Of a stretch of 41,049 nt of DNA, positions 1 through 41,049 are shown in pieces. The stretch comes from Terriglobia bacterium (GTDB lineage: Bacteria > Acidobacteriota > Terriglobia > Bryobacterales > Bryobacteraceae). Numbering within the stretch: position 1 is the stretch's first letter; each line of letters begins with the position of its first letter. A model generated the notes under the pieces. It was given only the letters and a program-made list of their open reading frames with translations, was not told the origin of the DNA and ran no database searches. A program made the translations under genes and the position numbers. Location of the stretch: positions 1 to 41,049 of the forward strand of contig JAJPIT010000046.1 of the NCBI GenBank assembly GCA_021324615.1, in the 5' to 3' direction.

Positions 1-1250
1 AAAACGTCCGCTATTTTCCGAGCGCGGCCGCCGCGGCCGAAGCCGGATTCCGTCCGTGCCTGCGCTGCCGCCCGGAGGCGTCGCCCGGCACGCCCGCCTG
101 GCTGGGAGCGAGCGCGACGGTTTCGCGCGCGCTCAAGCTGATCGGGGAAAGCGCGCTGGACGATTCCGGCGTCGAAGATTTAGCGGCGAGGCTCGGCATC
201 GGCGCGCGCCATCTGCGGCGGCTGTTTGTCCGCTATCTGGGCGCGACGCCGGTCGCGGTGGCGCGGACGCGGCGCGTGCATTTCGCGAAAAAATTGATCG
301 ACGACACGAACCTGCCCATGACCCAGATCGCCATGGCCGCGGGATTCGGCAGCATCCGCCGCTTCAACACGACCTTCCAGGAATTATACGGCCGCGCGCC
401 GCGCGAGCTGCGCAAAGCGAAGGCGCAAAACGCTCATGAGCCGGGTGTTTATGAATTTCGTCTGGCCTACCGGCCGCCTTACGATTGGGATTCGCTGCTG
501 GGATTTCTGGCGCCGCGGGCGATTCCCGGCGTCGAAGCGGTCACCGCGGACGAATATCGTAGAACGATATATCTGGACGGCCGCCCCGGCGCCATCTCGG
601 TGCGGCCCGCCGGCAGGAATTCGCTCGAGCTGCGCATCCGCTATCCCCATCCCGCGCCGTTGTTTCGCATCGTGGAGCGCGTGCGGAAAATTTTCGACGC
701 CGGCGCCGACCCCCGCGAAATTGCCGCGCGCCTCAAGCGCGATTCCCGCCTGAGGCCGCTGGTCCGCCGATTCGCCGGCCTGCGCGTGCCCGGCTGCTGG
801 GACGGGTTCGAAGTGTCGGTCCGCACGATCCTCGGCCAGCAGGTGAGCGTCAAAGCAGCCTCCACGCTGGCCGGGCGTGTCGCCGCGGCCTTTGGCCAGC
901 CCTTTGAGGGAGGTTTTCTCTTTCCCGGGCCGCAATCGCTCGCCGAGGCCGATCTGGCGCCGCTTGGCGTGACGCGCCAGCGCGCGCAATCCATCCGCGG
1001 CCTGGCCCGGGCCGCCGCGCTGGGCAAAATTCCCTTCGACGCCTCGCTGGCGCCCGAGGAGTTCGAGCGCGTGATCACCGAAATTCCGGGCATCGGATCC
1101 TGGACCGCGCAGTATATCGCGATGCGCCTGGGCGAGCCCGACGCGTTTCCCGCGGGCGACCTCTACCTGCGTCCCGTCGCGCGCGACGCCGAAGCGTGGC
1201 GTCCCTGGCGGGCCTACGCGGCCATGTATCTCTGGAGGAGCTGTCAATGA
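1..1250 (+). CDS. Ada/AraC/AlkA fusion: 3-methyladenine DNA glycosylase with methyl-sensing regulator (5' truncated)
   Basis: The frame is open from base 3, so the start lies outside the window. The first visible residues match the end of an Ada metal-binding domain, including the second CxxC pair (PCLRC). An AraC-type double helix-turn-helix follows to about base 420, then the AlkA N-terminal domain and the HhH-GPD glycosylase domain (PGIGSWTAQY near 1086-1115). The aspartate in FPAGDL (about 1147-1164) is the expected catalytic residue. Family members excise alkylated bases and sense methyl damage. The stop overlaps the ogt start (ATGA), so the two are coupled. The loop between the catalytic Asp and the EAWRPW motif is about ten residues shorter than in E. 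coli AlkA. There is no methyltransferase domain here; ogt supplies it. Confidence 0.9.
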   Translation, partial: NVRYFPSAAAAAEAGFRPCLRCRPEASPGTPAWLGASATVSRALKLIGESALDDSGVEDLAARLGIGARHLRRLFVRYLGATPVAVARTRRVHFAKKLIDDTNLPMTQIAMAAGFGSIRRFNTTFQELYGRAPRELRKAKAQNAHEPGVYEFRLAYRPPYDWDSLLGFLAPRAIPGVEAVTADEYRRTIYLDGRPGAISVRPAGRNSLELRIRYPHPAPLFRIVERVRKIFDAGADPREIAARLKRDSRLRPLVRRFAGLRVPGCWDGFEVSVRTILGQQVSVKAASTLAGRVAAAFGQPFEGGFLFPGPQSLAEADLAPLGVTRQRAQSIRGLARAAALGKIPFDASLAPEEFERVITEIPGIGSWTAQYIAMRLGEPDAFPAGDLYLRPVARDAEAWRPWRAYAAMYLWRSCQ

Positions 1251-1738
1251 ATTACACCTATCTCGAAACTCCCATCGGCACGCTGCTGATCGCCGGCGAT
1301 GAGGAGGCCGTGCGGCGCATCGAATTTCCGAAAAACGGCAAGCCCGCGGCTCCGCAGCCGTCCTGGCGCTTGTCGCCGCGCGGGCCGGTCGGAGAAGCGG
1401 CGCGCCAGTTGCGCGAATATTTCGCCGGCAAACGCCAACGGTTCGACCTGCCCCTGGCGCCGGAGGGTACCGCCTTCCAGCGCGGCGTCTGGCGGCGTCT
1501 GCGGGAGATCCCCTACGGGCAGACAATCTCCTATGGCGAGTTAGCGAAACGCGTCGGCAATCCGAAAGCCTCGCGAGCCGTAGGCGCGGCCAACGGGCAG
1601 AACCCGATTCCCATCGTGATCCCCTGTCATCGGGTGATCGGCGCAAACGGCAAGCTGACCGGCTTCGGCGGCGGGCTGCCGGTCAAGGAAGCGCTGCTTC
1701 GGCTGGAGTCCGGGCAGGCGGGCCGGACCGCCGGCTGA
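1247..1738 (+). CDS. ogt: Methylated-DNA--protein-cysteine methyltransferase
   Basis: This 163-residue protein is a suicide repair enzyme that moves the alkyl group from O6-alkylguanine to its own cysteine. The active-site motif IPCHRV is intact (Cys127). The upstream winged-helix recognition segment (residues 83-115, PYGQTISYGELA and the SRAVGAANG stretch with the Arg finger) and the final GFGGG segment are also present. The ATG at 1247 is chosen because the family N-terminus (MNYTYLETPIG) begins there, a GGAGGAG ribosome site lies six bases upstream, and it overlaps the preceding stop. With the upstream glycosylase/regulator it forms a two-gene alkylation-repair operon. Confidence 0.95.
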   Translation: MNYTYLETPIGTLLIAGDEEAVRRIEFPKNGKPAAPQPSWRLSPRGPVGEAARQLREYFAGKRQRFDLPLAPEGTAFQRGVWRRLREIPYGQTISYGELAKRVGNPKASRAVGAANGQNPIPIVIPCHRVIGANGKLTGFGGGLPVKEALLRLESGQAGRTAG

Positions 1739-1781
1739 AATTTTCCGCCGGTCTCGCCGCTATGCCCGCGCGGGCCGCGCG

Positions 1782-1790
1782 TGCTAAAGT
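1782..1790 (+). promoter_or_regulatory. Candidate extended -10 promoter of the csm operon
   Basis: TGC followed by TAAAGT (1785-1790) sits 17 bases before the cas10 ATG in the 69-base gap after ogt. No TTGACA-like -35 is seen at a normal distance. The same TGC-TAnnnT form precedes kdsB and the cyclophilin gene in this window, which supports it weakly. Confidence 0.35.
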
Positions 1791-1807
1791 GTTGATTTCG
1801 CCACGCG

Positions 1808-3265
1808 ATGTCCGTGCAAATCTTCCTGCAAGGAAAAATCCTCGGGATCGGCGAATTTCTGTTCGCTCCGGCCGAGCGCGACCACGATCAGGTCTTCACC
1901 GGGCGCTCGCACTGGATCAGTCTCTTAAGCGAAGTGCTGCCGCGCGCCCTGCTGGCCGAATTGGGACTGGCGAAGATTCTGCTCGGATCGAGCGGCGGCG
2001 GCCAGTTTTTGGTGGTTCTTCCGGAGGAATCGCGCGCGGCGGCGGAGACGTTTCTGCAAGCGGCGGCGCGGGAGATCTCCGCGCTCAGCAACGGATTGCT
2101 GCGGCTGCTGTGGAGCGCCACCGAAAATCTGGGGGACTGGAGCGACGTGCGCCGCCGTCTGGCCGAGGAGTTGAACCATCGCCGGGGAACGCCTCTGGAA
2201 GCGGGCGGATTCGACGCAGAGCCGGCCGCCGCCAGCCCTGACGCTCAGGATTATTTCGCCGGACAACTGGGGATGAAGCTGCGCGACGCCGAGTCGGCCG
2301 GATGGTCGCCGGAGTCGCCGGGCCGCGTTCTTACCGGCGCCGGCAAGCACGTCTGGAGCCTGGCCGGATCGCAGGCCGACGCACTGCCGTTCGCCCGCCA
2401 CGCCGCGCCAAGCGACGACGGCCGCGAGCCGGCTTCCACCTCCACGCTGGCCTCACGCGCCACCGGACTCCAGACCTGGGGAGTGCTGCGCGGCGACGTC
2501 GACAACTTCGGAATCCGGATTCGCCGCGCCCAGACCATCGAGGAACACATCCAGCTTTCGGTGATGTACAAGCAGTTCTTCGCCGGCGAGCTCGAAGTGC
2601 TGTGCTCGATGCCCGAATTTTGGCGCAAGGTCACCGTGATTTATTCCGGAGGTGACGATTTCGCGGTCTATGGCGCCTGGGACGCCCTGATCGGGCTCGC
2701 GCGTGAGATCGAGCGCCTTTTCCACCGCTTCGCCGAGACGAATCTCCAGGATTTCGCGGGACCGGAGGGCAAGACGATCAGCATGGCCCTGGCGCTCGCC
2801 CCGGCCGCCGACGCCTCGCTCGGCGCGGTGTTTGAAGAGGCCGGCGAACGGCTGGAAGCGGCCAAATCGGCGGACAAGGACTGCATCTGGCTGCTGGGCC
2901 GCACGCTCGAATGGAAACAGTTCGCCGAGGCGGCGGATCTGAAAGAATCGCTGATGCGCATGATCGCGGAGTTCGGCTGCTCGCCGCAGTATTTGCGGGA
3001 CCTGTGCGGCATTTACCGGGAAACGCAGCCGAAGATGTCCCGCCGGCAGGCCCGCAGGATGGGCGGCGAGCGCCCGTGGCGCTATCATCGCCGTATCCGG
3101 CGCATTTTAGGCGCGGCCCGTCCGGAAGGCGCCTCCGAACGGGGAGATTTTCAAAAAGCGCGCGCCGGCTTGATCGCGGATTTGATCGGCCGCAGCGCGG
3201 TGACGGTGAAGTTGCGGCCCGCCGGCCGCGTGGCGCTAGAATGGGCGAGGTTGTCGGCGGAATAG
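1808..3265 (+). CDS. csm1: Type III-A CRISPR effector large subunit Cas10/Csm1, compact, lacking the HD domain
   Basis: This 485-residue protein is the signalling subunit of a Csm complex. Residues 1-125 are the first palm (GEFLFAP, then SSGGGQF at 61-67). The second palm has the metal-binding RGDVDNFG at 228-235 and the cyclase motif SGGDDF at 280-285, followed by WDALIG; a helical D4-like region fills 370-485. Typical Csm1 is 750-850 residues with an N-terminal HD nuclease and a cysteine zinc ribbon between the palms. Here the protein starts directly at the first palm, and residues 126-225 contain no cysteine. The upstream gap is only 69 bases, so an HD domain cannot be hidden there by a frameshift. 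I infer cyclic-oligoadenylate synthesis on target binding, without Cas10 DNase activity. The ATG at 1808 gives the expected N-terminus. Confidence 0.9.
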   Translation: MSVQIFLQGKILGIGEFLFAPAERDHDQVFTGRSHWISLLSEVLPRALLAELGLAKILLGSSGGGQFLVVLPEESRAAAETFLQAAAREISALSNGLLRLLWSATENLGDWSDVRRRLAEELNHRRGTPLEAGGFDAEPAAASPDAQDYFAGQLGMKLRDAESAGWSPESPGRVLTGAGKHVWSLAGSQADALPFARHAAPSDDGREPASTSTLASRATGLQTWGVLRGDVDNFGIRIRRAQTIEEHIQLSVMYKQFFAGELEVLCSMPEFWRKVTVIYSGGDDFAVYGAWDALIGLAREIERLFHRFAETNLQDFAGPEGKTISMALALAPAADASLGAVFEEAGERLEAAKSADKDCIWLLGRTLEWKQFAEAADLKESLMRMIAEFGCSPQYLRDLCGIYRETQPKMSRRQARRMGGERPWRYHRRIRRILGAARPEGASERGDFQKARAGLIADLIGRSAVTVKLRPAGRVALEWARLSAE

Positions 3266-3289
3266 CCAGTCCCGGCGCCGTCCGGGCAA

Positions 3290-3306
3290 GCCGCCCCCGA
3301 GGCGGC
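3290..3306 (+). other. GC-rich hairpin between csm1 and csm2
   Basis: GCCGCC (3290-3295) and GGCGGC (3301-3306) form a perfect 6-bp stem with a 5-base loop in the 63-base csm1-csm2 gap. A T-run (3322-3326) follows only 15 bases later, so it is not a standard terminator. It could tune csm2 expression or stability, but a chance origin is possible in such GC-rich DNA. Confidence 0.35.
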
Positions 3307-3328
3307 GAAAGAAACAGAGGATTTTTGC

Positions 3329-3982
3329 ATGGCAGACGAAGAAGTTCAACAGGAAACGGCCGCGGCAGTCGAAAGGGAACCGGCGCAAAAGGAGCCCCCG
3401 CCGCCGGAGCCGCCTAAGAGCGAACCCGCGCCGCCGGAGCCTCCGCGCACCGAACCACCCAAGCAGGAGCAGAAGCGCCGCGAGGATCGCCCGGCGCGCC
3501 CGCCCGGCGAGCCGCGCAACGAGCGCCGCTCCGACCGGCCCGGCGGCGAACGCCGTGACGATCGTAGAGAGGAGCGCCGCGGCGGCGATCGCGGCGAGAA
3601 GCGCGAAGGCGGGCGTCCGGGAGGACGCCCCTTCGAGGGACCTCCTGAAATCGAGCTCGATAAGCTGATCTCCGACAGCCTGTATCTCGACAACCAGGCC
3701 CACGCCATCGTGGCGCGCATGCGCGACATGGATTCGGGCACCAAGAGCCAGTTGCGGCGGCTGTACAACGCCGTCCGGCGCGCGGTGCGGGCTCCGGAAA
3801 ACGAGAAGCAGCATCAGTTTGTGATGCTGCGCGCCCGGCTCGCCTACACCATCGCGCGGCATTCGCTGCGCAGCCTGGACGCGCTCGAACGGCTGCTGTT
3901 GCAGGTCACCCGCAGAAACGACGCCAAAGGCTACGAGCGTTTTAAGGATTTGTTCGAAGCGATTGTCGCCTACAACGAATAA
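3329..3982 (+). CDS. csm2: Csm2 (Cas11-type small subunit) with long disordered N-terminal extension
   Basis: The C-terminal core (residues 106-217) is an all-helical Csm2: it has the SQLRRLYNAVRRAVR helix, a MLRARLAYTIAR helix and the terminal FKDLFEAIVAYNE segment typical of the family. Csm2 forms the inner filament of the Csm complex beside crRNA and target. The first 105 residues are extra. About 18-48 is a run of EPP/PPEPP repeats; about 46-100 is Arg/Gly/Asp/Glu-rich, with 18 arginines in 56 residues. Family members are usually 110-150 residues, so this one (217) is unusually long. An AGAGG ribosome site precedes the ATG at 3329, and no other Met occurs before residue 131, so the extension looks truly translated. 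It may bind RNA or promote assembly, which is inference. Confidence 0.88.
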   Translation: MADEEVQQETAAAVEREPAQKEPPPPEPPKSEPAPPEPPRTEPPKQEQKRREDRPARPPGEPRNERRSDRPGGERRDDRREERRGGDRGEKREGGRPGGRPFEGPPEIELDKLISDSLYLDNQAHAIVARMRDMDSGTKSQLRRLYNAVRRAVRAPENEKQHQFVMLRARLAYTIARHSLRSLDALERLLLQVTRRNDAKGYERFKDLFEAIVAYNE

Positions 3983-3991
3983 CGAGGACCA

Positions 3992-4825
3992 ATGAGCACA
4001 CATACCGCTCAGACACGATTGCAGCTTCTGGGGAAACTGATCCTTTCCGGGGAGCTGCACTGCGAAACCGGGCTGCACATCGGCGCGGGCAAAGGCTCGC
4101 TTGAAATTGGCGGCGCCGATAATCCGGTGGTGAAGGACGCCTTCGGGCTGCCCTATATTCCGGGCAGCTCGCTGCGGGGAAAACTGCGTTCGCTGCTGGA
4201 AGTCGCGATGGGCCTGACTTCGCCGGACGAGCTGGTTTATCTTTCGCGCCGGCGCGGGCAGGAGGTCCGCATCCATCAGAGCGACCGGCCCGACGATGAG
4301 ATCGGGCTGCTGTTCGGGCGCGCCCCCGGGCGCGTGGAGCGCGTTGAAGGCGAGGCTTTCGAGATGCGCGCCGCCAGCCCGGCGCGGCTGACGGTCTACG
4401 ACGCGCCGCTCGATCCGGAGAGCATCACCCCGCAGATGCGCGAGAATCTGGACGACGAAATCACCGAGGTCAAAAGCGAGAACGCCATCGACCGCATCAC
4501 CTCCCAGGCCAATCCGCGGACGCTGGAGCGCGTGCCGGCCGGCGCGCGTTTCAAAGTCCGCATGGTGCTCGATGTGCTTTGCGAGGAGGATAAAGCGCTG
4601 GCCGCGCGGCTGTTGGAGGGATTGCGGTTGCTCGAAGACGATGCGCTGGGCGGCGGAGGATCCCGCGGCAGCGGCCGCGTGCGCTTCGCCAACCTCCGGC
4701 TGGCGTGGCGAAATCGCGCGTTTTATTCCTCCGGAGGCGCCGAAACCGAGCTGGCCGCCGGCGGCGACCTGGGCGCGATTCAATCCGCCCTCGCCAACGG
4801 ATTCGCCGAAAAGCTCGCAAACTGA
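3992..4825 (+). CDS. csm3: Type III-A RAMP protein Csm3, backbone and target-RNA nuclease
   Basis: This 277-residue Cas7-family RAMP forms the crRNA-binding backbone and cleaves target RNA every six nucleotides. The family signature is clear: TGLHIGAGKG, IGGADNPVVKD and PYIPGSSLRGKLRSLLE. Asp43 in GADNPVVKD aligns with the catalytic Asp32 of Staphylococcus epidermidis Csm3, so RNase activity is predicted to be intact. A C-terminal glycine-rich segment (LGGGGSRGSGRV, about 225-236) is the usual RAMP G-loop. The start has a GAGGA ribosome site, nine bases after the csm2 stop. The stop overlaps the csm4 start (TGATG). Confidence 0.95.
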   Translation: MSTHTAQTRLQLLGKLILSGELHCETGLHIGAGKGSLEIGGADNPVVKDAFGLPYIPGSSLRGKLRSLLEVAMGLTSPDELVYLSRRRGQEVRIHQSDRPDDEIGLLFGRAPGRVERVEGEAFEMRAASPARLTVYDAPLDPESITPQMRENLDDEITEVKSENAIDRITSQANPRTLERVPAGARFKVRMVLDVLCEEDKALAARLLEGLRLLEDDALGGGGSRGSGRVRFANLRLAWRNRAFYSSGGAETELAAGGDLGAIQSALANGFAEKLAN

Positions 4826-5790
4826 TGGATCTGCTGGTCGATCTGTTTCCTTCCACGCCCTGGCGCATCGGGCCGGACTCCGGCGACCGCGACCGCGTGG
4901 ATCGCGTTTTCCATAGCGACTCCGTCTTCTCGGCGGTGTCCAACGCCATGGCCCGCTTGGGAATGCTCGAACCGTGGCTCGATGCGGCCGCGCGCGCCGC
5001 CCAACCCGCCGCGCGTTTCACCTCGTGCTTTCCGCTGCAAGGCGAGCATCGCTTCGTCGCGCCGCCGCGCAGCCATTGGCCGCCGCCCGCCTCGGCCAAG
5101 GTTCGATGGAAGGGAGCGCGATTCGTCCCGCTCGGCGTGGTGGGCGATCTGCTGCATGGGCGCCCGCTTTCCGAAGACGCCTGGATGGTGGACGGTCCCA
5201 GCGAATGCCTGGTGCCGCGCGGATCGCCGGGGCCGTTCCGGATCGCCGTGCGGTCCAGCGCGGCCGTGGACCGGCTGGGCCAGGCCGTGGCTCCGCATTC
5301 GACCGCGTGCCTGGAGTTCGCCCCCGGCGCGGGATTCTGGATGGGCGTCGCCTTCCGCGACGAGGAGGCGCGCGAAACCTGGCAGGGCCCGATCGAGGCC
5401 GCGCTGCGCCTGCTGGGAGACTCGGGATTCGGCGGGGAGCGATCCAACGGCTGGGGGCGCGCGGCGGTCTCGGTTTCGCCCGCCGCGGAGCTGTTGCCGG
5501 CGGTGGAAGCTTCCGAAACGGGCTGGTGGATGCTGTCGCTGTTTCATCCCGGCGCCTCCGACGCCATCGACTGGCAGCGCGGCAGCTACGCCCTGACCAC
5601 CCGCGGCGGCCGCATCGAACTCTTCGGCGGCCCCAAACGGCCAACGCGCATGATCGCCGAGGGCTCCGTGCTCATCTCGGCCAGCGAGCCGCGCGGCGCC
5701 GTCCTGGATGTCGCGCCGGAAAATTTTCCGCATCCGGTCTACCGGGCGGGGTTCGCGGTCGCGGTCGCGATCCCCTGGAGGACGCCGTGA
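4825..5790 (+). CDS. csm4: Type III-A RAMP protein Csm4, crRNA 5'-handle binding subunit
   Basis: This 321-residue Cas5-type RAMP caps the complex at the crRNA 5' handle and contacts Cas10. The N-terminus (FPSTPWRIG, then RVDRVFHSDSVFSAVSNAMARLG) is typical of Csm4, with the conserved histidine and aspartate of the FHSDS motif. The glycine-rich GFGGERSNGWGRA stretch (about residues 200-212) is the RAMP loop. The ATG overlaps the csm3 stop; the TGA overlaps the csm5 GTG, so the three RAMP genes are translationally coupled. It is longer at its N-terminus in another reading, but MDLLVDLF is the family start. Confidence 0.93.
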   Translation: MDLLVDLFPSTPWRIGPDSGDRDRVDRVFHSDSVFSAVSNAMARLGMLEPWLDAAARAAQPAARFTSCFPLQGEHRFVAPPRSHWPPPASAKVRWKGARFVPLGVVGDLLHGRPLSEDAWMVDGPSECLVPRGSPGPFRIAVRSSAAVDRLGQAVAPHSTACLEFAPGAGFWMGVAFRDEEARETWQGPIEAALRLLGDSGFGGERSNGWGRAAVSVSPAAELLPAVEASETGWWMLSLFHPGASDAIDWQRGSYALTTRGGRIELFGGPKRPTRMIAEGSVLISASEPRGAVLDVAPENFPHPVYRAGFAVAVAIPWRTP

Positions 5791-6890
5791 AATACCGCCT
5801 GGTCTGCCTCACTCCCACGCTCATCGGCGATGGCCAGAAGCTCGCTCCCATCGATTACATGGTCTGGAAAGATCATGTGAACGTGCTCGATCAGCGCCGG
5901 ATCTTCCGGTTATTGGCCAAGGGCCCGCGCCTGGATGGGTATCTGGCGCAATTGAAAAAGGCGGAGAAGCTCGATTTCGGCTCCTGGGGCGGATTTGCGC
6001 AAAACTTCGCCGGCCGGCGCATTCCTTTAGAACATCCCTCGGCGATTCCGTACTGGGAGCGGGCGCGCGGCGAAAATTTATTCATCCCCACCTTCGCGGT
6101 CTCGCCTTCCGGAGCCTACGTTCCCGGCACCGCGATCAAGGGCGCGCTGCGCACCGGCGCGGTTTTTGATCTCTGGAGCGAGGCGACGATCCGCGATCTG
6201 GCCGGCCGGTTGTCCGACGATCGCCTTCCGCGCAACTTCGCCGCCAAGGCCGAGGATTCCGTGCTGGGAGGCCCGGGCGCCAGCCGCATGCGGTGCGTCG
6301 CGGCAGGCGACTCCTCGCCCGTCGCCCATTCGAACATGAAAGTCTATCTGCTGCGGGTCTCTACGCTGGTGACGCGCGGGGCCAGGCTCGAACTGGGCTG
6401 GAAATCCCCGCGCGGCGCGGCCGATTCCCGCCACATTGAGGACGCCACGCCGATTTTCGCCGAAATGGCCGCGCCGGGAACCGTCTTTGGCGGGGATTGG
6501 CGCGAACGCTCGGCGGCCGAGCGCGGGAAGTTATTTCAGGCGTGCAACCGGCACGCCGCCGCTCTGATCGCCCGGCACAAGCAATACGCGGCGGCCGCGG
6601 GACTGCCGTATCTTGCGGCGACGATGGCCGCGCTGGAGGCGCGCGCGGCCGAGATCGGCAGCCGCACCGATGTTTGCCTGCTCTCGATCGGATGGGGCGG
6701 CGGCCTGCTTGGCAAATCGGCGTACCTGAATACGCAGGACGAGTCGTATCGGAAGATTTTGCGGCATTTTCCGCTCTATCAGAAAGCGATTCAGAGCGGC
6801 TTGCCGTTTCCCAAAACGCGCCGGATCGTGTTCCAGCAGAACCAGCCCGCCAGTTTGCCGGGCTGGGTGATGCTGGAGTTGTCGGCTTAG
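5787..6890 (+). CDS. csm5: Type III-A RAMP protein Csm5, distal cap subunit
   Basis: This 367-residue RAMP caps the crRNA 3' end of the complex; in studied systems it recruits nucleases for crRNA trimming. Evidence is the N-terminal LTPTLIGDGQ, the RAMP motif YVPGTAIKGALRTG (about 111-124) and the GWGGGLLGKS loop near 297-306. The GTG at 5787 is chosen because it overlaps the csm4 stop (GTGA) and the family N-terminus (KYRLVCLTP) begins there. It is the last cas gene in the operon. No cas6, csm6 or array follows. Confidence 0.92.
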   Translation: MKYRLVCLTPTLIGDGQKLAPIDYMVWKDHVNVLDQRRIFRLLAKGPRLDGYLAQLKKAEKLDFGSWGGFAQNFAGRRIPLEHPSAIPYWERARGENLFIPTFAVSPSGAYVPGTAIKGALRTGAVFDLWSEATIRDLAGRLSDDRLPRNFAAKAEDSVLGGPGASRMRCVAAGDSSPVAHSNMKVYLLRVSTLVTRGARLELGWKSPRGAADSRHIEDATPIFAEMAAPGTVFGGDWRERSAAERGKLFQACNRHAAALIARHKQYAAAAGLPYLAATMAALEARAAEIGSRTDVCLLSIGWGGGLLGKSAYLNTQDESYRKILRHFPLYQKAIQSGLPFPKTRRIVFQQNQPASLPGWVMLELSA

Positions 6891-6897
6891 CCGCATT

Positions 6898-8589
6898 ATG
6901 TGCGCCGTTCCGCGCAAGTTGCTTTTCCTCATGGTCGTTCTTCAAGCGGCCTGTTCACGCCCGGCCGTCTCCACGCCCGCCATCGATCACGATCTTCTTG
7001 AAACCACCATTCCCGCGTTGCAGGAATTTTATCGCTCGCGCAAGTACACGGTCGAGCAGGTGGTCAACTGGCACGTCGCCCGGATCGAGAAATACAACGG
7101 GATCTATCGGGCCGTCCAGACGCTGGACCGCGCGGGCGCGCTCGAAACGGCGCGGCGCGAGGACGCCGATACCGGTTCCGCGCACGGGCCTTTATGGGGC
7201 GTGCCGATCCTGCTCAAGGCCAACACCAGCGTCAAAGGTCTGGTCACCACCGACGGATGGCAAGGATACAAAATTCCCGGGCACGAGCTGATCGCCCCCA
7301 AGGACGCCACCATCGTGGCCAAGCTTCGCGCCGCCGGCGCCGTGATTTTAGGACAGACGAACATGCCGGATTTCGCGGCGAGCGATACGAATCGAAGCAC
7401 GGCCTTCGGCCGCACGGGAAACGCCTACGACGTGCGCTTCAGTCCGGGAGGCTCGTCGGGCGGAACGGTGACCGCGGTCACCTCCAACTTCGCCGTGGCC
7501 GGCACCGGGACCGATACCGGCAATTCCATCCGCATGCCGTCCTCGACCAGTTCGGTGGTTGGCGTGTTTCCGACGCGCGGCCTGGTCAGCATCGCGGGCA
7601 TCGCGCCGCTGGACTGGCTGCTGGACAACACCGGCCCGATCGCGCGCGACGTCAGCGACGCGGCCATCGTTCTGGGGGTGATTGCGGGCGAAGATCCGCT
7701 CGATGAACGCACCATTGGCTCGGCGGCAAAGGCGCAGCCGGGCCCCTACACGCAATACCTCAAAGCCGATGCGCTCAAAGGGAAGCGCTTCGGCGTTCCG
7801 GCGTTTATCCTTCAGGGCGCCGGGATCCCGTTTCAGGGCGTGCCCTCCTCGGAATCGCCGGCGGAAGCCAAAAAGATTATCGGCGAATCGCGCGTTCCGC
7901 TGCGGCCGGAAACGCGCGACGCGTTCCTGAAAGCGTTGGATGGCCTGCGATCCGCCGGAGCAACGGTCGTCTTCGACGATGGCATTCTTTCGGGCGATTT
8001 CGCGGAAACGGTGGCGCGCGTTGCGACCATGCCCTACATCCGCGAAGGCACCGAGCGTTTTTTAGCCGAGTTTGGCCCGGCGCAGTATCACTCGGCCGAA
8101 GAGTATCGCAAAGCGGTCGGCTCGCCGCTGCCGGTGACCATCATGGGGGGAGCGAATCCGGACGATCCGGGGCGCCGGCGGACGGCCGTGCAGGCGATCT
8201 TCGAAAAAGACCCCAAAAGCGCGTCAAATGTCACGATTCCGCGTCAAAAATCGCTCGATTTGTACAATGAAACGCTGGACCGTTTTCACCTGGACGGCTT
8301 CGTGTATCCCGCCGCGCAGATGCCGCCGCCGGATGAAACCATGCCGCAAGATGGCAAGCTGAGCTCCGGCCCGCACAGCGATACCGGATGGGTGAATATG
8401 ATCGGCGTTCCGGCCGTGGTGGTGCCTGGCGGATTTTACCCCGGCGGTTTGCCGTTCGGACTGGAGTTTTCGGCGCGGCCCTGGAAGGACGGTGATCTGC
8501 TCGGCTGGGCCTATGCTTACGAGCAGGCGACGCATCATCGCAAGCCTCCCACGCTGGTCGAGCGCGGATTGCTGCCGGAGGCGCGCTAA
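6898..8589 (+). CDS. Amidase signature family protein, predicted lipoprotein
   Basis: This 563-residue amidase has the Ser-cisSer-Lys triad of the amidase signature family: Lys107 (LLKAN), Ser187 in GGSSGG and nucleophile Ser210 in GTDTGNSIR. A positively charged n-region and hydrophobic core end at a lipobox-like LQAAC (Cys19), so membrane anchoring outside the cytoplasm is predicted. The substrate cannot be told. It starts only seven bases after the csm5 stop on the same strand, so it may be co-transcribed with the cas genes. Its family is a common stand-alone exported enzyme, and a CRISPR role is not implied. Confidence 0.88.
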   Translation: MCAVPRKLLFLMVVLQAACSRPAVSTPAIDHDLLETTIPALQEFYRSRKYTVEQVVNWHVARIEKYNGIYRAVQTLDRAGALETARREDADTGSAHGPLWGVPILLKANTSVKGLVTTDGWQGYKIPGHELIAPKDATIVAKLRAAGAVILGQTNMPDFAASDTNRSTAFGRTGNAYDVRFSPGGSSGGTVTAVTSNFAVAGTGTDTGNSIRMPSSTSSVVGVFPTRGLVSIAGIAPLDWLLDNTGPIARDVSDAAIVLGVIAGEDPLDERTIGSAAKAQPGPYTQYLKADALKGKRFGVPAFILQGAGIPFQGVPSSESPAEAKKIIGESRVPLRPETRDAFLKALDGLRSAGATVVFDDGILSGDFAETVARVATMPYIREGTERFLAEFGPAQYHSAEEYRKAVGSPLPVTIMGGANPDDPGRRRTAVQAIFEKDPKSASNVTIPRQKSLDLYNETLDRFHLDGFVYPAAQMPPPDETMPQDGKLSSGPHSDTGWVNMIGVPAVVVPGGFYPGGLPFGLEFSARPWKDGDLLGWAYAYEQATHHRKPPTLVERGLLPEAR

Positions 8590-8945
8590 TTTTCCAGCTT
8601 CAGATTGGAAACGGCGATTTTATTGCCCTGAACATCTCCGGTCACGACCACTTTCATGTCGTCTTTTTTAGCCGATTCCTGAAGCGCTTTGAGCGCTTTC
8701 TCGTTGCCCGCCTGGTCGAATTGAAAGAACCGGTTGTCCGGCGTAAGGACTCCGAATCCGGTTTTGGCGCAATTTGGCTTCAGATTGCAGGTTCTTTCAT
8801 GTTTCACCGCGGCGTCCCCGCCCTCTTTCACCGCCTTGGCGGCGCACATGGTGGTCATGAGGATTCCGTCGATTTGCTCGGCGAAGGCCGTTCCGGCGAG
8901 GGCGCCGATCAGGGCGGCGGATCGAAGAAGATGGGTCCAGTTCAT
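8586..8945 (-). CDS. Small exported protein of unknown function
   Basis: This 119-residue protein has a clear signal peptide (LIGALAGTAFA, cleavage near residue 22). It has three cysteines in the mature part (MTTMCAAK, RTCNLKPNCAK) and a C-terminal region (MKVVVTGDVQGNKIAVSNLKLEN) resembling a small OB/beta-barrel ending. I do not recognise a named family. It is convergent with the amidase gene and overlaps its stop by four bases. Confidence 0.75.
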   Translation of the reverse strand: MNWTHLLRSAALIGALAGTAFAEQIDGILMTTMCAAKAVKEGGDAAVKHERTCNLKPNCAKTGFGVLTPDNRFFQFDQAGNEKALKALQESAKKDDMKVVVTGDVQGNKIAVSNLKLEN

Positions 8946-8980
8946 GGTGTATTCAGTTTACATGGCCGGCGCGCGAGCGT

Positions 8981-9487
8981 TCAGCCCGCGGAATTTTCGA
9001 CCGTCAGGTCGTTTTTCACGCTGAAGACGCCTGGCACGGCGTTGGCCGCCATGCCGGCCATGGTTTTATCGGCCTGGCTGCCGACGACTCCGATCAGAGT
9101 GACGTTTCCATTTTTCACGATGATGTGAATCGGCGGGACGGCGCCCATTTCATAGCGTTGAAGCGCCGGCTTGGAAAAGATGGCGTGGTAGACGGCGATG
9201 CGCAGGCGGTCGTCGTTGGGGGATAAGGGCAGCACTTCGATCTCGTTGGTGACGCCGGTGACGCCCTCGATTTTTTTGACGGCGTTTTCGGCGTCGGATT
9301 TGAGGGTGGGGCGGGTGACTTGTCCGAACAGCGTCACGCGCGTGCCATCCACGCGATAGGCGAGGTTGTCGAAAACGCTATAGTAGGGAAGCATCACCAG
9401 TTCGTGGCGGACTTCTCTGGTGATTCGGTCGGTGGTTGAATCGGCCAGGCACAGGGCCAAGGGGAGCAGGAAAGTTGCGAGCTTCAT
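8981..9487 (-). CDS. Exported protein with two BON domains
   Basis: This 168-residue protein has a short signal peptide (LLPLALCLA) followed by two BON-type repeats: about 25-88 (VTLFGQVTRPTLKSDAENAVKKIEGV) and about 95-162 (VTLIGVVGSQADKTMAGMAANAVPGV). Both show the alternating Gly-Val pattern and central helix. BON proteins are periplasmic or membrane-associated and are linked to envelope stability, as in OsmY. A strong AGGAGG ribosome site lies eight bases before the ATG. A single-gene transcript is likely. Confidence 0.88.
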   Translation of the reverse strand: MKLATFLLPLALCLADSTTDRITREVRHELVMLPYYSVFDNLAYRVDGTRVTLFGQVTRPTLKSDAENAVKKIEGVTGVTNEIEVLPLSPNDDRLRIAVYHAIFSKPALQRYEMGAVPPIHIIVKNGNVTLIGVVGSQADKTMAGMAANAVPGVFSVKNDLTVENSAG

Positions 9488-9505
9488 GGAGCCTCCTAGG
9501 GAAAG

Positions 9506-9514
9506 TGTATATCA
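9506..9514 (-). promoter_or_regulatory. Extended -10 promoter of the BON-domain gene
   Basis: On the minus strand TGA-TATACA lies 18 bases upstream of the BON gene ATG, with the AGGAGG ribosome site between them. No clear -35 hexamer is seen. Confidence 0.5.
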
Positions 9515-9578
9515 CAAGAAAAATCAGCGACATTGGGCATGATTCCCTGTTTACGGCTTGCGCGGACTGTGGTAGCAT

Positions 9579-9605
9579 GGGATTGCTTCCAATGGAGGCA
9601 ATCCC
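9579..9605 (+). promoter_or_regulatory. 12-bp inverted repeat/hairpin upstream of the RRM gene
   Basis: GGGATTGCTTCC (9579-9590) and GGAGGCAATCCC (9594-9605) pair over 12 positions with a single G-T wobble and a 3-base AAT loop. A TAGCAT hexamer directly precedes it (9573-9578). If that is a -10, transcription would start inside the left arm. It could be an operator for a dimeric repressor, or an RNA element read by the RRM protein. No T-run follows, so it is not a terminator. Confidence 0.6.
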
Positions 9606-9629
9606 CACCTCACCGAAAACGGAGTCGAA

Positions 9630-9635
9630 GATAAT
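9630..9635 (+). promoter_or_regulatory. Candidate -10 (GATAAT) giving a leaderless RRM transcript
   Basis: GATAAT ends six bases before the RRM gene ATG at 9642, which puts the expected transcription start on the start codon. No ribosome site lies close to the ATG, which fits a leaderless mRNA. Confidence 0.35.
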
Positions 9636-9641
9636 TTCCGA

Positions 9642-10106
9642 ATGAGTTTTACCGTCTTTTTGGGCAACTTGCCCACCTGGGTTACGGCGGACGACATCAG
9701 GGGCTGGCTATCAGCCGAGAACCTGGTTGCGGACGCCATTAAAGTGATCCGCAATCCCGAGACGCAGGAATCCAAGGGATTCGCGTTCATTGATGCGCCG
9801 AACAGCGAAGAGATGAACGCCATCATCCGGCGCTTTGATCGGGCGCCGCTGGAGGATCGTCTGCTTCGCGCCAATCCGGCGCAGCCGCCGAAGCCGAAGG
9901 GGCAGGGGCGGCCGGGCACCGCGACGGGTCCGCATGGAGGGCATGCCGGCGCGCCATCTCAGGCCCGTCACGAGAGTCCTGCGGCGGGTGCGCAGGGCCA
10001 GGGCGAGCAGCGCCCGCCGCGGCGGGGTAAGCGCAGCGGCGGCAAGCGCAGCGGCAGCGGCGGCTCCAACAGCGCCTTCGCCGAAGAACTCGCCAAAGCC
10101 CTTTAA
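9642..10106 (+). CDS. RNA-binding protein with one RRM domain and a low-complexity basic tail
   Basis: Residues 3-80 form one RRM: RNP2 is VFLGNL and RNP1 is KGFAFIDA, with the usual spacing. The remaining 75 residues are Gly/Pro/Arg/Ser-rich, with KRSGGKRSGSGGSNS and a short helical end (FAEELAKAL), so the tail is disordered and RNA-binding in character. Small bacterial RRM proteins bind single-stranded RNA and are often cold-responsive in cyanobacteria; the role here is unknown. A 12-bp hairpin sits 36 bases upstream of the start. Confidence 0.9.
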   Translation: MSFTVFLGNLPTWVTADDIRGWLSAENLVADAIKVIRNPETQESKGFAFIDAPNSEEMNAIIRRFDRAPLEDRLLRANPAQPPKPKGQGRPGTATGPHGGHAGAPSQARHESPAAGAQGQGEQRPPRRGKRSGGKRSGSGGSNSAFAEELAKAL

Positions 10107-10169
10107 TTCCCCTCTCGCCGGTCCGGTCCCGCCTGGAGTCTTTTCTTCGACGCCGTCCGTTGACAAGAA

Positions 10170-10178
10170 TGATATACT
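10170..10178 (+). promoter_or_regulatory. Extended -10 promoter of the PIN-TRAM gene
   Basis: TGA-TATACT ends 85 bases before the GTG start at 10264, giving a leader of roughly 78 bases. A TTGACA at 10160-10165 is too close (seven bases) to be its -35. Confidence 0.45.
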
Positions 10179-10263
10179 GAACCGCTAAGCAACTTCAGCA
10201 TTCAGGTGTTCCTGCCGGGGCGCGTTTTGCCCGCCGGTGGCGCGGTCGGAGGGGAGAAGTCCA

Positions 10264-11328
10264 GTGAGTGACCTGCTAATCATCCGCATCATCTTAATCG
10301 CGCTGCTTGCCTGCGCTTCTTATTTCCTGCGCCCCTTCGATCTTCCGCCGCCCATTGCGGCGGGCCTGGGCGTGGTGGTGGGCGCCGCGGTGGTGGTCTT
10401 CGAGATTCGCATCCAGCGGATCAGCCTGAAGCGTCTGATCGGCGCTGCCGCGGGCAGCGTGCTGGGGATTTTCGGCGCCTATCTGATTTCCCTGGTGCTG
10501 AACTCGCTTTCGCCGCGCTTTGCGACGATTCATTATCTGGATATTGTCGTGTTGCTGCTGATGAGCTACTGCGGCCTGGTCGTCGGCGGGGCCAAGGGCG
10601 ACATGCTGAATCTTTCGGCGCTGGGCGGGCTGTTCGGCGGCGAAAAGCCGTCCAAAACCAGTTTCAAGATCCTCGACACCAGCGTGATTATCGACGGCCG
10701 CATTGCCGACATCGTTGAGACCGGATTTGTAGACGGCACGCTGGTGATCCCGCAGTTCGTCTTGCGCGAGCTCCAGCTTGTGGCCGATTCCTCGGATTCG
10801 ATGAAGCGCAACCGCGGCCGCCGCGGCCTGGACATTTTGCAGCGCATCCAGAAGATGCCGCAACTGGAGGTTCAGATCCTGGAGGACGATTTTCCCAACA
10901 TCCGCGAAGTGGATATGAAGCTGATCGAGCTGGCCAAGCTCTACAACTGCAAGATCGTCACCAACGATTTCAACCTGAACAAGGTGGCGCAGTTGCACGG
11001 CGTGGAGGTGCTGAACATCAACGAGCTGGCCAACGCGCTGAAGCCGGTGGTTCTGCCCGGGGAAGCGATGCGGGTCTTCATCCTGAAGGAAGGCAAGGAG
11101 TACAACCAGGGCGTGGCTTATCTGGACGACGGCACCATGGTGGTGGTTGACAATGCGCGCAAGATGATCTCCAAGACCATCGACATTTCGGTGACCAGCG
11201 TGTTGCAGACCACGGCGGGCAAGATGATCTTTGGCCGTTTCGACGAGCGCACGCACCTGGTCCACGAGAAGGAGCGGGCGCCGGCGCGGGAGCACATCAC
11301 GGCGCCGGCGGCGGGCGCGGGCTCCTAA
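10264..11328 (+). CDS. Membrane-anchored PIN-TRAM domain protein (YacL type)
   Basis: This 354-residue protein has four hydrophobic N-terminal segments (about 4-20, 28-46, 57-82, 91-110), then a PIN nuclease-like domain. The acidic residues are Asp138 ([11 protein letters not shown]), Glu169 (FVLREL), Asp190 (RGLDIL) and the TNDFNLNK motif. A C-terminal TRAM domain runs from about 280 ([16 protein letters not shown]). YacL-type proteins are widespread; a ribonuclease role is predicted, but the substrate is unclear. GTG at 10264 is preferred over the GTG at 10237 because GGAGGGGAG (10248-10256) lies seven bases before it. Confidence 0.9.
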
Positions 11329-11383
11329 AAGCGCGGCGCGGAGGCGGGGCGCTGGAAAAATCCCGCTGCGTTCGCCTCAATCT

Positions 11384-11389
11384 GATAAT
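11384..11389 (+). promoter_or_regulatory. Candidate -10 (GATAAT) of the Asp-box propeller gene
   Basis: GATAAT ends ten bases before the ATG at 11400, with no ribosome site between. A leader of three or four bases, or none, is implied. Confidence 0.3.
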
Positions 11390-11399
11390 CTTGCAATTT

Positions 11400-14300
11400 A
11401 TGAGACGTTCAGCGCTCGTTTTCTCTCTCTTCGCCACTGTACTCTGCTTCACGGCTCTTGCTCAACGCGGTGGACGCGGTCAAATGGCCGAATCCGGCCC
11501 GCGCATTTCCGGGCCGTACAAAGATATCCGCTGGCGCCAGATCGGGCCGTTCCGCGGAGGGCGGGTGCTGGCGGTGGCGGGCGTAGATTCGCAGCCGCAG
11601 GTCTTTTATTTCGGCGCGACCGGCGGCGGTGTTTTTAAGACCACCGACGGCGGCGCGAGCTGGGTGCCGGTTTCCGACGGCCAGTTCAGCAACGGCGACG
11701 TCGGCGCGATCGCCGTGGCGCCCTCGGATCCGAATGTGATCTACGTCGGCATGGGCGAGGCTTGCATTCGCGGCAACACCTCGCCGGGCAACGGTGTGTA
11801 TAAATCGACCGACGCGGGCAAGACGTGGAAGCACGTGGGGCTGGACGACACGCAGCAGATTGGCAGGGTGGTGATCGATCCGCGGGACGCCAATGTGGTC
11901 TACGTCGCGGCGCTCGGCCACGCCTGGGGGCCGAATGAGATGCGCGGGGTGTACAAGACCACCGACGGGGGCGCCACCTGGAAGCAGGTGCTCACGCGCG
12001 GGCCCAAGGCCGGCGCGGTGGATCTTTCGCTCGATCCTTCCAATCCCAACACGATTTACGCGGCCTTCTGGGAGGTTTACCGCAACGCCTACGATCTGGA
12101 GAGCGGCGGGCCGGGCAGCGGGCTGTGGAAGTCGACCGACGGCGGCGCGACGTGGAAGGATTTGACGCGCAATCCGGGGATGCCGAAGGGCGTCATCGGG
12201 CGCGTGGGCGTATCGGTTTCGCCGGCCAATCCGCAGCGGGTATACGCGCTGATCGAGGCCGAGGAAGGCGGCGCGTTCCGCTCCGATAACGGCGGCGATA
12301 CCTGGATTCGCGTGAACTCGAGCAACGAGATCCGCCAGCGCGCCTGGTATTACACGCATGTGGTGGCGGACCCCAAGAACGCCGATGAAGTCTATTTTCT
12401 GAACGTGAATTTTTTCCGCTCCACCGACGGCGGGCGCTCCTTGCAGCCGATCCGGCCGCCGCATGGCGACAATCACGGCCTGTGGATCGCGCCGAGCGAT
12501 CCCAACCGCATGATCGAATCGAACGACGGCGGCGCGACGGTGACGTTCAACGGCGGGCGTTCCTGGTCGAGCGAAGACAACCAGCCGACGGCGCAGTTTT
12601 ATCGCGTCGCGCTCGATAACGATTTTCCGTATCACGCCTACGGCGCGCAGCAGGATAATTCGACGGTGCGCATCGCCACGCGCGGGGGCCGCGGCGGCAT
12701 CACCGAGCGCGACTGGTACGATGTGGGCGGCGGCGAAAGCGGCTGGATCGCCCCAGACCCGCGCGACTCCGCCATCGTCTATGCGGGCAGCTACGGCAAC
12801 CTGATCACGCGCTTCGACGCGCACACCGGCCTGCTGCGCAACGTCAATCCCTGGCCGGATAATCCCATGGGCCATCCCGCCTCCGATCTTAAGTACCGGT
12901 TCCAGTGGAGTTTTCCGATCATCATTTCGCCGCACGATCCGACGGTAATTTACGCGGGCGCGAACGTGATGTTCAAATCGACCGACGAAGGCCAGTCCTG
13001 GACGCCGATTTCCGGCGATTTAACGCGCAACGACAAATCGAAGCAGGGATCATCGGGCGGCCCGATCACCAAGGACAACACGTCGATCGAGTATTACGAC
13101 ACGATATTTACCATCAATGAATCGCCCATCACGAAGGGCCTGATTTGGGTGGGCTCCGACGACGGCCTGATCCATTTGACGCGGGACGGCGGAAAGACCT
13201 GGACCAACGTCACGCCGCCCAAAGACATCTTGCCGGAATGGGCGCAGATCAACGCGATCGATCCATCGCCGTACGATCCGGGCACGGCTTACGTGGCCGC
13301 GACCAAATACAAATTCGACGACTATCATCCCTATCTGTACAAGACCAGCGATTATGGCAAGACCTGGACGAAGATAACCAACGGCATTCCCGAAGATCAC
13401 TTCACGCGCGTGGTCCGGGAGGATCCGAATCATAAAGGGATGCTGTTTGCGGGAACCGAATTCGGCATTTATGTTTCGTATGATTCCGGCGATCACTGGC
13501 AGTCGATTCAATTGAATCTGCCGGTGGTTCCGATCGCCGACCTGGCGTTCCAGAAGCGCGACGGCGAGCTGGTGGTGGCGACGCAGGGGCGCGCGTTCTG
13601 GGTGATGGATGATCTGGACCTGCTGTATCAGATTCGCGGCGAAACGCCCAGCGAAGAGGTGAAGCTGTACAAGCCGCGCGCGACGCTGCGGGCCGAGGGC
13701 GGCCGCGGGTTCGGCGGCGGCGGAGCGGTGGGCCAGAATCCGCCCAGCGGAGCGGTGATCGAATACTACCTCAAGGAGAAACCGCAGGGCGAGGTGACTC
13801 TTGAATTTCTGGACTCCTCCGGGAAGCTGGTGAACAAATACACCAGCCGTGCGCCGGAGCAGAACCCGGAAGACCGGGCCAGGGCGGAGGAGGAAGCGGA
13901 GTTCAATCCGTTCGCCAACCGCGGGCCGGCGCGCGTGCCGGCCAATCCGGGCATGAACCGCTTCATCTGGGACCTGCATTATCCCGACGCGACCACGTTT
14001 CCGCACATGATTCTGTGGGCCGGCTCGACGCGGGGGCCGATGGCGATTCCGGGGACCTATACGGTGAAGCTCACCGCCAATGGCAAGACCTTGACGCAGA
14101 CGTTCGCGCTGGTGAAAGATCCGCGCCTGAAGACCACGCCGGAGCAGTATCAGCGGCAGCTCGCGCTGGCCTTGCAGATTCGCGATAAATTATCGCAGAC
14201 GAATCAGGCGGTGATCGATATTCGCGAGGCGAAGAAGCAGCTTGGCGAGTACGTTTCGCTGTGGCATGACAATCCGGGCGCGAAGAAAGTGGTCGAGATG

Positions 14301-14618
14301 GCACAGGATCTGAGCAAAAAGCTGAGCGCGGTGGAGGAGGAGTTGTATCAGGTGAAGAATCAGGCGGCCGAAGATCCGCTGAACTATCCGATCAAACTGA
14401 ATAACCGGATTGCCGCGCTGCTCGGCGTGGTGGAGCAGAACGACGCCGGCCCGACGCGCCAGTCCGAAGAGGTCAACGAAGAGCTGACCACGCAGGTCAA
14501 CGCGCAGCTTCGCGCGGCGCGGCGCCTGCTTACCGATGAAATCGAGTCTTTCAACAAGCTGGTGAAGGAAGCCAACATTCCGGCGGTGGCGATCAAGCCG
14601 AAGTTCGGAGTCGAATAA
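11400..14618 (+). CDS. Large secreted beta-propeller protein with Asp-box (BNR/VPS10-like) repeats
   Basis: The protein is about 1072 residues with a signal peptide (LVFSLFATVLCFTALAQ). The next 730 residues carry many Asp-box repeats of the form S/T-x-D-x-G-x-T-W (TTDGGASW, STDAGKTW, TTDGGATW, STDGGATW, STDEGQSW, TRDGGKTW, TSDYGKTW), so two propellers of the sortilin/sialidase fold are likely. A beta-rich module follows (about 800-920), then a helical, possibly coiled C-terminus (about 925-1070). Such proteins are common in Acidobacteriota; the enzymatic activity is unproven and no sialidase catalytic set can be named. ATG at 11400 is preferred over an upstream in-frame TTG. Confidence 0.9.
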   Translation: MRRSALVFSLFATVLCFTALAQRGGRGQMAESGPRISGPYKDIRWRQIGPFRGGRVLAVAGVDSQPQVFYFGATGGGVFKTTDGGASWVPVSDGQFSNGDVGAIAVAPSDPNVIYVGMGEACIRGNTSPGNGVYKSTDAGKTWKHVGLDDTQQIGRVVIDPRDANVVYVAALGHAWGPNEMRGVYKTTDGGATWKQVLTRGPKAGAVDLSLDPSNPNTIYAAFWEVYRNAYDLESGGPGSGLWKSTDGGATWKDLTRNPGMPKGVIGRVGVSVSPANPQRVYALIEAEEGGAFRSDNGGDTWIRVNSSNEIRQRAWYYTHVVADPKNADEVYFLNVNFFRSTDGGRSLQPIRPPHGDNHGLWIAPSDPNRMIESNDGGATVTFNGGRSWSSEDNQPTAQFYRVALDNDFPYHAYGAQQDNSTVRIATRGGRGGITERDWYDVGGGESGWIAPDPRDSAIVYAGSYGNLITRFDAHTGLLRNVNPWPDNPMGHPASDLKYRFQWSFPIIISPHDPTVIYAGANVMFKSTDEGQSWTPISGDLTRNDKSKQGSSGGPITKDNTSIEYYDTIFTINESPITKGLIWVGSDDGLIHLTRDGGKTWTNVTPPKDILPEWAQINAIDPSPYDPGTAYVAATKYKFDDYHPYLYKTSDYGKTWTKITNGIPEDHFTRVVREDPNHKGMLFAGTEFGIYVSYDSGDHWQSIQLNLPVVPIADLAFQKRDGELVVATQGRAFWVMDDLDLLYQIRGETPSEEVKLYKPRATLRAEGGRGFGGGGAVGQNPPSGAVIEYYLKEKPQGEVTLEFLDSSGKLVNKYTSRAPEQNPEDRARAEEEAEFNPFANRGPARVPANPGMNRFIWDLHYPDATTFPHMILWAGSTRGPMAIPGTYTVKLTANGKTLTQTFALVKDPRLKTTPEQYQRQLALALQIRDKLSQTNQAVIDIREAKKQLGEYVSLWHDNPGAKKVVEMAQDLSKKLSAVEEELYQVKNQAAEDPLNYPIKLNNRIAALLGVVEQNDAGPTRQSEEVNEELTTQVNAQLRAARRLLTDEIESFNKLVKEANIPAVAIKPKFGVE

Positions 14619-14655
14619 TGCGGCGGACGCCGGCCGGGCGCCTGGAGCACTTCTT

Positions 14656-15135
14656 ATGGAACTGTATCTGCTGCGGCACGGGATCGCGGAGGACCGCGCG
14701 GCGAGCGGGCGCGATGCCGACCGGGCGCTTACGGAAGAAGGCAGGCGAAAGCTCGAAAAGGTTTTGCGGCGCGCGCGCAAGGCTGGCGTAGAGCCCGCGC
14801 TGATCCTTTCCAGCCCGTTGCGGCGCGCGATGGAAACCGCGCAGATGGCTGCGGGCGAGCTCGGCTGCAAATCCGCGATCGTTCGCTGCGACGCCCTGCT
14901 GCCCGATTCGACGCCGCGCCAGGCGTGGTCGGAGATCCGGGCGCATGGCGACGAGCCGTCGCTTCTGCTCACCGGCCACGAACCGCTGTTTTCCCAGACG
15001 GCGGCGTGGCTGCTGGGTTCGACGCGCGCCATGATCGATTTTCGGAAGGGCGCGCTGCTTTGCATTGATTGCGCGCCGGCGGGAGCCGAGCCCCGCGGCG
15101 TCCTGCAATGGATGCTGACGCCGAAGGTCTGTTAG
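14656..15135 (+). CDS. SixA-like phosphohistidine phosphatase (histidine phosphatase superfamily)
   Basis: This 159-residue protein has the RHG catalytic motif at residues 7-9 (YLLRHGIAED), the second conserved Arg in SSPLRRAMETA, and LTGHEPL supplying the second active-site histidine. Size and layout match SixA, which removes phosphate from histidine in phosphorelay HPt domains. The substrate here is inferred only. The gene starts 37 bases after the propeller gene on the same strand. Confidence 0.88.
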   Translation: MELYLLRHGIAEDRAASGRDADRALTEEGRRKLEKVLRRARKAGVEPALILSSPLRRAMETAQMAAGELGCKSAIVRCDALLPDSTPRQAWSEIRAHGDEPSLLLTGHEPLFSQTAAWLLGSTRAMIDFRKGALLCIDCAPAGAEPRGVLQWMLTPKVC

Positions 15136-15201
15136 GGTAAGGCACATTGTGGCGGTGGACGACCGACACCCGCCTCCCCCGCGTGCCTGGGGGATTTCCC
15201 G

Positions 15202-16200
15202 TCACTCGTTTTTAGGAAAAATGATGGGCAGGGCGACCTCAGAGGTGAACATGCACCGCGCGTTGTGCCCGCACAGCGGCACCACCGTTGCTTTCTGATT
15301 GCCGCCGAATTTTTGATTGACATACTTGACGAAAGACTGGCCGCGCGCCAGCCGCGTCGGACCTTGCGCCATCGCCGGGCAGGAGGAATCGAATCCGCCG
15401 AGCGGCAGAATATCAATCTCCCCCAGCAGATAGTCCACCGGACGGGAAACGAGCTGTTTCTTCAACTGGTCCTCCGGAATGCTTGCGGTGTAGCCGGTGC
15501 GGCCCTCTAATCCGTACGGCCAGTGATTGTAGGTGGTGCAGTTGCGCGCGTCGCGGAAGGGGCGGAACTGTGCGCCGTCCTCGCTGGGCCGCGTCGCGTC
15601 AAGATAGGCGTAGCTGGACGGATTCGAAACCACGTATTTCACCGGCAGGCCCAGGGTATCGTGGACCTTGTTCGCCATTTCGTAGCGCGTGACGAACTGG
15701 CCGCCGGCGGAATGGCCGGCGATCACGATGATCTTCAGGTTGGGGAAAGCGTCCTTGCGCGCCAGCCTGCGGAGCAGCTCGTCGGCGAAATCGAACGAAG
15801 TCAGGTCCTCATTGCTGGTGGAGGTTCCGCCGGAGCGCCAGCTATCCCCGTTGCAGCTCCAGTTCACTTCGTTGGCGGCCAGCGTGTCGCGGCAGCCGCG
15901 GCCGTCGTTGGAGGCAAAGCGCGGCGCGATGACCACCGTATCGTCCAGCGCGCCGCCCAAAAACGCGGCCGCGGCCGCGGTGCGGAAATAATTATCGGCG
16001 CCGCGGCCCGCGCCGTGGACCATGATCAGGGCGCGCGTGATGGCGGGGTTCTTTGCTTCGAGCGAATAGGTGCGGTAGATGAGGGAGCGCGCCGGGCCGC
16101 CGTGGAAGGTGATCCACTCGGTGCAGGCGGGGGATGCGGAAATACAGGCGGCGGCCTGCGCGGCCAGCGGCGCGAGCAGCAGGAAAGCGAATCGGACCAT
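15202..16200 (-). CDS. Secreted alpha/beta hydrolase
   Basis: This 332-residue protein has a signal peptide (FAFLLLAPLAAQAAA) and an alpha/beta-hydrolase fold: oxyanion motif MVHGAGRG (about 60-67), nucleophile elbow AGHSAGGQ with Ser164, and a late CGHNARC that can supply the catalytic histidine. Several cysteines (CISASPAC, GCRD, SCNGD, NCTTY, SCPA) suggest disulfides in the exported protein. The substrate is unknown. The ATG at 16200 is chosen because the signal peptide starts there and GAGGAG lies just upstream; longer in-frame starts would put basic, unstructured sequence before it. Confidence 0.85.
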   Translation of the reverse strand: MVRFAFLLLAPLAAQAAACISASPACTEWITFHGGPARSLIYRTYSLEAKNPAITRALIMVHGAGRGADNYFRTAAAAAFLGGALDDTVVIAPRFASNDGRGCRDTLAANEVNWSCNGDSWRSGGTSTSNEDLTSFDFADELLRRLARKDAFPNLKIIVIAGHSAGGQFVTRYEMANKVHDTLGLPVKYVVSNPSSYAYLDATRPSEDGAQFRPFRDARNCTTYNHWPYGLEGRTGYTASIPEDQLKKQLVSRPVDYLLGEIDILPLGGFDSSCPAMAQGPTRLARGQSFVKYVNQKFGGNQKATVVPLCGHNARCMFTSEVALPIIFPKNE

Positions 16201-16255
16201 GCTCCTCAATATATCAAGCGGGGTTGACGCGCCGTCCCGGAACCGATGCGCCGCT

Positions 16256-16876
16256 TCAGGCATTGTGGACGCGGCGGTGGCCGGAGGCGGCCATCTCCGC
16301 GGCTTCTTCCGATTCACGTCCCTCCACGCCGGCGGAAGCGAGCTGTTCGGTGATGAACCACACCTGAAATTCGTTGGTGCGAAGAACGTTGCTGATCAGC
16401 AGGTCGTTGGTCCCGTGATCGCCGGCCTTGGCGGCCCACTCGGCGGCCTCGCGCGTCTCCGCGATGATCTGCTCGTGCGCTTGCAGCAGCCGGAACAACT
16501 GCGTGTTGGGATTTTCGCGGCCGCGCGGCGGGCGTTCGATGTGCGTTGTTTCGGCCACGTCGTGCGCCATGGCGATGGCGACGCCGCCGAGGGTCTGAAT
16601 GCGCTCGGCCAGCTCATCGACCAGCTCGCTTTGCTCGCCAAAGTGCTTGTCGAAGAGCAGATGGAGCTGATAAAACGCCGGCCCGCTCACCTGCCAGTGG
16701 TGTTTTTTGTACATATCGCGCAGGGTGATGGTGTCGGCCAGGATCTGATTGAGCCGTTCGCAGGCGCTGGACCGTACCCGGTCATCGAGGGAAATGGCGC
16801 GGTGGACGACCGTGCCGTACGGCTGGAATTCCGCGGAGTGGCGGCCGTTATGGGCGGTTCGATCTTTTGGTTTCAT
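16256..16876 (-). CDS. dps: Dps-family ferritin-like protein
   Basis: This 206-residue four-helix protein stores iron and protects DNA against peroxide. The inter-subunit ferroxidase ligands are visible: His60 (KKHHW), Asp76 (LLFDKH), Asp87 and Glu91 (LVDELAERI). N- and C-terminal tails beyond the core (about 1-30 and 180-206) are polar, and the N-tail is basic and may contact DNA. It is divergent from sodC with 82 bases between the starts, so the two oxidative-stress genes share a control region. Confidence 0.9.
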   Translation of the reverse strand: MKPKDRTAHNGRHSAEFQPYGTVVHRAISLDDRVRSSACERLNQILADTITLRDMYKKHHWQVSGPAFYQLHLLFDKHFGEQSELVDELAERIQTLGGVAIAMAHDVAETTHIERPPRGRENPNTQLFRLLQAHEQIIAETREAAEWAAKAGDHGTNDLLISNVLRTNEFQVWFITEQLASAGVEGRESEEAAEMAASGHRRVHNA

Positions 16877-16933
16877 ACGGGGTTAGATTGCCCGCTTTTC
16901 GCCCGAGTTTCACGTTATCTGAAGCTGCCGGTG

Positions 16934-16939
16934 TAGACT
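16934..16939 (+). promoter_or_regulatory. Candidate -10 (TAGACT) of sodC
   Basis: TAGACT ends 19 bases before the sodC ATG at 16959, with an AGGAGAG ribosome site between. It lies in the 82-base divergent control region between dps and sodC. Confidence 0.4.
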
Positions 16940-16958
16940 ATTCACCAGGAGAGAAGAG

Positions 16959-17471
16959 ATGAAACACGTGGTTGCGGTAGCGGTTATGGGAATTTTCAGC
17001 GCGGCGGCGCTGCTGGCCGCCGAAAAACCGGTTAAGGTGACGCTCAAAGACGGGCAGGGCCGGGATGTGGGGACGGCGACGATCAGCGAAAAGGGCGGCG
17101 GCGTGGCGATCCGGCTGGATTTGAAAAATTTGCCGCCCGGCGAGCACGCCATCCACATTCATCAGAATGCGAAATGCGAGGGGCCGTCGTTCACCTCGGC
17201 GGGCGGACATTTCAACCCCGCGGGCAAGCACCATGGCCTGGATAATCCCGAGGGGCCGCACGCCGGCGACATGAAGAACTTCACGGTGAGCGCTAAGGGC
17301 ACGGCCAAGACCACGGTGCTCGATCCGAACGTCACTCTGGGCGACGGGGCCAATTCCGTGTTTGCCAACGGCGGCACGGCGCTGGTGATTCACGCCAAGG
17401 CTGACGACATGAAAAGCGATCCAGCGGGCAATGCGGGCGATCGCATTGCCTGCGGCGTGATCACCCGATAA
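16959..17471 (+). CDS. sodC: Periplasmic Cu/Zn superoxide dismutase
   Basis: This 170-residue protein has a signal peptide ([11 protein letters not shown]). Copper and zinc ligands are in order: [28 protein letters not shown] and a late [10 protein letters not shown]. The conserved active-site Arg is in GDRIACGVI, and the cysteines of NAKCEG and ACGV form the structural disulfide. It dismutates superoxide outside the cytoplasm. It stands back to back with dps. Confidence 0.95.
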
Positions 17472-17487
17472 ACGCCGCCCGAAACGG

Positions 17488-17496
17488 TGTTATGCT
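17488..17496 (+). promoter_or_regulatory. Candidate extended -10 of the DUF4159 gene
   Basis: TGT-TATGCT ends 20 bases before the ATG at 17517, in the 45-base gap after sodC. No -35 is recognisable. Confidence 0.35.
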
Positions 17497-17516
17497 CGCG
17501 GTAGGTAGTCGAGGGC

Positions 17517-18368
17517 ATGACTCTGCGCAACACTCTGGCCTGCGCGGTCGCCGGCGCCGGCCTGGTCGCGACGCTTTATGCGTTCCAGCGCCCCTTTCGG
17601 GTCTATCCGAGCATAGAAGCCTACGACGACATTCCGCTTCCGCCGGATTATCAGGAAAAAACGGAGTGGGTGCAGGCGCGCCTGATGTATCCGCAGCATC
17701 CCGACGCGCGTTTCGGCGGGCGGCGCTGGCGCTTCGGGATTTCCGACTGGCGCGAAGGCGGGACCAGTTGGACCCAGGATTATCCCCGCGCCGACCGCCA
17801 CTTTGCCATGGCGCTCCGCCGGCTGACGCGCATCAGCGTTCGATCGGTGGAGCAGCCGGTGAATCTGGACGACGGCGACGACGTTTATAACTGGCCGTGG
17901 CTGGTGGCCGGCGAGATGGGCGACTGGCTGCTGACCGACGAGCAATGCGCCAAGCTGCGCGATTATCTGCTGCGCGGAGGCTTCCTGTACCTGGACGATT
18001 TTTGGGGCCCGCAGGAGTGGGAGCGCTTCGACGAGAGCATGCGCCGCGTTTTTCCGGACCGGGAAATCGTGGAGATCGATAATAAAGACGCGATTTTTCA
18101 CACCGTCTACGATCTGGACGACCGCTATCAGATCCTGGGCCAGTGGGCTCTGGGGGGGCGCGGCGCGATGAGCTATCGGGTGGCCGGCACGGTGGCGCAG
18201 TGGAAAGGCATTTACGACGATCACGGCCGGCTGATGGTGGCCATGAGTTTCAACTCCGACGTCGGCGATTCCTGGGAGTGGGCCGACGATCCGCGCTATC
18301 CGGAAAAGTTCTCGGCGCTGGGAATGCGCATCGGCGTCAATTACGTCGTCTACGCGATGACGCACTGA
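17517..18368 (+). CDS. Exported DUF4159 domain protein
   Basis: This 283-residue protein has an N-terminal signal or anchor (LACAVAGAGLVATLYAF) and a DUF4159 domain from about 60. The characteristic pieces are TQDYPRADRHF, VEQPVNLDDGDD, WPWLVAGEMGDW and LLRGGFLYLDDFWG. The domain has a glutamine-amidotransferase-like fold in related proteins, but I see no catalytic cysteine. It is often found near gliding or envelope genes. The function is unknown. Confidence 0.85.
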   Translation: MTLRNTLACAVAGAGLVATLYAFQRPFRVYPSIEAYDDIPLPPDYQEKTEWVQARLMYPQHPDARFGGRRWRFGISDWREGGTSWTQDYPRADRHFAMALRRLTRISVRSVEQPVNLDDGDDVYNWPWLVAGEMGDWLLTDEQCAKLRDYLLRGGFLYLDDFWGPQEWERFDESMRRVFPDREIVEIDNKDAIFHTVYDLDDRYQILGQWALGGRGAMSYRVAGTVAQWKGIYDDHGRLMVAMSFNSDVGDSWEWADDPRYPEKFSALGMRIGVNYVVYAMTH

Positions 18369-18399
18369 AGCGGCGCGGCGCGCAGGCCGCGCTCCCTTG

Positions 18400-18405
18400 T
18401 ACACT
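18400..18405 (+). promoter_or_regulatory. Candidate -10 (TACACT) giving a leaderless SDR transcript
   Basis: TACACT ends seven bases before the ATG at 18413. There is no ribosome site in between (TTAGGAC only). Confidence 0.35.
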
Positions 18406-18412
18406 TTAGGAC

Positions 18413-19189
18413 ATGAATTCTCTCAATCTGTGCGGGAGAACCGCGGTGGTCATCGGAGGCACGTCGGGGCTCGGTCGCGCGATTGCGATTGGAATGGCGG
18501 AAGCCGGTGCGGACGTGATCGCGACGGGGCGGCGGCTGGATCTGGTGGAATCCGTCGCCGGGGAGATCGAGGCCCGGGGCCGGCGCACCATGCGGCGCGC
18601 GGCGGATGTGGTTTCGCGGCCGTCGCTCGATGAATTCCGCGCGGAAGTCATGCATCATTTCGGCGGAGCTGACGTCCTGGTCTACGCGGCGGGGCGGATC
18701 GCCAAACTGCCCACCCAAGAGATGAGCGAAGCCGATTGGAGCGCCATTCAGGACACCAACCTCACCGGCGCGCTGCGCTCGGCGCAGGCTTTTTACGAGA
18801 TGCTGAAAGCCAGCGGGCGGGGGCGGATCATCCATATTTGCTCGCTCAATTCCTATGTGAGCCTGAACCAGGTGGCGGCCTATGCGGCGTCCAAGGCGGC
18901 GCTGCTGGCGTTGACGCGAAGCCTGGCGGTGGAGTGGGCGCGCGACGGGATCAATGTAAACGCCATCGCCCCGGGAGTTTTTTTGACCGACCTGAACCGG
19001 AATTTCTTGGAATCGAGCGACCGCGGCAAGGAACTGCTGATGCGCACTCCGATGGGCCGCTTCGGAAAATCGGAGGAGCTGGTGGGCGCCGCGGTCCTGC
19101 TCGCCTCCGACGCCGCGAGTTTTATCACCGGCCAGTGCATCGCCGTAGACGGCGGATTTCTGGCGTCGGGCGTAAACGCGGTGAGCTAA
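18413..19189 (+). CDS. Short-chain dehydrogenase/reductase
   Basis: This 258-residue classical SDR has a dinucleotide motif GGTSGLGRA (residues 16-24). AATGR-type specificity is suggested by IATGRRLDL, whose arginine pair points to NADP(H). It also has the catalytic Ser of ICSLNSY and the YAASK active-site pair. The C-terminal AVDGGFLASG is typical of FabG/gluconate or glucose dehydrogenase relatives. The substrate is unknown. It follows the DUF4159 gene by 44 bases but has its own -10 candidate. Confidence 0.9.
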   Translation: MNSLNLCGRTAVVIGGTSGLGRAIAIGMAEAGADVIATGRRLDLVESVAGEIEARGRRTMRRAADVVSRPSLDEFRAEVMHHFGGADVLVYAAGRIAKLPTQEMSEADWSAIQDTNLTGALRSAQAFYEMLKASGRGRIIHICSLNSYVSLNQVAAYAASKAALLALTRSLAVEWARDGINVNAIAPGVFLTDLNRNFLESSDRGKELLMRTPMGRFGKSEELVGAAVLLASDAASFITGQCIAVDGGFLASGVNAVS

Positions 19190-19247
19190 GCGGCCGCGGG
19201 CTTCGGATCCGGTGCAAAACGCCAGGGCGCCTGGCGGCGATCCCGCG

Positions 19248-19397
19248 CTATTTCCTCACCACGGTCAGCACCACCTGCGACGGATACTGAGCGGAATGGT
19301 GCACGGCATTGTGCGCCACCACTCCCTTAACCTCGTCATAATTGTTTCCGCCGGTGTTCATATTGCGGTCAAAGCGGGGAAAATTGCTGCTGGACAC
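19248..19397 (-). pseudogene. Detached C-terminal end of the CocE/NonD hydrolase gene
   Basis: Directly after the TAG at 19400-19398 the same frame continues for 49 codons to a second TAG at 19250-19248. It reads [17 protein letters not shown], then [25 protein letters not shown] and TVVRK. This is the conserved end of S15-type jelly-roll domains, so it is the remainder of the gene and not a separate one. The lack of further stops or frameshifts suggests a recent event or an error. Confidence 0.85.
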
Positions 19398-21194
<1,797 letters not shown>

Positions 21195-21204
21195 GTGCAA
21201 GATG

Positions 21205-21210
21205 ATTATA
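21205..21210 (-). promoter_or_regulatory. Candidate -10 (TATAAT) of the CocE/NonD gene
   Basis: A perfect TATAAT on the minus strand ends ten bases before the ATG at 21194. The leader would be only three or four bases, and no ribosome site is present. Confidence 0.45.
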
Positions 21211-21303
21211 CTCTCGATGCCGGGCGGCTGCGCATCGCCGGGACGGGGGAATTGGGCAGGACGCGGCTCCGGCGGATATTTGATATGATTTTAGTGGTCT
21301 CGT

Positions 21304-21837
21304 ATGCAGTGGAAGCTGGTGGTTGCGCTGCTTGCCGCCGCGCCGGCATTCGCGCAGGTTTCCGGCGTCCCCAATTTTCACAAAGTCAACGATCTGGTTT
21401 ACCGCGGCGGCCAGCCGTCGCGCGCCGGCTTTCACAACCTTGCCGCGCTCGGCGTCAAGACGGTGATCGACCTTCGGCAGGCAGGCGAGCATTCGCGGGC
21501 CGACGAGGAGTCCTGGGTGAAGGCCGGCGGCATGCGCTACGTGAACATCCCGCTGGCGGGACTATCGGCTCCACGCGACGCCGACGTGGCCAAGGCGCTG
21601 GCGATTCTGAACGACTCCGCCGCCGGGCCGGTGTTCATCCACTGCCGCCGCGGCGCGGACCGGACCGGCACCATCGTGGCGTGCTACCGCGTCTGGCACG
21701 ATCATTGGCAAAATCGCCAGGCGCTTGAGGAAGCCCGGCGTCTGGGGATGAGCCGCCTGGAAGTGGCGATGCAGCATTATATTCTTCGCTTCAATCCCGA
21801 AACGGAAGTAAAAGCGCTGCTGTCCGGTCCCAATTAA
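21304..21837 (+). CDS. Exported dual-specificity/tyrosine phosphatase-like protein
   Basis: This 177-residue protein has a signal peptide (VVALLAAAPAFA) and a cysteine-phosphatase domain. The P-loop is HCRRGADRTG with Cys114 and Arg120; the preceding GVKTVIDLR strand and the YRGGQPSR entry are typical of the DSP/Siw14-like group. In relatives it removes phosphate from tyrosine, inositol pyrophosphate or other small phosphates. Export would place it in the periplasm, where the substrate is unclear. A general-acid Asp is hard to assign. Confidence 0.88.
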   Translation: MQWKLVVALLAAAPAFAQVSGVPNFHKVNDLVYRGGQPSRAGFHNLAALGVKTVIDLRQAGEHSRADEESWVKAGGMRYVNIPLAGLSAPRDADVAKALAILNDSAAGPVFIHCRRGADRTGTIVACYRVWHDHWQNRQALEEARRLGMSRLEVAMQHYILRFNPETEVKALLSGPN

Positions 21838-22027
21838 ACGGCGATTCCTTGGACAAATGAACCGCCAGTCTGCCGGCGCTGGCGCCTCCAAAAAAATGCT
21901 TGCCGCGGTGTGGGAGAAGGTGTAGCATACAAAATTTGCGGGTCTGGATTGGCGGGATTCCGGGCTGGAATTTTCGCCGAGGCCGGCGTGGCGAGCGGTT
22001 TGAATTCATAAAAACGAAACTCGCGGT

Positions 22028-22036
22028 TGTTAGAAT
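22028..22036 (+). promoter_or_regulatory. Candidate extended -10 of the TonB-dependent receptor gene
   Basis: TGT-TAGAAT ends 42 bases before the ATG at 22079, in the 241-base gap upstream. The leader contains GAGGTGAGGA, a good ribosome site. I see nothing else in the gap apart from AT-richer sequence at 22001-22040. Confidence 0.4.
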
Positions 22037-22078
22037 TTTCGCGACGCACCGCAATTTTCTAAACCGAGGTGAGGAACC

Positions 22079-25000
22079 ATGCGTTTTCAGGCTACCGCGG
22101 CTCTGGTTGTGCTTTTCAGCGCATCGTGTCTGGCGCAGTCGGCGGCGGGGGTGGCGGCGATTTCGGGAACTGTTCGCGACGCCTCCGGCGCGGTGGTGCC
22201 CGGCGCAAAAGTGACGATTTCGAATCCGGACCGCGGTGTGGAGCGCACGGTGGAGACGAATACGGCGGGTCTGTTTTCGGCGCCGGCGCTGCTGCCCGGA
22301 CCGGGCTACAGCGTCAAGGTGACCGCCTCCGGCTTCGCCGAGTATGACGCCAAGGATCTGGTGCTTCAGGTCGGCGAGAATCTGGCGCTCACCATCAATC
22401 TGCAAGTGGGGCAGACGACGACATCGGTGAATGTGGAGACGGCCGCGCAGCTTCTGGACGACACCAAGACCGACGTTTCGCAGGTGGTGGGGACGCGGGA
22501 GATCATGGAATTGCCGATCAACGGCCGGCGCGTGGACGCCTTCGTTCTGAATACGCCGGGCGTGACCAACGACGGGACGTTCGGCCTGCTGACGTTCCGC
22601 GGCGTGGCCGGCAACAACTCTTTTCTGCTCGATGGCAACGACAATACCGAGCAGTTTTACGATGAGAACGCCGGGCGGACGCGCATCCAATCGCAGATCT
22701 CGGCCGACGCGGTGCAGGAGTTTCAGGTGGTCTCGACGAACTTCTCGGCCGAATTCGGCCGGGCTATGGGCGGCGTGGTGAATACGGTGACCAAGAGCGG
22801 CACCAACGATCTGCACGGCACCGCGTTTTACTTCCTGCGCAGCACCGGATTCGACGCGCATGATCCGTTTTCGAGTTTCAACCCCACCGAGCATCGCGTT
22901 CAGACCGGCGGCACGGTCGGCGGAGCGATCGTCAAGAACAAACTTTTTTACTTCCTGAGCACGGACATCACCCGCCGGAACTTTCCGTTCGTTGACAGCC
23001 AGGTGAAGGTTGGATTCATCGATGTGGCGACCAAAACCTGGATCGGCTGCGGCCCTCCCGCCACGCCGGCGCAGTGCAGCGCGATCAATACTCTGCTGCC
23101 GCGATTCTACGGGCAGATTCCGCGCACGGCGTCCAACGATCTGTACTTTGGCCGGATGGATTATAACCTCAACGAGAAGAACACCTTCAGCGCCAGCTTC
23201 AACTTCCTGCGCTGGAAGTCTCCCAATGGCATTCAGACCGGACTTTCCTCCACCACCGGCGCAGGGATCACCGGAAACGGCGACGACAGCGTCACTGTGC
23301 GCAACGGGAAGGCCACCTGGACGTTTGTTCCCAACGGGCGCTGGGTCAACGCGTTCCGCTATGGTCTGGATACCGACCGGCAAGCCGATACTTTCGATCA
23401 GGCGGAGCTGGGCGGCGGGCTGGGTTATCTCGACGTATCCGTCGCCGGCGTGCAGTTGGGGCCGGCGACGTATCTGCCGCGCGTGGAGCCCCTGGAAATC
23501 CGCAATGAGTTCGCCGACGACGTGAGCTGGTCCCGGGGAAAGCACGTGATCAAGTTCGGCGTTACTTTCGAACACGTGCGGGACGACGTGAATTATCTCA
23601 GCAACCGGTACGGCTCCTACACCTATCCGACGGTTACTTCTTTCGCGCTCGATTACACCGGCAACACGGCTGGGGCGCGGAATTACTCGGGGTTCAGCCA
23701 GGCGTTTGGGAATCCGGCGGTGACCTTCGCGGTCAAAGATATCGGGATGTACGCGATGGACACCTGGAAGGTGACCGACAAGCTAACCCTCACGCTGGGG
23801 CTTCGCTATGAATACACCGCGGCGCCTCCTCCGCCGCCGGCCAATCCGCTGTATCCGCTGACCGGGCAGCCGTTGCACACCGGGCCGCTGGATTTGTCGC
23901 CGCGCGTTGGCTTTGCCTACCGGCTTAATCCGAAGACGGTGATCCGCGGCGGGGCGGGGACCTTCTTTGCGCGCCTGGTCGGCGGTCTTTTGGATAATGT
24001 GCTGACCGGCAACGGCCTGTATCAGGTTTCCGATAACCTGAGCAACGCCGCGCTGATCGCGCAGGGCCCGGTGTTTCCGAATGTCCTGCCGGCCCCGCTT
24101 ACGGGGCTGACGCAAGGCGTGTCGACGCTGGATGTGCTCTCGCCGAAGCTCAAAACGCCCTACTCCGAGCAGGCGACCATCGCGGTCGAGCGGGAGCTGG
24201 CGAAAGACATGGTGTTCACCATCTCCGGTGTTTTCAGCCGGGGAGTGAACCTGTGGGGCACCCAGGATATCAACGCGCCGGCTCTCGGCGCGCCGTTCAC
24301 CTACATCATCGACAACGCCAGCGGCCAGCAGGTCGGGACCTATACCACGCGGGTTTATACCGGAGCCCGGCCGAACCCGAATTTCGGCGCGATTTACGAA
24401 CAAACCAACGGCGTCAGCAGTTGGTATGACGGGCTTGTGCTCGAACTGAATAAGCGGTTTTCGCACGGATTCCAGTCGCAGGCGGCCTACACCTGGTCGC
24501 ATGAAATCGACGACGGGCAAGGCGCGGCGACCAACGCGATCTTCGGATTCAGCGACTCATTATGGACCTATAACGGCCTGTACGGATTCGACAAAGGCAG
24601 CGGCCTGCTCGATCAGCGGCAGCGGTTCGTGTACTCGTTCGTGTGGGCGCCGACGTTCTCGCGCTCTTCGGGCGCGTTCGCCAAGTATGTGGTGAACAAC
24701 TGGCAGCTTTCGAGCATCACCACCATCATGAGCGGCCGGCCCACCGGCAGCCTCACCATCCACATGAACGATACGCCGGTGGCGGGCATGCTCTACAGCG
24801 CGTCGGCGCTCGACGGATTCAATGGAAGCTTCCGGGTGCCGTTCTACCCGGTCAACAGCCTGTATACGCCGTGGGTGCAAAGGGAGGATTTCCGTCTGAC
24901 CAAGAACATCCCGCTGCCGCGCGAGGGCATGCGTCTGAGCCTGAACTTCGAGGCGTTCAATATCGCCAATAACTGGTCGCCGACGGCGCTGGCGACCCAG

Positions 25001-25129
25001 GCCTACACCGAGGCCAAAGGCGTGCTGACCTACACCCCGGCGGCGTTCGGATTCGGCACCGCGGACGGAGGCTTCCCGGACGGGACGCAGGCGCGGCGCC
25101 TGCAAGTGAGCGCGCGGCTGGTGTTCTGA
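22079..25129 (+). CDS. TonB-dependent receptor, Oar-like, with N-terminal carboxypeptidase-regulatory domain
   Basis: The 1016-residue outer-membrane protein begins with a signal peptide (ALVVLFSASCLAQ). A CarboxypepD_reg-like beta-sandwich follows (about 25-110, SGTVRDASGAVVPGAKVTI). The plug domain (about 120-240) contains LPINGRR, FLLDGNDNTE, AVQEFQVVSTNFSAEFGR and GGVVNTVTKSGTN. A beta-barrel extends to the end, closing with a terminal Phe (ARLVF). It is the large Acidobacteriota receptor type, usually thought to import polymer fragments or other large ligands with TonB energy. No ligand can be named. No SusD-like partner lies next to it. Confidence 0.93.
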   Translation: MRFQATAALVVLFSASCLAQSAAGVAAISGTVRDASGAVVPGAKVTISNPDRGVERTVETNTAGLFSAPALLPGPGYSVKVTASGFAEYDAKDLVLQVGENLALTINLQVGQTTTSVNVETAAQLLDDTKTDVSQVVGTREIMELPINGRRVDAFVLNTPGVTNDGTFGLLTFRGVAGNNSFLLDGNDNTEQFYDENAGRTRIQSQISADAVQEFQVVSTNFSAEFGRAMGGVVNTVTKSGTNDLHGTAFYFLRSTGFDAHDPFSSFNPTEHRVQTGGTVGGAIVKNKLFYFLSTDITRRNFPFVDSQVKVGFIDVATKTWIGCGPPATPAQCSAINTLLPRFYGQIPRTASNDLYFGRMDYNLNEKNTFSASFNFLRWKSPNGIQTGLSSTTGAGITGNGDDSVTVRNGKATWTFVPNGRWVNAFRYGLDTDRQADTFDQAELGGGLGYLDVSVAGVQLGPATYLPRVEPLEIRNEFADDVSWSRGKHVIKFGVTFEHVRDDVNYLSNRYGSYTYPTVTSFALDYTGNTAGARNYSGFSQAFGNPAVTFAVKDIGMYAMDTWKVTDKLTLTLGLRYEYTAAPPPPPANPLYPLTGQPLHTGPLDLSPRVGFAYRLNPKTVIRGGAGTFFARLVGGLLDNVLTGNGLYQVSDNLSNAALIAQGPVFPNVLPAPLTGLTQGVSTLDVLSPKLKTPYSEQATIAVERELAKDMVFTISGVFSRGVNLWGTQDINAPALGAPFTYIIDNASGQQVGTYTTRVYTGARPNPNFGAIYEQTNGVSSWYDGLVLELNKRFSHGFQSQAAYTWSHEIDDGQGAATNAIFGFSDSLWTYNGLYGFDKGSGLLDQRQRFVYSFVWAPTFSRSSGAFAKYVVNNWQLSSITTIMSGRPTGSLTIHMNDTPVAGMLYSASALDGFNGSFRVPFYPVNSLYTPWVQREDFRLTKNIPLPREGMRLSLNFEAFNIANNWSPTALATQAYTEAKGVLTYTPAAFGFGTADGGFPDGTQARRLQVSARLVF

Positions 25130-25156
25130 GGCCGCGCGCATGAAACATTTTGATGA

Positions 25157-25162
25157 TAAAAT
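25157..25162 (+). promoter_or_regulatory. Candidate -10 (TAAAAT) giving a leaderless small-protein transcript
   Basis: TAAAAT ends six bases before the GTG at 25169 in an AT-rich patch (25144-25167). No ribosome site fits. Confidence 0.4.
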
Positions 25163-25168
25163 GATTTC

Positions 25169-25360
25169 GTGCGCTCGGTCGAGGATTTCAAGGCGCAGAC
25201 GCGCGAGAAGATCGGCGATCTGCGCTGCCCGGACCACCGCCAGGCGCCGCGCCTGAAGTTTCACGGATCTACGCTGCGCGAGGTGACCATCCAGATGAGC
25301 GCCTGCTGCGATAAGCTGGCCGAGCTGGCCAACCGGAAAATCGCCGCGCCGCGGGGGTGA
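25169..25360 (+). CDS. Small cysteine-containing protein, 63 residues
   Basis: It starts with GTG. The sequence has a leading helix (SVEDFKAQTREKIGD), then LRCPDHRQAPRLKFHG, a strand (REVTIQMSACC) and a closing helix (DKLAELANRKIA). CPDH and the CC pair could bind a metal or act in redox, but I do not recognise the family with certainty. It has no signal peptide. It lies between the receptor gene (39 bases upstream) and the convergent MFS gene (5 bases downstream). Confidence 0.65.
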   Translation: MRSVEDFKAQTREKIGDLRCPDHRQAPRLKFHGSTLREVTIQMSACCDKLAELANRKIAAPRG

Positions 25361-25365
25361 CGGGC

Positions 25366-26595
25366 TCAGCGCAGCGCCGCGCTCAGCCGCGCTTCGAGAG
25401 AAATCAGCAGCAGCAGCAGAAAAACCACCACCGACCCGGCCAGCGGCAGGCCCATCACCACGCCCAGGCCCCACCAGGAGGCGAAGTAGCCGAGCGTGCA
25501 CGGCGCGAGCATTCCGCCGGCCATCGCGTAGGAAAAAATTCCGTTGTAAAAACCGGGATGATAATGCGGGAAGCGGTGGCCGATTTTTTCCACCACCAGA
25601 GGATAGATGGGCGCGAACGATCCGCCGACCATCAGGACCCCGCAGACGGCGCCGAAGCGGTTATCGGTGGCCAAAAGCAGGGTGCATCCGAATATCGATG
25701 CCAGCACGCTCATCGCCAGCAGGCGGGCGTGGCTCATGCGCGGCAAAATCCATTGCGCGGCCACGCGGCCCACCAGCAGCGAGAACCAATAAAGAGCGAG
25801 CATCATGAGCGAGGTGGCGGGGCTGATGCCCAGCCGCTGGCTTAAAAACAGGGCCAGCCATCCGGCGACGGCCCACTCGTTGCCGAGCTGGAAAAAGAGC
25901 AGCAGGCTGAACAGCACGGCTCCGGGGTTGCGCAGCTCCGCCAGCACCGATTTCGGCGATTGCGGCGCCGCCTCGGCGGCCGCGCCGGGCGGGCGGGCCA
26001 GGCGGGAACGGACATAAAACCATCCGAACAAGGCGGGGATGACGGCGATCCAGGTCTGAATCGCCGGCGCGGTGTAGACGTAGTAAATTCCGGAAACCAG
26101 CAGCGCGACGGTGAGGCAGCCGAGGCCAAAGAGAATGCCCGCGAGATTGATGGTGGCCACCGGATCGTGGCGGTACATCGGAGAAATGGCCTGAAAAATC
26201 GCGGTGTGCAGCACGCCCGCCGACAACCCCACCAGCGCGAGGCCGGCCACGCGCCACCACGGCGAATACGGCGGCGAAACGAACGCCAGATAAAGAAGCG
26301 CGCTCGACGCCGTGCCGCAGGCGAACGCCAGCGTCCAGGCGGACCCTTTGCGCCGGGTGAGCGGCGGGGAAACCCACGCGCTGGCCAGCATTCCCGCGAT
26401 CAAACCGACGAAATACCAGGCGATGGTCGAATAATCGGAGGTGATGTGATGGCGCCAAGCCGGCAAAATCGCGCCCAAAAACGCCAGCAGCAGGCCCGAT
26501 ACAAAAAACCCGGTCAGCGCTTTGCGCGCTTCGCTGGAGGCGAGCGTGCCTTCCTCCGCACGCCGGCCCGCGCCTGCGGGTGCGGCCGAGCTCAC
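25366..26595 (-). CDS. Major facilitator superfamily transporter
   Basis: This roughly 409-residue protein has 12 predicted membrane helices, starting with ALTGFFVSGLLLAFLGAILPAW and ending in VVVFLLLLLISLEA. The loop between helices 2 and 3 has the degenerate MFS motif (SPPLTRRKGS). The substrate is not evident. The GTG at 26595 is chosen because TATACT lies six bases upstream, while the longer reading would start inside the upstream gene's end. It is convergent with the small-protein gene. Confidence 0.85.
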   Translation of the reverse strand: MSSAAPAGAGRRAEEGTLASSEARKALTGFFVSGLLLAFLGAILPAWRHHITSDYSTIAWYFVGLIAGMLASAWVSPPLTRRKGSAWTLAFACGTASSALLYLAFVSPPYSPWWRVAGLALVGLSAGVLHTAIFQAISPMYRHDPVATINLAGILFGLGCLTVALLVSGIYYVYTAPAIQTWIAVIPALFGWFYVRSRLARPPGAAAEAAPQSPKSVLAELRNPGAVLFSLLLFFQLGNEWAVAGWLALFLSQRLGISPATSLMMLALYWFSLLVGRVAAQWILPRMSHARLLAMSVLASIFGCTLLLATDNRFGAVCGVLMVGGSFAPIYPLVVEKIGHRFPHYHPGFYNGIFSYAMAGGMLAPCTLGYFASWWGLGVVMGLPLAGSVVVFLLLLLISLEARLSAALR

Positions 26596-26601
26596 CCCGA
26601 T

Positions 26602-26607
26602 AGTATA
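26602..26607 (-). promoter_or_regulatory. Candidate -10 (TATACT) giving a leaderless MFS transcript
   Basis: On the minus strand TATACT ends six bases before the GTG at 26595, placing the transcription start on the start codon. Confidence 0.45.
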
Positions 26608-26638
26608 GCCCGATAGCGGAAAAGCTTCAGCCGGCTGC

Positions 26639-27772
26639 TCACATCGGCTCATCCTGGGCTTCGCCGAGCTTCACCTTCACCTGGATCGAGCGGCCGTTGC
26701 GGTAGATGGTCAGGTCGAGAATATCGCCGGGGCGTTTGCGGGACGTCGCGCGGATGATCTGATCCGGCTCGGTGACCGGCTTGCCGTCCACCGCCGTCAC
26801 AAAGTCGCCGCCGACGCCGAGCCGCGCGTTTCCCACGCGCACTTCATCGCGCGCGCCGCGGATGCCGGCCTGCTCGGCGGCCGATCCGCGGGCCACGGTT
26901 TGAACCAGCAGGCCGCCGCTGGAGGGGAGCTTGAGCGCTTCGGCCAGATCGCCGGCGATGAACACCGTAGTCACCCCCAGCCTCGCCGGTTTGAAGCTGC
27001 GCCCGGCGCGGAAATCCTCCAGCATCATCTTGGCCCGGTTGATCGGGCTGGCGAAGCCGATGCCGACGTTGCCTCCGTTGGGCCCGTAGATGGCGGTGTT
27101 GATCCCGATCACGCTGCCTTGGGAATCGAGCAAGGGGCCGCCGCTATTGCCCGAATTGATCGCCGCGTCGGTCTGGATCATCCCGTCCAGCTCGCGGTTA
27201 TTTTCGCCCTGAATGCTGACGCCCAGCGAGCTGACCACGCCGACCGTCAGCGTTCCCTTGAACCCGAAAGGCTGGCCGATCGCGAGCACCTTCTGGCCGA
27301 CCTGCAAACGATCCGAATCGCCCAGCGGCAGAGACGGCAGCTTTCTCCGCGGCTGGATCTGGATCAGCGCCAGATCGTCCTGGCGGTCCGGCACCAGCAC
27401 CCGGGCCTTGTAGGTCTTCTGATCCGGCAAGGTGACCTCCACATCCTGGCCGCCTTCGATGACGTGATAGTTGGTCAGAATCTGGCCGTCCGGATTGATG
27501 ATGAATCCCGAGCCGAGCGCGTGGCCGGTTTGCACGAAAAAGAACGTTTGCGTGTAGACCGTGCTGGTGATGTACACCACGCTGTCCTTCGCGGTTCTGT
27601 AGATATCGATGTTGTTCTGCTCATCCGCGCCGAGGCCGGCCGAGTGGGCGACCTGCGGGCCGCTCCACAGCGGCGTATCCGCCGCGCGCCGCCAGAACGA
27701 ATTCGGACGCGCGGTGATATAAACGAATCCGCCAACGAAGATGGCGGCCAGTAACAGGGTCCTCGATCTCAT
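26639..27772 (-). CDS. HtrA/DegS-like membrane-anchored serine protease with PDZ domain
   Basis: This 377-residue protein has an N-terminal membrane anchor (LLLAAIFVGGFVYIT, 6-20). The trypsin-like domain carries the triad His103 (TNYHVIEGG), Asp133 (QDDLALIQ) and Ser210 (NSGNSGGPL). A PDZ domain follows (about 265-370, with GGLLVQTV and DFVTAVDGKPV). HtrA proteases degrade or sense misfolded periplasmic proteins. The start ATG overlaps the coaE stop (ATGA), so translation is coupled. Confidence 0.93.
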   Translation of the reverse strand: MRSRTLLLAAIFVGGFVYITARPNSFWRRAADTPLWSGPQVAHSAGLGADEQNNIDIYRTAKDSVVYITSTVYTQTFFFVQTGHALGSGFIINPDGQILTNYHVIEGGQDVEVTLPDQKTYKARVLVPDRQDDLALIQIQPRRKLPSLPLGDSDRLQVGQKVLAIGQPFGFKGTLTVGVVSSLGVSIQGENNRELDGMIQTDAAINSGNSGGPLLDSQGSVIGINTAIYGPNGGNVGIGFASPINRAKMMLEDFRAGRSFKPARLGVTTVFIAGDLAEALKLPSSGGLLVQTVARGSAAEQAGIRGARDEVRVGNARLGVGGDFVTAVDGKPVTEPDQIIRATSRKRPGDILDLTIYRNGRSIQVKVKLGEAQDEPM

Positions 27773-28374
27773 GTGGAGATGCTCCGTAGCGATTCATAAA
27801 CGGCTCGCGTCTGTTCGATGGTGTGCCCTTTGGAGCCGCTGGTGTCGATGATATAATCGGCGAGTTTCATTTTATCGGCCAGAGGCATCTGGCGGCGCAT
27901 GCGTTGCTCGGCTTCCTGGCGGCTGATGTGGTCCCGCGCCATGGCGCGCGCGATCTGCTGCTGTTCGCTGGCGACGGCCACGATAAGGCGATCATACTGG
28001 CGGTACGAGCCCGTCTCTATCAGTATCGCAGCTTCGACGACGGCGATCCCCTGAGGCTGGCGCGCCGCGAACTCGGCCAGCAGTTTTTCGATCCGCGCGC
28101 GGACCCGCGGATGGACGATTTCGTTCAGTTTCCGCAGCCGTTCGGGGTCGCCGAAAACCTCCTGCGCCAGCCGCCGCCGGTCGATCTGGCGATCCGGAAG
28201 AAGAATCCCGGAGCCGAATTCGTCGAGGATTTCCTGGTACGCCTCGGCATCCTTCTGCTGCACCTGATGGCCGAGTTCATCGGCCTGGATCACAAAGCAT
28301 CCGAGCGCGGCCAGTTGCCCGCCGACGAAACTCTTGCCGCTGGCCAGCCCGCCGGTGAGTCCGACCCTAAGCAT
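27769..28374 (-). CDS. coaE: Dephospho-CoA kinase
   Basis: This 201-residue enzyme phosphorylates dephospho-CoA at the 3'-ribose hydroxyl, the last step of CoA synthesis. The P-loop is GLTGGLASGKS (6-16), followed by the conserved IQADELGHQV. The substrate-binding helix VHPRVRARI and the lid region around RMRRQMPLADK are present. The length is typical. It follows folD by 48 bases. Confidence 0.95.
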   Translation of the reverse strand: MLRVGLTGGLASGKSFVGGQLAALGCFVIQADELGHQVQQKDAEAYQEILDEFGSGILLPDRQIDRRRLAQEVFGDPERLRKLNEIVHPRVRARIEKLLAEFAARQPQGIAVVEAAILIETGSYRQYDRLIVAVASEQQQIARAMARDHISRQEAEQRMRRQMPLADKMKLADYIIDTSGSKGHTIEQTRAVYESLRSIST

Positions 28375-28422
28375 TCCTGGCCGAGCCCCGGAGCAGGGAG
28401 CAGACCGGCCGTCGCTTGCCCT

Positions 28423-29307
28423 TCATCTGTGCCTCTCCGCCAGTTGGACGGTGTTGGCCATCAGCATCGCGATGGTCAGCGGACCCACGCCGCCCGGCAC
28501 CGGCGTGTAAGCCGACGCCGTGCGCGCCACCTCCACTGGATGCACATCGCCCACCAGGGCGAAACCTTTGCGTTCGAACTCATCGCCGCGGCCCAGGCGG
28601 CCGGCCAGCGCGCGGTCGGCGATGCGATTCTGCCCGACGTCGATCACCACCGCGCCCGGCGCGATAAAATCCGCGGTCACCAGGCCCGGTTGCCCGATCG
28701 CCGCGACCAGAAGATCGGCGCGGCGGCACTCTTCGGCGAGGTTAGACGTCCTGGAGTGACAGATCGTGACGGTGGCGTTTTCCTGGAGCAGCATGATGGC
28801 GGCCGGCTTTCCCACGATATCGCTGCGGCCGATCACCACCGCGCGCCGTCCTTCCAGCGGCACATGGTAATACTTCAGCATTTCGATGATACCCGCCGGC
28901 GTGCACGGCCGCGGCCCCGGCCGCCCCGCCACCAGATGACCGACGTTGACCGGATGAAATCCGTCCACGTCCTTTTCCGGCGCGACCGCTTCGAGCACGC
29001 GCCGGGAATCGATCTGCTCCGGCAGCGGCATCTGCACCAGAATTCCGTCGATTTCCGGCCGCCGGTTCAGCTCCCCGATGAGGGCCAGCAGCTCGCCGGT
29101 CGAGGTGGATTCCGCCGGAGTGATCTTTTCGCTGTAAATCCCCAGCTCCAGGCAGGCTTTGATCTTTCCGCGCACATAAATCTCCGACGCCGGATTGTCT
29201 CCGACCAGAACAACCGCCAATCCGGGAGGCCGGCGAAGCTGGCGGATGCGCGGCTTCAGGCCGGCAAGGATCTCGGCGCGGACCACCGTGCCGTCAAGAA
29301 TCTGCAC
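28423..29307 (-). CDS. folD: Bifunctional methylenetetrahydrofolate dehydrogenase/cyclohydrolase
   Basis: This 294-residue enzyme interconverts 5,10-methylene-, methenyl- and 10-formyl-tetrahydrofolate. Visible marks are the YVRGK motif with the catalytic Lys48, VQMPLPEQID, the NADP-binding VIGRSDIVGKP and the C-terminal PVPGGVGPLT. The GTG at 29307 is required for the conserved N-terminus (MQILDGTVV) and is preceded at six bases by TAGAAT. Confidence 0.95.
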   Translation of the reverse strand: MQILDGTVVRAEILAGLKPRIRQLRRPPGLAVVLVGDNPASEIYVRGKIKACLELGIYSEKITPAESTSTGELLALIGELNRRPEIDGILVQMPLPEQIDSRRVLEAVAPEKDVDGFHPVNVGHLVAGRPGPRPCTPAGIIEMLKYYHVPLEGRRAVVIGRSDIVGKPAAIMLLQENATVTICHSRTSNLAEECRRADLLVAAIGQPGLVTADFIAPGAVVIDVGQNRIADRALAGRLGRGDEFERKGFALVGDVHPVEVARTASAYTPVPGGVGPLTIAMLMANTVQLAERHR

Positions 29308-29313
29308 AATTTT

Positions 29314-29319
29314 ATTCTA
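29314..29319 (-). promoter_or_regulatory. Candidate -10 (TAGAAT) giving a leaderless folD transcript
   Basis: On the minus strand TAGAAT ends six bases before the folD GTG, in an A/T-rich patch. There is no ribosome site. Confidence 0.45.
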
Positions 29320-29355
29320 AAAAGGACGGCCCTGGCGCCGCTGAGGGAGGGCCGC

Positions 29356-31356
29356 CTATTGGCCGATGTACTTCGTCACCCAGTCGATATTGCGGTGCAT
29401 GATGTCGAGCACGAACTTAGGCTCCTGCGGCCCGTGCTGCGTCCGCGGGTAGACCACCATCTCCGCCGGCACGCCCCGGCGCTTGACGGCGTGATACATC
29501 TCATAACCCTGGGTTGTCGGCACGCGCGGATCGATCTCGCCGTGCAGGAACAGAGTCGGCGTGGTCACGTTGGCCACGTGCGCCAAAGGCGACATCTTGA
29601 TGTACCGCTCCGGCTGCTCATACCACGGGCCGTCGAAGTAATCGTCCAGGGTGCTGGGAATGTCGTTGGTTCCCCACATGGAGATCAAATCCGACAAACC
29701 GGCGCCGCTGGAGGCGCACTTGAACCGGTTGGTCTGGGTGATCACCCAATCGGTCATGTATCCGCCGTAGCTCCAGCCCATCACCGCCAGCCGTTCGGGA
29801 TCGGCCACGCCCATCTGAATGACGAAATCCACGCCGCTCATCAGATCCTGATAATCGCCGCCGCCCCAATCGTCGATGTTGGCCGAGCGAAACGGCAGCC
29901 CGTAGCTGGTCGAGCCGCGTGGATTCGGCCGCAGCACCGCCCAGCCATGCGCGGCGAACGAGGCGATGGGATATAAGCCGCTTGCGCCGATGAAGGTCTC
30001 ATTGAAAGCGCCCGCCGGCCCGCCGTGGATGTTCAAAATCAGCGGATATTTTTTCGCTTTATCGTAGTTGACCGGCAGTGTAAGCAGGCCTTCGATCTCC
30101 TTGCCGTCCTTAGATTTCCAGCGGATGACGCGGGTTTCTCCGAGCGGCTCCCTGGGCAGATCCAGGTTGGCCGCGCTCACCCGCACCGGTTTCATCGAGG
30201 ATACCGGCATGACGTAGGCTTCCACCGGCTCATCGGGCGATTGCATCGCCAGGCCGGCGTAGGTGCCGGTGCGATTAAAAACAACCTGTGGCGAAAATGT
30301 TCCGCGTGTCCTCGCAAACACCACCGCCGGCGGGCCGTCCACCGGCATGGCGTAAAGCGCCTCGCGCGTATGCACTCCCTCGCTGAAGTAGATCTTGGAG
30401 GAATCCGGCGCCCACGCATCGAGCACCGGAGACTCATCGGGCGTGGCGGGCAGCTCGCGCGGCCGCAAATTGGCGAGGTTCATCAGCACGATGCGGCTGC
30501 CGTCGATGCGCCGCGCCCCCTGCGCCGTCCGGACAAAGGCGAGATAATGCCCGTCGGGCGAATAGCGCGGCTCGGACTCGGTGGCCGGCGTGGCCGCAAT
30601 GCTGCGGATCGCGCCGGTCTCCAAGGCCACTTCGAGAATGTCGGCCTTGCGCCCGTCGTCGGCGTCGGGCGTGGGGCGGACTTCGTAGGCGATGCGCGTC
30701 GAATCCGGCGACCAGTCGAATTGGCCGACATGATACGGCCCGGCGGCGATCTTTTTCACCTCGCGTTTGCCTTCAACGTTCGGTTCGACGGGAAGGATCC
30801 ACAGCGAGTTGTTGTGCGGATTCTCGTCGATGACGCGGAAATCGAGCTTCTCGCGCCGCGCGCGCTCCTCCTCGCGATCCGGCTCGCGCCCGGCGAAGGC
30901 GATCCATTTGCCGTTGGGCGAAACCGAGAACGCCGCCATCGTGCCGTTCCAGTTGGTAAGCTGCTCGGCTTCACCGCCATCGGCCGGAATGCGATAAATA
31001 TTGCGCTTTCCGCTGCGATCGGAGGCGAAAAAGATCCATTTCGAATCGGGCGAAAACGCGGGAGCATTCGAGCTGTTCTCGCCGCGCGTAAGCTGGATGC
31101 GGCGCGATCCATCCACGGCGGCGAGATAAATCTGCGTATTCGACTCGCTCTTTTCCCCGTCCATCACCGGATGCGTTTCCGTCCACACGGCGAGTTTGCC
31201 GTCTGGGGAGGGAATGGCGGCGCTGACGGTTTTGACTTTCATCGAAAGCTCCGGCGTCCATTGCCCCCAGGCGGCAACCGCCACCAACAGGAGCGGCCAG
31301 CATGATTTCGTCTTTGCGGGCCACCGGCCGTGCACCCGCTCGTCTTTAACGCACAT
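29356..31356 (-). CDS. S9 family (prolyl oligopeptidase-type) exported peptidase, copy 1
   Basis: This 666-residue protein has an N-terminal hydrophobic signal (CWPLLLVAVAAWG) preceded by a basic stretch. An N-terminal WD-like propeller (about 45-390, IPSPDGKLAVW, FSPDSKWIFF) is followed by an alpha/beta-hydrolase domain. The catalytic set is Ser in GWSYGGYM, Asp in HGEIDPRVP and His in RTQHGPQ. Such enzymes cut short peptides after proline or related residues. It overlaps the end of the upstream paralogue by 11 bases and follows it in one operon. Confidence 0.93.
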   Translation of the reverse strand: MCVKDERVHGRWPAKTKSCWPLLLVAVAAWGQWTPELSMKVKTVSAAIPSPDGKLAVWTETHPVMDGEKSESNTQIYLAAVDGSRRIQLTRGENSSNAPAFSPDSKWIFFASDRSGKRNIYRIPADGGEAEQLTNWNGTMAAFSVSPNGKWIAFAGREPDREEERARREKLDFRVIDENPHNNSLWILPVEPNVEGKREVKKIAAGPYHVGQFDWSPDSTRIAYEVRPTPDADDGRKADILEVALETGAIRSIAATPATESEPRYSPDGHYLAFVRTAQGARRIDGSRIVLMNLANLRPRELPATPDESPVLDAWAPDSSKIYFSEGVHTREALYAMPVDGPPAVVFARTRGTFSPQVVFNRTGTYAGLAMQSPDEPVEAYVMPVSSMKPVRVSAANLDLPREPLGETRVIRWKSKDGKEIEGLLTLPVNYDKAKKYPLILNIHGGPAGAFNETFIGASGLYPIASFAAHGWAVLRPNPRGSTSYGLPFRSANIDDWGGGDYQDLMSGVDFVIQMGVADPERLAVMGWSYGGYMTDWVITQTNRFKCASSGAGLSDLISMWGTNDIPSTLDDYFDGPWYEQPERYIKMSPLAHVANVTTPTLFLHGEIDPRVPTTQGYEMYHAVKRRGVPAEMVVYPRTQHGPQEPKFVLDIMHRNIDWVTKYIGQ

Positions 31357-33304
31357 ATTTATCCACCCAGTCCAGATGTCGATTCATGATGTCCAGTATG
31401 AATTTCGGCTCCCGCGGGCTGTGCGGCTGCCGCGGATACACCACCATCTTCGTAATCACTCCCTCGCGTTTCAAGGAATGATAAAACTCGTAGCCTTGCG
31501 ATGTGGGCACACGAATATCGGCTTCCCCGTGCAGCACCAGCGTCGGCGTGGTGACGTTCTTCACGTAAGTGATCGGCGAATGCTTGCGGTAATTGTCGAG
31601 CTGCCGCCAGGGCTCGCCGCCGAAATAATCGGGAAGGAAGCCCGGGATATCGCTGGTGCCGGTGAAACTCCACAGGTCCGTGACGCCGGCCCCGACCACG
31701 GCCGCTTTGAAGCGGTGGGTCTGCGTGATGGTCCATGAGGTCATGAATCCGCCATAGCTCCAGCCCATCACCGCCAGGCGGTCCGGATCGGCCACGCCCA
31801 TTTCAATCACGTGATCCACGCCGCTTTGAATATCTTCGTAATCCTTGCCGCCCCAATCGTTGTAGTTGGCGAAGCGAAAAGTTTTGCCGTAGCCGCTCGA
31901 GCCGCGCGGATTGGCGCGAAGCACGGCGTAGCCGCGCGCCGCGAACGCCGCCAGCGGATACAGCGAGGCGCGGCCGATGAAGCCCTCCTGGAACACGCCC
32001 GTCGGCCCTCCGTGAATCACCACAATGAGCGGATATTTTTTCCCTGATTCGTAATTGACCGGGTAGGTGATCAATCCCTCGATATCCAGGCCGTCCTTCG
32101 CTTTCCAGTGAATCACTTCCGTCTTGCCGAGCGGCAACTTCGGCAGATCCGCATTGGCGCGGCTGACGCGTAGCGGAGTTTTCGCACTCACCGCCATCAG
32201 GTACGCCTCCGGCGGATCATCGGAGGATTCCATTGGCAATCCGAGCATCGTGCCCGCCGCATTCAGACGGGCGCCGTTTGCGCCGAGCGTCCCTTTGGGC
32301 TCAAACAACACTTGCGGCGGACCGTCGATGGACATTTCGTAAATGACATTGCGGGTGTGGCGCGCTTCGGTGAACACCAGGCGGTCGCCGGCGAAGCCGA
32401 GCAGTTCCGGCTGCTCGTCATAGGTGGCCGGCAGCGCGCGCGCTTCCCCGGTCGAGCGGTTGAGCAGCACGATGCCTCCGTCGAAAGCCCAGCGCGGCGG
32501 ATCGGAGAGCGATTTGGTGTAGGCCAGATAGCGCCCGTCGCGCGAATAGAACATGTCCGGGCTGATGGTGCGCGTCGCGGCGATCGGTTTGATCGCGCCG
32601 CTTGAAACGTCAAGCTCGGAAAGCTCGGAGGTGGTCCAACTGTCAGCGTCCGGCGTGGCGGTATGGCTGAAGGCGATCTTCCGCGAATCGGGCGACCATT
32701 CGAGCCGATTCACGTCGCGCTTTCCGTCGGTCAACTTGCGCGCCGCCCGCCTGCCGTCGGGGTCGGCGTCGGCCGGAATCAGATAAATCGAATGATTGGC
32801 GGGATTGGAATCCAAGACGCGAAAATCGCGCTTTTCTTTGCGGTTTTTTTCAAGATCGGCCGGCGGCTCATATCCCGTGAAGGCGACCGTTTTCCCGTCG
32901 GGGGAAAGCTGGTAGCCGGAGATTTCGCCCTTGAAGTCGGTGATCTGCTCTGCTTCGCCGCCGGAAATCAGGATGCGGTAGACCTGATTCCTGCCGGATC
33001 GCGCCGATTCGAAATACACCATGCGGCCGTCTGGGGAAAAGGACGGGTTGGCCGAGCTTTTTTCCCCGCGCGTCAACTGCAGGAGATGAGATCCGTCGGC
33101 GTTGGCGAGAAAGATCTGTTCCCGCATTTCGCTGTGCTCGGCGTCCATCACCGCCTCGATTTGCGTCCAGACCACTCTGGATCCGTCCGGCGACGGGACA
33201 ACCGAGCCGATGTTTTTAAATTGCATCGAAAATTCGGGTGTCCATCCGGAGGGCTGCGCGCCGGCGATGGCGGCAAAGCCCACAACAAAAAGGATCGCTT
33301 TCAT
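31346..33304 (-). CDS. S9 family exported peptidase, copy 2
   Basis: This 652-residue protein has a signal peptide (AILFVVGFAAIAGAQ). The propeller and hydrolase domains match copy 1 over their whole length, with the same W-T-P-E-(F/L)-S-M start after the signal. The catalytic Ser is in GWSYGGFM, the Asp in HGEADIRVP and the His in RQPHSPRE. It is the upstream member of a tandem duplication. A minus-strand TATTAA lies nine bases before the ATG. Confidence 0.93.
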   Translation of the reverse strand: MKAILFVVGFAAIAGAQPSGWTPEFSMQFKNIGSVVPSPDGSRVVWTQIEAVMDAEHSEMREQIFLANADGSHLLQLTRGEKSSANPSFSPDGRMVYFESARSGRNQVYRILISGGEAEQITDFKGEISGYQLSPDGKTVAFTGYEPPADLEKNRKEKRDFRVLDSNPANHSIYLIPADADPDGRRAARKLTDGKRDVNRLEWSPDSRKIAFSHTATPDADSWTTSELSELDVSSGAIKPIAATRTISPDMFYSRDGRYLAYTKSLSDPPRWAFDGGIVLLNRSTGEARALPATYDEQPELLGFAGDRLVFTEARHTRNVIYEMSIDGPPQVLFEPKGTLGANGARLNAAGTMLGLPMESSDDPPEAYLMAVSAKTPLRVSRANADLPKLPLGKTEVIHWKAKDGLDIEGLITYPVNYESGKKYPLIVVIHGGPTGVFQEGFIGRASLYPLAAFAARGYAVLRANPRGSSGYGKTFRFANYNDWGGKDYEDIQSGVDHVIEMGVADPDRLAVMGWSYGGFMTSWTITQTHRFKAAVVGAGVTDLWSFTGTSDIPGFLPDYFGGEPWRQLDNYRKHSPITYVKNVTTPTLVLHGEADIRVPTSQGYEFYHSLKREGVITKMVVYPRQPHSPREPKFILDIMNRHLDWVDKYVR

Positions 33305-33359
33305 AGGCGCAATTTAATATGCCACAGTTCCGCGGCGCGCGCATCCCAGCCGCGCGCGG

Positions 33360-33722
33360 TCACGCCTGAAGCAGCAACACTCCGGCGGCGACCAGCGCCG
33401 CCCCGGTCCAGCGGAGCCGGTTGATGTGCTCCCCCAAAATGACCTTGGCCAGAATCGTTTCAAGAACGTAGCTCGACGCTGTCGCCGGGACCGCGAAGCT
33501 GAGATCCGCGATCGACAGCAGCGACATCTGCGCCGCGAAAGCGACCGCCATCGCCGCGATGCCGCCAAGCACCCACGGGTTTTGCGCCAGTTCCCAAATC
33601 AGCCGGACAATGCTGGCGGGCCGAAAATCGCAGACCTCGCCATGGCGTTTCATGCCGGAAGCGTCCAGCAGATCGCCGGTGGCGTTGCAGCAGACGATCA
33701 ACAGAACCAGCAGCCATTTCAT
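33360..33722 (-). CDS. Small four-helix EamA/SMR-type transporter subunit B
   Basis: This 120-residue protein has four predicted membrane helices (about 2-14, 50-70, 74-90, 104-120). The end pattern VILGEHINRLRWTGAALVAAGV is that of half-size drug/metabolite transporters such as EmrE or ArnE/ArnF. Its start codon overlaps the upstream gene's stop (ATGA). Proteins of this size work as dimers; partnering with the neighbouring homologue is likely. The substrate is unknown. Confidence 0.85.
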   Translation of the reverse strand: MKWLLVLLIVCCNATGDLLDASGMKRHGEVCDFRPASIVRLIWELAQNPWVLGGIAAMAVAFAAQMSLLSIADLSFAVPATASSYVLETILAKVILGEHINRLRWTGAALVAAGVLLLQA

Positions 33723-34129
33723 GGCGTTGTTCGAGGCTGCGTGCGCCCCACCAGGATCGCCCCCAGCGTGATCAGCGCGACGCCGCTCCATCGGCCGCGC
33801 GAGACGTGCTCGCCGAGCACGGCCCAGCCCACGATCGCCGAAAACGCGTAGCCGGTGGCCGTGACCGGCAGAACGTAGCTGAGATCCGCCCAGCTCAGCA
33901 ACGAAAGATTCGCGAACAGCCCCAGGGCCAGCAGCGCCGTGCCGCAATCGACGAAGGGGTTCCGCAGCACGTGCAGATAAGCGATCAGTTGCACCGTAAC
34001 GGTGGGACCAACCTGGTGCATCCCCGCCGTCAGCAGCAGGTTTCCGCAGACGTTGGCGCAAATTACAGTGGCGGCAAAGAACGCCGATTTCCGGCGGATG
34101 AGTTTAGGATCCGTTACCGTGTGCGTCAC
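33719..34129 (-). CDS. Small four-helix EamA/SMR-type transporter subunit A
   Basis: This 136-residue paralogue of the next gene has four hydrophobic helices and the same ending pattern (VLGEHVSRGRWSGVALITLGAILV). The GTG at 34129 is chosen because it overlaps the stop of the upstream EamA gene (GTGA); a longer reading would add non-conserved polar sequence. The pair may form a heterodimer. Confidence 0.82.
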   Translation of the reverse strand: MTHTVTDPKLIRRKSAFFAATVICANVCGNLLLTAGMHQVGPTVTVQLIAYLHVLRNPFVDCGTALLALGLFANLSLLSWADLSYVLPVTATGYAFSAIVGWAVLGEHVSRGRWSGVALITLGAILVGRTQPRTTP

Positions 34130-35046
34130 TCTGCTGCCGATCCGCTCAATCCCACCAAAACCAGCCCGGCGGCCACCAGAATCGTCCCGGCGGTCTTGGC
34201 GGCCAGCGCCCAACCCCCATACTGTTCGTGCAGCAGGCGGGGATGAAACTTCGTCAAATAGAAGACCGTCACGAAGATGAGCGCGTAGCGCAGCCCGGAG
34301 ATGGCCGAGACGACCGCCGGACTGGCCAGGCTGATGGAATAAAATACCAGAAACGAGCCGACGCCGTTGGCAAAACGGTTCAGGAAGTACAACTCTTTAC
34401 TGCGCGGCGAGGCACGCTCCGAAGTCCGGAAAATCTCCTCCCGCCATTTTTTCCGCACCAGCAGGAGCAGAGCTCCCGCGAAAGTGCCCAAAGTAAATAA
34501 GACGTAGGCGGAGACGAAGTTCGTTTCCTCGAACGCCATTTTTTGCAGCACGGAGGAAAGCCCGAAGGCGGCCGCCGCGCAGACGATCAGCGGAAGAATG
34601 ACGCGAAGATTCATCGGCTCGGAGGAAAACATCACGAATCCGCCGAGCACCAGCAGCGCGAAGCCCGGAATACTCGCTCCGCCGAGCGGTTCCTTCAAAA
34701 GTGGAATCGCAATGAAGTAGGTGAACAGCGGCGAGAATCCGCCCATGATCGCCAGCGCCTGCGAGGCTTCGCCGAGTTTCAGCGCGTCGTAGTAAAAATA
34801 ATTCGCCGCAAGCTGGATCACGCCGGCCGCCAGCGCCAGTCCGGCCACCTTCCAGCCCGGCGTATGAAAGCCGAACGGGATCAGGCAGAGGCCGAAGATG
34901 CTGATGGCGCCCAGCCAGAACACATAATTGGTTACATCCTGCGTTTCCGGATTTTCCAGAAGAATTTTGTCCCACACCAGGGACAAGCCGATGATCCCAT
35001 GCGCGAGGATGGCGATCAAGATACCGTTATGGACCCAGGAAAACAC
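34126..35046 (-). CDS. EamA family (10-helix) drug/metabolite transporter
   Basis: This 306-residue protein has two EamA repeats, ten membrane helices in all (first repeat about 5-140, second about 150-300). The start is GTG. It leads a translationally coupled run of three related transporters. It lies 52 bases downstream of kdsA, so the trio may be transcribed with the Kdo genes. The substrate is unknown. Confidence 0.88.
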   Translation of the reverse strand: MFSWVHNGILIAILAHGIIGLSLVWDKILLENPETQDVTNYVFWLGAISIFGLCLIPFGFHTPGWKVAGLALAAGVIQLAANYFYYDALKLGEASQALAIMGGFSPLFTYFIAIPLLKEPLGGASIPGFALLVLGGFVMFSSEPMNLRVILPLIVCAAAAFGLSSVLQKMAFEETNFVSAYVLFTLGTFAGALLLLVRKKWREEIFRTSERASPRSKELYFLNRFANGVGSFLVFYSISLASPAVVSAISGLRYALIFVTVFYLTKFHPRLLHEQYGGWALAAKTAGTILVAAGLVLVGLSGSAAE

Positions 35047-35098
35047 GGCGGGCCTAGGTAAGACTCGGCTGCGCCCGCGCCGCGAAGGTGTAACCGCT

Positions 35099-35917
35099 TC
35101 AATCGGCCGAAAAACGCACAGCCTGTTCGATTTTCTGGAGCCTGCTCCAGAATGCGGGCAGCAGTTCGAGCTTCAAGGCGTTCGCTCCATCGGAAAGGGC
35201 GCGCTCCGGCGCCTCATGCACCTCGACGAATACCGCATCCACCCCGGTGGCGACCGCGGCGCGCGCCAGCGGCTCGATGAACTTCGGCTCGCCGCCCGAT
35301 GCCGTTCCCGCCGCGCCTGGTAGCTGCACGCTGTGCGTCGCGTCGAAAACCACGGGCCATCCGAACTCGCGCATAATCGCCAGCCCGCGCATATCGACCA
35401 CAAGATTGTTATAGCCGAAGGAGCTGCCGCGCTCGGTCAGCAGAATCCGGTCGTTTCCCGTGGAGGCGACTTTTTCGGCCGCCAGCCGGATATCGTAAGG
35501 CGAAACGAACTGGCCTTTTTTGATGTTCACGGCGCGTCCGGTGCGCCCGGCGGCCAGCAGCAGGTCCGTCTGCCGGCAAAGAAACGCGGGGATCTGCAAA
35601 ACATCGGCCGCTTCGGCCGCGGCTTCGGCCTGCGCCGGTTCGTGGATATCGGTGAGCACGGCGAATCCGGCATCGCGCACGGATTTGAGAATCCGCAGCC
35701 CTTCTTTCATCCCCGGACCGCGATACGATTTGACGCTTGACCGGTTCGCTTTATCGAAAGACGCTTTGAAGATAAACGGGGCGCCCGTCTTCGAAATTTC
35801 CCGCGAAATTTCCCGCGCGAGAAAATGAACGTGCTCTTCCGATTCGATGACGCACGGCCCGGCGATCAGCGCCAGCGGGGCGCCGCCGCCGATCTGGATT
35901 TGATCCGTGATCCGCAA
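35099..35917 (-). CDS. kdsA: 3-deoxy-8-phosphooctulonate synthase
   Basis: This 272-residue enzyme condenses phosphoenolpyruvate and arabinose 5-phosphate to Kdo-8-phosphate for lipopolysaccharide. Motifs are AGPCVIES, FKASFDKANRSS, RGPGMKEGL, TDIHEP, IPAFLCRQTDLL and FDATHSVQLPG. The cysteine and histidine pattern should allow either metal-dependent or independent type; I cannot say which. It starts with TTG, three bases after the pyrG stop, so coupling is likely. Confidence 0.95.
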   Translation of the reverse strand: MRITDQIQIGGGAPLALIAGPCVIESEEHVHFLAREISREISKTGAPFIFKASFDKANRSSVKSYRGPGMKEGLRILKSVRDAGFAVLTDIHEPAQAEAAAEAADVLQIPAFLCRQTDLLLAAGRTGRAVNIKKGQFVSPYDIRLAAEKVASTGNDRILLTERGSSFGYNNLVVDMRGLAIMREFGWPVVFDATHSVQLPGAAGTASGGEPKFIEPLARAAVATGVDAVFVEVHEAPERALSDGANALKLELLPAFWSRLQKIEQAVRFSAD

Positions 35918-35920
35918 AAG

Positions 35921-38319
<2,399 letters not shown>

Positions 38320-38324
38320 GATCT

Positions 38325-38333
38325 AGTCTAGCA
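38325..38333 (-). promoter_or_regulatory. Extended -10 promoter of kdsB-pyrG-kdsA, leaderless
   Basis: On the minus strand TGC-TAGACT ends five bases before the kdsB GTG at 38319. No ribosome site is present. Confidence 0.5.
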
Positions 38334-38410
38334 CAACATTTGAAAATCGGCGAAGCTCAGCCGACATCGGCGAGGTAGGCAAACCGCGCGCGCCTTGCGC
38401 AGGAGCTTTT

Positions 38411-38430
38411 CGGCGCCGTGTCCGGCGCCG
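38411..38430 (+). repeat. Doubled palindrome upstream of the cyclophilin promoter
   Basis: The palindrome CGGCGCCG occurs at 38411-38418 and again at 38423-38430, with centres 12 bases apart. It ends 19 bases before the extended -10 of the next gene. It could be an operator or chance in GC-rich DNA. Confidence 0.35.
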
Positions 38431-38449
38431 TCCGCAGGACGGGCTGACC

Positions 38450-38458
38450 TGCTAAGAT
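38450..38458 (+). promoter_or_regulatory. Extended -10 promoter of the cyclophilin gene
   Basis: TGC-TAAGAT ends 14 bases before the ATG at 38473, giving a leader of about eight bases. Confidence 0.45.
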
Positions 38459-38472
38459 GCGTGCTTGGGCCG

Positions 38473-39084
38473 ATGACTCCGCCTCGCCGATGCCTGCCCG
38501 CCGCGATCCTGCTCGCGCTTGCCGGATGCAGCAAACCGCAGCCAAAACCCGTTGTTCCGGAGGTCTTCCGCGTGAAATTCGAGACCTCGCGGGGCGACTT
38601 CATCGTCGAGGCCCGCCGCGACTGGGCGCCGCGCGGCGTCGATCGTTTTCATGAGCTTCTGCGCATGCATTATTTCGATCAGGGGCGGTTCTTCCGCGTG
38701 ATCCCCGGATTCATCGCGCAGTTCGGCGTCCATCGCGATTTTCGGGTTCACGACGTGTGGCGGGAGCTGTTCATCGTGGACGATCCGCCGAAGGAAAAAA
38801 ATCTCCGCGGAACGCTGTCGTTTGCGCAGTCCGGCCCGAACACGCGGGCCACGGAGATTTTCATCAATCTGGCCGATAATACGTCGCTTGATCAGGAAGG
38901 ATTCGTTCCCTTCGCGAAGGTGATTGAAGGCATGGAGGTCGCCGACCAGCTTTATTCCGGCTACGGCGAAATGCGCCCGCAAGGCAAGGACATCGATCCG
39001 GGACGCGTCGAAGGCGAAGCCAACGAATATCTGGTCCGGTTTCCAAAGCTCGATTACATCAAGAAAACCGAATTTCTTCCGTGA
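38473..39084 (+). CDS. Cyclophilin-type peptidyl-prolyl isomerase, lipoprotein
   Basis: This 203-residue protein has a lipoprotein signal ending in LALAGC (Cys about 17). The cyclophilin domain from about 30 has FFRVIPGFIAQFG (catalytic Arg), LSFAQSGPNTRATEIFINL and FVPFAKVIEGMEVAD. It would help fold exported proteins at the outer or inner membrane. The ATG at 38473 is chosen to begin the signal; a longer in-frame start would put polar sequence before it. Confidence 0.92.
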   Translation: MTPPRRCLPAAILLALAGCSKPQPKPVVPEVFRVKFETSRGDFIVEARRDWAPRGVDRFHELLRMHYFDQGRFFRVIPGFIAQFGVHRDFRVHDVWRELFIVDDPPKEKNLRGTLSFAQSGPNTRATEIFINLADNTSLDQEGFVPFAKVIEGMEVADQLYSGYGEMRPQGKDIDPGRVEGEANEYLVRFPKLDYIKKTEFLP

Positions 39085-39159
39085 GCCCGCGCCGCTCACC
39101 GCCGGCGGGACGGGGCGGAGGCGTGCGTTTTTGTAATAGAATGACGCCTGGAGGCTCGC

Positions 39160-40266
39160 ATGATTACTCGCCGGGGATTTGCCGGTCTGGTCGCCGCTGG
39201 TTTTACTGAGTTCGCGTTTGCGCAACGCTCCGCGGTCGATTCGATGAATGTTCAAGCGCCGAAGGGAACGGTCTGGCTCAATGCCAATGAATTTCCGGAA
39301 GGGCCGCCGGCTGCGGCGCTCGATGCGATCGCTCGAGCCGCCAAGGAATCGAATCGCTATCACTTCACGGAGTATCCGGCGATTTATGAGAGCGTCGCGA
39401 AACTGGAAGGGCTCAACGGCGAGCAGGTGCTGGTCGGCGCCGGATCCACTGAAGCGCTGCACTGCGCCGTGGAGGCGTTCACCTCGCCCAAGCATCCATT
39501 CATCTGCGCCTGGCCGACGTTTGAATCGGGTCCGGAACTGGCGGCGGCGCAAGGACACGCGGTGGTGAAACTGCCGCTCACCTCCGATTACCGCTCCGAT
39601 GTGCGGCAGTTGGTGGCCGAGGCGAAAAAGGCCGGCGGCGGGTTGATCTACATCTGCAATCCCAACAATCCGACCGGCAACGTCGCGCCCAAGCAGGACA
39701 TCGCCTGGGCGGTGAGGAACCTTCCCTCCGATACGGTTCTGCTGGTCGACGAAGCCTACTTCCACTTCAATACTTCGCCGGAAACCGAAAGCGCCATGAA
39801 GTACGTCAAGGACGGAAAGAACGTACTGGTGTTGCGGACCTTCTCCAAGATTTACGGCATGGCGGGACTGCGCGCCGGCTACGTCGCCGCGCGTCCGGAC
39901 CTGATCAAGAAAATGGTTCCGTTCCGCAATCTTCAGATCAGCATCACCACCGCCCGGGCCGTGGTGGCCGCGATCGATATGGGCCCGAAACTGGTCGAGG
40001 AGCGCCGCGCGCGTTTGATCCGCACGCGCCAGGATCTGGTTGCGTTTTTGAAACAGAAGAAACTGAACGCCATCGAATCGCAGGCCAATTTCGTCATGTT
40101 CGATACCGGCCGCGATATTAATCAAATCGGCCCGGCGATGCTCGCCAAGGGAGTCGCGGTCGGCCGTCCTTTCCCGCCGTTCAACACCATGATGCGGATC
40201 ACCATCGGCACGGATGCGGAAATGGCGAAGTTTAAAACGGCGCTGAGCGAGGTTCTTTCGGTTTAG
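39160..40266 (+). CDS. HisC-like class I/II aminotransferase with a twin-arginine signal
   Basis: This 368-residue PLP enzyme is related to histidinol-phosphate aminotransferase. Motifs are CNPNNPTGN, VDEAYFHF, the PLP lysine in RTFSKIYGMAGLRAGY and the C-terminal RITIGTDAEM. The N-terminus MITRRGFAGLVAAGFTEFAFAQ has a twin-arginine motif and an apparent cleavage site, so Tat export of the folded cofactor-bound enzyme is predicted. The biosynthetic HisC role is therefore doubtful. GGAGGC lies six bases before the ATG, with a TAGAAT (39137-39142) upstream. Confidence 0.9.
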   Translation: MITRRGFAGLVAAGFTEFAFAQRSAVDSMNVQAPKGTVWLNANEFPEGPPAAALDAIARAAKESNRYHFTEYPAIYESVAKLEGLNGEQVLVGAGSTEALHCAVEAFTSPKHPFICAWPTFESGPELAAAQGHAVVKLPLTSDYRSDVRQLVAEAKKAGGGLIYICNPNNPTGNVAPKQDIAWAVRNLPSDTVLLVDEAYFHFNTSPETESAMKYVKDGKNVLVLRTFSKIYGMAGLRAGYVAARPDLIKKMVPFRNLQISITTARAVVAAIDMGPKLVEERRARLIRTRQDLVAFLKQKKLNAIESQANFVMFDTGRDINQIGPAMLAKGVAVGRPFPPFNTMMRITIGTDAEMAKFKTALSEVLSV

Positions 40267-40317
40267 GCGCCCGGACCGCTGAGCAGCCGCGCTGGGGCCG
40301 CTGAGCCCGATACCTGC

Positions 40318-40326
40318 TGGTACTCT
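40318..40326 (+). promoter_or_regulatory. Candidate extended -10 of the M16 peptidase gene
   Basis: TGG-TACTCT ends seven bases before the ATG at 40334, giving a leaderless or nearly leaderless mRNA. Confidence 0.4.
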
Positions 40327-40333
40327 GAAAGGG

Positions 40334-41049
40334 ATGAGATTTCCAGCCCTTCTTGCGTTGCTGCCCTGCTTGGTCTGCGCGCAGTCGCTCGCCGATTTCG
40401 AGAAAAAGGTCAGCGAATTCACGCTGCCCAACGGCTTGCATTTCATTCTGATCGAGCGTCATCAGGCGCCCGTTGTGTCCTTTCACACCCATGTCAACGT
40501 GGGCTCGGTGGACGCTCCGGGCGGGGAAACCGGAATCGCCCACATGTTCGAGCACATGGCGTTTAAAGGGACGCAAACCATCGGCAGCAAGAACTGGCCG
40601 GAGGAAAAAAAAGCGCTGGACGCGATCGAAGCCGTTTATGACCGGCTGGATCAGGAGCGGCGCAAGGGTTTTCGTTCCTATCCGAAAAAAATCGCGGCGC
40701 TTCAGGACGAGCTGAAAACGGCCATCGCCAAAGCCGACAGCTTTGTCGATGAAAACGCCTATGATCGCATCGTCGAATCCAACGGCGGGGTCGGCATGAA
40801 CGCGTCCACCGCGGAAGACTCCACCGATTATTTTTACAGCTTTCCTTCGAATCGCATCGAATTGTGGTTCCTGCTCGAATCGGAGCGGTTTCTCCAGCCG
40901 GTTTTTCGCGAATTTTACAAAGAGCGCGACGTGGTTCGCGAGGAGCGGCGCATGCGCGTCGAATCGAGCCCGCAAGGAAAGCTGGTGGAGGCGCTGCTGG
41001 CCACCGCCTTTGAAGCTCATCCCTACCGCAACATGCCCGGCGGCTGGGC
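40334..41049 (+). CDS. M16 family zinc peptidase, 3' truncated by the window
   Basis: The first 238 residues are visible. A signal peptide (PALLALLPCLVCAQ) is followed by the peptidase N-terminal domain with the inverted zinc motif HMFEH (His70, Glu73, His74) and the conserved NASTAEDSTDYFY and ERDVVREERRMRVES. Between about 81 and 130 is an inserted charged helical segment (EEKKALDAIEAVYDRLDQER). The frame runs off the end. Confidence 0.92.
   Translation, partial: MRFPALLALLPCLVCAQSLADFEKKVSEFTLPNGLHFILIERHQAPVVSFHTHVNVGSVDAPGGETGIAHMFEHMAFKGTQTIGSKNWPEEKKALDAIEAVYDRLDQERRKGFRSYPKKIAALQDELKTAIAKADSFVDENAYDRIVESNGGVGMNASTAEDSTDYFYSFPSNRIELWFLLESERFLQPVFREFYKERDVVREERRMRVESSPQGKLVEALLATAFEAHPYRNMPGGW

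Follow-up and report, generated by a model that had tools for sequence, protein, structure and literature searches.

CRISPR effectors usually turn over rapidly, by gain and by loss, and the window described here (the whole stretch of DNA that was analysed, 41,049 nucleotides) raises the question of why a type III-A operon should be kept throughout a family of soil bacteria, and of what is contributed to it by a Csm2 protein that begins with a long charged arm. The gene and its immediate surroundings are as follows.

3316 to 3321, + strand: AGAGGA, the likely csm2 ribosome-binding site, read from the sequence and flagged as SD-like
3329 to 3982, + strand: csm2, N-terminal tail included, 217 aa, an ORF with Csm2 profile matches
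3644 to 3979, + strand: Csm2 helical core, residues 106-217, with PF03750, helices from residue 110 and dN/dS of 0.014-0.062 in 7 pairs

Profile searches identified the window protein as Csm2, with E values of 6.8e-11 for Pfam PF03750, 7e-11 for NCBIfam TIGR01870 and 1.8e-14 for the PADLOC Csm2 profile, the matches spanning residues 120-216 at most. The AlphaFold model (24 sequences) has no secondary structure over residues 1-109 and a helical bundle from residue 110, and in a Foldseek search all of its top matches were Csm2, with E values of 0.03 or more and a probability of 1.00. The ATG at 3329 is the sole start codon upstream of the core in the open frame; the later start that the earlier note had named as speaking against the tail was sought in the window sequence, and no ATG, GTG or TTG occurs in the csm2 frame past 3329 before the core. 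The profile span and this sole start bear out the reading of the gene, made in the earlier note, as Csm2 with a 105-residue N-terminal tail.

The tail differs from that of the nearest relative (L032, 94% identical) by 5, 5 and 18 substitutions at the first, second and third codon positions, with 13 nonsynonymous and 12 synonymous codons, while the core differs by 1, 0 and 17, with 1 nonsynonymous and 17 synonymous codons; in 7 pairs dN/dS was 0.087-0.238 for the aligned tail codons against 0.014-0.062 for the csm2 core. Judged by these codon counts, the tail diverges faster than the core, yet as a coding frame. Csm2 frames from the loci and the window numbered 70, which after removal of nine duplicates and of two frames cut by a contig end (L005 and L063) left 59 distinct relatives with a readable start, the start being taken as an ATG 20 or more residues upstream of the core, and as one preceded by an SD-like site if such an ATG existed. 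In at least nine of these 59 relatives, among the candidates listed at up to six per frame, an in-frame ATG lies within 8 residues of the core, as would be expected if the tail were untranslated and a later start were used, but an SD-like site precedes none of these ATGs, and in the window a good ribosome-binding site stands in front of 3329. With no later start in the window and a codon-like divergence from L032, a non-coding or mis-started tail was rejected, and its likelihood is next to negligible.

The tail itself can be divided into two halves, the second of which contains a short motif that recurs in relatives.

3329 to 3472, + strand: acidic Pro/Glu half of the tail, residues 1-48, net charge -7 by composition count
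3473 to 3643, + strand: Arg/Gly half of the tail, residues 49-105, net charge +6 by composition, pLDDT below 60 over most of it
3476 to 3508, + strand: RREDRPARPPG, the window form of the recurring tail motif of the class [KR]REx-R-P-P-R, the looser motif being present in 36 of 59 relatives

Residues 1-48 include 14 Pro and 11 Glu, and residues 49-105 include 18 Arg and 11 Gly; the 18 Arg per 56 residues counted in the earlier note are found exactly in residues 45-100. With 25 basic against 26 acidic residues, the tail as a whole is a charge-balanced polyampholyte, and it contains two RG and one RGG. The comparison with RGG tails made in the earlier note has to be amended on this point, the tail not being a net-positive RGG domain: its net charge is about zero and it has a single RGG. 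The predicted disorder of residues 1-105, which have no secondary structure and low pLDDT in the AlphaFold model, agrees with that note: the first ten 10-residue blocks have pLDDT of 43-66, and the blocks of residues 111-217 have 84-94.

A tail of 34-164 residues was found in all 59 distinct relatives, so that conservation of the tail, which the earlier note had proposed to examine, was observed throughout and there was no close relative without it. The last 50 tail residues were net positive in all 57 relatives measured, and 51 of these 57 had at least three RG (the median for relatives being 5 RG and 1 RGG); two relatives with mis-cut tails that included core residues, L017 and L028, were left out of these measurements and are still within the motif count. 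A looser form of the [KR]REx-R-P-P-R motif occurred in 36 of the 59 relatives, compared with a mean of 1.5 and a maximum of 7 in shuffled sequences, and the strict form RE.RPPR in 16 of the 59 (shuffle maximum 1), while the tail sequence is otherwise mostly unalignable among relatives. The disordered arm on Csm2 is in this way demonstrated for the relatives examined. Among the ordinary Csm2 of the phylum's other families, the seven better matches had stop-to-stop frames of 137-155 aa, an eighth, weak match (L104) sits in a 440-aa frame, and a comparable tail was absent from the three ordinary Acidobacteriota Csm2 translations read (L097, L098 and L103). Somewhat longer Csm2 N-termini do exist elsewhere, since a sequence search of the PDB gave Csm2 chains of 187-196 aa (E about 0.003).

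The tail may be a mere flexible solubility linker, or the result of composition drift in a GC-rich genome, making no specific contact; we find this doubtful. Its variable length, mostly unalignable sequence, near-zero net charge and faster evolution than the core are what such a linker would present, whereas its presence in every one of the 59 relatives, an RPPR-type motif far above the shuffled level, the three or more RG in 51 of 57, the positive last 50 residues in 57 of 57 and the three tailless ordinary Csm2 are not. The tail resembles RG/RGG-rich RNA-binding disordered regions in being Arg/Gly-rich and disordered, with at least three RG in 51 of 57 relatives, and differs from them in its polyampholyte character, one half being acidic, and in having few true RGG and few aromatic residues. 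The earlier note proposed that the tails could hold RNA, drive condensation or recruit a partner, all of them putative roles; the recurring motif speaks for docking no less than for simple adhesion to RNA.

The other genes of the operon lie on both sides of csm2.

1808 to 3265, + strand: cas10/csm1, 485 aa, beginning at the first palm domain, with the HD nuclease gone and GGDD kept (TIGR02578, 175 bits; AlphaFold pLDDT 85)
3992 to 4825, + strand: csm3, backbone and predicted RNA slicer, with the Asp at the catalytic position in GGADNPVV kept (TIGR02582, 202.6 bits)
4825 to 5790, + strand: csm4, 321 aa, its start overlapping the csm3 stop codon (TIGR01903, 119.8 bits)
5787 to 6890, + strand: csm5, 367 aa, with a GTG start (TIGR01899, 53 bits)

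The model of Cas10 has 9g9j_A as its best Foldseek match (E 2.2e-21), which confirms the Csm1 fold, and at sequence level there is a weak alignment (i-Evalue 0.014) of Cas10 residues 11-84 with residues 273-348 of Csm1 8wfx_A, a protein of 813 aa. No match to an HD nuclease domain was found in the window Cas10 with domain profiles, the alignment to Csm1 or the model; a Cas10 without HD is not by itself excluded from type III. The cyclase motif in 37 loci was GGDDF in 24, GGDEF in nine, AGDDF in two and GGNDF in two (GGD[DE]F in 33 of the 37), and the first Asp of the other Cas10 palm motif, LRG-D-x-D, was changed in three of the 37. The Csm3 Asp that aligns with a conserved Asp of solved Csm3, which we take to be the slicer residue, was kept in 38 of 38 loci. 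The loss of HD and the retention of this residue are demonstrated by these alignments, as is the gene content of the operon: of the 38 loci read plus the window, 39 sequences in all, every one has csm2, 38 have csm3, 37 have cas10, 37 have csm4 and 36 have csm5, several of the 38 loci being short contigs, and the gene order in the loci read is cas10-csm2-csm3-csm4-csm5.

The operon is like type III-A (Csm) systems in having the palm domains of Cas10/Csm1, Csm2, Csm3 with the slicer Asp, Csm4 and Csm5 in order; it differs from them in that Cas10 has no HD, Csm2 is tailed, neither cas6, cas1 nor a credible array adjoins the operon in the loci read, and the operon is near-core and largely vertical in descent.

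Of 200 genomes from the family (apparently Bryobacteraceae), 183 have a Csm2 match, among them 134 of 140 good ones, with a single match in each except one genome (G090) that has two. Csm3 matches were found in 214 of 237 family genomes and in 143 of the 148 good genomes, here those with completeness of 90% or more and contamination of 5% or less; among the 214, one match is weak (G605, E 7e-9) and some at 1e-61 to 1e-87 (e.g., G084, G129 and G018) may be fragments or another Csm3. A draw of 396 genomes across the phylum showed the close form of Csm2 in its three own-genus members, and distant Csm2 (E of 5e-4 or lower) in eight others. No relatives of Csm2 were matched in plasmids. Two genera, g8 (5 of 5 drawn) and g64 (2 of 2), had no Csm2 match, several of these genomes being incomplete, and are possible natural negatives for comparison.

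For 28 genomes, the tree of Cas10, Csm2 and Csm3 had 15 of 25 splits in common with the rpoB tree, compared with a maximum of two in 500 shuffles, and the Mantel correlation between the two was 0.66 (maximum of 0.31 in 2000 permutations); the other 10 of the 25 csm splits are missing from the rpoB tree, and two pairs of well-supported splits conflict. The dN/dS values were 0.025-0.106 for csm3 (7 pairs), 0.045-0.142 for cas10 (6 pairs) and 0.019 for csm5 over the 126 codons common to the closest pair. In the closest pair, the stop-to-stop frame of csm5 gave an artefactual 0.52, against the 0.019 above for the gene itself, and dN/dS of csm4 and csm5 from stop-to-stop frames was not used, as such frames can run outside genes. 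The prevalence, the rpoB-like tree and the low dN/dS together argue against decay and for mostly vertical descent; by sequence comparison, cas10-csm2-csm3-csm4-csm5 is shown to be near-universal in the family, as a near-core operon, and under strong purifying selection.

This bears on the view that such genes are relics of a lost CRISPR-Cas system, as held for three cas genes in the genome paper of Solibacter usitatus Ellin6076, the relevant passage of which reports no CRISPRs and calls the cas genes Acid_0892, 0893 and 0895 leftovers (PMC3174227). By name Solibacter belongs to the same bacterial group and likewise has cas genes without CRISPRs, which may or may not be those of the present operon. 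The altered GGDD in four of 37 Cas10 would fit decay as well. The very low dN/dS, the open frames in the loci read, the invariant Csm3 Asp and the near-universal retention all speak the other way, and we consider relics very improbable; unlike the reading of the Solibacter genes as leftovers, the conservation of this operon argues against decay.

In 39 sequences with 3349 frames (for the window, the first 12 kb), the operon had no adjoining match to 16 Cas6 queries, which were positive in 24 of 24 Cas6 loci, or to one Cas1 query, which was run without such a control. Elsewhere in the family, Cas1 was detected in 109 of 200 genomes, the own genome included, and a divergent Cas6 in 171 of 200, unlinked to the operon and also in genomes without a Cas1 match. 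Cas6 and Csm2 do not track each other closely, there being genomes with Csm2 and no Cas6 (e.g., G031, G070 and G126) and the reverse (e.g., G003, G005 and G007). Exact-repeat scans found no array in 20 hand-chosen Cas6 loci, of which 14 were from genomes without a Cas1 match, nor in four short Cas6 loci, while in ten Cas6 loci chosen for an adjoining Cas1 an ordinary array was found near Cas6 in seven. The repeats were of the CCCC...GAAGGGGAYTGAAAC type in six of these seven arrays, and the seventh, L135, has a related hairpin with another end, so the divergent Cas6 family also sits in ordinary CRISPR loci.

The exact core of this Cas6-associated hairpin repeat was present in 39 of 200 genomes, compared with one of 200 for a reversed-pattern control, and was absent from all 12 genomes drawn from the own genus; for a looser form, three of 23 genomes of that genus were positive (two of 23 with the control), G619 alone having array-like spacing. 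No guide RNA was found with the Cas6-associated repeat patterns in the own-genus and 200-genome searches. Near the operon, no credible array was found in 70 sequences scanned for exact 20-base repeats or in six operon loci of genomes with 1-4 contigs, these scans covering exact repeats near the loci read, such that degenerate or very short arrays would escape. Exact-repeat signals occurred in five of the 70 sequences (L042, L046, L052, L058 and L059), four of them inside frames of one gene cluster, of which the two members read carry 15-residue coding repeats; the signal in L046 is a 60-base repeat, and a further repeat signal was seen in L148 in the scan of operon loci. A blastn search for a conserved noncoding element around cas10, csm5 and cas6 gave, among the matches listed, mostly pairs of close relatives, and Rfam searches of six sources identified one tRNA and nothing else. 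In the own genome the unlinked cas6 is followed, after some 45 bases, by a tRNA-Thr gene (L074:8843-8918); this gene was dismissed as a shared feature, being present in the own genome only, 1 of 20 loci. CRISPR-repeat-like palindromes (AGTCCCC...GGGGACT type) occur outside obvious arrays in some family genomes (L159, L160 and L166), and solo repeats were not accepted as guides, some of them lying in palindromic elements. The own genome has a 46-copy array with a 36-base repeat (G000:C96:14-3300, L181) and, next to it, a 644-aa frame matching Cas1; the array's repeat differs from the Cas6-associated type, and two of the first five spacers are near-identical variants.

With this separate Cas1 and 46-copy array present, crRNAs in trans are possible in the own genome. 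The operon could on these grounds be an ordinary type III-A immune effector that takes crRNAs in trans from the arrays of the genome, the HD loss and the tail being details of the lineage, an explanation to which the Cas1 matches in 109 of 200 genomes and the GGD[DE]F motif retained in 33 of 37 Cas10 lend weight. Against it stand the genomes that have the operon and no Cas1 match (e.g., G024 and G089, and also G145, which is not among the 109 with Cas1), although absence of Cas1 is no proof of absence of arrays, and the rarity of the Cas6-associated repeat (39 of 200, and 3 of 23 in the own genus for the looser form), although other repeats could serve. Nor do mobile defence genes behave like this operon, retained in 143 of 148 good genomes and with a tree resembling that of rpoB. 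Regarding cOA signalling, Csx1-CARF (PF22230) was unmatched in 101 genomes, a count that would tell against an ordinary immune effector unless another sensor serves, and PF09659 was likewise unmatched in 101 genomes, its controls being silent as well. Overall we regard an ordinary effector supplied in trans as unlikely, even with a precedent in the part of the 2025 classification that deals with type III-G, for which recruitment of crRNAs in trans is suggested (PMC12669027).

We hold it to be somewhat probable that the operon encodes a largely vertically inherited, HD-less type III-A complex that targets RNA, with guides made elsewhere and with Csm2 arms that add weak, multivalent contacts to RNA or a partner. 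In such a complex, Cas6-type guide RNAs from elsewhere in the genome would be loaded, Csm3 would cut RNA and Cas10 would not cleave target DNA. There would be several Csm2 copies per complex. Every Csm2 subunit would show one arm, acidic in one half and Arg/Gly-rich in the other, and because each of several Csm2 displays an arm, the filament would carry several weak contact sites. The arms would most likely hold the target RNA, or dock a partner via the RPPR-type motif, and may in this way make up for a complex no longer able to degrade DNA through Cas10.

A more specific version, which we put forward tentatively and as possible rather than probable, is that the Csm complex has been exapted to a housekeeping RNA-guided RNA regulator with fixed host-encoded guides, in which Csm3 slices, HD has been discarded and the Csm2 arm serves as a multivalent scaffold. 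A near-universal, multi-subunit type III effector without a DNase domain, and with no adjoining array found, points either to a second job or to stable sharing of crRNAs in trans. The Csm2 arm, an addition in the relatives examined that is absent from the ordinary Csm2 read, may be tied to such a second job, and the conserved arm together with an inherited, slimmed-down complex may hint at another, everyday use of an immune machine. Compared with the earlier note, the finding extends from a tailed Csm2 to a family-wide, inherited, HD-less Csm operon with no array found beside it.

Among known systems, type III-G is similar in that its effector locus has neither adaptation genes nor an array; it is described in the 2025 classification as having an apparently active HD and unconserved Cas7 aspartates (PMC12669027), whereas the present operon has no HD and keeps the Csm3 Asp in all 38 loci. 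The terms 'Csm2' and 'Acidobacteri' are absent from the main text of the same paper (PMC12669027). No CRISPRs were detected in Bryobacteraceae strain F-183 according to the relevant passage of its description (PMC8759368), and a survey of Acidobacteriota counts CRISPRs per class and names no such operon in its passages on the subject (PMC11245096). At the level of titles and abstract openings, no published description of this operon was found beyond the Solibacter passage.

The genes flanking the operon mostly differ between loci and are common to a few groups of loci. Of the 32 sequences that extend 1.2 kb or more downstream, 19 have an ExeA/GspA-like AAA+ ATPase gene (PF13401) in the 600 bases after csm5 and on the same strand (for example L039:11412-12323), a possible operon partner; the csm5 of the window is followed by an amidase gene and not by this ATPase. 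Further downstream in the window, positions 9642-10106 encode, judging from the translation, an RRM-like small protein with a Gly/Arg/Lys-rich tail of its own.
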